Below, piece by piece: positions 1 to 64,000 of a stretch of DNA of 64,000 nucleotides. The translations under genes and the position numbers were made by a program. Where the stretch lies: assembly GCF_003073135.1 (NCBI RefSeq), contig NZ_PGDQ01000013.1, positions 1 to 64,000 on the forward strand. The letters are read 5' to 3'. Within the stretch, counting starts at the first letter, position 1. Each line of letters starts with the position of its first letter. A model generated the notes under the pieces. That model was not told where the DNA came from and did no database searches. It worked only from the letters and a program-made list of their open reading frames with translations. This DNA is from Euzebya rosea. Lineage in GTDB: Bacteria; Actinomycetota; Nitriliruptoria; Euzebyales; Euzebyaceae.

Positions 1-114
1 GGGGAGGGGATCCCACCCGTCGGCGTCCTCCGTGTGGCATCCCCAGCCGCAAGGGAGGCTGATCGCACACGGGGCCCGTCGGGCCGAGCCGGCCGCGGCC
101 CTCGGGCTCACCCG

Positions 115-155
115 ACGCGTCAGGCCCCGGCCCGTGTGACCGGGGCCTGACGCGT
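115..155. terminator. strong hairpin terminator
   Basis: A perfect 16-bp inverted repeat (115-130 against 140-155) with a 9-nt loop lies 15 nt beyond the stop codon of the minus-strand gene ending at 170. There is no clear U tract, which is common for high-GC actinobacterial terminators. The remaining bases 1-114 hold no gene that I can see. Confidence 0.8.
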
Positions 156-169
156 TGGGCCGACGATCG

Positions 170-2719
170 TCAGTCGTGCAGCGGGAGTCCGAGACCGCCC
201 GCCTGCTCGCCCGGCAGGGTCGTCCGGCGGATGCCGTGGCCGAACGTGGCCGCGGTCAGGGTGTTGGTCCCGACGTGGTGGCGCAGCTCCAGCACCGGCA
301 CCGCCGGCAGGTCGCCGACCCGCAGCCACGACGTGCCGTCGTCGGTCGACATGAACACGCCGACGTCGGTGGCCACGGCCGGGTCGCCGTCGATGAGGAT
401 CACGTCGTTGATCGGTGCGCCCGGCAGGTCACCCGAGACGTCGGTGAACGTCGCGCCGCCGTCGGTCGTGCGGAACAGCTGTGCCCCCTCCTCGCCCTGG
501 CGGAAGCCCGAGTAGGCCACCCACGCGCTGTTGCCCGTCGGGTCGGCCGGGTCGGCGGTGACGGAGGTGATCCACGTGCGCTCGGGCAGCCCGAGGTCGC
601 CATCGTTGTCGTCGGTGGTGGTGGGGTCGCCGTCGTCGACCAGCGTCCAGCCGCCGCTGCTGTCCTGCGGCACGCCACGTCCGACCGCGGGCAGGGTCGA
701 GGCGGCATGGGTGACCCACAGCCGGCCCTCGTCGGTTCCGACCCAGACGGTGTTGCCGTCGGGGTGGGTCGCGATGGTCGTCACGACGCCGCGCAGCCGG
801 TAGCCGCTGTTGGGGTCGGTCTGCTCGGGCTGCGACGACAGGTCCCCGGAGATGGTCCTGAACGCGGTGCCCTCGTTGGTCGAACGATGCAGCTGTGCAC
901 CCGCCGTGTAGATCGTGTCGGGGTTGTTGGGGTCGAACTGGATGTCGGCCAGCCAGCCGTAGCGGTCGCTCGGCATGCGCATGCCGCCGACCAGCAGCGG
1001 CGCCCCGCCCTTCGCCCGACCGCAGCCGCCGTACTGCGAGCAGTAGTACGTCGTCGACGGATCGCCCGGGTCGACGCGCGTCACGATGCCGTCACCGCAG
1101 AAGCCGTACTTCATCCACGCCGCGCTGCCGGCCTCGACGTCACCGACGTGGTGCATGCACAGGTTGTCCTGCAGTCCGGAGACGACGTACTGGGCGGTCT
1201 GCTCGTCGACGTCGACGGAGTAGTGCTGGGTCCAGCCCTGCGAGGCGCCGGTCACCCACGTGCCTGCCGCACCGTTGGCGGCCGAGCGGTACACCCCACC
1301 GTCGTTGCCGAGGTAGACCAGCCCCGGCACGTCCGGCGACCACACCATCGTGTGCTGGTCGGAGTGCACGATGGCCTGGTTGGCGCCCGTGACGACCAGG
1401 GCGGTGGTGTTGGACTGGGGGAGGAACGTCGAGCCGCCGTCGAGGGACTCGATGACCTCCAGCCCGGCCGCGTACAGGTGGTCGGCGTTCAGGGGGTCGA
1501 CGAAGATCCGGGCGAACCACCAGCCGTAGGAGGAGTTGTTGGCGGCCAGCCCGAACGGCTCGCTGCGGGTGAACGACCGCCCGCCGTCGTCGGAGCTGAA
1601 CCACGCGCCGTGGGTGCCGTCGAGGGTGTTGGCGATCATCGCGTACACGCGGCTGGGGTCGGAGGGGGCGAAGGCCAGGCCGATGCGGCCGGTCTCCTCC
1701 TCCGGGGTGTAGAGCCGGTCCTCGAGGTCGTTGCGGGTCCGGTCGCCCTCGCCGAGGGCGATGTCGGTGACGTGCATCCAGGTGGTGCCGCCGTCCTCGG
1801 TCAGCCACACCGACGAACCGGGTCCGGCGTAGACGCGCTTCTCGGGCGTGCGGTAGTGGTCCCACATCGCGACGAGGATCCGGTCGGAGTCGCTCGGGTC
1901 GATGGCGACGTCGACCGCGCCCGTGGTCTCGCGGTTCGGCAGGGCGGTGTCGGCCTGCGGGAAGATCAGCTCCCAGGTGTCACCGGCGTCGGGCGAGCGG
2001 TACAGGCCGCGTTCCCCACCGGGCACGAACAGGTCGCCGGCCGCGGCCGCGTAGACGGTGTCGCCGTCGTTGGGGTCCACCACGATCCGACCGAACGCGC
2101 CCGAGTCGGGCAGGCCGGACAGCTGCCAGCTGGCGCCGTCGTCACGGGAGACGTACAGGCCGGTGCCGCCGTAGACGACCGAGCCGCCGCCGGGGTTGGC
2201 CTCGCCGGTGCCGACGTAGAGCGTCCCGTCCGGTCCGGCGGCCATGGCGCCCAGCGCCTGGGTCAGCTCGGGGTCCCACCGTGGGCTGTAGGTCGTGCCC
2301 GCGTCGGCGGAGTGCCACACGCCACCGGAGGCCGTGGCCACCCAGACCTCGTTGGGACGACCGGGCACCAGCGCGAGGTCCACGACGCGGCCGCCGATCT
2401 CGGTCGGGCCGAGCAGGTCCCACTCGAGGTCGGCCACCGCCGGGTTGACCGCCCGCGTGCGGTCGGCGATCGCGGCGGACTCCGCCAGCGTGCCGGCGTA
2501 GTCGATGCTCGCCCCCTCCACACCACGCTGGGAGTCGAACCACTCACCCGGTGCCTGGAGGGGCGGCAGCTCCAGCCGCGGGTCGGCCAGCGGTGCTGTC
2601 TGACCGCGGGGGAGGAGGGTCGTGACGACCAGTCCGAGCACCAGCAGCGTGATGGCGGCCAGCGCCGTCAGCGGACGACGGGGGGAGAGGAGGCTCTGCA
2701 TGCTCGGGGTGTTCGCCAC
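170..2719 (-). CDS. secreted or membrane-anchored Asp-box beta-propeller (sialidase/VPS10-like)
   Basis: An 849-residue protein with an N-terminal hydrophobic segment (about residues 15-40, signal peptide or anchor) and then a long repeat domain. At least seven Asp-box-type motifs (S/T-x-D-x-G-x-[TS]-[WFY]) are visible, for example SRDDGASWQ, SPDAGDTWE, TEDGGTTWM and TTDGGATFT. This is the signature of BNR/sialidase-type and VPS10-like beta-propellers. No enzyme active site is obvious, so an extracellular binding or glycan-acting role is only an inference. The GTG start at 2719 is preceded by GCAGGAG; an internal ATG at 2701 is the alternative. The gene stands alone, followed by a strong terminator. 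Confidence 0.75.
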   Translation of the reverse strand: MANTPSMQSLLSPRRPLTALAAITLLVLGLVVTTLLPRGQTAPLADPRLELPPLQAPGEWFDSQRGVEGASIDYAGTLAESAAIADRTRAVNPAVADLEWDLLGPTEIGGRVVDLALVPGRPNEVWVATASGGVWHSADAGTTYSPRWDPELTQALGAMAAGPDGTLYVGTGEANPGGGSVVYGGTGLYVSRDDGASWQLSGLPDSGAFGRIVVDPNDGDTVYAAAAGDLFVPGGERGLYRSPDAGDTWELIFPQADTALPNRETTGAVDVAIDPSDSDRILVAMWDHYRTPEKRVYAGPGSSVWLTEDGGTTWMHVTDIALGEGDRTRNDLEDRLYTPEEETGRIGLAFAPSDPSRVYAMIANTLDGTHGAWFSSDDGGRSFTRSEPFGLAANNSSYGWWFARIFVDPLNADHLYAAGLEVIESLDGGSTFLPQSNTTALVVTGANQAIVHSDQHTMVWSPDVPGLVYLGNDGGVYRSAANGAAGTWVTGASQGWTQHYSVDVDEQTAQYVVSGLQDNLCMHHVGDVEAGSAAWMKYGFCGDGIVTRVDPGDPSTTYYCSQYGGCGRAKGGAPLLVGGMRMPSDRYGWLADIQFDPNNPDTIYTAGAQLHRSTNEGTAFRTISGDLSSQPEQTDPNSGYRLRGVVTTIATHPDGNTVWVGTDEGRLWVTHAASTLPAVGRGVPQDSSGGWTLVDDGDPTTTDDNDGDLGLPERTWITSVTADPADPTGNSAWVAYSGFRQGEEGAQLFRTTDGGATFTDVSGDLPGAPINDVILIDGDPAVATDVGVFMSTDDGTSWLRVGDLPAVPVLELRHHVGTNTLTAATFGHGIRRTTLPGEQAGGLGLPLHD

Positions 2720-2751
2720 GGCCGGCCGGAACTCCTGCCGGCAGCACCTCC

Positions 2752-2895
2752 CCGATCGTGCCGATCATCGTCCGGGGCCGATGCAGGCCCCGATCGCGCC
2801 GACCGGTGGGCGGCCTGGCCGCGCCGATCGTGCCGATCATCGTCCGGGGGCGATGCAGGCCCCGATCGCGCCGACCGGCGGACGGCCCGGCAGCC
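2752..2895. repeat. 72-bp tandem repeat with internal hairpin, two copies plus remnants
   Basis: Two nearly identical 72-bp units start at 2752 and 2824 and differ at only a handful of positions in their first 67 bases. Copy 1 holds a perfect hairpin, CGGGGCC (2773-2779), loop GATGCA, GGCCCCG (2786-2792). Copy 2 keeps the loop and right arm but has one changed base in the left arm. A degenerate third piece follows around 2900-2925. The block fills the gap between two minus-strand genes and contains no credible ORF. Confidence 0.85.
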
Positions 2896-2953
2896 CCGCC
2901 CCGATCGCGCGGACCGGCGGGCGGGGCCGGCCGAGCCGATCGTGTCGAGCCGT

Positions 2954-3652
2954 TCAGGCCGGGGTGGGCCAGCGGGCGACCAGGCTGCCCACGCCGTCGA
3001 CGACCTGATGGGTGACGCGTTCGGCCGGGCCCGCCAGGGCGACGGCGACGGCCAGGGCGGGGACGCCGCGAGCCGCAGCCTCCTCGGCGTCGCCGACGAG
3101 CTCGGGTTCGAGCACCCCCGCCCGTACACCCGCGACGACGGCGTGGTCGTACGCCGCGGCACGCTGCTCGCCGACCGAGGGGCGGGGCGGCTTGGGGCCG
3201 TGCCCCGCCGACAGGTCTCCCGCGACCACCAGCGCATCGACGTCGGCCGTGCTCCGAACCCAGTCAGCCACGTCGTCGGCCCCGGCACCCGAGGACGGCA
3301 CACCGACCGCGATGACCGACCGGACCACCTCCAGCCGACTCACCGCACAGGCCAGCACCGACAGGTCGGCCCCCGGGTGGACGTCGACCCCGGGGAGGCC
3401 CGGTGGCCGTCCGCTGACCCGCGCCGTCACCTCCGGCAGGCCCAGCCCGCCGAGGTGGACGTCGCCGCCCGGCGGGTGCAGGCGCACGGCCCCGTCGACG
3501 GCTGCCGGGTCCGCGGCCAGCACGACCACCACACCCGTCACGTCGGCCAGGACGCGGGCGACCTCGTCGCGCATGCCGTGGATGGCCGGATCGTCGCCGG
3601 TCCGGACCGACGGCAGCACGAGGGCGGTGGAGGGGATGGCGACGACGAGCAC
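2954..3652 (-). CDS. LigB-like (class III extradiol dioxygenase fold) protein
   Basis: A 232-residue protein resembling the actinobacterial proteins annotated as class III extradiol dioxygenase subunit B-like. Supporting features are the N-terminal strand LVVAIPSTALVLP, a central segment DALVVAGDLSAGHGPK, and a following AAAYDHAVVAG. The usual N-terminal PHPP metal-binding stretch is not conserved (IPSTAL here), so true dioxygenase activity is doubtful. I chose the GTG at 3652 because TACCGT sits exactly 7 nt upstream, as at several leaderless starts in this window. A second GTG at 3658 is in frame. It is divergent from the secreted-protein gene at 3740. Confidence 0.5.
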   Translation of the reverse strand: MLVVAIPSTALVLPSVRTGDDPAIHGMRDEVARVLADVTGVVVVLAADPAAVDGAVRLHPPGGDVHLGGLGLPEVTARVSGRPPGLPGVDVHPGADLSVLACAVSRLEVVRSVIAVGVPSSGAGADDVADWVRSTADVDALVVAGDLSAGHGPKPPRPSVGEQRAAAYDHAVVAGVRAGVLEPELVGDAEEAAARGVPALAVAVALAGPAERVTHQVVDGVGSLVARWPTPA

Positions 3653-3659
3653 GGTCACG

Positions 3660-3665
3660 ACGGTA
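3660..3665 (-). promoter_or_regulatory. putative -10 (TACCGT), leaderless start
   Basis: TACCGT on the minus strand ends 7 nt before the GTG at 3652. This places the expected transcription start on or next to the start codon. No good -35 or Shine-Dalgarno is visible. Confidence 0.45.
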
Positions 3666-3739
3666 GCCGAGGTGCCGGAAGGAGTGGACGTGGGTGACGT
3701 CGAACGTGGAACCGAACCCGATTCACGAAAGGTCGACAG

Positions 3740-4441
3740 ATGCGAACCATCCGACTCCTCCTGGCCGCTGCCCTCCTCTCGGCGATGGTCGCCGTGCCGG
3801 CATCCGCTGGCGTCGAGCCCGCGGTGGCCCAGGCCATCTCCGGCTCCGTCCTCGTGCCCAACCCGACCAAGGCCGCGCTGCCGGTGACCCGGCACACCCG
3901 CTCCGCCATGTTCGTCGGCCCCGAGGCGCAGGGCGTCGTCAGCTGGTTCTTCGAGGTCGACCCCGCGACCGTCGGCGGCACCTTCGAGCTGACCTCCAGC
4001 GTCGACGCCGACCTCGACATCATCTTCTACTCCGACCCGGGCGGGCTGAACGCCACCCCGACGGCATCGGGTGAGTTCGTCGGCACCGGCATCGACGGCG
4101 AGTCCGGGATCATCCCGCTCGGATCGACCCACGCCACCATCTACCCCGCGTCGGGCGGCAACGTGCCCTTCGACTACGCCGGCTTCGAGGCGCAGCAGGT
4201 CCTGCTCAGCGGCGACCTCGACGTCGAGATCCGGTCCGGCCAGCGCCTGGTCTTCGTCAACGACACCGACGAGTACGGCTTCGTCCGTGGCGAGAAGTTC
4301 TCCTCCGGCGAGGGCCCGGCCTCCGGCATGCCCCGCGGTGCCACCTTCACCTACGACGGGGCCACCGCCCTGTTCGGCACGACCACGATCCCCTACGAGA
4401 CCCACATGGGGTCCGGGACCATCACCGTCACCGCCGGCTGA
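3740..4441 (+). CDS. small secreted protein of unknown function
   Basis: A 233-residue protein with a clean Sec signal peptide (about residues 1-23, MRTIRLLLAAALLSAMVAVP, ASA cleavage). The mature part looks all-beta and acidic. The C-terminal third (RLVFVNDTDEYGFV, then THMGSGTITV) has the shape of a cupredoxin-type strand pair, but the full set of Cys/His/Met copper ligands is missing, so I do not call it a copper protein. The start is supported by GAAAGG 8-10 nt upstream. It stands alone, divergent from the LigB-like gene and closed by a terminator shared with carD. Confidence 0.7.
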   Translation: MRTIRLLLAAALLSAMVAVPASAGVEPAVAQAISGSVLVPNPTKAALPVTRHTRSAMFVGPEAQGVVSWFFEVDPATVGGTFELTSSVDADLDIIFYSDPGGLNATPTASGEFVGTGIDGESGIIPLGSTHATIYPASGGNVPFDYAGFEAQQVLLSGDLDVEIRSGQRLVFVNDTDEYGFVRGEKFSSGEGPASGMPRGATFTYDGATALFGTTTIPYETHMGSGTITVTAG

Positions 4442-4458
4442 CCGACCCCGACAGCAGG

Positions 4459-4484
4459 ACGGCCGACCCCTCGGGGTCGGCCGT
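4459..4484. terminator. bidirectional terminator
   Basis: A perfect 12-bp inverted repeat (ACGGCCGACCCC against GGGGTCGGCCGT) with a 2-nt centre lies between two convergent genes that stop at 4441 (+) and 4505 (-), so it can serve both. Confidence 0.8.
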
Positions 4485-4504
4485 TCGTCGTCCGGGGCCG
4501 GGGG

Positions 4505-5005
4505 TCAGGCCTCTGCGTCGGCCTCGTCGGTGGCGGTGGCGCGCTCGATCAGCGCCGTCGCCTCCTCCTCGGTGACCTTCAGCGCGATGGCCAGCTCGCC
4601 GGCGAGCTTCGCGGTGGCCGACCGCAGGTGGTCCTTGTCGCGCATGGCCAGCGGCTTGTCGCGGTCCTCGCGGAGCGCCTGCAGGCTGCGGACGATCTTG
4701 GCCAGCGCCTCGGCGTCGCCGTCGAGCAGTCGCTTCTGGTTGCGCCGTCGCCGGGCCGAGTGACCCGGGTCCTTCAGGGGGTCCTCGGCGAGCAGCTCGA
4801 GGATCGCCTCGGCGTCCTCCTCGCTGATGGGGTCCCGGACGCCGACCGCCTCCACCTCGCTGGTGGGGATGAGGATGCGCATGTCGCCCACCTCGATGGT
4901 GACGTACTCCACGGGGCCGTCAGGGGTGTCGCGCATCTGCACCGCCACGACACGGCCGGGACCGTGGATGGAGTGGACGACGTCGTCGCCGGGTTCGAGA
5001 GCCAT
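4505..5005 (-). CDS. carD: CarD-family transcriptional regulator
   Basis: A 166-residue CarD/CdnL-type protein. It has an N-terminal Tudor-like RNA polymerase interaction domain (MALEPGDDVVHSIHGPGRV, then YVTIEVGDMRILIPTSEVE) and a helical, basic C-terminal DNA-binding domain (ARRRRNQKRLLDGD onward, about residues 85-150). Family members bind the RNA polymerase beta subunit and stabilise open complexes, mainly at rRNA and housekeeping promoters. The acidic tail after residue 150 is slightly longer than usual. TAGGTT lies 8 nt before the ATG, and the GGGAGGGT between them is too close to act as a normal ribosome binding site. It is divergent from the FolP2-like gene at 5077. Confidence 0.9.
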   Translation of the reverse strand: MALEPGDDVVHSIHGPGRVVAVQMRDTPDGPVEYVTIEVGDMRILIPTSEVEAVGVRDPISEEDAEAILELLAEDPLKDPGHSARRRRNQKRLLDGDAEALAKIVRSLQALREDRDKPLAMRDKDHLRSATAKLAGELAIALKVTEEEATALIERATATDEADAEA

Positions 5006-5013
5006 ACCCTCCC

Positions 5014-5019
5014 AACCTA
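5014..5019 (-). promoter_or_regulatory. putative -10 (TAGGTT), leaderless carD
   Basis: TAGGTT on the minus strand, with 8 nt between it and the carD ATG at 5005. The spacing fits transcription starting at or within 1-2 nt of the start codon. Confidence 0.45.
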
Positions 5020-5076
5020 CGGCGCGACCGCCGGTTCGCTCCGCTGGCGCCGCCGGAAACAGGCTGAACTGGCAGG

Positions 5077-5949
5077 ATGCGGCGCATGTTGCTGCGACTC
5101 GGCGCCACCACCCTCGACCTGCATCGCCGCATGGCGGTCATGGCGATCGTCAACCGGACACCCGACTCGTTCTACGACCGCGGCGCCACCTACGCCCTCG
5201 ATGCCTCGGTGGACCATGCCCTGGCCCAGGTGGAGGAGGGGGCCGACCTCGTCGACGTGGGCGGCGTCAAGGCAGGGCCGGGCGAGGACGTCGACACCGC
5301 CGCCGAGCTCGACCGCATCGTCCCCTTCGTCGAGGCGTTCCGTCGTCGCAGCGACGCTCCTCTGTCGATCGACACGTTCCGGGCGGAGGTGGCCGACGCG
5401 GCGCTGTCGGCCGGGGCGGACCTGATCAACGACACCTCGGGCCTCTCGGACCCGGCGCTTGCCGGCGTCGTCGCACGGCACGACGCCGCCCTGGTGGTCA
5501 TGCACTCCGGCGGCGACATCCGCCAGCGGCCGATGCGCAACCACTACCACCCCGACGTGACGACGGTGGTCCGCGACGAGCTCGCCCGGCTGCTCGAGGA
5601 GGCCGTCGCGGCCGGGGTCGACCGCGACCGGATCGTCGTCGACCCGGGCCACGACTTCCGCAAGAACACCCTCCACTCCCTGGAGGTCACCAGGAACCTG
5701 CCGGTCCTGGCCGAGCTCGGCCGGCCGGTGCTCGTCGCCCTGTCAAACAAGGACTTCATCGGCGAGTCGCTGGACCTGCCGCTGGAGGAACGCGTCGACG
5801 CGTCCATCGGGGCGGCGGTCGTCAGCATGACCCTGGGGGCCCGCATGGTGCGGGTCCACGAAACGCAGCGGACCGTCCGCGCGGTGCGCATGGCCGAGGT
5901 GATCCTCGGCTGGCGCGACCCGCTGCGGACGGTCCGTGGGCTGGCGTGA
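5077..5949 (+). CDS. folP2: dihydropteroate synthase paralogue, FolP2 type
   Basis: A 290-residue TIM-barrel protein of the DHPS family. It carries MAIVNRTPDSFYD, VDVGGVKAGPGEDVD, ADLINDTSGLSD, VVDPGHDFRKNT, LVALSNKDFIGESL and a C-terminal RTVRGLA. These read like mycobacterial FolP2 (Rv1207) rather than FolP1: DVGGVKAGPGE replaces the classical D-[IV]-G-G-E-S-T-R-P, and ALSNKD replaces the S-R-K motif. FolP2 of M. tuberculosis is reported to lack DHPS activity, so a folate role should not be assumed. No other folate gene is nearby. The start may be the ATG at 5086, which has AGGA at better spacing. Confidence 0.8.
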   Translation: MRRMLLRLGATTLDLHRRMAVMAIVNRTPDSFYDRGATYALDASVDHALAQVEEGADLVDVGGVKAGPGEDVDTAAELDRIVPFVEAFRRRSDAPLSIDTFRAEVADAALSAGADLINDTSGLSDPALAGVVARHDAALVVMHSGGDIRQRPMRNHYHPDVTTVVRDELARLLEEAVAAGVDRDRIVVDPGHDFRKNTLHSLEVTRNLPVLAELGRPVLVALSNKDFIGESLDLPLEERVDASIGAAVVSMTLGARMVRVHETQRTVRAVRMAEVILGWRDPLRTVRGLA

Positions 5950-5976
5950 GGCCGGCGCCCGGAGGGACGCCGAGAC

Positions 5977-6441
5977 CTAGAAGGAGAAGCTGCTGATCGA
6001 CAGGTCGAGGGTGAGGCTGTCGGCGGGGGTGCCCGTGAAGGAGTAGACCTCGTCCACGGAGATCGTCTTGCAGTGTCCCATGGACAGGCTGGCGGTCTCG
6101 GTGGTGTCCGACGCGTCGTAGGTGGTGCCGCCGATGACCATGTCGTAGTCCGTCAGCTCGTCGAAGATGCCGTTGGTCCACGAGAGGGTCACGTTCACGG
6201 TCTTCTTGAGGCCGACCTCCACGCCCTCCAGGTCGACGAGGTAGGTGCCGCCGGACAGCGCCTCGCCGACGCCGAGCACGCCCCAGGGGGTCTCCACGTC
6301 AGCGGTCACACCCGTGGCCGTCGTGACCACGGGAAGCCCGTTGGGGTTGGCGCAGGGACCGTTCAGGACAGGATCGGCCGTGGCGGGAATGGCCACGGCA
6401 AGGACGGTGAGGACGGACAGGGCGAGGATGATGAGGCGCAT
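5977..6441 (-). CDS. small secreted protein, function unknown
   Basis: A 154-residue protein with a typical Sec signal peptide (about residues 1-22, MRLIILALSVLTVLAVAIPA, TADP). The remainder is a predicted beta-rich domain with two cysteines (Cys near residue 30 and the HCK near residue 121), which could form a disulphide after export. I recognise no family. I chose the ATG at 6441 because it begins exactly at the signal peptide. A purine-rich GAAGGAGG lies about 25-35 nt upstream, too far for a standard ribosome binding site. The gene converges on the FolP2-like gene with 27 nt between stop codons. Confidence 0.6.
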   Translation of the reverse strand: MRLIILALSVLTVLAVAIPATADPVLNGPCANPNGLPVVTTATGVTADVETPWGVLGVGEALSGGTYLVDLEGVEVGLKKTVNVTLSWTNGIFDELTDYDMVIGGTTYDASDTTETASLSMGHCKTISVDEVYSFTGTPADSLTLDLSISSFSF

Positions 6442-6550
6442 GGACGGTCTGTTCGCCAAGCGGGCACCGCACTCCTCCTTCCTCAACGAAGGTTGGCGCA
6501 GCATCGGGCTGCGACCGTTCGCCGTCCGTCGGTCGTCGGGCGAGTCGGCG

Positions 6551-6556
6551 TAGGAT
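6551..6556 (+). promoter_or_regulatory. putative -10 (TAGGAT), near-leaderless start
   Basis: TAGGAT with 9 nt before the ATG at 6566. No ribosome binding site separates them. Confidence 0.4.
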
Positions 6557-6565
6557 CCGGCGACC

Positions 6566-7159
6566 ATGCGGATCGACCCAGCAGCCACCGTCGCCGAGGA
6601 CGCCCAGATCGGCGAGGGCACCATGGTGTGGGGCCTCGCCCAGGTCCGTGACGGGGCCCGGCTGGGCGAGGAGTGCATCATCGGCCGCGGCGCGTTCATC
6701 GACACCGGCGTGGTGCTCGGCGACCGCTGCAAGGTGCAGAACAACGCGCTGGTGTATGCACCCGCCTCGCTGGAGGACGGTGTCTTCATCGGTCCGGCGG
6801 CGATCCTGACCAACGACCTGCGGCCGCGTTCGATCGCACCCGACGGCACGCTCAAGCGTGGCGCGGACTGGGCTGCGGCCGGGGTGACGATCCGTCACGG
6901 TGCGGCCATCGGCGCCGGCGCCATCGTCGTGGCCGGCGTCACCGTGGGGCGCTGGGCGATGGTCGCGGCGGGTGCCACGGTCGCCAGCGACGTGCCGGAC
7001 CACGCGTTGGTCGCGGGGGTGCCGGCACGACAGCTCGGCTGGGTCTGCGCCTGCGGCGGCCGACTGCAGCAGGACCCCGACGACGACGGCCGCTGGGTGT
7101 GCCGGGAGGACGGCGTCGGCCACCGCGCGACCCACGGCACGATGGCCGCGGAGGACTGA
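6566..7159 (+). CDS. left-handed beta-helix N-acetyltransferase (WlbB/WbpD-like)
   Basis: A 197-residue hexapeptide-repeat acyltransferase. Repeats run from about residue 3 to 150 (for example IGEGTMVWGLAQVRDGARLG, AAIGAGAIVVAGVTVGRWAM). DVPDHALVAGVPARQLGWV closes the helix and is followed by a small Cys-containing tail (VCACGG, then VCRE) that may bind zinc. The order and the downstream oxidoreductase resemble the WlbB/WbpD acetyltransferases that act on UDP-3-amino sugars of surface polysaccharides. The matching aminotransferase is not in the window, so the substrate is an inference. Its stop codon abuts the ATG of the next gene, so the two are translationally coupled. Confidence 0.75.
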   Translation: MRIDPAATVAEDAQIGEGTMVWGLAQVRDGARLGEECIIGRGAFIDTGVVLGDRCKVQNNALVYAPASLEDGVFIGPAAILTNDLRPRSIAPDGTLKRGADWAAAGVTIRHGAAIGAGAIVVAGVTVGRWAMVAAGATVASDVPDHALVAGVPARQLGWVCACGGRLQQDPDDDGRWVCREDGVGHRATHGTMAAED

Positions 7160-8164
7160 ATGCTCCGGGCGGGTGTCATCGGGCTTGGGACAATGGGGCG
7201 CCACCACGTCCGGGTGCTGCGGGCCATGGAGGGCGTCGACTTCGTCGGGGTGGCCGACCCGTCGGGTGATCCGCACGGCGCCGCTCAGGGCGGACGGGTG
7301 TTCATCAGCGACGAGCAGCTGATCGAGGGCGGGCTGGACATGGCGGTGCTGTCCGCCCCGACCGAACACCACGAGCAGGTCGCGATGCGCCTGGCCGGGG
7401 CGGGGGTCCCCACCCTGGTGGAGAAACCGCTGGCCCACACCCTCGACGCCGCGACGAGGATCACCGAGGCGTTCGAGACCGCGGGGCTGGTCGGTGCCGT
7501 CGGCCACATCGAGCGGTTCAACCCGGCCCTGCAGGCCATGCGGACGAAGCTGGAGGAGGGGCTCCTCGGCGAGCTGTACCAGATCGCCACCCGCCGCCAG
7601 GGGCCGTTCCCCGTTCGCATCAAGGACGTCGGCGTGATCCTCGACCTGGCGACCCACGACGTCGACCTGACCGCCTGGGTCGGTGGATCGTCGGTGGCTG
7701 CCATCAGCGCGCGGACCGCCCACAAGACGGGGCGCCCCCACGAGGACCTGGTCGCGGCGACCGGCGTGCTGGCCGACGGCACCGTCACCAACCACCTCGT
7801 GAACTGGCTGTCGCCCTACAAGGAACGCGAGATCGTCGCGCTGGGTGAGGCCGGCGCGCTGATCGCCGACACGGTGACCGCTGACCTGACCTTCCACGCC
7901 AACGGCTCGGAGCTCAACCAGTGGGAGGAGCTGACGCGCTTCCGCGGGGTGTCGGAGGGCGACGTGATCCGCTACTCAATCCCCAAGCCCGAACCGTTGA
8001 TGACGGAGATGCTGGCCTTCCGTGACGCCGTGCTCGGCGAGCCGGCGGCCGTGGTCACGATGCGGGAGGGCCTGGCGGCCGTGCGGGTGGCCGAGGCGAT
8101 GCGACTGTCCGCCCGCGAGGGGGTCACCAGCTACCTGGAGGACGACGAGCCGACCACCGCCTGA
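7160..8164 (+). CDS. Gfo/Idh/MocA-family NAD(P)-dependent oxidoreductase
   Basis: A 334-residue protein with an N-terminal Rossmann fold (AGVIGLGTMGRHHVRVL, residues 3-17), the EKP signature in LVEKPLAHTL (about residue 93) and a C-terminal alpha/beta domain with DLATHDVDLTAWVGG. These features define the Gfo/Idh/MocA superfamily, which includes WlbA/WbpB sugar 3-dehydrogenases. The zero-nucleotide gap to the upstream N-acetyltransferase gene implies a two-gene operon, plausibly for modifying a nucleotide sugar used in a surface glycan. The gene converges on the LLM oxidoreductase with 12 nt between stops. Confidence 0.85.
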   Translation: MLRAGVIGLGTMGRHHVRVLRAMEGVDFVGVADPSGDPHGAAQGGRVFISDEQLIEGGLDMAVLSAPTEHHEQVAMRLAGAGVPTLVEKPLAHTLDAATRITEAFETAGLVGAVGHIERFNPALQAMRTKLEEGLLGELYQIATRRQGPFPVRIKDVGVILDLATHDVDLTAWVGGSSVAAISARTAHKTGRPHEDLVAATGVLADGTVTNHLVNWLSPYKEREIVALGEAGALIADTVTADLTFHANGSELNQWEELTRFRGVSEGDVIRYSIPKPEPLMTEMLAFRDAVLGEPAAVVTMREGLAAVRVAEAMRLSAREGVTSYLEDDEPTTA

Positions 8165-8176
8165 CCCGTCCGGCGG

Positions 8177-9196
8177 TCACGCGTCAGCGAGGACCTCCCG
8201 GGCACGGTCCAGGTGCGCGTCGGACAGGCCGTAGGCCTCGCCGAGCTGGATGCGGTCTGCCGCGCCCCCGAACCGTTCGACGATGGCCTCGCCGAGCACG
8301 TCGGGGTCGGCGACGATCGCGAAGGCGTCGACGACCTCCTCGTCGATGATCGCCGGCATCCGGCCCCACCCGTCGGAGCGCGACAGGCGGTGCAGCTCCT
8401 CGCCGAGCTCGCCCCAGCCGTGGGCCTCCAGCACCGGCCGGTACGCGGGGGTCGAGCCGTAGAAGCCGATCTGCTGCAGCACCGCCTGCCGGGCGCCCGC
8501 CCGCTGCTCGTCGGTGTAGCCGGTGATCACGAACGGCGGCAGCACGACCTCGACGTCCTCGCGGGTCCGGCCCTCCACACGGGCGACGCCCTCCTCCACC
8601 GCCGGGAGGGTCGTCTCGGTGAAGTAGGTGGCCGTCGTGAACCCGTGGCAGAGGATGCCGTCGGCGACCTCGCCGGCGACGCGCGTCATGCCCGGCCCGA
8701 CGGCAGCCAGCCACACCTCCGGGGTGACCGTGTTCGGAGGCGGCGTGAACATGGGCGTCATGATCGAGTGGGTGTAGTACTCGCCGCGGAACGCCAGCTC
8801 CTCCCCGTCGTTCCAGCAGGACCAGATGGCATGCAGGGCCTGGACGAACTCACGCATGGCCGCGGCCGGACGGTCGGGCCAGTCCTGGGAGAACCGCTTG
8901 GTGATGTGCGGCTTGATCTGGGAGCCGAGGCCCAGCAGGAACGGCCGGTCACCCAACGCCTGCTGGATGTTGTGCGCCGACTGCGCGACGGTCATGGGGT
9001 TGCGCGCGAACGCGACGGTGATCGCCGTGCCCAGCTGGATCCGGTCCGTCGCCACGGCCGCCACCGCGCAGGGCAGGAACGGGTCGTACTGGACCTCCGA
9101 GGTCAACCAGGCGTCATAACCCCGGGCTTCGGCGTTGCGGACCACCTCGCCGATGTCGCGGAGCGGATGGCCGTAGGTGATGGTGTCGAGCTTCAC
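8177..9196 (-). CDS. LLM-class F420-dependent oxidoreductase (TIGR03617-like)
   Basis: A luciferase-like monooxygenase fold protein of 339 residues from the chosen start. KLDTITYGHPLRDIGEV, YDAWLTSEVQYDPFL, TAITVAFARNPMTVAQSA, GLGSQIKPHITKRF and EVWLAAVGPGMTRVAGEVAD follow the actinobacterial F420-dependent TIGR03617 pattern. Such enzymes use deazaflavin F420 or FMN to oxidise or reduce small organics, and the substrate here is unknown. An in-frame GTG at 9205 exists. I prefer the GTG at 9196, because the protein then begins MKLDT as in the family and TAGCGT lies exactly 7 nt upstream. Confidence 0.85.
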   Translation of the reverse strand: MKLDTITYGHPLRDIGEVVRNAEARGYDAWLTSEVQYDPFLPCAVAAVATDRIQLGTAITVAFARNPMTVAQSAHNIQQALGDRPFLLGLGSQIKPHITKRFSQDWPDRPAAAMREFVQALHAIWSCWNDGEELAFRGEYYTHSIMTPMFTPPPNTVTPEVWLAAVGPGMTRVAGEVADGILCHGFTTATYFTETTLPAVEEGVARVEGRTREDVEVVLPPFVITGYTDEQRAGARQAVLQQIGFYGSTPAYRPVLEAHGWGELGEELHRLSRSDGWGRMPAIIDEEVVDAFAIVADPDVLGEAIVERFGGAADRIQLGEAYGLSDAHLDRAREVLADA

Positions 9197-9203
9197 GGGC
9201 GAC

Positions 9204-9209
9204 ACGCTA
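9204..9209 (-). promoter_or_regulatory. putative -10 (TAGCGT), leaderless LLM gene
   Basis: TAGCGT on the minus strand with exactly 7 nt before the GTG at 9196. A short CGACAC/GTGTCG dyad (9202-9231 region) overlaps it. Confidence 0.45.
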
Positions 9210-9307
9210 GAGGACCGTTGTGTCGGATCACGGGTTCGTCGCCGGGGTCACTCGTGCGAACGGGGTTGCCTCACGTGGACGGCGGGGCTGCCGAGGAGAC
9301 TGCTGGC

Positions 9308-11050
9308 ATGGCCCGCACGTCGCCACCTCCTGCACCGCTGCTGTCCGCCGCCCTGATCGTCCGCGACGAGGAGGCGGTCATCGAGCGCTGCCTCGCCTCG
9401 TTGCAGGAGGTCGTGGACGAGGTCGTCGTGCTGGACACCGGGTCGACCGACCGGACCGTCGCGCTGGCTCGCGCGACCGGCGCACGGGTCGTGGAGGGGA
9501 CGTGGCACGACGACTTCGGCCGATCGCGCAACGAGGTGCTGGACCACTGCGTCGGCCGCTGGGCCGTGATCGTCGATGCCGACGAGGTGCTGTTCGTGCA
9601 CGACGTGGCCGGCCTGCGACGGACGCTGCGCCGGTCGCGGGCGGACGCCCTCCAGGTCACCGTCGACAGCTACCGCGACGACGTCGGCACGGTGGGCATG
9701 TCCCACCAGAGCCTGCGGGTGCTGCGGCGACGCCGGGTCCGCTACGAGGGTCGGCTGCACGAGGAGGTCCGGCCCGTCCGTCCGGACGCGTCGCTGCAGG
9801 TGGAGCGCACGTCGCTGATCACGATCGGCCACTGGGGCTACATCCAGCGGATCGTGGAGGAGCGGGGCAAGACCGAGCGCAACATCCGCATCTGCGAGGC
9901 TGCGATCGCCGAGGGCGCCGGGCTGCGCGGCGTCGTCGACCTGGGCCGGACGCTGGCTGCGGCCGGCCGGCTCGAGGAGGCCCTGGTGCGGTTCGAGGAG
10001 GCGCGGGCGGCCGATGACGGGTTCACCCGCCGGACGGCCCTGGCCCACGGCGCGGCCACGCTGGTCCGCCTCGAGCGGGCGACCGAGGCGCTGACGTGGG
10101 TGGATCAGCTCGGTGCCGCGTCGCGGTTCGAGGGCGCGGTCGACGTGCTTCGTGCCGAGGTGCTGGTGGCGCTCGGCCGGACCGACGCCTTCGTGGCGGC
10201 CTACGAGCGGGCGCTGGCCGCGGCGGAGGGCAACGGCGGGGTCGTGCCGCACGACGATGGGGTGGGGCCGGCCGCCGAGCGCGTCCGGGCCGACCTCGGC
10301 TCGGCGCTGCTGGCCGCCGGGCGGACCGAGGAGGGGGTCGCCCACCTGCTGGAGGCGGCCGGTGAGGGGGCGATGCGGATCTGGCCGCAGCTGGTGGCCG
10401 GGTACCACCAGCTGGGGCAGCTCGAGCGGGTGGCCGCGCTGCTGGACCCGGAGGGTGACGTCGACCGCTGCCGGCTGGTCCTGGCCGAGCTCGCCGCCGA
10501 TCCGGGACCGGGTGTGTCGGCGCTCCTGGAGGTCCTCGACGACGCGTACCCCGGCAGCGCGCTGACCGTGGCCTTCGCGCCGCTGGTGGCCGACCACCTG
10601 CACCTGGAGCAGGCCGTCAAGTGGTCCGCCCGCGCCCGCGCCGCCGGCCTGTCCGCCCACTGTCCGCTCGCGAGCCGAGCCACGAGCGAAACGTTGGGTG
10701 CCACCGACCGGCTGCTCAGCGCGGCGGTACTGGTCGAGCTGTTCGACGACGATCGCGGGCGCCACGGGGTGGAGGCCGTCGCCGCTGTCCTCGATCCGCC
10801 GTTGTTCGGCGACCTGCTCGGGCTGGTGGGCCAGCTGGCACCTGCGGCGCTGGAGCTGCTGGTGCTGTCGGCCGTGACCACGCCGGCGCGGGGCGTGGCC
10901 ATGGCCAGGGCGCTCGGTGCGCATGGCGAGCGGGACGCCGCGCGCGAGGTGCTGGCCCACGGGTTGTCGCTGGGCCACGTCGACCCCGCCGTGCGACAGG
11001 ACGCCGATGACCTGCTGGCCGAGCTGTCGGCCCGACCCGAGCAGGCCTAG
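9308..11050 (+). CDS. family 2 glycosyltransferase with C-terminal TPR-like repeats
   Basis: A 580-residue protein. Residues about 10-215 form a GT2 (GT-A) domain with SAALIVRDEEAVIERCLAS, VVLDTGSTDRTVALA and the metal-binding VIVDADEV, followed by RVRYEGRLHEEV. This is the pattern of TPR-containing glycosyltransferases. The rest is alanine- and leucine-rich helical repeats that look TPR-like (for example RTLAAAGRLEEALVRFEEA). It probably glycosylates a protein or surface acceptor on the cytoplasmic side; there is no signal or membrane segment. GAGGAG 9 nt upstream fixes the ATG. Its last 4 nt overlap the convergent gene at 11047. Confidence 0.8.
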   Translation: MARTSPPPAPLLSAALIVRDEEAVIERCLASLQEVVDEVVVLDTGSTDRTVALARATGARVVEGTWHDDFGRSRNEVLDHCVGRWAVIVDADEVLFVHDVAGLRRTLRRSRADALQVTVDSYRDDVGTVGMSHQSLRVLRRRRVRYEGRLHEEVRPVRPDASLQVERTSLITIGHWGYIQRIVEERGKTERNIRICEAAIAEGAGLRGVVDLGRTLAAAGRLEEALVRFEEARAADDGFTRRTALAHGAATLVRLERATEALTWVDQLGAASRFEGAVDVLRAEVLVALGRTDAFVAAYERALAAAEGNGGVVPHDDGVGPAAERVRADLGSALLAAGRTEEGVAHLLEAAGEGAMRIWPQLVAGYHQLGQLERVAALLDPEGDVDRCRLVLAELAADPGPGVSALLEVLDDAYPGSALTVAFAPLVADHLHLEQAVKWSARARAAGLSAHCPLASRATSETLGATDRLLSAAVLVELFDDDRGRHGVEAVAAVLDPPLFGDLLGLVGQLAPAALELLVLSAVTTPARGVAMARALGAHGERDAAREVLAHGLSLGHVDPAVRQDADDLLAELSARPEQA

Positions 11051-11520
11051 CTGGCGGCGAAGAGGGTGGGGCCGGCCGAGGTGCGGGGCGCGGGAGCGGC
11101 GATGTCGAGCGTCAGCAGCAGCGTCGGGGCCTCCATGCCGGGGAGGGGGAGGTGTCGACCGCCGTTGGGGTCGTCGACCGGCAGCGTGCGGCCGACCGCG
11201 CGCAGGTGGTCGTCGAGGCGGGTGACCAGCACGTCGAGCTGACCGGCAACCCAGCGCGCCTCGGAGGGGTCCTGCTCACCGACCGGCAGGCCTGCCGGCA
11301 CCGACCCGTGACCGGTGACGATGGACACGACGTGCCAGCCGGACCGCTGCGGCGGGTTGGTCACGGCCAGCCCCGTCGCGTCGGGGTGGTGCCTGGCCAC
11401 GAGCCTGCCCAGCATCTGCAGCAGCACCTCGGCGGCATCCCCGTGGGCGTCCATGCAGCGGCCCTCTGCATCGGCCAGCGCGAGCGTCAGGTCGGTCGGC
11501 ATGGCGGGGACGGCTCGCAT
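11047..11520 (-). CDS. hypothetical protein
   Basis: A 157-residue soluble, acidic protein that I do not recognise. It reads as alternating strands and helices (LGRLVARHHPDATGLAVTN, WVAGQLDVLVTRLDDHLRAV). There is no signal peptide, membrane segment or metal motif. The ATG at 11520 has CGGAG about 6 nt upstream, and a TACGAT hexamer about 28 nt farther upstream may be its -10. An in-frame upstream ATG would add 24 residues of unlikely sequence. It overlaps the convergent glycosyltransferase gene by 4 nt. Confidence 0.55.
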   Translation of the reverse strand: MRAVPAMPTDLTLALADAEGRCMDAHGDAAEVLLQMLGRLVARHHPDATGLAVTNPPQRSGWHVVSIVTGHGSVPAGLPVGEQDPSEARWVAGQLDVLVTRLDDHLRAVGRTLPVDDPNGGRHLPLPGMEAPTLLLTLDIAAPAPRTSAGPTLFAAS

Positions 11521-11628
11521 GGGGAACTCCGGTCGGATCGGGCACACGATCGTATCCGTCGCCGGGGACACGCCGCCGGGCCGACCGTCCATCCGATGCC
11601 CGTCCGCTCGCGCGGTTCACCGCGGCGG

Positions 11629-12666
11629 TCAGGGTGCGAACGTGACCTTGACCATCCCCTCCTCGCGGGCGGCGAACCGGGCGTAGGCGTCGGGCGCGTC
11701 CGCGAGCGGCAGGCGGGGGTGGGTGACGACCTCCTCGACCGGGAGCTGCAGGCGGCCGTCGACGATGGCCGGCAGCACCTCCTCCAGCACCGCCCTGACC
11801 GGCGCCCGCCCGGCCCGGATCGTCAGGTTGCGGTCGTAGGCGGTCACCGGGGAGATGCCGAACGCCTCGGCGGTCTGCACGGCGATGATCGACACCACGC
11901 CGCCGGGACGGAGCATGCTGGCAGCAAGCCGCTGTGCTGCGGACGGGCCGGCCGCCTCGATCACCGCGTCCAGCCCGGTGTCGGCCAGCGCCGCGTCGTC
12001 GGGGGTGGTGGTCCTTGCCCCGAGGCGGTCGGCCGCGGCACGGCGGGACGGCACGGGGTCGACCGCCACGACCTCGGCTGCACCGAGCGCCCGGCAGGCG
12101 GCGATGGCGCACAGGCCCACCGCACCCAGGCCGATGACCCCGACTCGCGTTCCCGGCAGGACCTCGGCCCGCCGGGCGGCGTACCAGGCCGTCGGCATGT
12201 TGTCGGCCAGCAGCACCGCGGCGTCGGCGCTGATCCCCGTCGGTCGGGGGACGAGCGTGCCGTCCGCCAGCGGGACTCGCAGCAGCTCCGCCTGCCCGCC
12301 GTGCAACCCGCCGGCCGGGTTGTCGGGCGGACCCCAGCCGAACAGCTGGCCGTGCACGCACCTCGCGGTCAGCCCCTCGCGACACGGACCGCATCGACCG
12401 CAGGAGGTGGTGAAGCACGCGATGACATCGTCCCCCGGCGCGACGGTCCGGACGTCGTCGCCGACGGCCACTACCTGTCCGGTCGCCTCGTGCCCACACA
12501 CGACGCCGGATCCCGCCGGTTCCGCGCCGGTCCACGGGTGCAGGTCCGACCCGCACAGACCGGCGCGGGTCACCTGGATCACCGCGTCCGTTGCCTCGAG
12601 CACCTGCGGATCGGGCACCTCCCCCACCACGACCCGTCCGGGCTCCTCGAACACCACTCCGCGCAC
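11629..12666 (-). CDS. zinc-dependent alcohol dehydrogenase (MDR family)
   Basis: A 345-residue medium-chain dehydrogenase. GLCGSDLHPW supplies a catalytic zinc cysteine (about residue 38), CGHEATGQVVAVGDDV holds the GHE motif, and CGRCGPCREGLTARC is the four-cysteine structural zinc loop. GVIGLGAVGLCAIAACRALG is the NAD(P) Rossmann motif, with DPVPSRR following the second strand. It should oxidise an alcohol or polyol, or reduce the matching carbonyl, in the cytoplasm. The substrate is unknown. The GTG start is supported by AGGAGG about 8-10 nt upstream. It is divergent from the CocE-type hydrolase at 12738. Confidence 0.85.
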   Translation of the reverse strand: MRGVVFEEPGRVVVGEVPDPQVLEATDAVIQVTRAGLCGSDLHPWTGAEPAGSGVVCGHEATGQVVAVGDDVRTVAPGDDVIACFTTSCGRCGPCREGLTARCVHGQLFGWGPPDNPAGGLHGGQAELLRVPLADGTLVPRPTGISADAAVLLADNMPTAWYAARRAEVLPGTRVGVIGLGAVGLCAIAACRALGAAEVVAVDPVPSRRAAADRLGARTTTPDDAALADTGLDAVIEAAGPSAAQRLAASMLRPGGVVSIIAVQTAEAFGISPVTAYDRNLTIRAGRAPVRAVLEEVLPAIVDGRLQLPVEEVVTHPRLPLADAPDAYARFAAREEGMVKVTFAP

Positions 12667-12737
12667 CGTCGTTCCTCCTCCTCGTTCGTCCCACCGGTCA
12701 GCAGGAATCCGGCCGGTCGACCGCGAACAGTAGGCGC

Positions 12738-14663
12738 ATGAGCTCTCGTCCCGTTCGTGTCCTCCTCGCTGGCGTCGCCATGCTGTCCCTCCTCGTGCTC
12801 CCGGCGCTGCCGTCCTCGGCCGCGACCGTCACCTCGGTGCACTACGTGCCGACCACGCTGCCCGACGGCACCACGGAGCACATCCGGGTCGAGGTGCGTC
12901 GCAACGACAGCTTCGACGCCGCGGGCCAGGGCGTGAAGGCGTCCATGTCGCCCTACAACACCCTGGGCGACCCCGCCGGCACCGGCACGGTCGTCGGCAA
13001 CGGGTTGATCGCCGAGGGCATCGCCGAGGCGTCCATCGACGTGCTGGGCACCCGCGGGTCCACCGGCTGCTGGGACTACGGCGGATACAACGAGCAGAAG
13101 GCCGGCGTCGACGCGATCCGGTTCCTGGCCGGTGACATCCCCGACCGCGACGGCAACGTCCTGACGTGGAGCAACGGGCGGGTCGGCCTGACCGGCGTCT
13201 CCTACGACGGCACCACCGCCAACATGGTCGCTGGTGCCCCGCGTGACATGTGGACCGACGAGCGCGGCACCTCCATCGACGCCGACGGCACCACGCCGCT
13301 GAAGGCCATCGTGCCGATCGCTGCGATCAGCCACTGGTACGGCTACGCCTACTCCAACGGCGCCCGCTTCTTCCTCAACTCCGAGTCCGCGACCGACGAG
13401 GGCTTCGACACCCCGCTGCTGTTCGACCACGGCTTCGGCGACACCGTCCACACCGACGAGCCCGAGTCGATCACCGACCGTGCGGCGGAGTGCGACGCCG
13501 TCGAGCACGAGATGCAGGCCTACAGCCGCAACCCCGACTACACCGACTTCTGGGTCGAGCGGGACTTCACCACCCACGCCGAGGACTGGACGACCAACAC
13601 CCTGATCGTCCACGGGTGGAACGACTACAACGTCAAGCAGTACGAGGCCACGTACCTGTACGAGGCGCTGGCCCCCCACGCCGACGACCCCACCACCCCC
13701 GACGTGGTCGAGGGCAACGGCTTCGACCTCCGCCTGTGGATGACGCAGGCCCGGCACGCCAACGGCAGCGGCGACGGCTACACCGACCTGCGCGACAACT
13801 TCTGGCGCGCCCACCTGCTGGAGGGTGCCGCGGCCGCCGCGGGGGCCGCCCGGGTCGAGCAGTACCCCCACGTCCGGTCGCAGACCGAGACCACGTCGGG
13901 TGCCAGCACCGTGGCGTTCTCCGAGACCTGGCCGCCGGCCACGACGCAGACCACCTCGCTGTTCCTCAACCGCACCTACGAGCAGGACCTCGACTGCACC
14001 CCCGTGTGCGTCCCCGGCCCCGGTACCGGCGAGGTCGGCGAGCTGTCCTACACCAACGCCCACGAGGGACCGCTTGCCGGTCGTTCGGGCAGCTACGGCG
14101 CGACCTCCGGGTGGCTGGACACGGGCACGTCGACGGAGGAGATCTCCCGCACCGACCCCTGGTCCAACGACGGCAACAAGGCCGATGTGCTCGGCGGGCA
14201 GGGCTACTACTCCCTGGCGTTCTCGACCACGCCGCTGACGCAGGCCGTCCGGATCGCCGGCTCCGCCGAGCTGGAGGGGTACTTCTCCCTCCTCGGACCG
14301 GTCTCCGGCACCCACATCACCCCCGTCCTGGTCGACATCGACCCCAGCGGCCGGTACAAGACCATCCAGCGTGGCTTCCTCAACCTCGACTACCGCGAGG
14401 GGCTGGAGTCCCGGGCCGACGCACCCAACGGGATGATCCGCGCCGACGTCGAGTTCCTGCCGGAGGACTACATCGTCCCGGCCGGCAACCGCATCGGCAT
14501 GATCCTGCAGTCCTCCAACGTGGTCTGGGCGCTCCCCGGCAACCCCGCCGGGTTCACCAGCGTCCACCTCGGCGGCGAGGACTTCGACGGGTCGGTGCTG
14601 CACCTGCCGCTGGTCGACGTGGCGTCGGACCAGCAGGTCTTCGTCGACTGGGAGAAGCCGTAG
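12738..14663 (+). CDS. secreted CocE/NonD (X-Pro dipeptidyl-peptidase-like) hydrolase
   Basis: A 641-residue exported alpha/beta hydrolase. The N-terminus MSSRPVRVLLAGVAMLSLLV with ALPSSAA is a Sec signal peptide. The nucleophile elbow GLTGVSYDGTTANM puts Ser155 in the G-x-S-Y-x-G context of the CocE/X-Pro dipeptidyl-peptidase family. WDYGGYNEQKAGVDA precedes it, the likely acid lies in VHGWNDYNVKQYE, and the C-terminal part is the expected jelly-roll domain (GYFSLLGPVSGTHITPVLVD). It probably cleaves peptides or esters outside the cell. A 9-bp terminator hairpin follows directly. Confidence 0.85.
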   Translation: MSSRPVRVLLAGVAMLSLLVLPALPSSAATVTSVHYVPTTLPDGTTEHIRVEVRRNDSFDAAGQGVKASMSPYNTLGDPAGTGTVVGNGLIAEGIAEASIDVLGTRGSTGCWDYGGYNEQKAGVDAIRFLAGDIPDRDGNVLTWSNGRVGLTGVSYDGTTANMVAGAPRDMWTDERGTSIDADGTTPLKAIVPIAAISHWYGYAYSNGARFFLNSESATDEGFDTPLLFDHGFGDTVHTDEPESITDRAAECDAVEHEMQAYSRNPDYTDFWVERDFTTHAEDWTTNTLIVHGWNDYNVKQYEATYLYEALAPHADDPTTPDVVEGNGFDLRLWMTQARHANGSGDGYTDLRDNFWRAHLLEGAAAAAGAARVEQYPHVRSQTETTSGASTVAFSETWPPATTQTTSLFLNRTYEQDLDCTPVCVPGPGTGEVGELSYTNAHEGPLAGRSGSYGATSGWLDTGTSTEEISRTDPWSNDGNKADVLGGQGYYSLAFSTTPLTQAVRIAGSAELEGYFSLLGPVSGTHITPVLVDIDPSGRYKTIQRGFLNLDYREGLESRADAPNGMIRADVEFLPEDYIVPAGNRIGMILQSSNVVWALPGNPAGFTSVHLGGEDFDGSVLHLPLVDVASDQQVFVDWEKP

Positions 14664-14670
14664 TCCACAG

Positions 14671-14695
14671 GCCCGCCGCGAGTTCTGCGGCGGGC
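14671..14695 (+). terminator. terminator of CocE-type gene
   Basis: A perfect 9-bp stem (GCCCGCCGC against GCGGCGGGC) with a 7-nt loop, starting 8 nt after the stop codon at 14663. Confidence 0.7.
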
Positions 14696-14722
14696 GTCAC
14701 AGGGTCGTGACAGGGTGCAGGC

Positions 14723-15394
14723 ATGGCAACCGGATCTCGACCCTCGATCGGCTCGGCCGGCCGCTCGTCGGCCGGCCCCCACCTCAGCGTCGTCCGCACC
14801 CTCCCCGTCGACGTCGACCGGGTGGTCGGGGCGGCGCTGGACATGGTCGCCACGGACCTCTCGGGGGTGGCGATCAACGTCAAGCGCCACGGGATCAAGC
14901 GGGTCTGGTTCACCCAGTGCTGGCGGCCGGACTGTCCGCTGCGCCACAACGCCGACGAGTCCTACGTCGAGGGGGCAGCGGTCGGTCCCGGCCACCTCTA
15001 CCGCCGCAAGCGTGACCTCGAGCTGTGCCGTGGCGGCAGCCGGATCGTGCCGCTGGACCGCACGCGGTACTGGGTCAGCGGCCGGGCCTACGACGGGGTC
15101 CCGTTCCCGAGGAGCGTCCCGGCGGGCACGCGGTACCTGGTCACCCTGAAGGTGCCGCAGGTGGTGGCGGAGGGGCAGCTGCCGGCCGAGCGGACCTACC
15201 ACCGGGCCAAGACGGCCGGCCCCACGTGGATCGACCTGCCCGAGGACGACATCGTCTTCGTGCTGGGTCACGAGCTGCGGCACATCGAGCAGTTCCGTGA
15301 CGGCCTGCCGCGGTCCGAGGTGGACGCGGAGCTCGCGGGACGCGACCTGCTGTACCGCTGGGTCGAGGAGGGGCGCCCCGGCCTGTGGACCTGA
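14723..15394 (+). CDS. uncharacterised protein with HExxH metallopeptidase-like motif
   Basis: A 223-residue protein of no family I recognise. Near the C-terminus it has FVLGHELRHIEQF (His183, Glu184, His187), the HExxH zinc motif, and SEVDAELAGRD, where a glutamate some 15 residues on could be a third ligand. There is no signal peptide, so the protein should be cytoplasmic. The middle is basic and aromatic, with two cysteine-containing stretches (WFTQCWRPDCPLRHN and LELCRGG) that could form a second metal site. It has its own terminator-bounded position and converges on the UbiB-like gene. Confidence 0.65.
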   Translation: MATGSRPSIGSAGRSSAGPHLSVVRTLPVDVDRVVGAALDMVATDLSGVAINVKRHGIKRVWFTQCWRPDCPLRHNADESYVEGAAVGPGHLYRRKRDLELCRGGSRIVPLDRTRYWVSGRAYDGVPFPRSVPAGTRYLVTLKVPQVVAEGQLPAERTYHRAKTAGPTWIDLPEDDIVFVLGHELRHIEQFRDGLPRSEVDAELAGRDLLYRWVEEGRPGLWT

Positions 15395-15413
15395 CGCCGG
15401 CCGGTCCGGTCGA

Positions 15414-17006
15414 CTACTCCAGGCCGGGCAGCCACCGCCGCACGTCGGCCTCGATGTCGATCGTCGCGCCCAGCCGGCAGAGCACGCCGACGATGCCGAG
15501 CCAGACCCGGTGGGTGAAGAGGTGCTCGGCCGGCATGGTCAGCTGCAGGGCGACCGCGAAGTCGGGGTTCCGCGGGTCGCCGAGCCGTCCGAACTGACCC
15601 CGCAGCCACTCCGGGGTGAACGTGAAGGTGTCGTGCCGGCTCGGTTCGGAGAACGGGGCCAGGTAGTCGCGCAGCTTGACCGCGTCGACCTCGGCGCCGG
15701 CCCGCACGAACCCCTCCGACTGCAGTCCCCCGAGCGTGGCCTCGGCGTCCTCCTCGCGGAGCAGCGTGATCAGGCGACCGAACGTGCGGGGCATCCCGTC
15801 GGGCATCGGCAGCGCCGACCCGAAGTCCAGCACGCCGAGCCGCCCGGACTCGGGGTTGGCAGCGTCGGGGTTGGCAGCGTCGGTGTTGGGGTCGGTGTCC
15901 GGACCCTTGGGTGGGAACCAGCGGAAGTTGCCGGGGTGCGGGTCGGTGTGCAACCAGCCGGCCAGCTCGGGCCCCGACAGCAGGAACCGTGTCCACGCCC
16001 GCCCGGCCGCGTCCCGCGTGGCCTGGTCGACGGCGTGGCCGGCGTGGCCGGCGGGTTCGGCGGGGTCGCCGGGTTCGGCGGGGTCGCCGGGGCGGCGGCC
16101 GTCGCTTTCCCAGGCGGTGTGTCGTCGAACCGGCTGCCCGTCGTCGTTGGGCGACACACCCGGGGTGTCCCGGCCGGTGGTCCGGTCGGTGTGTCGTCGA
16201 ACCGGCTGCCCGTCGTCGTTGGGCGACACACCCGGGGGAGTGGGGGGTCGCGTGGCCAGCGCGGTGAACGGGATCCCGTCCAGCCAGTCCATGACGAGGA
16301 CGCGGCGGGTGGCGAGGTGCACGGCGGGGATCACCACGCCGGGGTCGTCCTCGTACGCCGCGCCGAAGGCACGCTGCACCTCGGCCTCCCGGCGGTAGTC
16401 GAGCTCCTCCACCAGGCGCTCGCGCATCTCCGCCACCAGCGGCGGCAGCGCCATGCCGGGAGCCAGCGCCGAGGCCAGCCGTGTCATCGTCGACACGATC
16501 GACAGGTCGACCCGCAACGTCTCGGCCACCTCGGGGTACTGCACCTTGACCGCCACCGCGCGTCCGTCCGGCAACGTGGCTCGGTGGACCTGCCCGATCG
16601 AGGCGGCCGCCACGGCACGCTCCTCGAAGGTGCCGAACCGTCGACGCCAGCGGTCGCCCAGCTCGGCGGCAAGGACGGGCTCGACCAGCACGAACGGCAG
16701 GGGAGGGTTGTCGGCGGGCAACGCGGCGAGGGCTCGAGCCCACGTCGCGTCGGGGTCGGCGGGGAACAACGCGTCGACCGTCGACAGCAGCTGGCCGGCC
16801 TTGAGCGCCCCTCCCCTCGCGTCACCCAGGACCGACCGCATGCGATCGGCGGCGCGTCGACGAAGGTCGGCCCGGACGTCCTCGGCGTCCGCCCCTCCCG
16901 CCCGTCGGGCCAGGCCCACCACGCGGTCGCCGATCGATCCGACGGGCAGCGCCGACAGCTGGACCGTGCGGCGGACGGTCCGCGGCAGGCTGTCGCGGAC
17001 CGCCAC
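15414..17006 (-). CDS. ABC1/UbiB (AarF)-family atypical kinase with repeat-expanded insertion
   Basis: A 530-residue UbiB/ADCK-family protein. Family hallmarks are GGALKAGQLLS (KxGQ motif), AAASIGQVHRATL, AVAVKVQYPEV (ATP lysine), VEELDYRREAEVQ, LHTDPHPGNFRW (catalytic Asp and Asn) and LGVLDFGSALP (DFG-like). Between VMDWLDGIPFTAL and the catalytic loop is an extra segment of roughly 60-70 residues. It is made of two identical GVSPNDDGQPVRRHT units 24 residues apart, GDPAEPGDPAEP, and, after the loop, DAANPDAANPESG. The GTG start directly abuts the stop of the upstream permease gene, so they form an operon. UbiB-type proteins support quinone or isoprenoid lipid metabolism; here the role is unknown. 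Confidence 0.85.
   Translation of the reverse strand: MAVRDSLPRTVRRTVQLSALPVGSIGDRVVGLARRAGGADAEDVRADLRRRAADRMRSVLGDARGGALKAGQLLSTVDALFPADPDATWARALAALPADNPPLPFVLVEPVLAAELGDRWRRRFGTFEERAVAAASIGQVHRATLPDGRAVAVKVQYPEVAETLRVDLSIVSTMTRLASALAPGMALPPLVAEMRERLVEELDYRREAEVQRAFGAAYEDDPGVVIPAVHLATRRVLVMDWLDGIPFTALATRPPTPPGVSPNDDGQPVRRHTDRTTGRDTPGVSPNDDGQPVRRHTAWESDGRRPGDPAEPGDPAEPAGHAGHAVDQATRDAAGRAWTRFLLSGPELAGWLHTDPHPGNFRWFPPKGPDTDPNTDAANPDAANPESGRLGVLDFGSALPMPDGMPRTFGRLITLLREEDAEATLGGLQSEGFVRAGAEVDAVKLRDYLAPFSEPSRHDTFTFTPEWLRGQFGRLGDPRNPDFAVALQLTMPAEHLFTHRVWLGIVGVLCRLGATIDIEADVRRWLPGLE
15856..15900. repeat. in-gene 15-bp tandem repeat
   Basis: The unit GTTGGCAGCGTCGGG is present twice in tandem with a decayed third copy. 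On the coding minus strand it gives the repeating residues DAANP within the UbiB-like gene. Confidence 0.7.
16021..16094. repeat. in-gene tandem repeats (18-bp and 9-bp units)
   Basis: An 18-bp unit (GGGTTCGGCGGGGTCGCC) occurs twice and encodes GDPAEP-type repeats; a 9-bp GTGGCCGGC unit next to it encodes AGH-type repeats. Both lie in the same insertion of the UbiB-like kinase. Confidence 0.7.
16117..16231. repeat. two identical 43-nt palindromic elements inside a coding sequence
   Basis: Identical 43-nt elements at 16117-16159 and 16189-16231, with a 72-nt period. Each has 8-nt arms GTGTGTCG and CGACACAC around a 27-nt centre, and further pairing (TC, AAC with GTT, GG) extends the stem inward. 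Both are followed by CCGGGG. They lie in frame in the UbiB-like gene and encode GVSPNDDGQPVRRHT. A similarly built 43-nt element occurs at 58140-58182. Confidence 0.85.
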
Positions 17007-17927
17007 CTACAGCGCGTCGATGCGGGGGTCCAGCTGCATCGTCAGCAGGTCGGCGACGAGGTTCATCGTGGCGACCAGCACGAACGCCGTCCCCACGGCA
17101 CCGAGGATCGTCGGCCCCTGCCGGGCGTTCATCGCCGCGACCAGGACCGACCCCAACCCCTGCCGGCCGAGGATCGGCTCGACCAGCACCGCGGCGGTCA
17201 GCAGGTTGCCGGTCTCGGCTGCGCCCAGGGTCACCATCGTCCCCATTGTGGGACGCATCGTGTGGATCCACCTGACCCGTCGATCCGACATGCCGCTGGC
17301 GAACGCCCGACGGGCGAAGTCCGACCGCCGGGTCTCGCGAACCAGGGGGTACCCGATGAGGGCGACCATGCCGCTCGGCACCGCGGCCAGGAACGCCGCG
17401 CCGGCGAGCAATCCAAGCGCGTCGACCAGCCACGGCACGCCGATCTGGGCCAGGCTGGCCAGGACGAACGACGGCACGGCGATCAGCAGCGACACCCCCG
17501 CCTTGAACCCGAGCGCACGACGCCCGGACACCCCGGAGAGCACGCCGCTGAGGGCGGTCCCGACGACGGTCTGCAGCACGACCGCGAGCCCGACCATGCG
17601 GAGGGTGGCCGGGACGGAGGCCCAGATCACCCCGCTGACCGTGGTCCCCGACGCGGACAGTCCGTTGGGCGAGAGGCGGTAGACGGGGCCGAGGTCACCG
17701 GTCACGAGCCCGGTCAGGTACCGGCCCAGCTGCACCGGATAGGGGTCGTCGAGCCGGAACGCCTCGCGCAGCTCCGACAGCAGCTCCGGGCCGGGGGAAC
17801 GGAAGCCGAAGAGCGCCCGGACGGGATCGCCCGGCAGCAGGTAGAACACCGCGTGCATCACCGTCAGGAACGCCAGCATGGAGACCAGGGTCCAGACCAG
17901 GCGAGCGGCGAAGGACCTCGCGTTCAC
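17007..17927 (-). CDS. orphan DppB/OppB-like ABC transporter permease
   Basis: A 306-residue inner-membrane protein with about six hydrophobic segments, the first at residues 9-30. HAVFYLLPGDPVRALFG and LGRYLTGLVTGDLG are the N-terminal hallmarks of DppB/OppB-type permeases. VEPILGRQGLGSVLVAA and the terminal DLLTMQLDPRI match the C-terminal permease core. No second permease, ATPase or binding protein is adjacent; the only operon partner is the UbiB-like kinase, which starts at the next base. The GTG at 17927 is preceded by GAGGGAG. It is divergent from the P450 gene across a 200-bp region holding a long dyad. Confidence 0.75.
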   Translation of the reverse strand: MNARSFAARLVWTLVSMLAFLTVMHAVFYLLPGDPVRALFGFRSPGPELLSELREAFRLDDPYPVQLGRYLTGLVTGDLGPVYRLSPNGLSASGTTVSGVIWASVPATLRMVGLAVVLQTVVGTALSGVLSGVSGRRALGFKAGVSLLIAVPSFVLASLAQIGVPWLVDALGLLAGAAFLAAVPSGMVALIGYPLVRETRRSDFARRAFASGMSDRRVRWIHTMRPTMGTMVTLGAAETGNLLTAAVLVEPILGRQGLGSVLVAAMNARQGPTILGAVGTAFVLVATMNLVADLLTMQLDPRIDAL

Positions 17928-18051
17928 CTGTGTCCGCTCCCTCGAGCAGGCGATGACTGGCCGGCGGAGCGGGCGCCGATCCGGCGGGGGGCACCCATCG
18001 ACGGCGAGTGTAGTGCGTTGCGATCCCGTGGTTGCCAGAACTTCCCTGCAT

Positions 18052-18098
18052 GGAACCAGTCGCTTTACAAATACCCTTGATATGTAAAGCGATGTTCC
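18052..18098. promoter_or_regulatory. long operator-like dyad between divergent operons
   Basis: A perfect inverted repeat TCGCTTTACA (18060-18069) and TGTAAAGCGA (18083-18092) with a 13-nt spacer. It is extended outward by GGAAC (18052-18056) and GTTCC (18094-18098), offset by 2 nt. The stretch is AT-rich against its surroundings and lies 37-83 nt before the P450 start and about 130 nt before the permease start. It looks like the target of a dimeric regulator controlling one or both operons. Confidence 0.65.
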
Positions 18099-18134
18099 GT
18101 ACGTTGGTGGTCCACGCACGAGGAGAGCCGAACG

Positions 18135-19751
18135 ATGTCTGCCCCCACCACGCCGCTGGACGCGACCGCCACGACGGCGTCCCGAGCCCCCGGCCCCGAG
18201 GCCACCGCGCCATCCGCTCGGCGCGCCGCACCGACCATCGGCACGGGGCCGATCGACAGGGTCCTCGACGGCGCCCGCCACACCGCCCGGCGGGCTCGGG
18301 CGACCGGCCGGTTCCTGGTCGAGGCGCCGGGCCATGCCCTCGACGTGATGCGACAGGTGACCCCCTCCACCGCGGTGTCGTGGGCTCGTGACGTGGCGCT
18401 GCCCAACGAACACTCCCTGGCCGAGCCGCCCATCGGCAGCGGCCTCCGACCGGTCCCCGGCCATGCCGGTGATCCGGTCCTCGGGTGCCTCCGTGACCTG
18501 ACGGGGGATCGGGTCAGCTGGCTGATGGAGTCCAACGACCGGTTCGGCCCGGTCTTCTGGTCCCACCTCGCCGGCCGCCGCGCCGTGTTCGTGATGGGCC
18601 CCGACGAAGCCGGGCAGATCCTCGTCAACGCCGACAAGGACTTCTCCAACGAGGGCTGGCAGGAGCTGATCGGCAAGTTCTTCGACCGCGGGCTGATGCT
18701 GCTGAGCTTCCAGGAGCACCTCGACCACCGTCGGATCATGCAGTCGGCCTTCACCCCCAAGCGGCTGCGCGGGTACCTGGAGGGCATGGACCGGCGGATC
18801 ACCGCCGACCTCGATGCCTCCTGGCCGACCGAGGGGCCCACGACGCTGTACCAGCGGATGAAGGACCTGGCGATGCGCGTGGCCGCCGATGTGTTCCTCG
18901 GCGTGGAGCTCGACCGTCCCAGCCGGGACCACCTGCTGGCCGGCTTCCACGCCCAGCCCCGCGCCGCGACGGAGTTCCTCCGCATGGACCTGCCGTTCAC
19001 GCTGTGGGGGCGAGGGCGGAACGGGTACGACGACGTCACCAGGTGGCTGCGTGCACAGCTGGACGACAAGCGCGCCGGCGACGGCGACGACCTGTTCTCC
19101 GCCATGGTCCACGCGCGCGACGACGACGGCTCGGCGTTCACCGACGAGGAGATCGTGCGCCACATGAACTTCATGTGGTTCGCCGCCCACGACACCACCA
19201 CGCTGGCGATGGCGATGATGGCGTGGGGCTTCGCCGCCCACCCCGAGTGGCAGGAACGGGCGTACGCCGAGTCCGCTGCGCTCGGCGACGGGCCGCTTCG
19301 CCCCGAGGACCTGAAGTCCCTCACCGCCATCGAGCTGGTGATGAACGAGGTCATGCGGCTTTGGCCGCCGGTGCCCGTGATGGTCCGTCGGGCCGTCCGC
19401 GACACGGCGCTGGGCGACTACTACATCCCGGAGGGCACGTGGATCGCGGTCATGAACCCCGCCACCCACCGCCTGCCGGAGTACTGGACCGACCCCGACA
19501 CCTTCGACCCGAGCCGCTTCGAGGAGGGCCGGGAGGAGCACAAGCAGCACAAGCACCTCTACTACCCGTTCGGCGCCGGCGCCCACAAGTGCATCGGGTT
19601 CGCCTTCGCCCAGCTGGAGACCAAGGCGATGTGGCACCGGCTGCTGCTGACCCGCCGGTTCGAGGTGGCGCCGGGTTACGAGCCGACCATGGGCTGGAAG
19701 GCGCTGCCCGAGCCGACCGACGACCTACCGGTGGTCATCCACCCCCGCTGA
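18135..19751 (+). CDS. cytochrome P450
   Basis: A 538-residue cytochrome P450. The I-helix oxygen-activation motif is AAHDTTTLAM, the K-helix ExxR is NEVMRLWPPVP, the PERF-like stretch is FDPSRFEEGREE, and the haem-binding loop is YPFGAGAHKCIGFAFAQLE with Cys486 as the thiolate ligand. The N-terminus is about 100 residues longer than a minimal bacterial P450, and its first 50 residues are Ala/Thr-rich and look disordered, without a membrane anchor. No ferredoxin or reductase gene is next to it, and the substrate is unknown. AGGAG about 9 nt upstream supports the ATG. Expression is probably set by the dyad at 18052-18098. Confidence 0.92.
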   Translation: MSAPTTPLDATATTASRAPGPEATAPSARRAAPTIGTGPIDRVLDGARHTARRARATGRFLVEAPGHALDVMRQVTPSTAVSWARDVALPNEHSLAEPPIGSGLRPVPGHAGDPVLGCLRDLTGDRVSWLMESNDRFGPVFWSHLAGRRAVFVMGPDEAGQILVNADKDFSNEGWQELIGKFFDRGLMLLSFQEHLDHRRIMQSAFTPKRLRGYLEGMDRRITADLDASWPTEGPTTLYQRMKDLAMRVAADVFLGVELDRPSRDHLLAGFHAQPRAATEFLRMDLPFTLWGRGRNGYDDVTRWLRAQLDDKRAGDGDDLFSAMVHARDDDGSAFTDEEIVRHMNFMWFAAHDTTTLAMAMMAWGFAAHPEWQERAYAESAALGDGPLRPEDLKSLTAIELVMNEVMRLWPPVPVMVRRAVRDTALGDYYIPEGTWIAVMNPATHRLPEYWTDPDTFDPSRFEEGREEHKQHKHLYYPFGAGAHKCIGFAFAQLETKAMWHRLLLTRRFEVAPGYEPTMGWKALPEPTDDLPVVIHPR

Positions 19752-19785
19752 CCGCGGATCGTGCCGGTCGTCGCGTCTGGCCGAC

Positions 19786-20682
19786 TCAGGCCCCGATCGC
19801 GTCGACGAGGGCGCGGAGGGTCGGGGTCAGCGGGGCGTCGAGGCGGACGTCGGCCAGGTGGTCGGCGCGTGAGGGACCCCGGGTGAGGATGGCCACGGGC
19901 TGGCCGTCCTTGCTGGCCTGCAGCACCAGCCGGTAGCCGCTCATCACCGCCAGCGAGGATCCGAGGACGAGGATCCCGTCGGCGTCCCGCAGCAACGCCG
20001 ACGCCCGGTCGCGCCGTTCCCGAGGCATCGACTCGCCGAAGAAGACCACGTCCGGCTTCAGCAGGCCGCCGCAGACCAGGCAGTCGACGACGGTGAAGGA
20101 CTCGAACAGCTGCTCGGCGACGTCGGCGTCGCCGTCGGGCTGGAACGGGGTGGACACCACGTCGAGCAGGGCGTCGTAGTCGGGGTTGGCTGCTGCGAGC
20201 CGCTCGGCCAGCTCCTCCCGTGGGGTGCGGGTACCACAGCTGGTGCAGATCACCCGGTCGATCCGGCCGTGCAGGTCGACAACGTCCACGGTGCCGGCCT
20301 GCTGGTGCAGCCGGTCGACGTTCTGCGTGACCACCCCGGCGACCACCCCGGCCTGCTGCAGCCGCGTCACCGCCCGGTGCCCGTCGTTGGGATCGACCGT
20401 GCCGACATGGCGATACCCCGCCTGGCTGCGCGCCCAGTACCGCCGCCGGGCCTCGGGGTCGCCCATGAACTCGCGGTAGATGATCGGTACCGACGTACGC
20501 GCCGACCGACCGTCACCGCGGTAGTCCGGGATGCCCGAGTCGGTCGAGATCCCGGCCCCCGTCAGCACCAGCGTCCGCCGTCCCCGCATGACGTCGGCCA
20601 GCTCCTCCACACTCGAGGTGGGCACCGGCCCCTCGGCCACCGGCATGGGCAGCTCGAGTCGGGGCACGGGGTCGGACGGCAT
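19786..20682 (-). CDS. Sir2-family NAD-dependent protein deacylase
   Basis: A 298-residue sirtuin. LTGAGISTDSGIPDYRG is the NAD-binding GAGxS motif, TQNVDRLHQQAG and DLHGRI carry the catalytic Asn/Asp and His, CTSCG and CLVCGG are the zinc CxxC pairs, and VFFGESMP and VLGSSLAV are class signatures. The sequence resembles SIRT4-like class II sirtuins. It would remove acyl groups from lysines with NAD. Acyl-CoA-related genes on either side make an acyl-lysine role plausible, but that is inference. TAGCCT lies 9 nt before the ATG with no ribosome binding site. Confidence 0.9.
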   Translation of the reverse strand: MPSDPVPRLELPMPVAEGPVPTSSVEELADVMRGRRTLVLTGAGISTDSGIPDYRGDGRSARTSVPIIYREFMGDPEARRRYWARSQAGYRHVGTVDPNDGHRAVTRLQQAGVVAGVVTQNVDRLHQQAGTVDVVDLHGRIDRVICTSCGTRTPREELAERLAAANPDYDALLDVVSTPFQPDGDADVAEQLFESFTVVDCLVCGGLLKPDVVFFGESMPRERRDRASALLRDADGILVLGSSLAVMSGYRLVLQASKDGQPVAILTRGPSRADHLADVRLDAPLTPTLRALVDAIGA

Positions 20683-20691
20683 CGTGATCGC

Positions 20692-20697
20692 AGGCTA
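20692..20697 (-). promoter_or_regulatory. putative -10 (TAGCCT), near-leaderless sirtuin gene
   Basis: TAGCCT on the minus strand with 9 nt before the ATG at 20682. Confidence 0.35.
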
Positions 20698-20757
20698 CCC
20701 ACCTCCGCGGTGCCCCATCGGTTTGCCGTCGGGGGCTGGGTGGCGTAGGAGAGGGGC

Positions 20758-22572
20758 GTGCACATGACCACAGTCACCAGCCCCATCGCCGCGACCGTCG
20801 CCCACCTCCAGGTGGAGGAGGGACAGCCGGTCACCGCCGGGACGACCCTCCTCCACCTCGAGATCATGAAGATGGAGCAGCCCGTCGTCGCCCCGGCCGA
20901 CGGGGTCGTCGACCGCATCCTCGTCGCGCCGGGGGACACCGTGGAGGTGGGCCGGGCGCTCGTGTCGCTCGCGCCCGCGACGACCGCACCGACCGACGAC
21001 GCGGTCCCGACCGACACCACGCAGGACGAACGGGCCGACCTCGCAGCCGTGCACCGACGACGGGCGATGCTGCTCGACGACGCCCGCCCCGACGCGGTGG
21101 CCAAGCGGCACGCGCTGGGGTTCCGCACGGCCCGGGAGAACGTCGCCGACCTGCTCGACGACGGCTCCTTCAGCGAGTACGGCGGCCTCGCGATCGCGGC
21201 GCAACGCAGCCGACGCGACCTCGACGAGCTGATCGCCCGCACCCCCGCCGACGGGCTGGTCACCGGCATCGGGACCGTCAACGCCGACCTGTTCGGCGCC
21301 GACGCCAGCCAGGTCGCCGTGGCCGCCTACGACTACACCGTCCTCGCCGGCACCCAGGGCCACGCCAACCACACCAAGAAGGACCGGCTGTTCGCCCTGG
21401 CCGCACGCATGGGACTGCCCGTCGTGGTCTTCGCCGAGGGTGGCGGCGGCCGTCCGGGGGACACCGACAACGTCGGCGGGTCGTGGCTGGACGCGGCGGC
21501 CTTCGCGCTGTTCGCGCGCCTCTCGGGGCAAGTTCCGACGGTGGCGATCGTCAACGGCCGCTGCTTCGCCGGCAACGCGGCGCTGGCCGGGTGTGCCGAC
21601 CTGATCGTGGCGACCCGCGCGTCGAACCTGGGCATGGCCGGCCCGGCCATGATCGAGGGTGGCGGCCTCGGCGTCGTGGCACCCGAGGACATCGGGCCGA
21701 TCGAGGTCCAGGCCGCCAACGGCGTCGTCGACGTGGTCGTCGACGACGAGGCCGAGGCGGTCGCGGTCACCAAGCGCTACCTGTCCTACACCCAGGGCAC
21801 GGTGGAGACGTGGTCCTGCGCCGACCAGACAGCGCTGCGCGACGTCGTCCCCGAGAACCGCAAGCGGGTCTACGACATGCGCGAGCTGCTGGCGACGCTG
21901 GCCGACACCGACAGCGTCCTGGAGCTGCGCGAGGCCCACGCGCCGGGGATGCTGACGGCCTTCGCCCGGATCGAGGGGCGACCGGTCGGGGTGATCGCCA
22001 ACGTGCCGACCCACCTGGGCGGTGCCATCGACGCCGAGGGTGCCGACGTGGCGGCCAGGCACCTGCAGCTGTGCGACGCCCACGGCCTGCCGGTCGTGGT
22101 GCTGTGCGACACCCCGGGCTTCATGGTCGGTCCGGAGGCCGAGGCGGACGCCGGGGTGCGGCGGTTCAGCCGCCTGTTCGTCACCGGGGCGGCGCTGTCG
22201 GTGCCCATCGTCACCGTCATCACCCGCAAGGGCTACGGGCTGGGCGCACAGGCCATGTTCGGCGGCCACCTGAAGGTGCCCCTGCTGACCCTCGGCTGGC
22301 CGACGGCCGAGCTCGGACCGATGGGGTTGGAGGGCGCGGTCCGGCTGGGCTTCCGACGGGAGCTCGAGGCCATCGAGGACGTCGACGAGCGGGCCACGCG
22401 GGAGGCGGAGCTGATCGAGCTCGCCCACACCAACGCCGAGGGGCTCAACATCGCCACCTTTGCCGAGATCGACGACGTGATCGACCCGGCTGACACGCGG
22501 CAGCGGATCGTCGCAGCCCTCCGCGCCCACGGGCCGGTGACTCGCGGCGGACGGTTCGTCGACCCCCGCTGA
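20758..22572 (+). CDS. biotin carrier/carboxyltransferase fusion (acyl-CoA carboxylase subunit)
   Basis: A 604-residue fusion. Residues 1-75 form a biotinyl domain with LHLEIMKMEQP, where Lys38 is the predicted biotinylated residue. After a Thr/Asp/Pro linker (about 75-95), residues about 100-600 form a carboxyltransferase of the PccB/AccD type with the two crotonase-like halves (VFAEGGGGRPGDTD, NGRCFAGNAALAGCAD, then PVVVLCDTPGFMVGP and ITRKGYGLGAQAMFGG). The usual actinobacterial order fuses the carrier to biotin carboxylase instead, and no biotin carboxylase gene is in the window. AGGAGAGG supports the GTG at 20758 or the ATG at 20764. Substrate is unknown: acetyl-, propionyl-, methylcrotonyl- or another acyl-CoA. 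Confidence 0.85.
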   Translation: MHMTTVTSPIAATVAHLQVEEGQPVTAGTTLLHLEIMKMEQPVVAPADGVVDRILVAPGDTVEVGRALVSLAPATTAPTDDAVPTDTTQDERADLAAVHRRRAMLLDDARPDAVAKRHALGFRTARENVADLLDDGSFSEYGGLAIAAQRSRRDLDELIARTPADGLVTGIGTVNADLFGADASQVAVAAYDYTVLAGTQGHANHTKKDRLFALAARMGLPVVVFAEGGGGRPGDTDNVGGSWLDAAAFALFARLSGQVPTVAIVNGRCFAGNAALAGCADLIVATRASNLGMAGPAMIEGGGLGVVAPEDIGPIEVQAANGVVDVVVDDEAEAVAVTKRYLSYTQGTVETWSCADQTALRDVVPENRKRVYDMRELLATLADTDSVLELREAHAPGMLTAFARIEGRPVGVIANVPTHLGGAIDAEGADVAARHLQLCDAHGLPVVVLCDTPGFMVGPEAEADAGVRRFSRLFVTGAALSVPIVTVITRKGYGLGAQAMFGGHLKVPLLTLGWPTAELGPMGLEGAVRLGFRRELEAIEDVDERATREAELIELAHTNAEGLNIATFAEIDDVIDPADTRQRIVAALRAHGPVTRGGRFVDPR

Positions 22573-22637
22573 CCCTCCCCTCGTGATGGCCGGCCGCGTG
22601 CAGTGCGGGGACTGACCCCCGGCGCGGGCAGGAATCA

Positions 22638-22662
22638 CCCCCTTCGACGTCGAACCCGGGGG
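22638..22662 (+). promoter_or_regulatory. hairpin immediately before a start codon
   Basis: CCCCC plus the 12-bp palindrome TTCGACGTCGAA (22643-22654), followed by CCC and GGGGG. The folded form would end 1 nt before the ATG at 22664, and no ribosome binding site lies in the gap. A related TTCGAC-N9-GTCGAA dyad lies upstream of the secreted protease gene at 47505. Confidence 0.45.
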
Positions 22663-22663
22663 C

Positions 22664-24310
22664 ATGAGGACTCGCGCGCTCGCACTGCTCCTGCTCGTCG
22701 TCGGACTGGTCGCCACCATCCCCGGCACCGCCATGGCCCACCCGGCATCCGACTGGTGGGACGGGACTTACGACATCGGCGGTGACGTCGAGGCGATCAC
22801 CGACGTTGCCGAGGTCGACATCACCCGGCAGTCCGACAACGTCGAGTTCGTCGCCAACCTGCCCGTCGCCGCGACCTCCGACATGCAGTTCCAGCGTCGC
22901 GAGGGCCGCCAGGTCTGGGACGGCGAGGTCATCGACGACACGAGGGACATCGTCGTCATGGGCGGGACCGCGGTCCCCGGCCTGTCGATCATCGACGTGA
23001 CCGACCCGACAGCCCCGGCGCTGCTGGCGGCCTCGACCTGCGGCGGGTTCCACTCCGACGCCGGTGTCTGGGAGAACTACGCCATCCAGGTGTGGGACGG
23101 ATCGGCACGCCCCTGCGCGGACGGTGACCCGACCGACCCGGACAACCTCGACGAGGCTCCCGGCAACAAGGGTGTGCGGGTCTTCGACATCACCGACCCC
23201 GCTCGCCCCCGCCTGGTCGCCTTCTTCGGCAGGGACCACGGCATCCCCTCCGGCGTGCACAACCTGACCATCAACGGCCCCGAGGGCCTGGTCTACCTGA
23301 ACATGGCGGAGTTCAACGCCGTGAACCCGCCGTGGGGCTTCATCGACCTCCGGAAGCTCGACGAGCTGCGGGCCGCCGGACAGACCGGCCTGGCCGGGAC
23401 CCCCGACTTCCCCGAGGCCATCACCATCGAGTCGATCCGCGACTGGTCGCCCTCGGCCATGGACGGGTGCCACGACTCCGGCATCGCCCCCACCCGCCAG
23501 CTGTACGCCTGCGCCGGCATCACGGCCTCCTACATCTGGGACCTCTCCGACCCCCGCCTGCCGACCGAGGTCGCGGTCATCCCCAACCCCGGCATCAGCA
23601 TCCACCACGGCTCCCGCTTCACCCCCGACGAGCGCACCCTGGTGCTCGGCGACGAGACCGCGGGCGCCGCGGCCGGCACGCCCGAGCCCGTCTGCACCGG
23701 CGGCAAGGCGACGGCCAACCCCGTCGGGGCGACGTGGTTCTACAACGTCGACGTGCCCGAGCTGCCAGTGGTGACCGGCACCTTCTCGCCCACCGACACC
23801 GAGGGCGAGTTCTGCACCAGCCACTTCTACGGCTTCGTCCGCGACACCAACTACATGGTCGGCGGCTGGTACGACGCAGGTATCGAGATCGCCGACTACA
23901 CCTCCGTCGTCGACGGCGTGACGGGGGCCCCCACCTCCCACGCGTTCTTCGAGCCCGCCGAGTCCGGCTTCTTCTCCGCCTACGCGTGGCACGGCTACGT
24001 CTACGGCTCCTCCTTCGAGTACGGCGCCGCCGGCAAGGACACCAACGCCCCCGGCCGTGGCCTCTGGATCATCGAGGTCGACGGCATCGAGGACGTCGAA
24101 CCGCTCGCGGTCGACGAGGGCAACTCGTGGGGCCGCTGGGGCACCCCGGTCGACGACTCCGTGCCGCTCGGCCAGCAGGTGACCGTGTCCGCCGACGGAT
24201 CGGTCCTGCCGTTGGAAGGCCACACCGAGCTGCCGACCGACGCGTTGGCCCTGGGCGCGGTGGCGCTGGGTGCCACCGCCATGCTGCCCGCCCGTCGCCG
24301 CCGTCCCTGA
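22664..24310 (+). CDS. secreted LVIVD-repeat beta-propeller with C-terminal membrane tail
   Basis: A 548-residue exported protein. Residues 1-26 are a Sec signal peptide ending in TAMAH. The body carries LVIVD-type blades such as VPGLSIIDVTDPTAPALLAA and GVRVFDITDPARPRLVAF, typical of bacterial surface propellers. The C-terminus is ELPTD, a hydrophobic stretch (ALALGAVALGATAML) and RRRR. This tripartite tail suggests anchoring to the membrane or processing by a sortase-like enzyme. Several cysteines (for example TCGGFH, EFCTSHF) may form disulphides outside the cell. A hairpin abuts the start codon. Function beyond surface binding is unknown. Confidence 0.75.
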   Translation: MRTRALALLLLVVGLVATIPGTAMAHPASDWWDGTYDIGGDVEAITDVAEVDITRQSDNVEFVANLPVAATSDMQFQRREGRQVWDGEVIDDTRDIVVMGGTAVPGLSIIDVTDPTAPALLAASTCGGFHSDAGVWENYAIQVWDGSARPCADGDPTDPDNLDEAPGNKGVRVFDITDPARPRLVAFFGRDHGIPSGVHNLTINGPEGLVYLNMAEFNAVNPPWGFIDLRKLDELRAAGQTGLAGTPDFPEAITIESIRDWSPSAMDGCHDSGIAPTRQLYACAGITASYIWDLSDPRLPTEVAVIPNPGISIHHGSRFTPDERTLVLGDETAGAAAGTPEPVCTGGKATANPVGATWFYNVDVPELPVVTGTFSPTDTEGEFCTSHFYGFVRDTNYMVGGWYDAGIEIADYTSVVDGVTGAPTSHAFFEPAESGFFSAYAWHGYVYGSSFEYGAAGKDTNAPGRGLWIIEVDGIEDVEPLAVDEGNSWGRWGTPVDDSVPLGQQVTVSADGSVLPLEGHTELPTDALALGAVALGATAMLPARRRRP

Positions 24311-24454
24311 AGGGCCCGCCCCGAGCGCGGCAGACCCAGCCGCGAATCGCCTGACCACCCGGGTCACGACGCAGTACATTCTTCCTCAGGGACCTGACGG
24401 CCTGCGGGGCCGGAGGGACGCTCGCCATCCGAGCGCTGTCCTCGAGGAGACGCC

Positions 24455-24973
24455 ATGGATGATCGCGCAACGCGCGCCGACGGGCGAGACGCGGCGGTCA
24501 CCGCCGCCCTGCAACAACCCGCGACGCCGCTCGAGGTCGCGATGCTCGGGCACCCACCGGTCCTCGTGCCCTTCACCACCGGCCGGATCACCCTGGGCGA
24601 GGCGATCGTGCAGACCGACACCCCCCGTGGGCGTCGGGTCCTCATCGAGATGACCGACGTCGTCTACGAGGGCCCCCGGCTGACCGGCCGCCTGGTCGGT
24701 CCCAGCGCCGTCGACTGGCTGCTGGAGGGGCCCGACGGCTCGGCGCACATCGACGTCCAGTTCACCATCCGCACCCACGACGACGCCCTCGTGTTCGTGC
24801 GCTACTACGGCCGCGCCGACCACTCCGGCGGCGTCGGGACGAGCCCCCTGTACAGCGCCCCGGTGTTCGAGACGGGCGACCCGCGCTACCTGTGGCTCAA
24901 CAAGGTGTTGACCGTCGGTCGCGCCGTCGTCGACGCCGGCGTGATCCGCTACGACATCTACGAGGTCGTCTGA
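24455..24973 (+). CDS. DUF3237 domain protein
   Basis: A 172-residue protein whose residues about 35-170 match the DUF3237 pattern: GRRVLIEMTDVVYEGPRLTG, VGPSAVDWLL, DVQFTIRTHDDALVFVRYYG, PVFETGDPRYLWLNKV and a terminal IRYDIYEVV. The family forms a small beta-barrel without an assigned activity. In this window it converges on, and by 16 nt overlaps, an acyl-CoA synthetase-like gene. GAGGAGACGCC before the ATG is a good ribosome binding site. A 6-bp hairpin (24419-24435) lies in its leader. Confidence 0.8.
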   Translation: MDDRATRADGRDAAVTAALQQPATPLEVAMLGHPPVLVPFTTGRITLGEAIVQTDTPRGRRVLIEMTDVVYEGPRLTGRLVGPSAVDWLLEGPDGSAHIDVQFTIRTHDDALVFVRYYGRADHSGGVGTSPLYSAPVFETGDPRYLWLNKVLTVGRAVVDAGVIRYDIYEVV

Positions 24974-26517
24974 CCGCTCGGTGCCAGCGTGTCCCGTAGC
25001 TCGTGGCGCAGGATCTTCCCGGCGCCTGACCGTGGGATGTGCGTGACGACGTGGACCCCGCGAGGGACCGCAGCGGCGGGCAGGCTGTCCGCCGCCCGGA
25101 CCAGCAGCGCAGCGCGGAGCTCGTCGGCGGAGACCTCGGGGTCGACCGGCCTGACCGCGACGTGGATGCAGTCGCCGGACCCGCTGGGGTCCGGGCCACC
25201 GAAGGCCCCGATGTCTGCGACCGCCGGGTGGCCCGACAGCGCCTGCTCGACGCGGTTGGGGTGGACTCGCTGGCCGTCCACCGTCACCAGGTGGGCCTCG
25301 CGGCCCGAGACGAACAGGTACCCGTTCTCGTCGAGGTAGCCGACGTCGCCGACGGTGAACAGCCCGGGCTCGAGGTGCGCCGCCGCGGTGCGGTCGGGGT
25401 CGTCGTGGTAGCGGAACGCCGCGCCGGTCCGGTTCCGGAAGTACAGGACACCCTCCTGGCCCGACTCGACCTCCGCCCCGGCGGCATCGACCACCCGGAC
25501 CTCGAGGAACGGCAGGACCCGACCGACGGTGCCGGGCACCTTCTGCCACTCCATGGAGGAGGCCAGGGCGAACAACCCTCCCTCGGTCGCCCCGTAGTAC
25601 TCGGTGACGACCGGGCCGAACCAGTCGATCATCCGCTGCTTCACGTCCGGCGGGCAGGGCGCACCGCCGTGCAGGACCACGCGCAGCGACCGGCCGGAGA
25701 ACGCCCGACGGTGCGGCTCCGGCAGGGCCAGCATGTCGATGAAGTCCTTGGGCAGCAGCAGCACGTTGGTGACCCGGCGCCGGTCGATCTCGCGGAGGAT
25801 CGCGGCCGGCTCGGGCTGTCGGTGGACGACGAGGGCCTGGCCGAACAGCAGCGGGAACGTCGCGAGGACGAACTGACCGGAGTGGTAGGCGGGCCCGACG
25901 ATCATCGCAGTCCCGTCAGGGGGGAACCCGACGCCGGTGCAGACCGCGGCCGCCGTCCGTGCCAGGGACTCGACCGGCTGCCCCGCCCCACCGAGGCCGG
26001 CGGAGATCACTCCCTTGGGGGCCCCGGTGGTGCCCGACGTGTAGAACATGGGCCCGCCCGCCACCTGGTTGTCCGGCTCGATCGCCGGAACCTGGCCCAG
26101 CACGTCTTCGGCCAACTGGGCCCCGTGTCCGGGGGTGTCCAGCGTCAGCACCACCGTCACCGTCGGTACCCCGCGGGCGGCAGCCACGGCGACCCCTTCC
26201 GTCGAGGCCTCCACCACGAGCACGCGGGCGCCCGAGTGGCGCAGGACGTAGGCGGCGTCGTCGATGTCGAGCTCCCAGCTGACGGGCACGACGACGAGTC
26301 CGGCGTGCAGCCCGGCGAGGAACACCTCCCACGCGTCGCGACGGTTGCCGGCCATCACGGCCACCCGGTCGCCCGGCGCCAGGCCGAGTCCACGGAGGGC
26401 CCAGACCCACCGGTTGCACCGGTCGTTGAGCACCGACCAGCTGGTGATGCCGTCCACGTCCACCAGCGCGGTGTCCCGTGGGCGCCGAGCGACATGGCCG
26501 AGCAGCGTGGTGACCAT
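24958..26517 (-). CDS. class I adenylate-forming enzyme (fatty-acyl-CoA synthetase-like)
   Basis: A 519-residue ANL-superfamily enzyme. FYTSGTTGAPKGVI is the P-loop (A3) motif, EYYGATEGGLFAL is A5, LFTVGDVGYLDENGYLFVSGR contains the A7/A8 motifs, and IPRSGAGKILRHELR is A10 with the catalytic lysine. It should activate a carboxylic acid as acyl-AMP and pass it to CoA. No carrier-protein domain is fused. It could feed the acyl-CoA pathways represented here by the acyl-CoA dehydrogenase and the carboxyltransferase, but no gene links it to a particular substrate. AAGGGA upstream supports the ATG, and a 14-bp palindrome lies 17 nt before it. Confidence 0.88.
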   Translation of the reverse strand: MVTTLLGHVARRPRDTALVDVDGITSWSVLNDRCNRWVWALRGLGLAPGDRVAVMAGNRRDAWEVFLAGLHAGLVVVPVSWELDIDDAAYVLRHSGARVLVVEASTEGVAVAAARGVPTVTVVLTLDTPGHGAQLAEDVLGQVPAIEPDNQVAGGPMFYTSGTTGAPKGVISAGLGGAGQPVESLARTAAAVCTGVGFPPDGTAMIVGPAYHSGQFVLATFPLLFGQALVVHRQPEPAAILREIDRRRVTNVLLLPKDFIDMLALPEPHRRAFSGRSLRVVLHGGAPCPPDVKQRMIDWFGPVVTEYYGATEGGLFALASSMEWQKVPGTVGRVLPFLEVRVVDAAGAEVESGQEGVLYFRNRTGAAFRYHDDPDRTAAAHLEPGLFTVGDVGYLDENGYLFVSGREAHLVTVDGQRVHPNRVEQALSGHPAVADIGAFGGPDPSGSGDCIHVAVRPVDPEVSADELRAALLVRAADSLPAAAVPRGVHVVTHIPRSGAGKILRHELRDTLAPSGQTTS

Positions 26518-26533
26518 CGAGGGCCGATCCCTT

Positions 26534-26547
26534 CTCCCGAACGGGAG
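26534..26547 (-). promoter_or_regulatory. 14-bp palindrome upstream of acyl-CoA synthetase gene
   Basis: CTCCCG-AA-CGGGAG, 17-30 nt before the ATG at 26517 and just upstream of its likely ribosome binding site. It may be an operator or a leader hairpin. Confidence 0.4.
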
Positions 26548-26597
26548 GTGCGCAGGAGGCCGCTGGGTGCGGTGAGGCAGTCTACGTTCGATGGTTC

Positions 26598-26622
26598 GCG
26601 CCCGGAAGGGGCACCCGGGCGC
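26598..26622 (-). terminator. terminator of META lipoprotein gene
   Basis: A perfect 8-bp stem (GCGCCCGG against CCGGGCGC) with a 9-nt loop, about 45 nt beyond the stop codon at 26668. Confidence 0.5.
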
Positions 26623-26667
26623 CGGGCCTGTCGGTTGGGCGTGGGACTGTCGGGTGGGCGTGCTCGG

Positions 26668-27201
26668 TCAGGCGGCCACGAAGCGGAGCTGGACGCCGTC
26701 GCCGGTCAGGACGAGCTCCTCGCCCTCGCTGTCGAGGGACGTGACGCGCTGGAGGCCAGCGAGGTAGGCGGTCTCGGCGGACATGATGTCCTCGGCGCAC
26801 ATCATCCGGGTGGACGTCGGGCTGCCGATGGTCATCTCGTCACCGGACACCGATGCGGTCGCGGAGTACTGGTTGCAGGCGGCGGCGCCGACGACCTGGG
26901 TGCGGGTGACCTCCATCGTGATCCGTTCGCCGTCGGGCAGGGCGATGGACTCGCCGTCGACGGTCCCGTCGAGGAGGATCCACTGGCCGATCGCCTGGCG
27001 GGCATCGCCGACGAGGTCCTCGGCCGCAGGGTCCTCGGCGGCGGTGTCGGCGGTGGCGGTGTCGGCGGCGGCCGCGCCGGGCGTGGCCAGGCCGACGTCG
27101 TCACGGGTGGCGTCCTCGGCGCAGGAGGCCAGGCCGACGGCTGCCACCAGCAGCAGCGCCACGGTGGCGAGGTGCAGGGGGAGGGGGAGTCGACGAGTCA
27201 T
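26668..27201 (-). CDS. META-domain (HslJ-like) lipoprotein
   Basis: A 177-residue lipoprotein. MTRRLPLPLHLATVALLLV with LASC is a lipobox signal, so the mature protein is anchored at the Cys near residue 26. A low-complexity Ala/Asp/Thr linker (residues about 30-63, repeats of ADTA and AEDP) is followed by a META domain with WILLDGTVDGESIALPDGE, GAAACNQYSATASVSGD and MMCAEDIMSAETAYLAGL, all characteristic of the HslJ/META family. Such domains occur in heat-shock and stress-linked envelope proteins, and the precise role is not known. AAGGAG 5 nt upstream fixes the ATG. Confidence 0.85.
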   Translation of the reverse strand: MTRRLPLPLHLATVALLLVAAVGLASCAEDATRDDVGLATPGAAAADTATADTAAEDPAAEDLVGDARQAIGQWILLDGTVDGESIALPDGERITMEVTRTQVVGAAACNQYSATASVSGDEMTIGSPTSTRMMCAEDIMSAETAYLAGLQRVTSLDSEGEELVLTGDGVQLRFVAA

Positions 27202-27272
27202 GGGGGCTCCTTCGGGGTCGGGGACTCGGTCGGTCCGACGCCGGGTGCACCCCCAACGTTCCCGGATGCCGG

Positions 27273-27307
27273 CTGCCGACACGTCAGCAGGTGAGCCCGG
27301 TCGGCAG
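27273..27307 (-). terminator. terminator of metallo-beta-lactamase-fold gene
   Basis: A perfect 8-bp inverted repeat (CTGCCGAC against GTCGGCAG) with a 19-nt loop, about 29 nt beyond the stop codon at 27336. Confidence 0.5.
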
Positions 27308-27335
27308 GGTCCGCCGGGGTGGGCCCGTCGCTCGG

Positions 27336-28142
27336 TCAGCCGGCGAGCGTCTCGGCGAGGGCCGCGAGCTCGGCCGTCCCGCCCTCGACCGGGAATCCGT
27401 GCCCCACCAGGATCCGCTGCACGTCCAGCTCGGCGAGCGTCGCGACGCTGGCGATCGCGCTGGTCATGTCGGCGGTGAACTGGGCAGCGGGGCCTGCGAC
27501 GCGACCGGCGTTGCCGACCAGCGCGTCGCCGGTGACGAGCAACCCGGCGGCGGGCTCGTGCACGCTGATGTGCCCGGCGGTGTGCCCCGGTGTCTCGATG
27601 ATCGACAGGTCGAAGACCGTGTCGCCGTCGCCGACCGCGCTGATCTCCCGCGGAGCGGTCATGTTGGGGATGTCGGCCGCGCCGCCGTACAGGGCCGCGC
27701 CCGAGGCCAGGCCGGCAACGGCCTCCAGGCTGCCGACGTGGTCGCCGTGCTGGTGGGTGAGGATGACGTGGCCGACATCGCCCCAGCCGACCCCGGCCTC
27801 GGCCAGCACGGCCTCGATCGCGTCCTCGCTGCCCGCCACGCCGGTGTCGACGATCGCGGCCTCGCCCGCGCGCACCAGCACGTAGGCCGCCCCGATGCCG
27901 AGGTCCACGGTGTGGGGGACGACCAGCCCGGCAGCGTCGGGTGACGCGCCGTCGGTCGTCGGGTCGGCCGTGGGATCGGTCGAAGCGGTCGTCGGGGCCG
28001 CCGTGGGATCGGTCGGTGCCGTGACCTGCGCCACGGGCTCGTCCCCGCCGGAGCAGCCCCCGGCGAACCCCACGACCACGACTCCCGCGGCGGTTCTCCC
28101 CAGGTCGGTCAGGAACGTCCGGCGCGTGCGGGTCGCGGGCAT
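27336..28142 (-). CDS. Tat-exported metallo-beta-lactamase-fold lipoprotein
   Basis: A 268-residue protein. RTRRTFLTDLG at the N-terminus is a twin-arginine-type signal, and VVGFAGGCSGG gives a lipobox, so it is probably exported folded and lipid-anchored. A linker of TDPTA/TTDPT repeats (about residues 40-65) precedes a metallo-beta-lactamase fold with LTHQHGDHVGS (HxHxDH), ETPGHTAGHIS, LLVTGDALVG and LVGHGFPVEGG. These provide the ligands of a two-metal hydrolase of the glyoxalase II/lactonase type. The substrate is unknown. GGAGG 7 nt upstream of the ATG fixes the start. Paired repeat elements lie directly upstream. Confidence 0.85.
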   Translation of the reverse strand: MPATRTRRTFLTDLGRTAAGVVVVGFAGGCSGGDEPVAQVTAPTDPTAAPTTASTDPTADPTTDGASPDAAGLVVPHTVDLGIGAAYVLVRAGEAAIVDTGVAGSEDAIEAVLAEAGVGWGDVGHVILTHQHGDHVGSLEAVAGLASGAALYGGAADIPNMTAPREISAVGDGDTVFDLSIIETPGHTAGHISVHEPAAGLLVTGDALVGNAGRVAGPAAQFTADMTSAIASVATLAELDVQRILVGHGFPVEGGTAELAALAETLAG

Positions 28143-28172
28143 CTCGGGCCTCCGGCCAGTCGGGTCACGATT

Positions 28173-28318
28173 GGCATCCCACCACGATCGTGGTCAGGGG
28201 TGCACTGGTGCACCGGATCCTACGATCGTCGCCGAACACCCGGCTCGCGAGATCGGCATCCGACCACGATTGTGGTCAGGGGTGCACCGGTGCACCGGAT
28301 CCCACAATTGTCGCGGGA
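28173..28318. repeat. paired 82-bp-period structured repeats in an intergenic region
   Basis: Two related units, 28173-28236 and 28255-28318, spaced 82 bp. Each has a palindrome ACCACGAT[CT]GTGGT, then GGTGCAC[TC]GGTGCACC (a 16-bp palindrome in copy 2), and an outer stem pairing ATCGTGG with CTACGAT in copy 1 but ATTGTGG with CCACAAT in copy 2. The C-to-T and G-to-A changes are at paired positions, so the stem is kept. The whole 28143-28461 gap (319 bp) holds these units plus a low-complexity tract and no credible gene. Confidence 0.85.
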
Positions 28319-28325
28319 AGCCAGT

Positions 28326-28420
28326 TCCGGGTCGGGCGGCCGGTCGGGTCGGGCGGCCGGTCGGGTCGGGTCGGGGGGCCGTCGTGTCGGGTCGGGCGGC
28401 CGGCCGTGTCCGGCCCGAGC
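28326..28420. repeat. low-complexity GTCGGGCGGCCG-type tract
   Basis: Imperfect tandem copies of GTCGGG and GTCGGGCGGCCG fill this stretch between the paired repeats and the stop codon of the lipase-like gene at 28462. Confidence 0.75.
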
Positions 28421-28461
28421 CGGTTCGAGGTCGGGATCGGCCGGAGGAGCCCGGACGGGGG

Positions 28462-29727
28462 TCAGGTGGTCGGCGGGCGGCCGATGAGCAGGTCGGCGAG
28501 GAGGTCGCTGACCACGGGGTGGTTCAGCAGGCCGAAGTGGTCGGTGCCGCCGACGTGGGTGACCGAGGCGGACCGGGCCCACGGCCGGCCGTCCGCACGG
28601 GCGGAGTCCCACCGCACCAGCAGGTCCCCGAGGGCGTGGCCCATCGGGTGGGTGTGGTCGTGGGTGATCGTCGCGCCGATGTTGTGGATGGTGACGCCCT
28701 CCCACGGCTCGGTGTCCGACGCCGTGCGGCTGCGCCAGCCGTCGGGGTCCTGGTCGGCCCAGTCCGACGCCCGCACGTACCCGTGGCGCAGGTCCTTGAT
28801 GCCGGCGCTGCGCCGCTTGAGGATCGCGCCGAACGGGGCCATCTCGGGCACGCTCGCCAGCAGCCACGCGCCGGCGTTGGCCACCTTCTCCAGCGCCGCG
28901 CCCTCGTGGGGGGTGCCCAGCAGCACGACGTTGCGGACCAGCCCGGTCCAGCCAAGCCCGCTCGCGGCGGCGATGTCGGCCGCCCCGCGCAGCACCAGCC
29001 CGCCCATCGAGTGGCCGATCAGCAGCACCTCCTCCACCGGCTCGGGCCAGCGCGACGTCAGGCGGTCCAGCAGGTCGGCCATCTCCAGGGCGTTGTCGGA
29101 GATGTGCTTGCCGGTGTTGAACCGCACCAGCACGGGCGTGATCCCGGCCTGCTCGAGCAGGTCGGGGTAGGTGCCGCCGCGTTCGGCCGCACGGAACTGC
29201 CACGACTCGTCGTTCTCCACCAGCCCGTGCACCAGCACGGCGATCCGTCCGGTGGCCTCGGGGTACGCCGCGGCCAGCCCCTCCCGCGACAACCGGACGT
29301 CGCGTCCGTCGACCCGCGGGGACATCTGGATCGCCAGCGGGTTGTGCTGCTCGTCCAGCAGGTCGCCCAGCACCCCGTTGAGGACGGCGACCGACGACCG
29401 CCATCCACGGCTGCGCTCCAGCACCGCCGGATCACGAGTGGTCGCCCCGGCGCGCACGACCGCGCGCAGGGCGGTCCTCGCCCCGGCCCCGGCCATCCGC
29501 AACGTGCCGTAGACGGCGTCGGCGACCCCATCGTGCACCACCCTGATCGGCTTCGACCCCGGGACGAACCCGAAGGCGCGGTCGGCGACGGCCCGGTGGA
29601 CCTCGCGGACGGTGTCGACGACCACGTCCTGCCAGACCTGCGGCAGCAGGTCGGCCAAGCCGTCCAGCGCGTCGTCACCGGTCGTGGCCGGCAGGTTGGT
29701 CGTGGTCGGCTCCATGGTGGTCACCAC
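28462..29727 (-). CDS. alpha/beta hydrolase (PGAP1/lipase-like)
   Basis: A 421-residue alpha/beta hydrolase. AVLVHGLVENDESW is the oxyanion-hole HG segment, LIGHSMGGLVLRGAADIA is the nucleophile elbow with Ser240, VVLLGTPHEGAALEKVAN is a lipase signature, and the C-terminal GGTDHFGLLNHPVV supplies the likely histidine. This matches PGAP1-like and triacylglycerol-lipase-like esterases. There is no signal peptide. The first about 140 residues are helical and unassigned. It follows the transglutaminase gene by 20 nt and is probably the last gene of that operon. TACACT lies 6 nt before an alternative GTG at 29724, so it may also have its own leaderless promoter. Confidence 0.8.
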   Translation of the reverse strand: MVTTMEPTTTNLPATTGDDALDGLADLLPQVWQDVVVDTVREVHRAVADRAFGFVPGSKPIRVVHDGVADAVYGTLRMAGAGARTALRAVVRAGATTRDPAVLERSRGWRSSVAVLNGVLGDLLDEQHNPLAIQMSPRVDGRDVRLSREGLAAAYPEATGRIAVLVHGLVENDESWQFRAAERGGTYPDLLEQAGITPVLVRFNTGKHISDNALEMADLLDRLTSRWPEPVEEVLLIGHSMGGLVLRGAADIAAASGLGWTGLVRNVVLLGTPHEGAALEKVANAGAWLLASVPEMAPFGAILKRRSAGIKDLRHGYVRASDWADQDPDGWRSRTASDTEPWEGVTIHNIGATITHDHTHPMGHALGDLLVRWDSARADGRPWARSASVTHVGGTDHFGLLNHPVVSDLLADLLIGRPPTT

Positions 29728-29747
29728 CCGAGTGTAAGGAGCGTGGG

Positions 29748-30761
29748 TCAGACGTCGAAGCCGGTCTGGGACTGCTGCTGCACCATCGGTTGCGGCGGCG
29801 GACTCGTGGACGCCGGCCCCGTGGGTGCTGGACCCGTGAGCGCAGGCCCCGGCGACGCCGTGCCGGCCGGTCGCACGCGCCGGACGTCGACGCTGACCTC
29901 CAGGCGCTGCGTGTCGCCGTCGGTGAAGATCACGCCCTTCAGCGGGGCGACGTCCCCATAGTCACGACCCCATGCGGTCGTGATGTAGCGGTCGCCCACG
30001 AACTGGTCGTTGGTCGGGTCGATGTCGACCCAGCCGATGTCGGGCACGAACACCGACGCCCACGCATGGGACACGTCGGCGCCCTGCAGCTTGGGCTTGC
30101 CGGGGGGCGGGTCGGTCTCGAGGTACCCCGAGACGTACCGGGCAGCCAGCCCCAGCGACCGCAGCGCCGCGATCGTCAGGTGGGCGAAGTCCTGGCACAC
30201 CCCGGCCCGGCGGCGGAGCACGTCGTCGACGGGGGTGCCGACGGTCGTCGCCCCGGGCTGGAACTCGAAGTCACGATGGATCCGCGAGGACAGCTCCTCC
30301 ACCGCCTCCAGGACCGGTCGGCCCGGTCGGAACGACGGCACGGCGTAGGCGGCGGCCGCCGCGGTGGTGGGGGCCTGCTCGGAGGCGAGCAGGAACTCGG
30401 TGGCCGCCAGCACCGAGGCAGGGTCCCCGCCGCCGGGCCCACCGGCCAGGCGGTCACGGACGGACTCCCACGGCTGGCTCGCCAGCAGCTGGTCGCCGAT
30501 CGGCTGGCGGGTGACGTCGACGGTGCTGGACGCGGTCACCGACAGGCGGGTGTGGCCGGCGGACAGCTCGAAGAAGTGGGTCCGGTTGCCGAACCAGTCC
30601 ACCCGCTCGTCCAGCGTGCCGGGCGTCGGGGTGACGGTCAGCTCGGCGGTGTGCACCTGCTGGCCCGGCATCGACCGCGGCAGCAGGTGGGCCTCGCCGT
30701 AGCTGGCGGAGACCTCCGACTCGTAGGTGTAGGTCGTGGTGTGCACGACGGCGAACGTCAC
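29748..30761 (-). CDS. transglutaminase-like protein with Gln-rich C-terminal tail
   Basis: A 337-residue transglutaminase-like cysteine protease-fold protein. The N-terminal beta domain (VVHTTTYTYESEVSASYGEA) is the bacterial transglutaminase-like N-terminal region. The catalytic domain has GVCQDFAHLTIAALRSLG with Cys189, DVSHAWASVFVPDIGWVDID with the His, and DPTND with the Asp. The last 40 residues are GPA/TGP-type repeats ending in QQQSQTGFDV. It lies in a six-gene cluster with ATP-grasp and alpha-E proteins and overlaps the upstream gene by 4 nt. In such clusters these proteins are predicted to be peptidases or amide-transferring enzymes acting on a ligase product. Confidence 0.88.
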   Translation of the reverse strand: MTFAVVHTTTYTYESEVSASYGEAHLLPRSMPGQQVHTAELTVTPTPGTLDERVDWFGNRTHFFELSAGHTRLSVTASSTVDVTRQPIGDQLLASQPWESVRDRLAGGPGGGDPASVLAATEFLLASEQAPTTAAAAAYAVPSFRPGRPVLEAVEELSSRIHRDFEFQPGATTVGTPVDDVLRRRAGVCQDFAHLTIAALRSLGLAARYVSGYLETDPPPGKPKLQGADVSHAWASVFVPDIGWVDIDPTNDQFVGDRYITTAWGRDYGDVAPLKGVIFTDGDTQRLEVSVDVRRVRPAGTASPGPALTGPAPTGPASTSPPPQPMVQQQSQTGFDV

Positions 30762-33319
30762 GAGCGCACTCCTCCGCTGGTGTCGGCGCGCATGGTCCGC
30801 TGCGGGGCGAGGTGAGTGAAGTGGGCCCGGCGGACCTCCTCACCTGCCCGTGACATCAGGCCGTAGAGGTGGCTGAGGAAGTCGTCGAGCTCGCCGCGCA
30901 CCTGGTCGGACTGGTCGCTGGCGAGGTGGTCGGTGTCGGCGACGCGCAGGGCCGTGGAGGCCTCGAGCACCGGCCGTTCGGTGGCCGACACCCGGCCGGC
31001 GCCGGGGTGGCCGGGCAGCATCGTCAGGTCCTCGGCGAGCCGGTCGAACTGGTAGGTCAACGACCGTGGGTTGTCGGGGTCCACGAGCAGCAGGTCGAGC
31101 AGCGTCGAGACCCGCGCGGTCGACCGGTACCGACGTCGGTAGGTGATGATCGACTCGGCGACGCGCAGGACTGACTCGGCGACCAGCCCGTCGGCGGCTT
31201 CCTCCCGCACGTGGGTGGTGGTCGCGCGCAGCAGGGCGAGGATCTGCAGGCCGCGTTCGATCCGCCGGCCGGCGTCCATGAAGCGCCAGCCCGCGTCGCG
31301 GATCATGTTCTCCGCGGCCAGCCCCTGGATGGACAGCAGGCCGTGCAGGACCCGGGCCATGTCGTCCAGGCGCAGCTCGCCGGGTTCGGCGGTCGGCATG
31401 CGGTTGGCCGGATCGGTCCTGGCCAGCCGACGCTGCAGGTCGACGACCACCAGCCACGTGTCGCCCGACAGCTGGTCGCGAACCACGTCGACGCTGTCCA
31501 GCAGGTTGCGGATGGCGTGGGCGAGCGTGCCCGGACGACGTTCGTCGCTGGCCAGGCTGGTCAGCTCGGCCTGGGGGCTGGCCAGGCGCCGGTCGGCGCC
31601 CGGTCCGACGAAGCCCGGGTACGTCGTGGTGACCTGGGTGACGGCCTGCAGGAGGGCAGTGATGCAGGCGACGCCGGGCCCGCTGGTGGCCTCGTGGAAC
31701 TCGGTGCGACGGGCCTCGATCTCGCGCAGCAGCCGGGCGACCCCCTCGGCGCGCTCGGCGTAGCGTCCCAGCCAGTACAGGTTCTCCGCCGCGCGGGACG
31801 GCATCGTGGCGTCGGGGACGACGGGGTCGTCGGCACCGCCGTCGCTCCAGAACCCGGTGACTGGCTGGTGGGCGTCGCCGAGCACCCAGGTGTCCTTGGA
31901 CCACGCGCCCTGGTGGTTGGCGATGATGATGCCGTCGTCGGGGGCCACTCGCGTCAGCCCGCCGGGCATGACGGTGTAGGAGGATCCGTCAGCCACCGCG
32001 AAGGTCCGCAGCACGGTGCGCCGGTCGACGATGCCGTCGGTGCCGATCGATGGCGACCGCGCGGGCGAGGCAGGTTCCTGGGCCACCCAGCGATGGGGGG
32101 CGGCGGCCACGCGGGCACGCAGCGCCAGCACCTCGCGGTCGTCCAGGCCCGCACCGACGATGGTGTTGTCGTGACCAGCGGTCCGGGCGGTCGGCTTGAA
32201 CAACCACTCGCGGGGGGCCGCCATGACCTCGCGCCGTCCCTCCTCCTCCCCGAGCCACACCGTGTGGACCGACGGCAGCCGCAGCGACTGGCCCAGCAGG
32301 TGCTGGGCCAGCCCGGGCAGGAAGGCCTGCAGCGCGGGGTTCTCCAGCACCCCGCTGCCGAGGGTGTTGACCACGGCGACGGTGCCGTTGCGGACGGCGT
32401 TGACCAGCCCTGGGACGCCGATCAGCGAGTCGGGTCGCAGCTCCAGCGGGTCGCACCACTCCTCGTCGATGCGACGGACGATCACGTCGACGGGTTCGGG
32501 ATGGCCGAGGCTGCGCAGCCACACCCGGCCGTCGCGGACCTGCAGGTCGCTGCCCTCGACCAGCGACAGCCCGAGTCGGGCGGCCAGCAGGGCGTGCTCG
32601 AACGCCGTCTCGTTGCGCGAGCCGGGCGACAGCAGGACGGTGCGCGGCAACGTCACGTCGCCGGGGGCGACCTGCTGCAACCCGCGTCGCAACGCGCGGA
32701 AGTACGGGGCCAGCCGCTGGACGTGGCTCGTGCGGTGCAGCTGGCCCATCACCCGCGAGGTGACGATACGGTTCTGCAGCGCGTAGGCCGCGCCGGACGG
32801 GGCCTGCGTGCGTTCCCCGAGCACCACCATCGCCCCGTCGGGCATGCGGGCGAGGTCCGCGGCGTAGGTGAACAGCTGCTGGGGGCCGTGCAGGTGCACC
32901 CCGTGCAGGGCGCGCAGGAACCCCGGATGGTCGTGGACCAGCCGTGCGGGCAGCAACCCCCTGGTCAGCAGCGTCCGGGGGCCGTACAGGTCGGCCAGCA
33001 CCAGGTTCAGCAGCTCGGCGCGCTGCACGATCCCGGCTTCGATGCCTGCCCATTCCTCCCCGCTGATGATGAGGGGGAGGGGGTCGAGCTGCCACGCCAG
33101 CCGCTTGCCGGTGCCGGGGACGTGGTAGGTGACGCCGTCGTCCTCCAGCAGGCGGGCAACCTCGCGACGCAGCCGTCGCTGCTGTCGCAGGTCCATCGCC
33201 TCGACTGCGCGGTGCAACCCCTCCCAGCCCGGACGGATGCTGCCGTCGGGCGCCGTCATCTCGTTGGCGGCGTCCGTGGGGATGACGGGTTCGGCCGCTC
33301 CGTCGAGCACCGAGGTCAC
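30758..33319 (-). CDS. circularly permuted ATP-grasp/alpha-E fusion
   Basis: An 853-residue fusion of two modules. Residues about 30-520 are a circularly permuted ATP-grasp type 2 domain (DUF404/DUF407): LEDDGVTYHVPGTGKRLAW, RTQAPSGAAYALQNRI, VTLPRTVLLSPGSRNETAFE, IDEEWCDPLELRPDS and PGGLTRVAPDD. After a short linker, residues about 528-840 form an alpha-E (DUF403) domain beginning MPSRAAENLYWLGRYAERAE. Permuted ATP-grasps are predicted peptide or amide ligases, and alpha-E is their constant helical partner. The same two modules occur as separate genes at 37925 and 36816, so this cluster carries two ligase sets. Its stop overlaps the transglutaminase start. Confidence 0.9.
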   Translation of the reverse strand: MTSVLDGAAEPVIPTDAANEMTAPDGSIRPGWEGLHRAVEAMDLRQQRRLRREVARLLEDDGVTYHVPGTGKRLAWQLDPLPLIISGEEWAGIEAGIVQRAELLNLVLADLYGPRTLLTRGLLPARLVHDHPGFLRALHGVHLHGPQQLFTYAADLARMPDGAMVVLGERTQAPSGAAYALQNRIVTSRVMGQLHRTSHVQRLAPYFRALRRGLQQVAPGDVTLPRTVLLSPGSRNETAFEHALLAARLGLSLVEGSDLQVRDGRVWLRSLGHPEPVDVIVRRIDEEWCDPLELRPDSLIGVPGLVNAVRNGTVAVVNTLGSGVLENPALQAFLPGLAQHLLGQSLRLPSVHTVWLGEEEGRREVMAAPREWLFKPTARTAGHDNTIVGAGLDDREVLALRARVAAAPHRWVAQEPASPARSPSIGTDGIVDRRTVLRTFAVADGSSYTVMPGGLTRVAPDDGIIIANHQGAWSKDTWVLGDAHQPVTGFWSDGGADDPVVPDATMPSRAAENLYWLGRYAERAEGVARLLREIEARRTEFHEATSGPGVACITALLQAVTQVTTTYPGFVGPGADRRLASPQAELTSLASDERRPGTLAHAIRNLLDSVDVVRDQLSGDTWLVVVDLQRRLARTDPANRMPTAEPGELRLDDMARVLHGLLSIQGLAAENMIRDAGWRFMDAGRRIERGLQILALLRATTTHVREEAADGLVAESVLRVAESIITYRRRYRSTARVSTLLDLLLVDPDNPRSLTYQFDRLAEDLTMLPGHPGAGRVSATERPVLEASTALRVADTDHLASDQSDQVRGELDDFLSHLYGLMSRAGEEVRRAHFTHLAPQRTMRADTSGGVRS

Positions 33320-33370
33320 ACGACCTCCGGGCCGGGCAGGTCAGCGGTCATCACGGGCGCCGCCGACGGG

Positions 33371-36300
33371 TCACGCCTCGCGGGCGTGACCGGTCGCAGG
33401 GTGAGGGCGGCGGAGGTCAAGGGTGCGAGGATACTCACCGCCGTCACGGGCCCCCCAGCGGTCGAGCTGCTCGATGTCGACGGGCCCGGGGGTGTGGCCG
33501 AGGACCTCGAAGCGGTTGACGCGCCGGGAGTCGGCCTCCAGCGGGTTGACCGGCATGCGGTCGTAGCCCATCCCTCCCTGGTGGACGACGTGGTAGCGCG
33601 CCCCGCCGAGCGACCGCCGGCTCCACCGGTCGATCACGTCGAACGTCAGCGGCGAGTGGATGCCGATCGTGGGGTGCAGGCCAGACGGCGGCTGCCAGGC
33701 CTTGAAGCGGACCGCGCCGACGGACGTGCCCGCCTCGGTGGTCGGCGTCAGCGGCACGGGCGCCCCGTTGCAGGTCACGATGTGGCGGGTGGGGGTCAGA
33801 CCGCTCACCTTCACCTGGACCCGCTCCACGGAGGAGTCCACGAAGCGGGCCGTGCCCTGTCCGGTGGCCTCCTCACCGAGCACGTGCCACGGCTCGACGG
33901 CCTTGCGCAGCTCGATCTCGACGTCGTTGACGACGACGGTGCCCAGCCGCGGGAAGCGGAACTCCACGAACGGGTTCAGCCACGACGTCTGGAAGTCGTA
34001 GCCGTGCGCCTGCAGGTCGGCGACGACCTCGTGGGCGTCGGCCTGCGCGAACCACGGCAGCAGGAAGCGGTCGTGCAGCAGGCCACCCCAGCGGACCATC
34101 GAGCCGGCGTAGGGCTCCTGCCAGAACCGGCTGACCAGCGAGCGGACCAGCAGCGCCTGCACCAGCGACATCTGTGCGTGCGGCGGCATCTCGAAGCCGC
34201 GCAGCTCGAGCAGGCCCAGCCGGCCCCGCTCGCTGTCGGGGCTGAACAGCTTGTCGATGCAGAACTCGGCCCGGTGGGTGTTGCCGGTCAGGTCGGTCAG
34301 CAGGTGGCGCAGCGACCGGTCGACGACCCACGCCGGCGGCTGGCCGCCGTGCAGCTCGGCCTGACGGCCCATCTCGGCGAACGCGGTCTCCAGCTCGTAC
34401 AACGACTCGTCGCGGCCCTCGTCGACGCGGGGTGCCTGTGAGGTCGGGCCGATGAACTTGCCGGAGAACAGGTACGACAGCGACGGATGGTGCTGCCAGT
34501 AGGTGATCATCGACTGCAGCAGGTCGGGGCGACGCAGCAGCGGGGAGTCCGCCGGCGTCTCGGCGCCGAGGGTGATGTGGTTGCCACCGCCGGAGCCGGT
34601 GTGGCTGCCGTCGAGGTCGAACTTCTCCGTGCCCAGCCGCGCGTGGTGGGCGTCCTCGTAGACGCCGTTGATGATCGTCGACAGGTCCTCCCAGTCCGCC
34701 GCCGGGTGCACGTTGACCTCGATGACCCCGGGGTCAGGTGCCACGACGAGGTTGCGCAGGCGCGGGTCGCTGGGCGGCGTGTAACCCTCCAGCACGACCT
34801 GCACGCCCATGTCGGCGGCGGCGTCCTCCACGACGTTGAGGACGTCCTGGGTGTGCTCGAGGTGGGTCAGCGGCGGGAAGAACACGTGCAGCCGGCCGTC
34901 GCGGACCTCCACGCACACCGCGCTGAACGGACCGTTCTGGATGGGCAGCATCCGCGCGCCGCGTTCGCCGGCGGGGGCGCCGGCCGCAGCGTCGGGGTCG
35001 CCGGGGCTCATCGGCTGGCCGTACTCCTGGGCGGTCAGGGGGTCGCCGGTGGGCCGCTGGAGGAACAGCTGGTCGAACGTCGACCGCTCGGGCTGGACCT
35101 TGGGGTCGTGCCACGACAGCCCGGGGAGGGGCAGGCGCAGGCCCATCGGCGAGTCACCGGGCATCAGCACCAGCCGGCCACGGCGGAACTCCCAGCGGGC
35201 GGTCGCCCAGCCGAGGCCGTCGTGGTGCAGCGGGACCGCGAAGCCGTTGGGGTTGAGGTCCCGCTTGTCGATGGCCTCCAGCAGGCGACGACGTTCGTCG
35301 GGGTCGACCAGCCGGTCGTCGTCGGGGTCGATGTCGACGACGGGGGCGGGCCCGACCGGCAGCGTGGACTCCTTCCACAGCCGGTACAGCTCGTCCTCCC
35401 ACGCGGCGTGCACGTTGTCGTCGGGGACGCCGAAGGACTCCGCGATCCTGCGGGCCATCTCCTCGGCGTCCGTCACCGTGGCGGTCGAGGGGTCCCACGG
35501 CGAACCGAGCAACCCGGGGTCGCTCCACAGGGTCTGGCCGTCGGTGCGCCAGTACAGGCCGGTCTGCCACCGCGGCAGCGGCTCGCCGGGGTACCACTTG
35601 CCCTGGCCGTGGTGGATCAGGCCGCCGTCGGCGAACCGGGCGAAGAGCCGCTGTGACAGGTCCCACGCACGCTCGCGCTTGTGGAAGCCGTCGGCGGCGG
35701 TGTTCCACTCCGGCGCCTCCATGTCGTCGATCGACACGAACGTCGGCTCGCCACCCTGGGTCAGCCGGACGTCGCCGGCCTGCAGGTCGGCGTCGACCCG
35801 TCGCCCGAGGGCGTCGACGTCCTTCCACTGCTGCACGGTGTAGGGCTTGGTGACCCGGGGATCCTCGTGGATGCGGGTGACCAGGTTGGCGTGGTCGAAC
35901 TCGACCTCGGCCTCGTCCACCGCCCCCTCGATGGGGGCGGCCGACCGCGGTTCGGGGGTGGCCGCCAGCGGGATGTGGCCCTCGCCGGCGAACAGGCCCG
36001 ACGTCGGATCCATGCCGACCCAACCGGCGCCCGGCAGGTAGACCTCCGTCCAGGCGTGCAGGTCGGTGAAGTCCTGTGCCGGTCCGCTGGGCCCGTCGAG
36101 GGACTTCACGTCGGCGGTCAGCTGGACCAGGTAGCCGGAGACGAAGCGGGACGCCAGGCCCAGACGACGCAGGATCTGCACCAGCAGCCAGCCGGAGTCG
36201 CGGCAGGACCCCAGCGCCTTCTCCAGCGTCTCCTCCGGGTCCTGCACACCCGGCTCCATGCGGGTGGTGTAGGCGATGTCGCTCATCACCCGGCGGTTCA

Positions 36301-36769
36301 GCTCGACCAGGAAGTCGATCGTGCGCATGCCCTCGTTGCCCTTGCGGGCGGGGGCGATGTCGCGGACGCGGTCGTTCATCCACTCCGCCAGCAGCGGACC
36401 GGGCTCGTCGGCGTCCAGGTAGACCGCGAGGTCACGCTTCAGCGACGGCTCGTAGGTGAACGGATGGGTCTCGGCGTACTCGTCGACGAAGAAGTCGAAC
36501 GGGTTGATCGTCGTCATGTCGGCGACGAGGTCGACGACGAACTCCAGCTTCTCGGTCTTCTCGTGGAAGACCAGGCGGGCCAGGTAGTTGCCGAACGGGT
36601 CCTGCTGCCAGTTGAGGAAGTGGTCCTCCGGCGTGACCTTCAGCGAGTAGGACAGGATCGGCGTGCGGGTGTGCGCGGCAGGGCGCAGGCGCACCACGTG
36701 GGGACCGAGCCCGACAGGCCGGTCGTAGGTGTAGGTGGTGCGGTGGGTCAGGGCGACATGGATGGCCAT
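33371..36769 (-). CDS. large transglutaminase-like protein (DUF2126 family)
   Basis: A 1132-residue protein. The N-terminal beta domain starts IHVALTHRTTYTYDRPVGLG, and the transglutaminase core holds LEKALGSCRDSGWLLVQILR (Cys189), TDLHAWTEVYLPGAGWVGMD (His) and DPTSGLFAGEGHIPLA. From about residue 300 to the end is the DUF2126 region (TQGGEPTFVSIDDMEAPEWN, GSGGGNHITLGAETPADSPL, LRGFEMPPHAQMSLVQALL), which only occurs in these giant family members. AGGAG 8 nt upstream fixes the ATG. Neighbours are the alpha-E gene (46 nt upstream) and the ATP-grasp/alpha-E fusion (51 nt downstream). The role is unknown; it is predicted to process the product of the linked ligases. Confidence 0.9.
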   Translation of the reverse strand: MAIHVALTHRTTYTYDRPVGLGPHVVRLRPAAHTRTPILSYSLKVTPEDHFLNWQQDPFGNYLARLVFHEKTEKLEFVVDLVADMTTINPFDFFVDEYAETHPFTYEPSLKRDLAVYLDADEPGPLLAEWMNDRVRDIAPARKGNEGMRTIDFLVELNRRVMSDIAYTTRMEPGVQDPEETLEKALGSCRDSGWLLVQILRRLGLASRFVSGYLVQLTADVKSLDGPSGPAQDFTDLHAWTEVYLPGAGWVGMDPTSGLFAGEGHIPLAATPEPRSAAPIEGAVDEAEVEFDHANLVTRIHEDPRVTKPYTVQQWKDVDALGRRVDADLQAGDVRLTQGGEPTFVSIDDMEAPEWNTAADGFHKRERAWDLSQRLFARFADGGLIHHGQGKWYPGEPLPRWQTGLYWRTDGQTLWSDPGLLGSPWDPSTATVTDAEEMARRIAESFGVPDDNVHAAWEDELYRLWKESTLPVGPAPVVDIDPDDDRLVDPDERRRLLEAIDKRDLNPNGFAVPLHHDGLGWATARWEFRRGRLVLMPGDSPMGLRLPLPGLSWHDPKVQPERSTFDQLFLQRPTGDPLTAQEYGQPMSPGDPDAAAGAPAGERGARMLPIQNGPFSAVCVEVRDGRLHVFFPPLTHLEHTQDVLNVVEDAAADMGVQVVLEGYTPPSDPRLRNLVVAPDPGVIEVNVHPAADWEDLSTIINGVYEDAHHARLGTEKFDLDGSHTGSGGGNHITLGAETPADSPLLRRPDLLQSMITYWQHHPSLSYLFSGKFIGPTSQAPRVDEGRDESLYELETAFAEMGRQAELHGGQPPAWVVDRSLRHLLTDLTGNTHRAEFCIDKLFSPDSERGRLGLLELRGFEMPPHAQMSLVQALLVRSLVSRFWQEPYAGSMVRWGGLLHDRFLLPWFAQADAHEVVADLQAHGYDFQTSWLNPFVEFRFPRLGTVVVNDVEIELRKAVEPWHVLGEEATGQGTARFVDSSVERVQVKVSGLTPTRHIVTCNGAPVPLTPTTEAGTSVGAVRFKAWQPPSGLHPTIGIHSPLTFDVIDRWSRRSLGGARYHVVHQGGMGYDRMPVNPLEADSRRVNRFEVLGHTPGPVDIEQLDRWGARDGGEYPRTLDLRRPHPATGHAREA

Positions 36770-36815
36770 GCGTGGGGCTCCTGGCGGTGGTGGGGGAGGT
36801 GGGGCGGAAGGGTGA

Positions 36816-37922
36816 TCAGGCCGAGGTCGACACGGAGCGCGTCGAGGACTGCGACTGACGCTGGACCTGCTGACCGTTGCCCTCGGACTCGGGCACGACC
36901 GGCTCGGCTGGTGCCGGCTCCGTGGTCGCGACCGCTGGTTCGGTCTCCGGCAGTGACACCGGTGGGGGAGCGAACCAGGTGTCGGACGCCGTGGCATGGA
37001 TGTGGCCGATGTCGGTCTGCAGGCGGTCCATGAAGTCGTGCAGGTCGGCCGGCGCCATGGCCCGCAGGTGCACGTCCAGGTCCGCTCGGTCGAGCCGGAT
37101 CAGGGCGTCACCGACGGCGGTGATCACGGGCGCGGAGTTCGGCAGCTCGCGCAGCCGCAGGTCGAGCTCGACGAGGCAGTGGGCCACCGAGCGGGGGAAC
37201 TCCCGGTCGGTGAGGAGGAAGTTCAGCGCGCGGCTGCCCGAGACGCCCGCCCGTGCGACGCGGCGGAACATCTGCATCGCCGAGACCGACTTCAGCACCG
37301 ACATCCAGGTGACGTCGGCGTAGGTGTTGCCCGTGGAGATCTGCTGGAGCAGCACCTGGGCCTGCACGTCCAGGACACGGGTCGTCATGTCGGCCCGCTC
37401 CAGGTGCCGACCGACCTGCAGGAACCGGTAGCTCTCGTCGTGGCTCATCGTCCCGCTGAGCAGCCCGGACACCGTCTGGCACTTGCGGATCAGGTCCTCC
37501 GCCCACTCCGTGCGGCTGCGTCGCGGAACCGCCTTGCCCTGCGTGTCGCGTCCCCACAGGTGCAGGTGGTTGACCTGCTCCCAGCCGGAGCGGGGCAGCA
37601 GGGCCCGGACCGAGCGAAGGTTCGCGCGGGCCGCGTCGAGGCAGGACAGCACCGAGCTGGGGTTGTCCGGCGAGGTGGTCAGGAACGTGACCACGCGCAG
37701 CTCCTCGCTGAGGCCGGAGTCGTCCCCGTTCTGGCGGACGTGTTCGTCGTAGGCGTCACCGGACCCGGTGACGGCCAGCAGCGGGCTCCAGCCCATGGAG
37801 GTCGCCTGCGGCAGGTCCATGTACAGCTCGGTGTGGACCTTGACCAGGCGAGCGGTGTCCTCGGCCCGTTCCAGGTAGCGGCCGGCCCAGTAGATGTTCT
37901 CGGCGAGTCGTGACAGCAGCAT
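36816..37922 (-). CDS. alpha-E domain protein with Gln/Ser-rich tail
   Basis: A 368-residue alpha-E (DUF403) protein starting MLLSRLAENIYWAGRYLERA, the family signature, with further helices containing SVRALLPRSGWEQVNHLH and RHLERADMTTRVLDVQAQ. Residues after about 320 form a low-complexity tail (Pro/Glu/Thr-rich, then QQVQRQSQSSTRSVSTSA). The start is 2 nt after the upstream ATP-grasp stop, so the two are translationally coupled. Alpha-E proteins are predicted partners of circularly permuted ATP-grasp ligases. The Gln-rich tail resembles that of the transglutaminase encoded at 29748. Confidence 0.88.
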   Translation of the reverse strand: MLLSRLAENIYWAGRYLERAEDTARLVKVHTELYMDLPQATSMGWSPLLAVTGSGDAYDEHVRQNGDDSGLSEELRVVTFLTTSPDNPSSVLSCLDAARANLRSVRALLPRSGWEQVNHLHLWGRDTQGKAVPRRSRTEWAEDLIRKCQTVSGLLSGTMSHDESYRFLQVGRHLERADMTTRVLDVQAQVLLQQISTGNTYADVTWMSVLKSVSAMQMFRRVARAGVSGSRALNFLLTDREFPRSVAHCLVELDLRLRELPNSAPVITAVGDALIRLDRADLDVHLRAMAPADLHDFMDRLQTDIGHIHATASDTWFAPPPVSLPETEPAVATTEPAPAEPVVPESEGNGQQVQRQSQSSTRSVSTSA

Positions 37923-37924
37923 GG

Positions 37925-39436
37925 TCAGCGTCCCTCTCCTGTCGGGGATGCGGTCGGCGGGGCCGTGGCCATCCCGGGAGTGGCCATCTCGGGAGTGGTC
38001 GTCCCGGGGGTCGGGTCCAGCACCCAGGTGTCCTTGCTGCCCCCGCCCTGCGAGGAGTTGACGACCAGGGACCCCTCGGTGAACGCCACGCGGGTCAACC
38101 CGCCGTTGGTCACGTACGGCCGGGGCCCGGAGAGGATGAACGGTCGCAGGTCGAGGTGGCGGGGCACCACCCGACCATCGCGCAGCGTGGGTGCCGTGGA
38201 CAGGGTGAGGGTCGGCTGGGCGATGTAGTTGCGGGGGTCGGCCTGGATCGCCGCGGCCACGTCCTCCTTCTCCTGCGCGGTGGACTTGGGGCCGATGAAC
38301 AGCCCGTAGCCGCCGGACTCGTTGGCCGGCTTCACGACCAGCTCGTCGAGGTGGTCGAGGACCCACGCCCGCTGGCGGTCGTCGTCGCACAGGTACGTCG
38401 GCACGTTGGGGATCAGCGGATCCTCGTCGAGGTAGAACCGGATGATGTCGGGCACGTAGGCGTACACGACCTTGTCGTCGGCCACACCTGCGCCGGGGGC
38501 GTTGGCCAGGGCGACCGTGCCGGCCTTCCAGGCCCGCATCAGCCCGGGGACACCGAGCGCGGAGTCCGGCCGGAACGCCTCGGGGTCGAGGAACGCGTCG
38601 TCGATGCGGCGGTAGATGACGTCGACGCGGACCGGCCCGTCGATCGTCCGCATCTGCACGCAGTCGTCGGCGTCGACGAACAGGTCGTTGCCCTCCACGA
38701 GGTGGGCGCCCATCTCCTGGGCCAGGAACGCGTGCTCGAAGTACGCGCTGTTGAACACGCCGGGCGTCAGCACACAGATCACGGGCTGCTCGCCCGGGCG
38801 CGGCGAGAGGTCGGCCAGCATGTCGCGCAGGGCGTTGGGGTAGCTGTCGACGGGGTGGATGTCGAGGCCCTGGAACGCCTCGCCGAGCACGCGCTTGGTG
38901 ATCGCGCGATTCTCCAGCATGTAGCTGACCCCGGAGGGCACCCGCAGGTTGTCCTCCAGGACGTACATCGTGCCCTCGGCGTCGCGCACGAGGTCGCTGC
39001 CGGAGATGTGGGCCCAGACACCGCCCTTGGGGTTCGCGCCGACGCACTCGGGGCGGAAGTTGACCGAGCCCTTCAGCACGTGGGCGGGGAAGACTCCCTC
39101 GCTGATGATGCGCTGGTCGTGGTACAGGTCGTCGATGAACATGTTCAGGGCGGTCAGCCGCTGGATGAGTCCCCTGGAGACCCCGTCCCACTCCTGGGTG
39201 GAGATGACCCGCGGGATGATGTCGAACGGCCACGCCCGGTCGATGTTCTCGCCCTCGGAGTAGACGGTGAAGCTGATGCCCATCGTCTTGATGGCCAGCT
39301 CCGCGTCCTCCTGCCGCTGGGTCAGGTCATCGAGCCTGCCCAGCATGTCCACGAGGCCGGCGCACTCCGGACGGGGCCGCCCGTCGGGGTCGATCATCTC
39401 GTCGAAGCAGCCGTCGCTGCGGTAGGCATGCCACAT
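37925..39436 (-). CDS. circularly permuted ATP-grasp type 2 protein
   Basis: A 503-residue DUF404/DUF407 protein. Motifs include YRSDGCFDEMIDPDGRPRPE, GISFTVYSEGENIDRAWPFD, NLRVPSGVSYMLENRAITKR, LTPGVFNSAYFEHAFLAQEM, RRIDDAFLDPEAFRPDS, ELVVKPANESGGYGLFIGP and SSQGGGSKDTWVLDP. They give the ATP-grasp lysine/glutamate framework of a predicted amide or peptide ligase. I prefer the ATG at 39436, because GGAGG lies 5 nt upstream and the family normally begins there. An in-frame TTG at 39520 would add 28 residues without a ribosome binding site. The tail has TPEMATPGMATAPP-type repeats. First gene of the six-gene cluster. Confidence 0.88.
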   Translation of the reverse strand: MWHAYRSDGCFDEMIDPDGRPRPECAGLVDMLGRLDDLTQRQEDAELAIKTMGISFTVYSEGENIDRAWPFDIIPRVISTQEWDGVSRGLIQRLTALNMFIDDLYHDQRIISEGVFPAHVLKGSVNFRPECVGANPKGGVWAHISGSDLVRDAEGTMYVLEDNLRVPSGVSYMLENRAITKRVLGEAFQGLDIHPVDSYPNALRDMLADLSPRPGEQPVICVLTPGVFNSAYFEHAFLAQEMGAHLVEGNDLFVDADDCVQMRTIDGPVRVDVIYRRIDDAFLDPEAFRPDSALGVPGLMRAWKAGTVALANAPGAGVADDKVVYAYVPDIIRFYLDEDPLIPNVPTYLCDDDRQRAWVLDHLDELVVKPANESGGYGLFIGPKSTAQEKEDVAAAIQADPRNYIAQPTLTLSTAPTLRDGRVVPRHLDLRPFILSGPRPYVTNGGLTRVAFTEGSLVVNSSQGGGSKDTWVLDPTPGTTTPEMATPGMATAPPTASPTGEGR

Positions 39437-39606
39437 GCGGGCCTCCAGGGGGACCGCCTCCTCGTGTTCGGGGTATCGGACGCGGGGGGGCGCCCAGCAG
39501 TCGTCGGTGACGCAGCACAAGTCACCGTAGCGAACCCAGGTGACGGATGTGTTGCGAACCGCGGCGTCTGCACCCCCAGTCCTCGCCCGTTCACCGTGGG
39601 TCCAAA

Positions 39607-39648
39607 CGTTCCCGAAAAGGGAACGCCCCCGGCGCGGCGGCCGGGGGC
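39607..39648 (-). terminator. double-hairpin terminator after pstB
   Basis: Two adjacent hairpins: CGTTCCC/GGGAACG with loop GAAAA (39607-39625), and GCCCCCGG/CCGGGGGC with an 8-nt loop (39625-39648). They lie 26-67 nt beyond the pstB stop codon at 39674 and separate the pst operon from the ATP-grasp cluster. Confidence 0.7.
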
Positions 39649-39673
39649 GAGGGGCTGACGGCTGGCGACGGCC

Positions 39674-40639
39674 CTAGCCGAACCGACCGGTCACGTAGTC
39701 CTCGGTGGCCTTCTCCGACGGCTTGGAGAAGATCACGGCGGTGTCGTCGATCTCGACGAGCTTGCCGGGCTTGCCGGTGCCCTCGATGTTGAAGAACCCG
39801 GTCCGGTCCGAGACACGGGCGGCCTGCTGCATGTTGTGGGTCACGATGACGATCGTGTAGCTGTCCTTGAGCTCGCTGATCAGGTCCTCGATGGCGAGGG
39901 TCGAGATCGGGTCGAGGGCCGAGCAGGGCTCGTCCATCAGCAGCACGTCGGGGCGCAGCGCGATGGCACGGGCGATGCACAGGCGCTGCTGCTGGCCGCC
40001 CGAGAGGCCCGATCCGGGCTTGTCGAGGCGGTCCGACACCTCGGTCCAGAGGTTGGCGCCCCGCAGGGAGCTCTCCACGAGGTCGTCGGCGTCGGACTTC
40101 TTCAGGCGCTTGTTGTTCAGCCGCATGCCCGCGAGCACGTTCTCGTAGATCGACATCGTCGGGAACGGGTTCGGGCGCTGGAAGACCATGCCGACCTTGC
40201 GGCGCACGAGCACCGGGTCCACACCGGGGGCGTACAGGTCCTCGCCGTTCAGCGAGACGTGGCCGGTGACGTAGGCCCCGCTGATGACCTCGTGCATGCG
40301 GTTGAGGGACCGCAGGAACGTCGACTTGCCGCAGCCCGACGGGCCGATCAGCGCGGTCACCGAGCGCGGGAAGATGGTCATGTCGACACCCTCCACGGCC
40401 TTGAACTTGCCGTAGTAGATGTCGAGGTCCTTCACCTCGATGCGGTTGACCATCTCGTCGGACCGATCCACGGATTCGCGCGCGGTGGCGATCTGCGCGA
40501 TCTCGTTGCTGTTGGGGTCCACGGTGTCGGTGTCCACGGTCGAGGGGGCGGCGGTGTCGGGAGCGGCGGTGTCGGTGTCCACGGCGAGTGCGGTCTCCGT
40601 CTGGTTGGCGAGCGTCATGTCGGTTCCGTTCGAGTCCAT
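39674..40639 (-). CDS. pstB: phosphate ABC transporter ATP-binding protein PstB
   Basis: A 321-residue ABC ATPase. [20 protein letters not shown] is the Walker A (about residue 98) with the PstB-specific [24 protein letters not shown] is the Q-loop, [16 protein letters not shown] is the signature motif, and [20 protein letters not shown] is Walker B. It powers high-affinity phosphate import with PstC and PstA. Unlike most PstB proteins, it has about 60 extra N-terminal residues rich in Asp, Thr, Ala and Pro ([19 protein letters not shown]) before [15 protein letters not shown]. It starts 2 nt after pstA. No phoU follows; the next gene lies beyond a terminator. Confidence 0.95.
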
Positions 40640-40641
40640 GG

Positions 40642-41730
40642 CTACTTCAGTCCCTTCGGCTTCAGCACGCTGGCCAGCACCCGTGCGAGGCCGAAGAGGA
40701 CCATCACGACGAGCATCAGGGTCAACGACGCGGCCCAGGAACGGTCGTAGGACGCCTGGATGCCCTCGCCGAAGCCCGGCTGCTGGTAGGAGTAGTACGC
40801 GAAGATCGGCAGCGTCTCCATGCGGTCGCTGAACGGGTTCAGGTTCGTGGAGTCGGTGGTGCCGACGGCGATGAGCAACGGGGCGGTCTCGCCGATGACG
40901 CGGGCGATGGCCAGCGTGACGCCGGTGAGGATGCCGCCGATGGAGGTCGGCAGGACGATCTTGGTGATGGTGCGCCACTTCGGGACGCCCAGGCCGTAGG
41001 ACGCCTCGCGCAGCTCGTTGGGCACCAGCCGGATCATCTCCTCCGCGGAGCGGACGACGATCGGCACCATCAGGACGCTCAGCGCGACCGCGCCGGCGAA
41101 GCCGTTCTTCGTGCCGGGGCCGGCGAGCTGGGCGAACAGGCCGGCGGCGAACAGGCCGGCGACGATGGAGGGGATGCCGGTCATGACGTCGACCAGGAGG
41201 GTGACGGCCCTGGCCAGCGGCCCCCGGCCGTACTCCACCAGGTAGACGGCGGTCATGATGCCGATCGGCACCGAGATCGCGGCAGCGAGCGCGGTGATGA
41301 TCAGCGTGCCGATGAGGGCGTGGCTGGCACCGCCGCCGACACCGACGACGTTTCGCATCGTCTCGGTGAAGAACGCCATGTCGAAGCGGGCGGTGCCCTT
41401 CTCCACGACGGTGTAGATCACGCTGACGAGCGGCAGGACGGCCAGCGCGAACGCCAGGCTGACGATGGTCGTCACCATGCGGTCGGTGGCGCGTCGGGCA
41501 CCTTCGGTGCGGCGGGACACGCTGTAGAGGGCGACCATGTAGCAGGCGGTCGCGATCAGGATCATCAGCGCGTAGTTGGCGCCGAACAGCGCGAGGGTGA
41601 TCCCCACGCCGGCGGCGACCGAGCCTGCGGCGATGCCGATCACGGTGTTGCTGGCGAGGGTGCCCTGGCGGATGGAGGCCGGGGTGTTGCTGCCCGTGGT
41701 GAGGGGCTCGCGGGTCTGGGTCGATGCCAT
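40642..41730 (-). CDS. pstA: phosphate ABC transporter permease PstA
   Basis: A 362-residue inner-membrane permease. There are two hydrophobic segments within residues 30-75, and then the six-helix PstA core. [31 protein letters not shown] and the cytoplasmic EAA-type loop [19 protein letters not shown] are PstA hallmarks, and [16 protein letters not shown] follows. The N-terminus is longer than in E. coli PstA by about one extra hairpin. It is 1 nt from pstC and 2 nt from pstB, so one transcript is likely. It forms the phosphate channel with PstC. Confidence 0.95.
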
Positions 41731-41731
41731 C

Positions 41732-42712
41732 TCAGTTCGCTCCGGAGAACGCGTTGCTGGTGATGCGGCGGGCGCCGAAGTTCACCAGGAAGGTGATGAC
41801 GAACAGCACCAGGCCCGTCAGGAACAACCCGTTGATGGCCAGGCCCGAGGACTCGGGGAAGCGCAGGGCGATGTTCGGGGCGATCGCCTGGGAGTTCTGG
41901 GTGGAGATGATGTTGAGGCTGATCAGGCCCGGGGTCGGGGAGAGGATCAGCGCGAGGGCCATCGTCTCGCCGAGCGCACGACCGAGGCCGAGCATGGTGG
42001 CGGAGATGATCCCCGACCGTGCGTAGGGCAGCACGGCCATCTTGATGAGCTCCCAGCGGGTGGCGCCGAGGGCCAGGGCGGCTTCCTCGTGCAGGCGCGG
42101 CGTCTGCAGGAAGATCTCGCGGCTGATGGCGGTGATGATCGGCAGGATCATGACCGCGAGCACCAGTGTGGCGACCAGCAGTGTTCGACCGGAGTTGGCG
42201 ACGGGACCGGCGAAGAGCGGCAGCCACCCGAGCCCGCGTTCGAGCACACCCATGAGGGGCACGAGCAGCGGCGCGAGGACGAACAGGCCCCACAGCCCGA
42301 ACACGACCGACGGCACGGCGGCGAGGATGTCGGTCAGGTACCCCAGCGACGTGGACAGCTTGCGTGGCGCGTAGTGGGAGATGAACAGCGCGATGGCGAT
42401 CGCCAGCGGCGTGGCGATGATCAGCGCGAGGATCGCGGCGTAGACGGTGCCGAAGACCAGCGGCGCCAGGAAGTCCCACAGGCTCTCGGCGTTGCCGCTC
42501 AGCTCCGCGGGGTCGGCGGAGATGGCAGGGATGGCTTCCTTGACGAGGAAGAAGGCCACGCCGGCCAGCGCGAGGAGGATGACGATGCCGGCGCCGGTGG
42601 AGACGCCCGAGAAGATCCGGTCAGCGCCCTGGGTGCCACGCTCGTCGGTGACGGTGTCAGGGGTTGACGGGGCACCGGTCGAGTCGAGGTCGGGGGAGAG
42701 GTTGGTGCTCAC
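41732..42712 (-). CDS. pstC: phosphate ABC transporter permease PstC
   Basis: A 326-residue permease with six predicted membrane helices. FFLVKEAIPAISADPAELSG, LGYLTDILAAVPSVVFGLWG, AALALGATRWELIKMAVLP (EAA loop) and LGRALGETMALALILSPTPG are PstC signatures. It pairs with PstA. Start is a GTG at 42712. The 163-bp gap to pstS holds a terminator-like hairpin near the pstS end, so downstream genes may be expressed at a lower level than pstS, as in other pst operons. Confidence 0.95.
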   Translation of the reverse strand: MSTNLSPDLDSTGAPSTPDTVTDERGTQGADRIFSGVSTGAGIVILLALAGVAFFLVKEAIPAISADPAELSGNAESLWDFLAPLVFGTVYAAILALIIATPLAIAIALFISHYAPRKLSTSLGYLTDILAAVPSVVFGLWGLFVLAPLLVPLMGVLERGLGWLPLFAGPVANSGRTLLVATLVLAVMILPIITAISREIFLQTPRLHEEAALALGATRWELIKMAVLPYARSGIISATMLGLGRALGETMALALILSPTPGLISLNIISTQNSQAIAPNIALRFPESSGLAINGLFLTGLVLFVITFLVNFGARRITSNAFSGAN

Positions 42713-42820
42713 GAGTATTCGAGTGTGGAGATGGGCTCGGGGGCCGGCAACCGATGTGCAGCATGTTCAACTTCCGTTCACTCGAACGTCCGTCGTCGTG
42801 CTGTCCGGCGCCGACACGGT

Positions 42821-42856
42821 CACGGCCCGGCCGGCAGTGCTGCCGACCGGGCCGTG
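42821..42856 (-). terminator. hairpin between pstS and pstC
   Basis: A 10-bp inverted repeat (CACGGCCCGG against CCGGGCCGTG) with an inner GGCA/TGCC stem, 20-55 nt beyond the pstS stop. It probably attenuates transcription into pstCAB or stabilises the pstS message. Confidence 0.65.
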
Positions 42857-42875
42857 GGAGCCGTGTGGTGGTCGG

Positions 42876-44033
42876 CTACGCGACCGTGATGGTCTCGAGG
42901 AAGCTGGCGATCTCGCCGCGCAGCGTCTCGGAGATGGGGGCGGAACCGGCGGAGGCGGCGGACGCGGCCTGGCCGTCCTCGGAGCCGACGTACTGCATGA
43001 ACGCCTTCACCAGGTCGACCTCGGTCTGGTCGCCGTAGGCCTGGCAGACGATGTGGTAGGAGACCAGGACGATCGGGTAGACGCCGGACTCGGTGGTGTC
43101 ACGAGCCAGCTCGATCGCGAAGTCGCCCTCGGGGCGACCCTCGGCGCGAGGGGAGACGTCGACGACGGCGGCAGCGGCCTCGGGGGAGAAGGCGACGAAC
43201 TCGTCACCCACGCCGACGGCGACGGTGCCCAGGCCGGCGATCTGCGAGGCGTCGGCGTAGCCGATGGAGCCGTTGCCGGCGGTGATGGCCTGGACCACAC
43301 CGGAGGTCTGGGCAGCGCCCTCGCCGCCGGCCTCGGTCGGCCAGGTCTCGATCTCGCCGTACGGCCACGCGTCGGGGGCCACGACCTCGAGGTACCCGGT
43401 GAAGTTCTCGGTGGTGCCGGAGTCGTCGGAGCGGTGGACCGGGTTGATGGCCAGGTCGGGCAGCTCGACGCCCTCGTTGACCTCGGCGATGGCCGGGTCG
43501 TTCCAGTTGGTGATGGTGCCGGCGAAGATGCCGCCGATCACGTCGGGGGTCATGTTCAGCGACTCGATGCCGTCGAGGTTGAAGGCAACGGCGACCGGCG
43601 AGATGTAGTGGGGGATGCTGATGGCGGGGTTGCCGTCCACGCAGCGCTCCTCGGACGCGGCGAGCTCCTCCTCGTCGAGGAAGGCGTCGGAACCCGCGAA
43701 GGTCGTGGCGCCGGCGAGGAACTGCTCGCGGCCACCGCCGGACCCGATCGGGTCGTAGTTGACGGTGACACCCTCGTTGGCGCTCTGGAAGCCAGCGACC
43801 CAGCCGTCCATCGCGGCGGCCTGCGACGATGCACCGGCCCCGACCAGGGTGCCGGAGAGGTCGCCCGCGGGGACGTCCTCGGCCATGTCGTCGTCGGCGT
43901 CGGTGGTCTCGTCGGCCTCGGTGGTCTCGTCGGCGGCATCTTCCTCGGCGGCGGTGTCGTCGGACGCGCAGGCGGTGGCAACCATGGCCAGCAGCGCGAT
44001 GAGCGCCAGCAGGGTGCGCCAGGTGTATCGCAT
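42876..44033 (-). CDS. pstS: phosphate-binding lipoprotein PstS
   Basis: A 385-residue lipoprotein. MRYTWRTLLALIALLAMVAT with ACASD is the lipobox signal, so the mature protein starts at the Cys near residue 22. An acidic Asp/Glu/Thr linker (residues about 24-55) follows, and then the phosphate-binding domain: LVGAGASSQAAAMDGWV, YDPIGSGGGREQFLAGATTFAGSDAFL, NWNDPAIAEVN and HRSDDSGTTENFTGYL contain the phosphate-coordinating serines, aspartate and arginine. AGGAG before the ATG supports the start. A PHO-box array 184-228 nt upstream suggests PhoP/PhoB-type induction by phosphate starvation. Confidence 0.95.
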   Translation of the reverse strand: MRYTWRTLLALIALLAMVATACASDDTAAEEDAADETTEADETTDADDDMAEDVPAGDLSGTLVGAGASSQAAAMDGWVAGFQSANEGVTVNYDPIGSGGGREQFLAGATTFAGSDAFLDEEELAASEERCVDGNPAISIPHYISPVAVAFNLDGIESLNMTPDVIGGIFAGTITNWNDPAIAEVNEGVELPDLAINPVHRSDDSGTTENFTGYLEVVAPDAWPYGEIETWPTEAGGEGAAQTSGVVQAITAGNGSIGYADASQIAGLGTVAVGVGDEFVAFSPEAAAAVVDVSPRAEGRPEGDFAIELARDTTESGVYPIVLVSYHIVCQAYGDQTEVDLVKAFMQYVGSEDGQAASAASAGSAPISETLRGEIASFLETITVA

Positions 44034-44083
44034 GGTGATTCTTCTCCTGAAGGTCGGGGAGGTCCCCGGAGGGGGATGTGGGC

Positions 44084-44101
44084 CAACTACTGGAGTAGTT
44101 G
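44084..44101 (-). promoter_or_regulatory. 18-bp palindrome in pstS leader
   Basis: CAACTACT-GG-AGTAGTTG, a perfect palindrome 51-68 nt before the pstS ATG. It could be a second operator or a leader hairpin. Confidence 0.45.
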
Positions 44102-44216
44102 ACTGGCGGGAGTCTGCGTGCGCTGTCTTTCCGCCGGCCGATCGCCACGTGGACGTTGGGTGAACACGGGCAAGCGGGCCTGTCGGCGTCACGCGACCCG
44201 AGGACACAGTTCGTTC

Positions 44217-44261
44217 ACCGCATGAACGAACGATGAACGACCGGGTGACCGCCAGGTGAAC
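44217..44261 (-). promoter_or_regulatory. PHO-box array upstream of pstS
   Basis: On the minus strand there are four 11-bp direct repeats, GTTCACCTGGC, GGTCACCCGGT, (C) GTTCATCGTTC and GTTCATGCGGT. They agree with the Streptomyces PhoP direct-repeat unit G[GT]TCAYYYR[GC]G at exact 11-bp steps, apart from a 1-nt slip in the middle. The array lies about 184 nt upstream of the pstS ATG. The intergenic region 44034-44339 (306 bp) otherwise holds the palindrome at 44084 and the clpB terminator. Confidence 0.75.
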
Positions 44262-44308
44262 TCCCCTCGCCGGAGCGTGATCGGCGCCCGACCGGCCACG
44301 TCCGGGCA

Positions 44309-44338
44309 ACTCGGGCCCCTGTGCCAGGGGCCCCGAGT
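44309..44338 (-). terminator. terminator of clpB
   Basis: ACTCGGG-CCCCTG against CAGGGGCCCCGAGT with one bulged base and a 3-nt loop, immediately beyond the clpB stop codon (44340). Confidence 0.75.
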
Positions 44339-44339
44339 C

Positions 44340-46931
44340 CTATGCGGAGAGGGCGGGTGGACCGGCGTCGATGACGAGTCCGGCGGCGGCATCGGCGTCG
44401 ACGCGGACGGTGTCGCCGTCGTCGAGGTGGCCGTCGAGGAGCAGCAACGCGACCCTGTCCTCCAGCTCCTTGCGGAGGACCCGCTTGAGGGGGCGGGCAC
44501 CGTAGATGGGGTCGAAGCCCCGATCGGCGAGCCAGTCCCGGGCACCATCGGTGACCTCCAGCGCCAGGTCGCGCTGGGCGAACCGATCGGCCACCCGGGC
44601 CAGCTGGACGTCCACGATGCGTCGCAGCGCATCCCGGTCGAGGCGGTGGAAGATGAGGATCTCGTCGAGGCGGTTGAGGAACTCGGGGCGGAAGTGGCTG
44701 CGCACCTCGGCCATCACCTTCTCGTTGCGGACCTCCTCGGACTCCGTGGGGTCGAGGATGTGCTGGCTGCCGAGGTTGCTGGTCATGATGACGACGGTGT
44801 TGCGGAAGTCGACGGTCCGGCCCTGGCCGTCGGTCAGCCGACCGTCGTCGAGCAGCTGCAGCAGCGCGTTGAACACGTCGGGGTGAGCCTTCTCGACCTC
44901 GTCCAGCAGCACCACGGAGTACGGCCGCCGCCGGACGGGCTCGGTCAGCTGCCCGCCCTCGTCGTGGCCGACGTAGCCCGGAGGGGCACCCAGCAGCCGC
45001 GAGACGGTGTGCTTCTCGCCGAACTCGCCCATGTCGATGCGGACCATCGCCCGCTCGTCGTTGAACAGGTAGTCCGCGAGCGTGCGGGCGAGCTCGGTCT
45101 TGCCCACGCCGGTGGGACCGAGGAAGAGGAAGGATCCGACGGGTCGGTCGGGATCGGCCAGGCCCGCGCGGGACCGGCGAACCGCATCGGCCACCGCCGT
45201 GACGGCCTCGGCCTGGCCGACGACACGCTCCGACAGGTGCGACTCGAGGTTGACCAGCTTGTCCCGCTCGCCCTCCAGCAGGCGGTCGGTCGGGATGCCG
45301 GTCCACTTCGCCACGACGGCGGCGATGTCGCTGGCATCGACCTCCTCCTTCAGCAGCGCACCGTCGGCCTGCACCGCCGCGAGCGCCTCGGACGCCTCGG
45401 TGAGGCGTCCCTCCAGGCTCGGGATGCGGCCGTACTCCAGCTCGCCCGCCGTCGCGAAGTCACCGTCGCGCTTGGCCTTCTCCAGCTGCTCGCGGGCCTG
45501 CTCGATCTCGCCCATCAGCCCGGACACGGCGTGGATGGCGGCCTTCTCGCGGTCCCACCGGGCACGCAGCGTGCCGAGCTCACCGTGCAGCGCCTCCAGC
45601 TCGTCGGCGATCGAGGCCAGCCGGTCGGTGGCGGTCTCGTCACCCTCCAGCGCCGCCTTCTCGATCTCCAGCTGCTTGGCGCGCCGGTCGAGCACGTCGA
45701 TCTCCGCGGGCATCGAGTCGATCTCGATCCGCAGCCGGCTGGTGGCCTCGTCGACGAGGTCGATGGCCTTGTCCGGCAGGAACCGGTCGGTCAGGTAGCG
45801 GTCCGACAGCCGGGTGGCGGCGACCAGGGCCGCGTCGGTGATCCGGACCCCGTGGTGGACCTCGTAGCGTTCCTTGAGCCCGCGGAGGATGGCGACGGTG
45901 TCCTCCAGGGAGGGCTCGCCGACCTTGACCGGCTGGAACCGGCGCTCCAGGGCCTTGTCGCCCTCGATGTCGGTGTACTCCTTCAGCGTGGTCGCGCCGA
46001 TCATGCGCAGCTGGCCGCGGGCGAGCATGGGCTTGAGCATGTTGCCCGCGTCCATGGAGCCCTCGGCCTTGCCGGCGCCGACGATGGTGTGCAGCTCGTC
46101 GATGAAGGTGATCAGCTGGCCCTCGCTGGCCTCGATCTCGGTGAGGACGGCCTTCAGGCGCTCCTCGAACTCGCCGCGGTACTTCGCGCCGGCGATCATC
46201 GCACCGAGGTCGAGCGCGATGAGCCGCTTGTCCTTGAGGCCCTCGGGGACGTCGCCGGCGACGATGCGCTGGGCCAGCCCCTCCACGATCGCGGTCTTGC
46301 CCACCCCGGGCTCGCCGATCAGCACCGGGTTGTTCTTGGTGCGGCGGGACAGGACCTGGATGACCCGGCGGATCTCCTCGTCGCGGCCGATGACCGGGTC
46401 GAGCCTGCCGTCCTGGGCCAGCAGCGTCAGGTCCTGGGCGTACTTCTCCAGGGCCTCGTAGGTGCCCTCGGGGGTGGCGGAGGTGACCCGCTGGTTGCCG
46501 CGGACCTGCTTGAGGCCCGCCAGGACGCCTTCCTCGTCGAGGCCGGCGTCCTGCAGGGCCTTGCCGGTGGGGTTCTTGCCGGCGACCAGCGCGAGCAGCA
46601 GGTGCTCGGTGGAGGTGTACTCGTCGCCCAGCTGTCCGGCGCGTTCCTCGGCGTCGTCGAGGACGGCGATCAGGACCTGGGACAGCTTGGGCTGGCCGGT
46701 GGCGCCGCGGGCGGTCGGCGAGGTGGCGATCTGGTCCTCGGCCAGGCGGCGGATCGCGGTCGGGGTGACCCCGACGCGGTCGAGGATCGGGATGACGGGG
46801 CCTTCGGTCTGCTGGATCAGCGCGTGCAGCAGGTGGCCCGGACGGACCTCGGGGTTGCCGCGCCGCTCGGCGTCCTGCACGGAGGCCGCCACCGCTTCGC
46901 GCGACTTGAGTGTGAAGCGCTCAAAGTTCAT
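44340..46931 (-). CDS. clpB: ATP-dependent disaggregase chaperone ClpB
   Basis: An 863-residue Hsp100 protein, the usual ClpB length. The N-domain begins [23 protein letters not shown]1 has [18 protein letters not shown] (Walker A, about residue 205), [20 protein letters not shown] and the pore loop [12 protein letters not shown] long coiled-coil middle domain spans about residues 410-520. NBD2 has [20 protein letters not shown] (about residue 603) and [20 protein letters not shown]. With DnaK it solubilises aggregates in the cytoplasm. TATCTT lies 7 nt before the ATG, suggesting a leaderless message, and two HAIR-like dyads flank the start, suggesting HspR repression. Confidence 0.97.
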
Positions 46932-46970
46932 GGTGCCGAAGATAGCAGACCTGAGTGTGTCCCGCTCAGG
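46906..46970 (-). promoter_or_regulatory. two HAIR-like (HspR) dyads at clpB
   Basis: TTGAG-N9-CTCAA at 46906-46924, inside the first codons of clpB, and CCTGAG-N9-CTCAGG at 46950-46970, overlapping the expected -35 region. Spacing and half-sites follow the HspR operator CTTGAGT-N7-ACTCAAG. Confidence 0.7.
46939..46944 (-). promoter_or_regulatory. putative -10 (TATCTT), leaderless clpB
   Basis: TATCTT on the minus strand with exactly 7 nt before the clpB ATG at 46931, between the two HAIR-like dyads. Confidence 0.5.
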
Positions 46971-47003
46971 TTTCTCCGGGGGGATGTGCGATGCTCCGGG
47001 CCC

Positions 47004-47456
47004 ATGAGCGACGACCTGCTGACCACGATCCGCCCCCTCGTCGAGCGAGCGTTCCCCTTCGTCGAGCGGATGAGGCTGCGGTTGGACCACATCGAGCCCG
47101 GTCGGGTGCGGATGACCTGCCCGCTGGAGCCCAACGGCAACCACATCGGGACGATGTACGCCGGGGCCCTGTTCACCCTGGCCGAGATCCCCGGTGGCGC
47201 GCTGTTCCTCTCCACCTTCGACGCCGCGACGTACTACCCGATCGTCAAGGGCATGGAGATCACGTTCGTGAAGCTGGCGACGACCGACATCTCCGTGGAG
47301 GTGTCGATCTCCCCCGAGGAGGTCGCCCGGATCACCGCGGAGGCCGACGCCAACGGCAAGGCCGACTTCGAGTGGGACTGCGAGCTGACCGACACCGACG
47401 GCAACGTGGTCTGCGTGACCACCAACCGCTACCAGCTGCGTCGACACGGGTCCTAG
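47004..47456 (+). CDS. hot-dog-fold thioesterase-like protein (DUF4442/PaaI-like)
   Basis: A 150-residue protein with the hot-dog pattern: [59 protein letters not shown] and [28 protein letters not shown] corresponds to the active-site loop and central helix of YiiD-C/DUF4442 and PaaI-like acyl-CoA thioesterases. It would hydrolyse an acyl-CoA in the cytoplasm. It stands divergent from clpB with 72 nt between starts. GATGCT lies 8 nt upstream of the ATG and no ribosome binding site is seen, so it may also be leaderless. Confidence 0.75.
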
Positions 47457-47474
47457 CCATCCCGTCGGGCAGGA

Positions 47475-47495
47475 TTCGACGGGTCGGTCGTCGAA
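47475..47495 (+). promoter_or_regulatory. dyad TTCGAC-N9-GTCGAA upstream of secreted protease gene
   Basis: A perfect 6-bp inverted repeat with a 9-nt spacer, 10-30 nt before the ATG at 47505. The same half-sites, without a spacer, occur before the LVIVD gene at 22664. Confidence 0.35.
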
Positions 47496-47504
47496 CAGGT
47501 CGGC

Positions 47505-49727
47505 ATGTCCCGTCTTCGCCCCGTGCTGGCCGCCTCCGTTGCGGCGGCGCTCGCGCTCCTGCCCATCGCCTCCGGCGCCACCACCCAGGACGCACCCGTC
47601 CTGGCGTTCCCGGCCCCGGTCGATCCCCAGTCGTGGGAGCTGCCCGAGTGGCAGACCACCGACGACTACCGGGCGATCCCCGGCGTGGACTGGAATGACC
47701 CCGAGCGCCAGGCGGCCAAGCCGATCCGCGCGGCGATGATCTTCGGCGACTTCCAGGATCGCGACTTCGTGGTCACCGAGCCCGCCGGGAGCGACGTGTT
47801 CGGCGTCGACCAGGAGTGGGCCGACCGCGTCCCCGGCTTCGACGGACCGGTTGCCAACCCCATCGTGGGTGGCGTGGCACGCGAGGACGTCGGCGAGTTC
47901 TACACCGACCTGATCGTCAACGAACCCAGCGAGATCAACAACTTCCACACGGTCAACGAGTACTGGCTGGAGGACTCCTACGGCCTGATCGGCGTGGAGG
48001 CCACCCCGTTCGGTCCCTACCGGATGTCGGGCAAGGAGCACGAGTACGGGCTCGGGGGCAGTGACGCCGGCGGTGGCGCCAACCAGTGCCCCCAGGGCGA
48101 CACGTGCGGCTCGGGCAGCCTGCCGCTGGTCGGCGGCTTCGCCGGTGGCTTCGACACCGAGCTGATCCAGGCGGCGGCAGCCGACACGACCACCGGGATG
48201 GTGTTCAACGCCGAGGACTACGACTTCCGCTGGCTGGTCCACGCCGGCTACGACGAGTCGGGCACGTGGCAGGAGTTCGGCGAGATGATGTTCGACGGCC
48301 CCGAGGCCGTCACCGACCGCTTCGGTCCGCCCGCACCCGTCCGCAGCGAGCTGGGCATGTGCGACTCGGCCTGCCCCAACGCGGCAGCCACCCGCTACGT
48401 CGACTGGACCTCGTGGGCGGCGTCGGAGGGCATCTGGTCCCACGCCGTTCCCGGTGTCAGCTCCACCCAGGGCGAGAACGACGGCTCGGCGGTCTTCGCC
48501 CACGAGCTGTCCCACATCTTCGGCGTGCTCGACAACTACAACAACCCCTACGGCACGCCGGTGCGCCGCTCCTACACGGGCCCCTGGGCGATGCTGTCCC
48601 GCGGTGCGTTCAACGGCCCCGGCGGCGCACACACCCGCTGGCAGATCCCCGCGGTCCAGGGCGCCTCGATGGGCTCCCACCACATGCTGCGCAACAAGAT
48701 CCGCCTGGGCTTCACCCCGCCGCACGAGGTGCTGACCGTCGACGCCCGCGCCCTGGCCGTCACCGGTCCGGTCGCCGCGGACATCTTCCCGCGCGCCTAC
48801 CCGCTGGCGCCCATCACCGGTGACGTCGGCCTGCACGGCATGGTCATCAACCTGGGTCGCGACCGCAGCCCGTCCTGCTCGACCGCGCAGGACCACACCT
48901 GTGACGGCGGCGGCTACGACAACTACACCGTCGAGGTCGTCGACCAGATGGGCCACGACTCCTACACCCCCGACCACGGCGTCCTGATCGCCAAGAACAA
49001 GACCGGCGTGGACCTCGGCCCGTTCATGTGGGCCATCGACGCCCACCCCGAGGACATCAACACGGTCACCGGCGTCGGCGAGCACGAGGGCCGCGAGGTG
49101 TACGACTTCATCCGCCCCGACGGCACCCGCGCGGCCATCTCTCTGGGCGATGCCCGCCAGCTGGCCGACGCGCTGTTCCACGCCGGGACCGGCGACGACG
49201 TCGTCAACACGTGGGTCGACGACGCCAACCGCCTGCAGTTCTACGTCCTGACGACCGAGCACGACGCCGACGACCCGATGTCGATCGGCAGCTACCGCGT
49301 GGCCGTCCGGTCCCTCGACGGCCACGGCCCGATCGACCCGGCGACCACCATCACCTCGACCGGCGACACGACCGTGCCCATGGGTGAGGTCGTGACGCTG
49401 GAGTTCGACCTGGCCAACCTCGGCATCACCGACATCTCCCGCCTGTCGGTCGACACCGACCTCGAGGCGCGGCTGCCCCATGAGTACGTCGAGGTCGCGG
49501 CGCTCGGCGGCACGACCGTGCAGGTCCACGTCGGCCTCGCGGAGGGCAACACCGGCGCCCACGGCGTGACCCTGACCGCCACGTCGGAGCTGACCGGCGA
49601 GGCCGTCACGGACACCGCGACGGTCATCGTGACCGACGACGGTGCGGCCGGTCCGACGCTGCCCGGCCTGGCGCTCGTCCTCCCGGCCCTGCCCGCCGGC
49701 TGGCTGGCCGTCCGCCGCCGCGCCTGA
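47505..49727 (+). CDS. secreted M6-like zinc metalloprotease with C-terminal membrane tail
   Basis: A 740-residue exported protein. Residues 1-25 are a Sec signal peptide ([23 protein letters not shown]). The catalytic motif [16 protein letters not shown] (His333, Glu334, His337, then G and D) has the HExxHxxGxxD form of M6/immune-inhibitor-type metallopeptidases. Later beta domains include a CARDB-like module ([19 protein letters not shown]). The C-terminus is GPTLPG, a hydrophobic stretch and VRRRA, resembling the tail of the LVIVD protein at 22664. It is likely surface-held and digests external protein. Its stop codon lies in a palindrome shared with the convergent gene. Confidence 0.82.
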
Positions 49728-49740
49728 CCGGGACCGGTCA
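49725..49740. terminator. palindrome holding both stop codons of two convergent genes
   Basis: TGACCGG-GA-CCGGTCA, a perfect 7-bp inverted repeat. Its left end is the TGA of the protease gene and its right end, on the other strand, is the TGA of the CWB2 gene. The 7-bp stem is short for a terminator, so that role is tentative. Confidence 0.5.
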
Positions 49741-52524
49741 GCCGGCTGGGCCGAACGTGGCCTGGCCGGTCGTGGCCGGGCCGGTGGCGGCGAACGCCGC
49801 GGGGGCGCCGGCGGTCGGGAAGGACGCCTCCAGCAGGTAGGGGCCGTAGTTCTCGCCGTAGACCGCGGCGACGATCTGGTAGTCCCCGTCGGCGGGGATC
49901 ACTAGCTCGAGGCGGGCGTTGGGGTAGCCGCCCCCGTCGTCGTCGCTGGCCAACAGGTTGCCCTGGCTGTCGAAGATCCCCAGCAGCGGGTCGGTGGCCT
50001 CGAAGCCGGGGACGCGCATCTCGACCACGAGCGAATCGCCGGCGGACCCCGTGTAGACGTAGCCGTACTCCGGCACGTCCGGCGACAGCTCCTGTGTGTC
50101 GCTGAACGCTGGTGCCGGGTCGGCCACCAGCAGGAAGTTGCCGGTGGTGCCGCCGAAGCCGGTGACCTCGATGCAGTAGGTGCCCTCCTCGGGCAGGACC
50201 GCGTCGATGCGGCTGTTCAGCAGGCTGTCGCCGTCGTCGTTGGAGTACAGCAGCGTGCCGTCGGGCCCGTAGAGGTGCATGACCGGGTCCAGGCCCAGCT
50301 CGAAGTCGCCGTACTGGTTGTCGGCCCGGAAGCGCAGCGCCTCGGCCTCGAAGCCGAAGAACGTGCTGTACGACGACGGCGCGCTCGGCGTCGTCAGGCC
50401 CGGGGTGATCGTGGAGAACGGCAGCTCGGGGGCACCGATGCACCCACCGGCTCCGCCGCCGCCGGCCATCGCACCGCTGCGGTCGGTCAGCACGGTGTAG
50501 ACCGCCGTGGTGAACGCCGACGTCGGGGCCGTGAAGGACGCCGTCGTCGACGGGACGAGCGGCCGGCCCGGCTCCACCACCAGGATCTGGCGGCCCGACG
50601 GATCGGCGGGCACCTCACAGGTCGCCCCCGGCGTCTGGAACGACAGGTCGGGCTCGATCAGCACGCCGTCACACGTGATCTGGAGGTTCTCGGGGTTGAA
50701 GACCTGGCCCGTCACGCCCTCGGGTGGGCTGGGTGGTGTCCCGATCTCGGTGGTGTCGGTGCGGAGGATCCAGACCACGCTGACGTCGGCGACCGAGCCG
50801 ATGTCGTCGAATCCGAACGTCGCGGTGGTGCCACGCCCCAGGGCCAGCGGGTTGCGCAGCCCGGCATCGCTCCACGAGTAGACGCCCCACAGCACGCTGC
50901 TGCCCAGGCCGCTCGGCACCTGCGCCTCGGCGGTGCAGGTGTCGCCGGGCAACGCCTCCAGCGGGAACGACGTCAGCCCGAAGGTCTCGACGAAGAAGTC
51001 CTCGTGCAGGTAGCTGGCCTCGTAGGTGGCGTCCTCGTGGGCCTCGTCCCCGGCGGGTCCCGAACAGCTGATCCGGTCCGCCACGTACAGCGGGGTCGAG
51101 GGGATCTCCGAGCCGAAGCTGAAGATCGAGGAGGACACCGTGACCCCGTCACCCCGCGCCAGGTCGGGCACGAGGGCGTAGGAGTACCCCTGCTGGACCC
51201 GGGCGCCCTCCTGGCCCCAGGTGACGTCGAGGCTGCAGGTGCTGAACGGCGGGAAGGTGCCGGCCAGCACGAACGAGGTCCGTCCGCTGCCATCGGTGAC
51301 CAGGTCCTGCTGCCCGTCCAGGCACGATCCCTTGACGGTCACGGGTGTGTTGGCGCCCTCCTCGACCGGGGTCAGGGTGACCTGCACGGACTGTCCCGGC
51401 TGGACCAGCGAGTTGATCGGCGGGTTGACGTCCAGCAGCGGGAAGGCGACCAGGCCCAGCTCCTCGCGGCCACCGTCGCAGGCGAGCGGATGGACCACGC
51501 AGGTCACCGCCACCGGGTCGCCGGCCTGTGCGAACGCGGCGCCGGTCGACAGGAACGCCTCGGTCTCCGGGGGCAGCATGATGCCGTCGGCCAGCACGAT
51601 CGGCGCGTCGAGCACCGCGGCGTGTCCGGCTGCGGCGAACCCGCCGGCGAACCCGTTGGGGCTGGTGCCGTCGACCAGGACGACACGGTCGGTGTCGCCG
51701 GCGTCGTCGACGCCCAGCTCCTTGGCGATCTCGATCGCGGTGGCGGCCCGCGAGTCCCCGGCGATGCGCTCGGTGATGCCGACCATCCTGCGGACCTCGT
51801 CCTCGACGGCAGCCGACACGGCGGCGGTCCCGCCGATGATCATGACGCGCTCGATGGAGGAGGCGGCCATGTAGTCACGGGTCGCCTGGGTCAGGGCGTT
51901 GGTGTCGGTCAGGAGGATCGGCCAGCCGTTCTCCGCGGCCATGGCGCCCGACGCCAGCGCGTCGGCGAACCCCTGGGTCGGGTTGTTCGGGTCGCTCGCG
52001 CCGGCCCGCGCGAGGATCGCCGTCGTGGCCTCGGGCGCCTCGGCCCGGGCGATCTCGATGGCGGTCTCGAACCGGCTGCCGCCCTCACGCCGGTCGGTCC
52101 GCAGTCCCGCCTGCTGGAACTGCGCCTCCACCTCGGACGAGACGGCCGCATTGCCCCCGAGGATCACGGCCTCCTCCGCGCCGAGGCGCCGGATCTCGTC
52201 GAGCACACGGGTCGGGACCTGCCCCTGTGAGGGCACCATCAGCAACGGCGAGTCGTCCTGCAGCACCCCCGACGCAAGCGCGTCGGCGAACTGGTCGTCG
52301 CGGGAGATGGCCACCCGCCGCACGTCGGTCCGCGGGGTGGCCTCGCTGAGGCGAACGACCAGCTCGACGTTGGACGGGGCGTCGTCGTCCTTGATCACCT
52401 GCAGGAAGTCGACCGGCGCGTCCGGCTGCGCCGCCGCGGGTGCGATGGCCAGCAGGGCCGCGACCAGCGCCCCCAGCAGGACCGTGGCGGTCGCTCGAAC
52501 ATCCACTCGAGTACGGATGGGCAT
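49738..52524 (-). CDS. cell wall-binding repeat 2 (CWB2) surface protein with PPC-like domains
   Basis: A 928-residue exported protein. [20 protein letters not shown] with APAAAQ is a Sec signal peptide. Residues about 50-330 hold three CWB2-type repeats, for example [59 protein letters not shown] and [20 protein letters not shown]; such triplets bind anionic cell-wall polymers. The centre is beta-rich with paired cysteines. The C-terminal part has two pre-peptidase-like (PPC) domains ([52 protein letters not shown]). It is a wall-associated protein without a recognised enzyme domain. TATACT at 52569-52574 is a likely -10. Confidence 0.85.
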
Positions 52525-52568
52525 CTCCACGCCTTCGTTCGTGGCCCCCTCAACGGGCCCCCGTCGGC

Positions 52569-52574
52569 AGTATA
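52569..52574 (-). promoter_or_regulatory. putative -10 (TATACT) of CWB2 gene
   Basis: TATACT on the minus strand, 45 nt before the ATG at 52524. A TTCCAT about 18 nt farther upstream is a weak -35 candidate. Confidence 0.5.
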
Positions 52575-52660
52575 GGAACGCAGGACCAGGCGATGGAAGG
52601 TGTTGGCGTTTCGTCACCGACGGGTCCGGCTGGACACGGCCGCCCCCGTCGGCGAGGCTG

Positions 52661-52687
52661 TGAGACAACCAGAGTCTTTCTGTCTCA
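52661..52687 (+). promoter_or_regulatory. operator-like dyad before acyl-CoA dehydrogenase
   Basis: TGAGACA (52661-52667) and TGTCTCA (52681-52687), a perfect 7-bp inverted repeat with a 13-nt spacer, ending 19 nt before the GTG at 52707. Confidence 0.5.
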
Positions 52688-52706
52688 TGATCCCATGGAG
52701 GGCCCC

Positions 52707-53858
52707 GTGGATTTCACCCTGTCCGAGGAACAGCAGCAGCTGTACAAGTCCCTGGTCGCGTTCGCGCGAGACGTCGTCGAACCCGAGGCCGGCGCCCGCG
52801 ACAGGGAGGGCCGCTTCGACCGCGCGGTCTGGGATGCCTGCGGCGAGGTGGGGCTGACCGGTATCTGCATCTCCGAGGAGTACGGCGGTGGAGGGGCGGG
52901 TGCCCTCGACACGGGGTTGGCGCTCGAGGCGTTGGCCTACGGGGGGCACGACGCCGGACTCGGCCTCTCCATGGGTGCCCACCTGGTCATCGGGTCCAAG
53001 CCGATCGACCTGCACGGCACACCCGAGCAGAAGGCCAAGTACCTGCCGAAGCTCGCCTCCGGCGAGTGGATCGGCGCGTTCGGCATCACCGAACCCGACG
53101 CCGGCTCCGACACCGCGTCGTTGACCAGCAGGGGCGAACGGGACGGCGACCACTGGGTCCTCAACGGCACGAAGACCTTCATCACCAACGGGCCGGTCTG
53201 TGACGTGTTCACCGTCGTGGTCCGCACCGACCCCGACGCCTCCGCCGGGGCGGGCATGACCGCCTTCGTGCTCGACGCCGACACCCCCGGACTCAGCGTC
53301 GGCAACCACCTGGACAAGATGGGCAACCGGTCCTCGCCGACCAGCGAGATGATCATGGAGGACGTGCGCGCGCCCGACAGCGCCCGCCTCGGACCGGAGG
53401 GATCGGCCCTGTGGGCGGTCGGCTTCGAGTGCTTCGACTGGGAGCGCACCGTCATGCTCGGCTCGGCCATCGGCGGGATGCAGCGGGGGCTGGACGACTC
53501 GATCGCCTACGCCAAGCAGCGCGAGGCGTTCGGCAAGCCGATCGCCCACTTCCAGGCCATCGGGCACAAGTTCGCCGACATGAAGATGAACCTGGAGGCC
53601 AGCCGGCTGATGCTGCGCAGGGGCGCGTGGCTCAAGGACCAGGGTCTCGAGCACATGATGGAGGCCTCGATGGCGAAGGCCTTCATCGCCAAGTGCGCCC
53701 TGGAGAACGCCGACAACGCCATCCAGATCCACGGCGGCTGGGGCTACATCAAGGACTTCCCGGTCGAGCGGGCCTGGCGCGACGCCAAGTTGTCCTCCAT
53801 CGGTGGCGGGACCACGGAGATCCAGAAGATGGTCATCTCGCGCATGCTGCTCTCCTGA
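52707..53858 (+). CDS. acyl-CoA dehydrogenase
   Basis: A 383-residue FAD enzyme of the acyl-CoA dehydrogenase family. MDFTLSEEQQQLYKSLVAF opens the helical N-domain, GAFGITEPDAGSDTASLTSR and VLNGTKTFITNGP are the FAD/substrate motifs of the beta domain, and AYAKQREAFGKPIAHFQAI and IQIHGGWGYIKDFPVERAWR are the C-domain signatures. IGGGTTEIQKMVISR ends it. It should perform the first dehydrogenation of an acyl-CoA. The GTG at 52707 has GGAGGG 5-9 nt upstream and gives the family N-terminus; an ATG at 52695 has no ribosome binding site. A dyad in the leader suggests control by a fatty-acid- or ligand-sensing repressor. Confidence 0.93.
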   Translation: MDFTLSEEQQQLYKSLVAFARDVVEPEAGARDREGRFDRAVWDACGEVGLTGICISEEYGGGGAGALDTGLALEALAYGGHDAGLGLSMGAHLVIGSKPIDLHGTPEQKAKYLPKLASGEWIGAFGITEPDAGSDTASLTSRGERDGDHWVLNGTKTFITNGPVCDVFTVVVRTDPDASAGAGMTAFVLDADTPGLSVGNHLDKMGNRSSPTSEMIMEDVRAPDSARLGPEGSALWAVGFECFDWERTVMLGSAIGGMQRGLDDSIAYAKQREAFGKPIAHFQAIGHKFADMKMNLEASRLMLRRGAWLKDQGLEHMMEASMAKAFIAKCALENADNAIQIHGGWGYIKDFPVERAWRDAKLSSIGGGTTEIQKMVISRMLLS

Positions 53859-53883
53859 GCCGGCCTCCCGGCGTCCACGTCGA

Positions 53884-54168
53884 TCAGCGGTGCGGGTTGT
53901 CCCCGCGTCGGCCCCGGGTGCGGTGCTGCGGGGGCAGCGCATCCCTCGCCCGTTGTTCGGCGTGGGACCGACGGGCCTCCCGGTACCGGCGACGGCTCGG
54001 CGAGGGGATGGCCCTGATCCACAGGACCAGGCCGACGACGATCCACACCATGGAGGCCGCGGTGACCAGGGTTCCGGGGGAGGGGATCAGCAGCAGGACG
54101 GCGAGCACCACCAGGTACGCGACGCCGCCGCCGACCCGGACGAGGCGGTCTCGTGTGGCGTCGTCCAC
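53884..54168 (-). CDS. small two-helix membrane protein
   Basis: A 94-residue protein. Two hydrophobic helices (about residues 12-30, VAYLVVLAVLLLIPSPGTLV, and 35-50, SMVWIVVGLVLWIRAIPS) are followed by a highly basic tail (SRRRYREARRSHAEQRARD). I recognise no family. The GTG at 54168 has AGAGG 8-9 nt upstream; an ATG at 54243 would prepend 25 residues of Arg-rich sequence without a better start signal. It lies between the acyl-CoA dehydrogenase and hemA, converging on the former. Confidence 0.55.
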   Translation of the reverse strand: MDDATRDRLVRVGGGVAYLVVLAVLLLIPSPGTLVTAASMVWIVVGLVLWIRAIPSPSRRRYREARRSHAEQRARDALPPQHRTRGRRGDNPHR

Positions 54169-54297
54169 GGGGCGGTTCCTCTCGGTCCGATCGGTTCGGG
54201 GATGCCATCGTAGGCACCGGCCGCGACGGGGCTCCATCAGCACCTTTTGTCACGTTGGCGCTGCCGACGCCCCGTCGTTACCCTCTGGGTGCCGCCC

Positions 54298-55599
54298 ATG
54301 ACTCTCCTCGTCCTCGGTCTCAGCCACCGAACGGCCCCCATCGACGTCCTCGAGCGTCTCGCCGTTCCGGCTGACCTGACCGCCAAAGCCCTCCTGTCGC
54401 TGACGCAACGCGAACACGTCCAGGAGGCCGTTGTGCTGTCCACGTGCAACCGGGTCGAGGTGTACGCCAACGTCACCCGGTACCACGGCGGCATGGCGGA
54501 CCTCCGCGACCACTTCGCCGAGTGGGGCGGGCTCGACCCGTCGACGTTCGCCCACCTGACCTACGACCGGTTCGACCGCGAGGCCGCCGAGCACCTGTTC
54601 GCCGTGGCCAGCGGGCTGGAGTCGATGGTCGTCGGGGAACGCCAGATCCACACCCAGGTCCGGCAGTCCTTCGCTGACGCGCTGGAGGAGGGAGCCGTCG
54701 GGCCCGTCCTCAACCGCGTGTTCCGGCAGGCCGTCCGCGTCGGCCGACGCACCCGGTCCGAGACCGGCATCGCCGACGGCGCCGCCTCCATCGTCGACCT
54801 GGCCCTGGCCACCGCCGAGCAGTACCTGTCCGGCGAGGCGCCGAACGTCCTGGTCGTCGGGGCCGGCAAGATCGGTGGCATGGCCGGCACGCGCATCGCC
54901 GAGGACGCCGCCCGGATCGCCGTCGCCAACCGCACCGTGGAGAAGGCCGAGGGCCTCGTCGAGCGCATCGGCGGGACCGCCCACGGGCTGGACGCGTTGC
55001 CCGACCTCCTGGCCGCCGCCGACCTCGCGATCACCTCCACCGACGCCGCCCAGCCGGTCATCACCGTGCACGACGTGCGTCGCGCCATGCAGCAGCGCCC
55101 CGACCGCCCCCTGGTGCTGGTCGACCTGGCCGTCCCGCGCGACATCGACACCGACGTGCACGCCATCCCCGGCGTCAGCGTCGTCGACATCGAGTCCATG
55201 CGCTCCGTGGTCGCCCAGGGCCCGACCGGCGACGCCGTCCGCGACGCCCGCCGGATCGTCGGCCAGGAGGCCGACGACTTCCTGGCCTGGTGTCGTGGTG
55301 TGCAGGCCGGCCCGACGATCTCCGCGCTGCGCCAGCGCGCCGAGGCCGTCCGCCAGGCCGAGCTCGACCGGCTGAAGGCCAAGCTGTCCGGACTGGACGA
55401 CACGCAGCGCGATGCCGTCGACGCCCTCACCAAGGGCATCCTCAACACCTTGCTGCACGAGCCGACCGTCCGGCTGAAGGGCCTCGTCGACAGCCCCGAC
55501 GGGGAACGCTTCGTGCGGGCACTCAGCCACCTCTTCGACCTCGCCCCCGAGGGCGACTCGGACCGCACCCCCCGGGGTGACGCGGACCGCACCGGCTGA
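54298..55599 (+). CDS. hemA: glutamyl-tRNA reductase
   Basis: A 433-residue HemA. LGLSHRTAPIDVLERLA starts the catalytic domain, VVLSTCNRVEVYA contains the nucleophilic Cys50, EHLFAVASGLESMVVGERQI is the substrate-site signature, VLVVGAGKIGGMAGTRIA is the NADPH Rossmann motif, and the C-terminal dimerisation helices run from about residue 330. It reduces glutamyl-tRNA to glutamate-1-semialdehyde, the first committed step of tetrapyrrole synthesis. TACCCT with TTGGCG 18 nt upstream (54255-54284) is a promoter candidate. hemC starts 6 nt after the stop, so they share an operon. Confidence 0.97.
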   Translation: MTLLVLGLSHRTAPIDVLERLAVPADLTAKALLSLTQREHVQEAVVLSTCNRVEVYANVTRYHGGMADLRDHFAEWGGLDPSTFAHLTYDRFDREAAEHLFAVASGLESMVVGERQIHTQVRQSFADALEEGAVGPVLNRVFRQAVRVGRRTRSETGIADGAASIVDLALATAEQYLSGEAPNVLVVGAGKIGGMAGTRIAEDAARIAVANRTVEKAEGLVERIGGTAHGLDALPDLLAAADLAITSTDAAQPVITVHDVRRAMQQRPDRPLVLVDLAVPRDIDTDVHAIPGVSVVDIESMRSVVAQGPTGDAVRDARRIVGQEADDFLAWCRGVQAGPTISALRQRAEAVRQAELDRLKAKLSGLDDTQRDAVDALTKGILNTLLHEPTVRLKGLVDSPDGERFVRALSHLFDLAPEGDSDRTPRGDADRTG

Positions 55600-55605
55600 C
55601 CCGAC

Positions 55606-56541
55606 GTGCTCCGAATCGCCACCCGGCGGTCGGCCCTGGCCGTCGCCCAGGCCACCCAGACCGCCCAGCTGATCACCCAGCGCACCGGCCAGCAGGTCGA
55701 GCTCGTGCCGATGTCGTCCACCGGTGACGACAACCCCGAGGCACGCATCGACACCCTCGTCGCCGGCGGTGACGTGAAGGGCCTGTTCGTCGACTCGATC
55801 CGGCAGGCCGTGCTGGACAAGGACTGCCACCTGGCCGTGCACTCCTACAAGGACGTGCCGACCGAACCCCATCCCGACCTGGTCGTGGCCGCCGTGCCCG
55901 GCCGTGAGGACCCCCGCGACCTGCTGGTCTCGCCGAAGGGCTGGACCTTCGGCAACCTGCCGGCCACCGCGATCGTGGGCACCTCCTCGGCGCGTCGGAA
56001 GATGCAGCTGCTGCGCGCCAAGCCGGGCCTGCAGGTCCTGCCGATCCGCGGGAACCTCGACACGCGGCTGCGCAAGCTCGTCGACGGCGAGTTCGAGGCC
56101 ATCGTCGTGGCCCTCGCAGGGCTGAAGCGCCTCTACACCTCCCCCGAACGCGGTGGGATCGGCGCGCTGCAGCTGCCGCTGGCCGCCGTCCCGCTGGAAC
56201 CCGGCGAGATGGTGCCGGCCCCCGCGCAGGGCGCCATCGCCATCGAGTGCCGCGCCGACGACGCCCGGACCGCCTCGTTGCTCGAGGCCGTCGACCACCT
56301 GCCCAGCCATCGGGCCGTCAGCGCCGAGCGGGCCTACCTGAACGCGCTCGGGGCCGGCTGCACCACACCCGCCGGGGCCCTGTGCTCCCTGACGGGCATG
56401 GGTGGCCTCGAGGTCATCGGGATGCTCGGCGACGAACGCAACCGCCGCGTGCTGCGCCGGTCCACCTCCGGTGGCTTCGACCAGGCCGAGGAGATCGGCC
56501 GGCGGTTGGCCGGCGAGATGCTGGAGATGATGCCCACGTGA
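55606..56541 (+). CDS. hemC: hydroxymethylbilane synthase (porphobilinogen deaminase)
   Basis: A 311-residue HemC. IATRRSALAVAQATQTAQLI opens domain 1, AVHSYKDVPTEPHPDLVVAA holds the catalytic aspartate and the conserved KDVP, SSARRKMQLL and IRGNLDTRLRKL are the cofactor-binding arginine motifs, and LNALGAGCTTPAG carries Cys252, to which the dipyrromethane cofactor attaches. It polymerises four porphobilinogens into hydroxymethylbilane. It starts with a GTG 6 nt after hemA and overlaps the next gene by 4 nt. Confidence 0.97.
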   Translation: MLRIATRRSALAVAQATQTAQLITQRTGQQVELVPMSSTGDDNPEARIDTLVAGGDVKGLFVDSIRQAVLDKDCHLAVHSYKDVPTEPHPDLVVAAVPGREDPRDLLVSPKGWTFGNLPATAIVGTSSARRKMQLLRAKPGLQVLPIRGNLDTRLRKLVDGEFEAIVVALAGLKRLYTSPERGGIGALQLPLAAVPLEPGEMVPAPAQGAIAIECRADDARTASLLEAVDHLPSHRAVSAERAYLNALGAGCTTPAGALCSLTGMGGLEVIGMLGDERNRRVLRRSTSGGFDQAEEIGRRLAGEMLEMMPT

Positions 56542-58133
56542 CCGTCGATCCCTCCCCCGCCACCGCCGTCCCGACCGCTGCCGAGGCGGCGTTCCTGTCG
56601 CTGGGCGGCGAACCCGCCGAGCCCGGCACCGTGCACCTCGTCGGCGGCGGCCCCGGTGCGCTGGGGCTGGTCACCACCCGGGCGGCCCGGCTGCTGGCCA
56701 CCGCGACGTTCGTCGCCTACGACCGGCTGTCCCCGCCCGAGGCGCTCGCGGTGTGCCGCGAGGACGCCGAGATGGTCTACGTCGGCAAGCTGCCCGACCG
56801 CCACGCGCTCGTGCAGGAGGAGATCAACGCCCTGCTGGTGGAGAAGGCCCAGGCCGGCGAGGCCGTCGTCCGCTTCAAGGGCGGCGATCCGTTCGTCTTC
56901 GGGCGTGGCTCGGAGGAGGCCCAGTCCTGCGTCGCTGCGGGTGTGCCGTTCGAGGTCGTGCCGGGCGTGACGTCCTCGATCGCCGGCCCCGCCTTCGCCG
57001 GGGTGCCCGTGACCCACCGAGGCCTGTCGCCGGCGTTCGCCGTGATCACCGGCCACGAGGACCCGACCAAGGACGACACCCAGGTCGACTACGCCGCGCT
57101 CGCCCGCTTCCCGGGAACCCTGGTGTTCCTCATGGGCGTCGGGCGCATCCGGCGGATCGCCGACGCGCTGATCGCCGAGGGCAAGTCCGCCGACACCCCC
57201 GTGTCCTCGGTGCGCTGGGCGACCACTCCCAAGCAGGAGCAGGTCCAGGGGACGCTCGGCACGATCGCCGACGTCATCGAGTCGACGGGCTTCTCCTCAC
57301 CTGCCGTGACCGTGATCGGCGAGGTCGCCGGCCTCGCCGACGAGCTCGGCTGGTTCGCCGACCGGCCGTTGCACGGCAAGTCCGTCGTGGTGCCCCGCAC
57401 CCGCCAGCAGGCCAGCGAGCTGAGCCGACGACTGCGGGCGCTGGGCGCCGATCCGGTCGAGGCCCCGACGATCGCCATCGAACCCTCCCGTGACCCCGAC
57501 GGCCTGCTGACCGCCGTGGAGCGCATGCGCGACGGCGTCTACTCGTGGGTCGGGTTCACCTCCCGCAACGGCGTCGAGGCCGTGATGGCCGCCATCCGTG
57601 ACGCCGGCGGCGACGTCCGCTGGTTCAGCGACGTGCGGATCGCCGCGGTCGGATCCGGAACCGCCGAGGGCCTGGAGGCCTTCGGCCTGCGTCCCGACCT
57701 GCTGCCGGACTCCTTCACCACGCGTGGGCTCGGCCTGGCGCTGGCCGAGGCAGCCGACGACCCAGAGCGGCCCGTCCTGCTGCCCCGCGCGGACATCGCC
57801 AGCGAGAAGCTGTCGGAGATGCTGACCGCCGCCGGGGTGGACTACCACGAGGTCGAGGCCTACCGGACCGTGCCGGCCGCCGGGCTGGACCCCGAGGTCG
57901 CCGACCGGCTCCGGTCCGGTGACGTCGATGCCGTCGCGCTGGGCTCCTCCTCCACCGTCCGCAACCTCGTGTCGCTGCTGGAGGGCCGTCCCCATCCCGA
58001 CGTCGCCATCGTCTCCATCGGCCCGGTCACCACGGCCACCTGCGAGGAGCTCGGCCTGACCGTCGCCGCCGAGGCCGACCCCCATGACCTGGACGGCCTG
58101 ACCGACGCCGTCGTGCGCGCCCTCACCCCCTGA
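56538..58133 (+). CDS. cobA/hemD: fused uroporphyrinogen-III methyltransferase/uroporphyrinogen-III synthase
   Basis: A 531-residue bifunctional protein. Residues about 28-270 are a CobA/CysG-A type SAM methyltransferase (VHLVGGGPGALGLVTTRAAR, VYVGKLPDRHALVQEEINAL, VVRFKGGDPFVFGRGSEEA, VPFEVVPGVTSSIAGPAFA, ALARFPGTLVFLMGVGRI). Residues about 280-531 are uroporphyrinogen-III synthase (HemD), with SVVVPRTRQQASELSRRLRA, VGFTSRNGVEAVMAAI and DAVALGSSSTVRNLVSLL. It closes hydroxymethylbilane to uroporphyrinogen III and methylates part of it to precorrin-2, linking haem with sirohaem and cobalamin. Such fusions are known in actinobacteria. The GTG overlaps the hemC stop (GTGA). Confidence 0.94.
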   Translation: MTVDPSPATAVPTAAEAAFLSLGGEPAEPGTVHLVGGGPGALGLVTTRAARLLATATFVAYDRLSPPEALAVCREDAEMVYVGKLPDRHALVQEEINALLVEKAQAGEAVVRFKGGDPFVFGRGSEEAQSCVAAGVPFEVVPGVTSSIAGPAFAGVPVTHRGLSPAFAVITGHEDPTKDDTQVDYAALARFPGTLVFLMGVGRIRRIADALIAEGKSADTPVSSVRWATTPKQEQVQGTLGTIADVIESTGFSSPAVTVIGEVAGLADELGWFADRPLHGKSVVVPRTRQQASELSRRLRALGADPVEAPTIAIEPSRDPDGLLTAVERMRDGVYSWVGFTSRNGVEAVMAAIRDAGGDVRWFSDVRIAAVGSGTAEGLEAFGLRPDLLPDSFTTRGLGLALAEAADDPERPVLLPRADIASEKLSEMLTAAGVDYHEVEAYRTVPAAGLDPEVADRLRSGDVDAVALGSSSTVRNLVSLLEGRPHPDVAIVSIGPVTTATCEELGLTVAAEADPHDLDGLTDAVVRALTP

Positions 58134-58139
58134 CCCCAC

Positions 58140-58182
58140 GCGTGTCGTCCGGCACGCGCGGGACGCCGGTGGTGCGACACGC
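58140..58182. repeat. 43-nt palindromic element after cobA/hemD
   Basis: Arms GCGTGTCG (58140-58147) and CGACACGC (58175-58182) enclose a 27-nt centre that has its own CCGGC/GCCGG stem. Total length, arm core and centre length equal those of the two elements in the UbiB-like gene at 16117 and 16189. It lies 7 nt beyond the stop codon of cobA/hemD, so it may act as a terminator. Confidence 0.7.
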
Positions 58183-58236
58183 ATCGGGGGTGTGCTTGGA
58201 TCGCCCCGTCCGCACGCAACGACGAGGAGCAGCACG

Positions 58237-59142
58237 ATGGCCGGCGAATGGCGACCCGACCCCGAGGGCAACTACGAGTACCGGTGGTGGGACGGCGAGG
58301 GGTGGACCGACCAGGTGGCCCATCAGGGGCAGGTCGGCGTGGTGCCCATGGGTGGCGGCGCCCCGGCGACGGCCGACCAGCCCGATCAGGCCCAGCCCGT
58401 CCAGGCCCAGCCCGCGCAGGTGCAGGCCCAGCCCGCGCAGGTGCAGGGACAGCCCGGGGGTGGAGGGGGCTTCGCGGGCATCACGGGCGACCTCATCGAC
58501 GGTCGCTTCGCCGAACGCGACGGCCAGCCGGTGGCCAACCAGAACGGCAAGATGCTGCGCGTCCGCGTGGGCGAGCCGTTCATGGCCCGGCAGGGCTCGA
58601 TGGTGGCCTACCAGGGCAACGTCGACTTCTCCTTCGAGGGCGGCGGGGCCTCGCGGTTCATCAAGAAGGCGCTGACCGGCGAGGGCCTGTCCCTCATGCG
58701 GGTATCGGGCCAGGGTGACGTGTTCCTCGCCGACACCGCCACCCACGTGCACCTGCTGCACCTCAACAACTCCGGCCTGTCGATCAACGGCAAGAACGTC
58801 CTGGCGTTCTCCACGTCGCTGGACTGGAACATCGAGCGGGTGAAGGGTGGGTCCATCGCCACCGGCGGACTGTTCAACACCACCCTCCGCGGCTCGGGGT
58901 GGGTGGCGATCACCACCGACGGCGAGCCGGTCGTGCTCAACACCGCCGAGGCCCCCACGTTCACCGATACCCAGGCGGTCGTGGCGTGGTCGGCGCACCT
59001 CCAGACGCAGCTGAAGTCCAGCTTCAAGGCCGGTGCGCTGATCGGCCGTGGCTCTGGCGAGGCGTTCCAGGTGGCCTTCAGCGGCCAGGGCTTCGTGATC
59101 GTGCAGCCGTCGGAGGGCATTCCCATCCCGACGGCCGGCTGA
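58237..59142 (+). CDS. AIM24-family protein with N-terminal DUF2510-like segment
   Basis: A 301-residue protein. Residues 1-25 (MAGEWRPDPEGNYEYRWWDG, then WTDQVA) match the short Trp-rich DUF2510 motif common in actinobacteria. A Gln/Pro/Ala linker with three QAQPAQV-type repeats (about residues 45-75) follows. The rest is an AIM24 beta-barrel (MLRVRVGEPFMARQGSMVAY, GDVFLADTATHVHLLHLNNS, LRGSGWVAITTDGEPVVLN). AIM24 proteins have no settled bacterial function. There is no signal peptide. GAGGAG 8 nt before the ATG is a good ribosome binding site. Confidence 0.82.
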   Translation: MAGEWRPDPEGNYEYRWWDGEGWTDQVAHQGQVGVVPMGGGAPATADQPDQAQPVQAQPAQVQAQPAQVQGQPGGGGGFAGITGDLIDGRFAERDGQPVANQNGKMLRVRVGEPFMARQGSMVAYQGNVDFSFEGGGASRFIKKALTGEGLSLMRVSGQGDVFLADTATHVHLLHLNNSGLSINGKNVLAFSTSLDWNIERVKGGSIATGGLFNTTLRGSGWVAITTDGEPVVLNTAEAPTFTDTQAVVAWSAHLQTQLKSSFKAGALIGRGSGEAFQVAFSGQGFVIVQPSEGIPIPTAG

Positions 59143-59152
59143 CCCCCTCGGC

Positions 59153-59920
59153 TCAGGCGGTGCCGGGCGTGGGTGGGTTGCCCATCGCCCGGTCCTCCGT
59201 GGCGCGGACCTCCGCCCGGGCCTCCCGGAGCGCGACCAGGTGCTCGCGCGCGTCGGTCAGGGTCACCCCGGTCGTGGTCGTCTCCGCCAGCGCCTCGGCC
59301 TGCTCCTGCACGGCCTCGTCGGCAAGGGCGACCAGCAGGTCGGCCAGGTCGGCCGTCTGCTGGCGCAGGAGGGGGGAAGGGGACCCGCCGATCCGTGTCG
59401 CGCGGCGTTCGGCGGCGAGCAGGCGGTGAAGCCGGGCGATCTCGCCGTCCGCCTCCATCACCGCCCGGCTGGCCACCCAGCCGTCGTGGGCCAGGTCCTG
59501 CACCAGCCCCCGCGCCGTCAGCAGGCGGCGGAACTCCGCGCGCACGTCCTTGGGCAGCTCCGACAGGTCGTCGTCGAGCATCTCCGGGGTCAACGTCCCC
59601 TCCGCCGCAGCCCGCTCGCGTGCCATGTCCGGATCCCGCCGTTCCAGCATCTGGGCCACGGCACCCACGCCACCGGCGCCGAGCCCACCGGCGACCATCA
59701 GCGCACCGAGGATCGTCCGCAGGGCGCCGGGGTCACCGACCGCCAGGAGCAGCCCGCCCAGGCCCAGCAGCATCACGGCCAGCACGACCGCCACCGCCCG
59801 GACCCCACGCCGGATGCCCCGCCGTGCGGGCGCGGTCGAGCGCACCACCCGCTTGGCGCCACGTCGTGCGGCTCGGCCTGCCTCCTCGAGCAGGTCCTCC
59901 AGCAAGTCCTCGAGGTCCAC
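59153..59920 (-). CDS. membrane protein with two helices and a helical C-terminal domain
   Basis: A 255-residue protein that I cannot assign. An acidic helix (MDLEDLLEDLLEEAG) is followed by a basic stretch, two hydrophobic helices (about residues 42-60 and 68-90, VVLAVMLLGLGGLLLAV and GALMVAGGLGAGGVGAVA) and a long charged, probably coiled-coil C-terminal part (residues 110-250). The cytoplasmic part could oligomerise. The GTG at 59920 has TACCGT 6 nt upstream and no ribosome binding site. It converges on the AIM24 gene with 10 nt between stops. Confidence 0.65.
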   Translation of the reverse strand: MDLEDLLEDLLEEAGRAARRGAKRVVRSTAPARRGIRRGVRAVAVVLAVMLLGLGGLLLAVGDPGALRTILGALMVAGGLGAGGVGAVAQMLERRDPDMARERAAAEGTLTPEMLDDDLSELPKDVRAEFRRLLTARGLVQDLAHDGWVASRAVMEADGEIARLHRLLAAERRATRIGGSPSPLLRQQTADLADLLVALADEAVQEQAEALAETTTTGVTLTDAREHLVALREARAEVRATEDRAMGNPPTPGTA

Positions 59921-59926
59921 GCCCCG

Positions 59927-59932
59927 ACGGTA
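59927..59932 (-). promoter_or_regulatory. putative -10 (TACCGT), leaderless
   Basis: TACCGT on the minus strand with 6 nt before the GTG at 59920. Confidence 0.4.
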
Positions 59933-59959
59933 CCCGCGCGGGCCGTCGGGATCGCGGGA

Positions 59960-60142
59960 TCACGTCCCGAACGTGCCCCCGTAGAAGAAGACGTACAGGG
60001 CGGCCAGGATCACGATCAGCAGGATGACCTTGATGACCGTCTTCACCGCCCCGACGACGAAGCGGACGGCGAACAGCAGCACGAGCAGCGCGATGGGCGA
60101 GGCCACCGGGTCCAGCTCGATCCCGCTCAGCAGATCCTCCAT
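59960..60142 (-). CDS. small single-pass membrane protein
   Basis: A 60-residue protein: MEDLLSGIELDPVASPIALL, then hydrophobic segments (about 15-30 and 35-55, KTVIKVILLIVILAALYVFF). It may span the membrane once or twice. No family is recognised. I chose the ATG at 60142 because TATGCT lies exactly 7 nt before it, as in other leaderless starts here; an ATG at 60154 adds four residues. The next minus-strand gene starts 40 nt beyond its stop. Confidence 0.5.
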   Translation of the reverse strand: MEDLLSGIELDPVASPIALLVLLFAVRFVVGAVKTVIKVILLIVILAALYVFFYGGTFGT

Positions 60143-60149
60143 GCCCGGC

Positions 60150-60155
60150 AGCATA
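60150..60155 (-). promoter_or_regulatory. putative -10 (TATGCT), leaderless
   Basis: TATGCT on the minus strand with exactly 7 nt before the ATG at 60142. Confidence 0.4.
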
Positions 60156-60192
60156 GGGGCAGGTGGACCCGCCGGGTACGCTTCGACGCAGG

Positions 60193-60546
60193 ATGTCCAC
60201 CCCCACCCACGATGCCGTCGAGGCGTTGGTCCATGCCCTGAACCACGGGGACCTGCCGGAGATCCTGGACGCCTTCACCGACGACGCGGTGTTCTCCTCC
60301 GACGGGGGGATCGCCAGCGGCCGACGGGAGCTCGCGGCCCTGTTCGACGGCACCCTGGAGGAACCGCGCCCCCGGATGATCCTCCGCCACGTCGAGCAGG
60401 ACGGCAACGTGCTGCACTGCCGGGCCACCCGTCGGTTCACCATCTCCGACGGCGAGCAGGCGATCGGCCACGACGTGGAGATCCGGTGCGTCTTCACCGT
60501 CGTGGCAGGCGCCGTGTCGCGTGTGGTGGTCGACCCGATCCAGTGA
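60193..60546 (+). CDS. SnoaL/NTF2-like small protein
   Basis: A 117-residue protein with the SnoaL/NTF2-like cone fold pattern: an N-terminal helix (AVEALVHALNHGDLPEILDA), FTDDAVFSSDGGIASGRREL, and later strands HCRATRRFTISDGEQAIGHD and IRCVFTVVAGAVSRVVVD. Family members are ketosteroid-isomerase-like cyclases, dehydratases or ligand-binding proteins; no catalytic residues can be assigned here. TACGCT lies 10 nt before the ATG at 60193, and an in-frame ATG at 60163 is less likely. Confidence 0.7.
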   Translation: MSTPTHDAVEALVHALNHGDLPEILDAFTDDAVFSSDGGIASGRRELAALFDGTLEEPRPRMILRHVEQDGNVLHCRATRRFTISDGEQAIGHDVEIRCVFTVVAGAVSRVVVDPIQ

Positions 60547-60581
60547 GGCCGATCGGCCGAGGCCGTCGGGGCGCACGGCGG

Positions 60582-60587
60582 TACGCT
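60582..60587 (+). promoter_or_regulatory. putative -10 (TACGCT), leaderless aldo/keto reductase gene
   Basis: TACGCT with exactly 7 nt before the ATG at 60595. Confidence 0.5.
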
Positions 60588-60594
60588 CGGTCCC

Positions 60595-61623
60595 ATGCGC
60601 TACCGCCAGCTTGCACCAGGAATCGATGTCTCCGAGGTCGGGTTCGGGAACTGGACCGTCACCACCGGGTGGTGGGGGGACTACACCCGTGAGGAGTCGC
60701 TGCGCCTGCACCGCGAGGCCTTCGACCACGGCATCACGTTCTTCGACACCTCCGACGCCTACGCCGAGGGGTACGCCGAGGAGGTGCTGGGCGAGGCCAT
60801 CGCGCCGATCCGTGACGAGGTCGTCATCGCGACCAAGTTCGGCTACGACATCACGTCGGACCACCAGCGAGTCGGACAGCAGGAGCGGGCCCACCGCACC
60901 GATGTGGGCTACATCTCCCAGCGGCTGGACGACTCGTTGAAGCGCCTGGGGGTCGACACGATCGACTTCTACCAGCTGCACAACCCGCGGATGGCCCACA
61001 TCGACGCCGACGACCTGTGGGCGTTCCTCGAGGACGCCAAGGAGGCCGGCAAGATCCGCGCCTACGGCGTGGCGCTCGGCCCCAAGATCGGCTGGCTGGA
61101 GGAGGGTGTGCACGCGATGCGCACCCGGGACGTCCACGGCATGCAGATGATCTTCAACATGCTGGAGCAGTCGCCGGGCAAGGAGCTGCTGGAGGTCGCG
61201 GAGGAGACCGGCCGGACGATGATCGTCCGGGTCCCCCACTCCTCGGGGATGCTGGAGGGCAACCTCACCGCCGACCACGTGTTCCCCAAGAACGACCACC
61301 GCCGCCACCGTCCCCGCTCGTGGCTGATCGAGGGTGTCCAGAAGGTCGCCACGCTCGACTTCCTGACCGAGGCTGGTGGCGGTACCGGCATGACGCTGGG
61401 CCAGGCCGCGCTGAAGTGGGTGCTGTCCCACGACCGCTGCGTCACCACGCTTCCCAACATCTACGGCAGCGAGCAGATCGCGGAGTTCGCCGCTGCCCCC
61501 GACAAGCGCGACCTGACGGCCGAGGAGCTCGACCGGATCCAGGCGCTGTACGACGACAACTTCGGGGTGGTCCCCGAGGGCCTGCCCGACACCGACAAGG
61601 TCAACGGCGGCGTCGGCAGCTGA
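60595..61623 (+). CDS. aldo/keto reductase
   Basis: A 342-residue AKR-superfamily (beta/alpha)8 enzyme. FFDTSDAYAEGYAEEVLG has the catalytic Asp and Tyr, VIATKFGYDI the Lys, and DFYQLHNPRM the His of the tetrad. GVALGPKIGWLEEG and the C-terminal LGQAALKWVLSHDRCVTTLP with GSEQIAEFAAAPD form the NADPH site. It reduces carbonyls, and the natural substrate is unknown. A stretch HRRHRPRSWLIEGVQKV is more basic than usual. TACGCT sits 7 nt before the ATG, so the message is probably leaderless. The next gene starts 25 nt after the stop. Confidence 0.9.
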   Translation: MRYRQLAPGIDVSEVGFGNWTVTTGWWGDYTREESLRLHREAFDHGITFFDTSDAYAEGYAEEVLGEAIAPIRDEVVIATKFGYDITSDHQRVGQQERAHRTDVGYISQRLDDSLKRLGVDTIDFYQLHNPRMAHIDADDLWAFLEDAKEAGKIRAYGVALGPKIGWLEEGVHAMRTRDVHGMQMIFNMLEQSPGKELLEVAEETGRTMIVRVPHSSGMLEGNLTADHVFPKNDHRRHRPRSWLIEGVQKVATLDFLTEAGGGTGMTLGQAALKWVLSHDRCVTTLPNIYGSEQIAEFAAAPDKRDLTAEELDRIQALYDDNFGVVPEGLPDTDKVNGGVGS

Positions 61624-61648
61624 CCCACCGCAGGAGGGGCGGAACGAC

Positions 61649-62611
61649 ATGAACCAACGGCCCGAGTCGGGTGAGGCCGTCCAGCAGGCCCCGCCCCCTG
61701 CCGCCGAGCCGGCAGCAGCCGCCACCCCGCGCGGGGAGGCCGACCACCCCGTCGCCCAGTCGTCCCCCTCCGCCCCCACGGCCGACGACGTCCGGCTGGA
61801 CCGCGCACACGCCGAACGGGTCATCGCCCGGGCGCTGGAGCTGCAGGACGCCCATCTGGGACGACCCGACGGGTTGACCCTGGAGGAGGTCGCCGAGGTG
61901 GCCGGACAGCTGGGCGTCTCCCCCGACCTCGTGCGCCGGGCCGCGCTCGACGTCCGGCTGGCGGGCGCCGTCGAGCACGAGCCGAGCACGACCGAACGGC
62001 TGCTCGGGCCGGCTCGCATCACCGGCGCGACGTCGGTTCCCGTCGACGTCGACGCGGCCCGCCAGGCCGTGGACCGGTGGATGACCACCGACGAGGGCAT
62101 GCGGATGCGTGGCACCAGCGCCGGCAGGCAACGCTGGGGCAAGGACGCGCGGGTCGTCACCGAGATCAAGCGCGGCCTCGGCAGCCCCCGCGCCACGGGC
62201 ATCCTCCGCGGGCTCGACGAGGTCGACGTCACCGTCGAGGCGCTCGACGACGCGACGGTCGTCACCGTCGAGGCGGACACCCGGAAGATTCAGAAGACCG
62301 GCGTGGCAATCGCCGCCGGCTCGACGCTGGCAGGTGTGGCCTTCGGCGTCGGCGCGGCGACGATCATCCCGGACGCGGCCGGCGGGTTCACCGACCTCGG
62401 CCAGTTCGGACTGACCTTCGGCGTCTGGACCGCCGGCGGTGCCGCGACCGCCGTCTCCGTGTGCCGGTCGTGGACCACGCGGGTCCGCCGAGCCGTCGCC
62501 GACGCCCTCGACGGCATCAACATGACCACCACATGGGACGGCCCGGAGCTCGTGGAGGACCGGCCGGGGTGGCGCAGCACCGTCCTCCGATGGCTGGACG
62601 GCAACCGCTGA
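61649..62611 (+). CDS. membrane-associated protein of unknown function
   Basis: A 320-residue protein. Residues 1-45 are a disordered Pro/Ala/Glu-rich region. A helical segment ([20 protein letters not shown], then [20 protein letters not shown]) resembles short helix-turn motifs of actinobacterial proteins without a known role. Two hydrophobic hairpins at about residues 213-260 ([38 protein letters not shown]) suggest membrane insertion. AGGAGGGG before the ATG is one of the strongest ribosome binding sites in the window. It lies 25 nt after the aldo/keto reductase gene, so the two may be co-transcribed. Confidence 0.65.
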
Positions 62612-62645
62612 GCCACCCGGCGTCGTCGGTCGTCGGGGTCGCCGC

Positions 62646-62651
62646 TACGCT
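62646..62651 (+). promoter_or_regulatory. putative -10 (TACGCT), leaderless hemL
   Basis: TACGCT with exactly 7 nt before the GTG at 62659; the same hexamer and spacing as the aldo/keto reductase gene. Confidence 0.5.
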
Positions 62652-62658
62652 GCGGCCC

Positions 62659-63960
62659 GTGTCCACCACCCCTGCTTCAGTGCCCGTGTCCGAGTCGTTG
62701 TTCGCCCGCGCCGAGGCCGTGATCCCCGGCGGGGTGAACTCACCCGTTCGCGCCTTCCGCGGCGTCGGCGGCACCCCACGGTTCATGGCGAAGGGGGAGG
62801 GCCCCCGCGTCACCGACGAGGACGGCCGCACCTACATCGACTACGTCATGTCATGGGGGCCGCTCATCCTCGGCCACAGCCACCCGGACGTGGTCGCCGC
62901 CGCCATCGAGGCCACCCGCTCCGGATCCTCCTACGGGGCGCCGACCCGCGGTGAGGTGGAGCTCGCCGAGGAGATCGTCGACCGCATCCCCGGCGTCGAC
63001 CAGGTCCGCTGCGTCTCCTCGGGGACCGAGGCGACGATGAGCGCCATCCGCATCGGCCGCGGGTTCACCGGACGGGACAAGATCATCAAGTTCGCCGGCC
63101 ACTACCACGGCCACGGCGACGCGCTCCTGGTCGAGGCCGGCAGCGGCGTGGCCACCCTCGGCCTGCCCAACTCACCGGGCGTGACCGCAGGCGCGACCGG
63201 CGACACCATCGTCGTGCCGTGGAACGACCGTGCGGCCGTCACCGCCGCCTTCGAGGCACACGGCGACGACATCGCCCTGATCATCTGCGAGCCGGTCGCC
63301 GCCAACATGGGCGTCGTCCCCGCCGCGGACGGCTACCACCAGTTCCTGCGCGACATCACCCGCGAACACGGTGCCCTGCTGCTGGTCGACGAGGTCATGA
63401 CCGGGTTCCGGCTGGCCCGGGGCGGTGCCACCGAGCTGCTGGGCCTCGACCCCGACCTGATCGCCTTCGGCAAGGTCGTCGGGGGCGGCTTCCCCCTCGC
63501 CGCGTTCGGCGGACGGCGCGAGATCATGTCGCAGCTGGCCCCCGTCGGCCCCGTCTACCAAGCAGGCACCCTCAGCGGGAACCCGGTGGCGGTCGCGGCG
63601 GGCCTGACCCAGCTGCGCCTGCTCGACGCCGACGCCTACGCACGGCTGGATGCCCTCGCCGACCGGCTTGTCCGCGGGCTCCTCGGCGCGTTCGCCGACG
63701 CCGACGTCCCCGCCTGCATCCAGCGGGCCGGCAACCTGTTCGGGCTGTTCTTCACCGGTTCGCCGGTCACCGACTACGACGGGGCCAAGGCGGCCGATCA
63801 CGACCGCTACGGCCGGTTCTTCCACGGCATGCTCGCCGAGGGGCACTACCTGCCGCCGTCGGGCTACGAGGCCATGTTCGTCTCGACCGCCCACACCGAG
63901 GACGACATCGACGCCACGGTCGCGGCAGCGGCCCGCGTCGCGGCCACCCTTGCCGGATAG
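62659..63960 (+). CDS. hemL: glutamate-1-semialdehyde 2,1-aminomutase
   Basis: A 433-residue PLP enzyme. [20 protein letters not shown] is the HemL N-terminal signature, [20 protein letters not shown] and [20 protein letters not shown] are substrate and PLP loops, [16 protein letters not shown] has the PLP-ring aspartate, and [19 protein letters not shown] carries the Schiff-base Lys272. It converts glutamate-1-semialdehyde, the product of HemA, to 5-aminolevulinate. It lies 4.5 kb downstream of cobA/hemD, and hemB is not in between. The GTG at 62659 gives the usual N-terminus and has TACGCT 7 nt upstream. Confidence 0.96.
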
Positions 63961-63965
63961 ACAGC

Positions 63966-63980
63966 GCGTCGCGGGGACGC
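63966..63980 (+). terminator. weak hairpin after hemL
   Basis: GCGTC-GCGGG-GACGC, a 5-bp stem 5 nt after the hemL stop codon. Too short to be sure. The last 20 bases of the window hold nothing I can assign. Confidence 0.3.
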
Positions 63981-64000
63981 AGCTGACCCGACGACACGTC

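Follow-up and report, generated by a model that had tools for sequence, protein, structure and literature searches.

Why does a gene for a UbiB-family kinase-like protein carry the same palindrome twice within its reading frame? The gene is located in a 64,000-nt stretch of Euzebya rosea DNA, the whole of which was analyzed and is called the window here (contig C13; the genome comprises 5.51 Mb in 40 contigs). A sequence-only reading of this DNA had claimed that two identical palindromes 72 nt apart had entered the gene in frame, and that they might represent a short mobile palindrome of the lineage that tolerates coding positions. The features concerned are as follows.

15414..17006, minus strand: ABC1/UbiB (ADCK) atypical kinase-like gene, 530 aa, carrying the paired palindromes in frame
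16116..16160, plus strand: palindrome copy 1, type A, 45 nt; core GTGTCG-N27-CGACAC at 16119-16157; read on the coding strand as the second GVSPNDDGQPVRRHT
16161..16187, plus strand: spacer separating the two palindromes; between loci, the spacer length is kept and the sequence is not
16188..16232, plus strand: palindrome copy 2, type A, identical to copy 1; core at 16191-16229; encodes the protein's first GVSPNDDGQPVRRHT

The product of the 530-aa ORF was matched to Pfam ABC1 (E 2e-47). The two in-frame palindromes were present as described, at 45 nt each; both have the sequence GGTGTGTCGTCGAACCGGCTGCCCGTCGTCGTTGGGCGACACACC, their starts are 72 nt apart, and translation of the coding strand yields GVSPNDDGQPVRRHT twice, N-terminal to the HTDPHPGN motif. 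A search of the whole window for the 39-nt core, with up to three mismatches allowed, returned these two places against a chance expectation of 0.

The sequence-only reading had allowed for an ancient protein feature, found at equal length in distant homologues. However, the UbiB segments of two congeners (G001 and G002), which are 62-77% identical, both lack the insert. The sister species (G003) has an insert of similar length. Two types of palindrome interior were distinguished, type A (GTGTCGtCGAACCGGCCACnnGTCGtgGTTGGcCGACAC) and type B (GTGTCGGGtnncGGGCCGCCCGTCGtgATCnCCCGACAc), both flanked by complementary arms; the insert is a type A pair in the window and a type B pair in G003, where the spacing is also 72 nt. 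The notion that the G003 insert is a merely decayed version was rejected because it is a type B pair. Judged from these sequence comparisons, the UbiB insert is new in this lineage. In a structure prediction made from six sequences, residues 252-323 had pLDDT values of about 25-39, and the flanks were well predicted; such very low confidence is what a disordered loop would give, and the insert region is predicted to be one. Two further repeat tracts were noted in the same gene, and both are missing or shorter in the congeners: 9/18-nt repeats (GDPAEPGDPAEP) adjoining the insert at 16031-16098, and a 15-nt repeat (DAANPDAANPE) beyond HTDPHPGN at 15850-15889.

Many copies of the palindrome were found elsewhere in the genome, so that the other eventuality considered at the outset, a sequence confined to this gene, does not apply. 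A genome search with the element-end pattern gave 58 forward matches (2 for the reversed control), and the consensus of the type A 39-nt core was found 37 times with up to three mismatches (control, 0). A covariance model of the family, built from 61 copies, had about 100 matches each in the window's genome and in G003; in G001 and G002 it had no significant match (best E 0.08), and types A and B are absent from both of these congeners. In a census of the fetched loci, no fewer than 63 copies were counted here, distributed over 43 loci, and no fewer than 68 in G003, over 35 loci; both copy counts are lower bounds. The lineage family with genic and intergenic copies that had been proposed from the window is therefore real. 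Base pairs at the stem edges vary on both sides, and the covariation score was higher than those of all shuffles and all slid controls, in a set of copies that are related to one another. The hairpin energy is -27 to -28 kcal/mol on one strand. The exact type A and B patterns had no outside match in GTDB contigs, a search from which records very near the window's genome may be excluded; type A was not found in viral contigs, nor the palindrome element in plasmids, and no curated Rfam family matched the palindromes. In G003, the region of contig C1 from 2.73 to 3.41 Mb held no family copy among the matches listed, and copies are frequent elsewhere.

The invariant part of these elements extends beyond the genus. 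Among all GTGTCG-Nn-CGACAC arrangements in the fetched DNA, a length of 39 nt occurred at 98 places and other lengths at 1 to 4 each, except for 58 nt (8 places, all of them one IS end inserted in palindromes). Of 61 related genomes searched for the frame GTGTCG-N27-CGACAC, eight had 12 to 85 matches and the others 0-2, as in the control (0-2). G000 (this genome), G001, G003, G008, G012, G015, G017, and G022 carry the frame; G002, G004, G006, G011, and G013 are among those that lack it. Within the genus, the counts were 52 here, 85 in G003, 15 in G001, and 0 in G002; in five genomes from another family of the order, they were 59, 22, 16, 12, and 12. The interiors are unrelated between genera and specific to each lineage. 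The family is defined by its frame (GTGTCG, 27 nt, CGACAC; 39 nt in all), usually inside longer complementary arms, and not by its interior. The window contains one further member of this wider class.

58139..58183, plus strand: single member of the 39-nt frame superfamily, with another interior, directly after a stop codon; an array in G003

This element (core from 58142) had been suspected of kinship with the UbiB palindromes. It has the 39-nt length and the GTGTCG/CGACAC ends, with an interior that is neither type A nor type B; the ends alone, at one fixed length, are expected about 0.04 times in the window. Because the orthologous site in G003 carries an array of such palindromes, the element is considered a genuine relative. 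In another genome of the class (G015, L162-L181), the 39-nt palindrome is located within a larger mosaic intergenic repeat that is bounded by ATTCACGTGTCAG and present in many near-identical copies; this mosaic repeat is a recently active family.

Members of the family are usually paired. Direct (head-to-tail) pairs 72-74 nt apart make up most of the G003 loci and about half of those in this genome. Of 53 neighbor distances, 49 were 72 or 73 nt at clearly intergenic or intragenic loci, two more were 72 nt at unclear gene ends, and the others were 74 and 77 nt; all pairs were direct. Spacing was exactly 72 nt in 8/8 clear intragenic pairs, compared to 7/43 intergenic ones (p 1e-5), and thus the reading frame selects 72. 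The spacers between cores (33-35 nt) have little likeness between loci, and the flanks within one locus are alike only for about 9 nt next to the core. For this reason, tandem duplication of the whole 73-nt unit was rejected; nor is there a visible sign that pairs transposed as single units, since the spacers of different loci are unlike beyond these ca. 9 nt. The spacing itself has been kept: it shifted by more than 1 nt in 0/18 orthologous pairs between this genome and G003, whereas the distance from element to stop codon (taken by hand from the locus table) did so in 15/22 flanks (p 4e-6). Other periods were encountered with other interiors or genomes, namely 50 nt for a further interior type in G003 (L070, L154, L155, and L156), 62 nt in three cases in G008, and ca. 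40 nt in G015. Successive values in the series 40, 50, 62, and 73 nt differ by roughly one helical turn, a suggestive regularity drawn from only four values.

Comparison of the sister species showed where change has occurred. Every strong pair locus examined has an occupied counterpart in G003 (that of L031 being a decayed type B pair), and few loci differ in presence between the two genomes; one unit or the whole locus was lost at L018, L087, L088, L094, L067, and L091. As pair loci are common to both species, the family spread before the species split and has since been mostly inherited. The suggestion of a currently mobile element is not supported, because almost every pair locus is shared. 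For roughly half of the type A loci, G003 has type B in both copies (the window, L020, L021, L022, L025 twice, L026, L032, and L031). Mean identity was 0.91 within pairs and 0.78 between orthologues, and it was higher within the pair at 18/23 loci. Copies of one locus therefore evolve in concert, and inheritance between the two sister species is mostly vertical. This concerted switch of type, the constant pairing at 72-74 nt, and the exact 39-nt frame across genera go beyond what had been read from the window.

With respect to genes (taken from codon-usage calls, so that gene ends are approximate), most copies are intergenic, and the distance from a stop codon to the core is often 3 nt, which is also its mode. 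Gaps that contain an element were more often convergent (29/64) than the other gaps in the same DNA (48/254; p 2e-5), and elements are present in divergent gaps too. Intragenic copies occur on either strand and in several frames, in the genes for UbiB, an ABC transporter membrane protein, a 641-aa protein, a 522-aa protein, and others; queA contains a single copy.

The palindromes are also targets of another element. Nine copies of an IS30-family element (L153-L161), present only in G003 among the four genomes of the genus, are situated in or directly beside GTGTCG..CGACAC palindromes at 9/9 sites, usually near the axis; the element's own end contains CGACAC. Two or three of these sites revealed further palindrome interiors. 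The RAYT-type transposase that had been thought worth seeking was not found: the RAYT domain Y1_Tnp (PF01797, the sole transposase family searched genome-wide) was detected in 0/4 genus genomes, and the control was positive in 10/14 genomes. Thus, the initial picture of a mobile lineage palindrome holds as regards a lineage family that tolerates coding positions, but not as regards a RAYT or current mobility. In both sister species, a gene of atypical codon usage encoding AbiEi_4 and DUF559 domains has palindrome pairs on both sides (L025:2555-3475, minus strand; L062:2104-2832, minus strand), an arrangement reminiscent of RAYT genes flanked by REPs. As a RAYT-like partner, DUF559/AbiEi was set aside as a weak lead; DUF559 genes are also present in G002, which lacks the frame.

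Several known classes of repeat were compared with this family. REPs are palindromes of 20-45 nt that form dimers, occur near gene 3' ends, have in-frame intragenic copies, serve as IS targets, and fall into lineage-specific types (Di Nocera 2013, PMC3733652; Bertels 2011, PMC3116915; PMC1525189). All of these features are shared by the present family (short palindromes, dimers, stop-codon proximity, in-frame copies, IS attack, and lineage-specific types), as are the tens of short, mostly extragenic copies that mark REP and REPIN families. However, REP/REPIN dimers are inverted (HH or TT), and head-to-tail dimers are missing or negligible in REP families (PMC3733652), whereas all dimers here are direct at 72-74 nt. 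The GTAG or CGTC end tag of REPs is also lacking; the ends are GTGTCG/CGACAC, and CGTC occurs only inside the unit. GTAG REP families are accompanied by a RAYT transposase, and none was found here. Other differences are the fixed GTGTCG-N27-CGACAC with a free interior and the almost entirely vertical inheritance of the loci between two species. Rickettsia palindromic elements (RPEs), as summarized in a later account, are about 150 bp long and encode a conserved peptide (PMC10969869, citing Ogata 2000, 2002). So far as that summary describes them, they share with this family the in-frame insertion of a palindrome into unrelated protein genes. The likeness to RPEs drawn by the sequence-only reading is upheld in this respect, since palindromes were found in frame in UbiB, queA, ABC transporter, and other genes, and the UbiB genes of the congeners have no insert. 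In contrast to the RPEs of that description, the unit here is 39-45 nt with another interior, is read on either strand and in different frames, is mostly intergenic, and usually forms a spaced pair. The RIME elements of Rhizobium and Bru-RS of Brucella are about 105-110 bp long and contain two palindromes. They are generally described as conserved over their full length, in contrast to the present family, in which conservation is limited to the palindromes and the distance between them. Neisseria dRS3/NIME repeats have conserved inverted ends and variable interiors and are targets of other elements, but as generally described they differ in end sequence and spacing and have no common 39-nt frame. 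dRS3 has been classed as a CGTC-1 REP (PMC3733652). The present family is filed as REP-like, not as REP or RPE. To our knowledge, its combined architecture (direct pairs, a fixed frame, and an inferred recognizer) has no precedent.

The two UbiB palindromes probably form a pair within a REP-like family of short palindromes interspersed in the genome, with a putative trans-acting recognizer, and are probably a tolerated insertion. The explanations against which this was weighed account for parts of the evidence. Sites for a host protein of DNA architecture or chromosome organization, kept by selection and changed in concert when the protein's specificity shifted between lineages, would explain why the frame and spacing stay constant while flanks shift, why positions are conserved between the sister species, and why the periods are roughly one helical turn apart. 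Yet types A and B are absent from G001/G002 and the frame from G002, which indicates that there is no core function; copies decay or vanish at single loci, and insertions are found inside unrelated genes. We regard such sites as an unlikely explanation. Bidirectional terminators or mRNA 3'-end hairpins are improbable. They would fit the cores that follow stop codons by a few nucleotides at many loci, the convergent-gap enrichment, and the stable one-strand hairpin, but no T tract is present in the flanks, no terminator-like site was seen at the UbiB copies, copies are also situated in divergent gaps and within genes, and neither the 39-nt frame nor the 73-nt period would be required for termination.

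Movement by a RAYT (TnpA-REP) transposase, as for REPIN/REP elements, would account for the palindromes, dimers, 3'-end positions, in-frame copies, and IS insertions, all known from REPs; it is very improbable, being already contradicted by the missing Y1_Tnp protein and further by the direct dimers and the missing end tags. Extremely improbable are minimal CRISPR-like arrays, in which a Cas1-like integrase would set 2-3 repeats around 1-2 spacers of fixed length. The 39-nt repeats, alike within a locus, and the 33-35-nt spacers, unlike between loci, do have this appearance; however, the spacer is still homologous between the species at many orthologous loci, and more than 40 loci, in-frame intragenic copies, and switching of interior types also speak against such arrays. 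Finally, there is virtually no chance that an ancient repeat of the UbiB protein is palindromic by accident. The insert is found in both sister species, but its absence from the congeners and the lack of a family match in G001/G002 refute this idea, and the same DNA occurs between genes and in genes such as queA and that of the ABC transporter, on either strand and in several frames.

The family is accordingly read as a REP-like selfish or architectural element that is tolerated in frame in a predicted disordered loop. The occurrence among congeners is patchy, and copies are inserted within genes; both points favor an element that is selfish, or at least dispensable, over host binding sites, without certainty. 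The constant length, constant ends, and even pair spacing probably reveal a putative protein that recognizes the palindromes. Such a trans-acting protein would recognize two GTGTCG half-sites separated by about three helical turns, as well as neighboring palindromes separated by about seven, and it would act on pairs. Its activity may have disseminated the element in an ancestor that both species share. Likeness within a pair could be maintained by this protein, or by hairpin-templated copying or template switching between hairpins 73 nt apart. The UbiB copies would then be a tolerated insertion in a flexible loop, outside the kinase function.

A stronger version is a tentative and rather doubtful proposal. 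According to it, GTGTCG-N27-CGACAC would be the recognition unit of a putative DNA-binding or DNA-rearranging protein in part of the order, one that measures the 39-nt frame, works on pairs separated by a whole number of helical turns (approximately 40, 50, 62, and 73 nt), and actively rewrites pair interiors. If this were true, dozens of static sites would change type in concert while their ends and distance remained fixed.

Although interspersed palindromes are common, one can seldom see what determines their form. In this family, the ends, total length, and pair distance stay constant and the interiors vary freely and jointly, in several genera and within genes, which points to a specific recognizer; a comparison of genomes that have the frame with those that lack it could be used to search for this putative protein. 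The UbiB gene is a clear example from nature of a protein lengthened in frame by short selfish or architectural DNA, and the family exemplifies sites that are static in place while their sequence type changes in concert. As a minor observation, the cores of types A and B have an invariant GGCC in their interiors with GGGCCGCCCG as neighbors, which is reminiscent of the preferred sequence of DNA phosphorothioation in Streptomyces.
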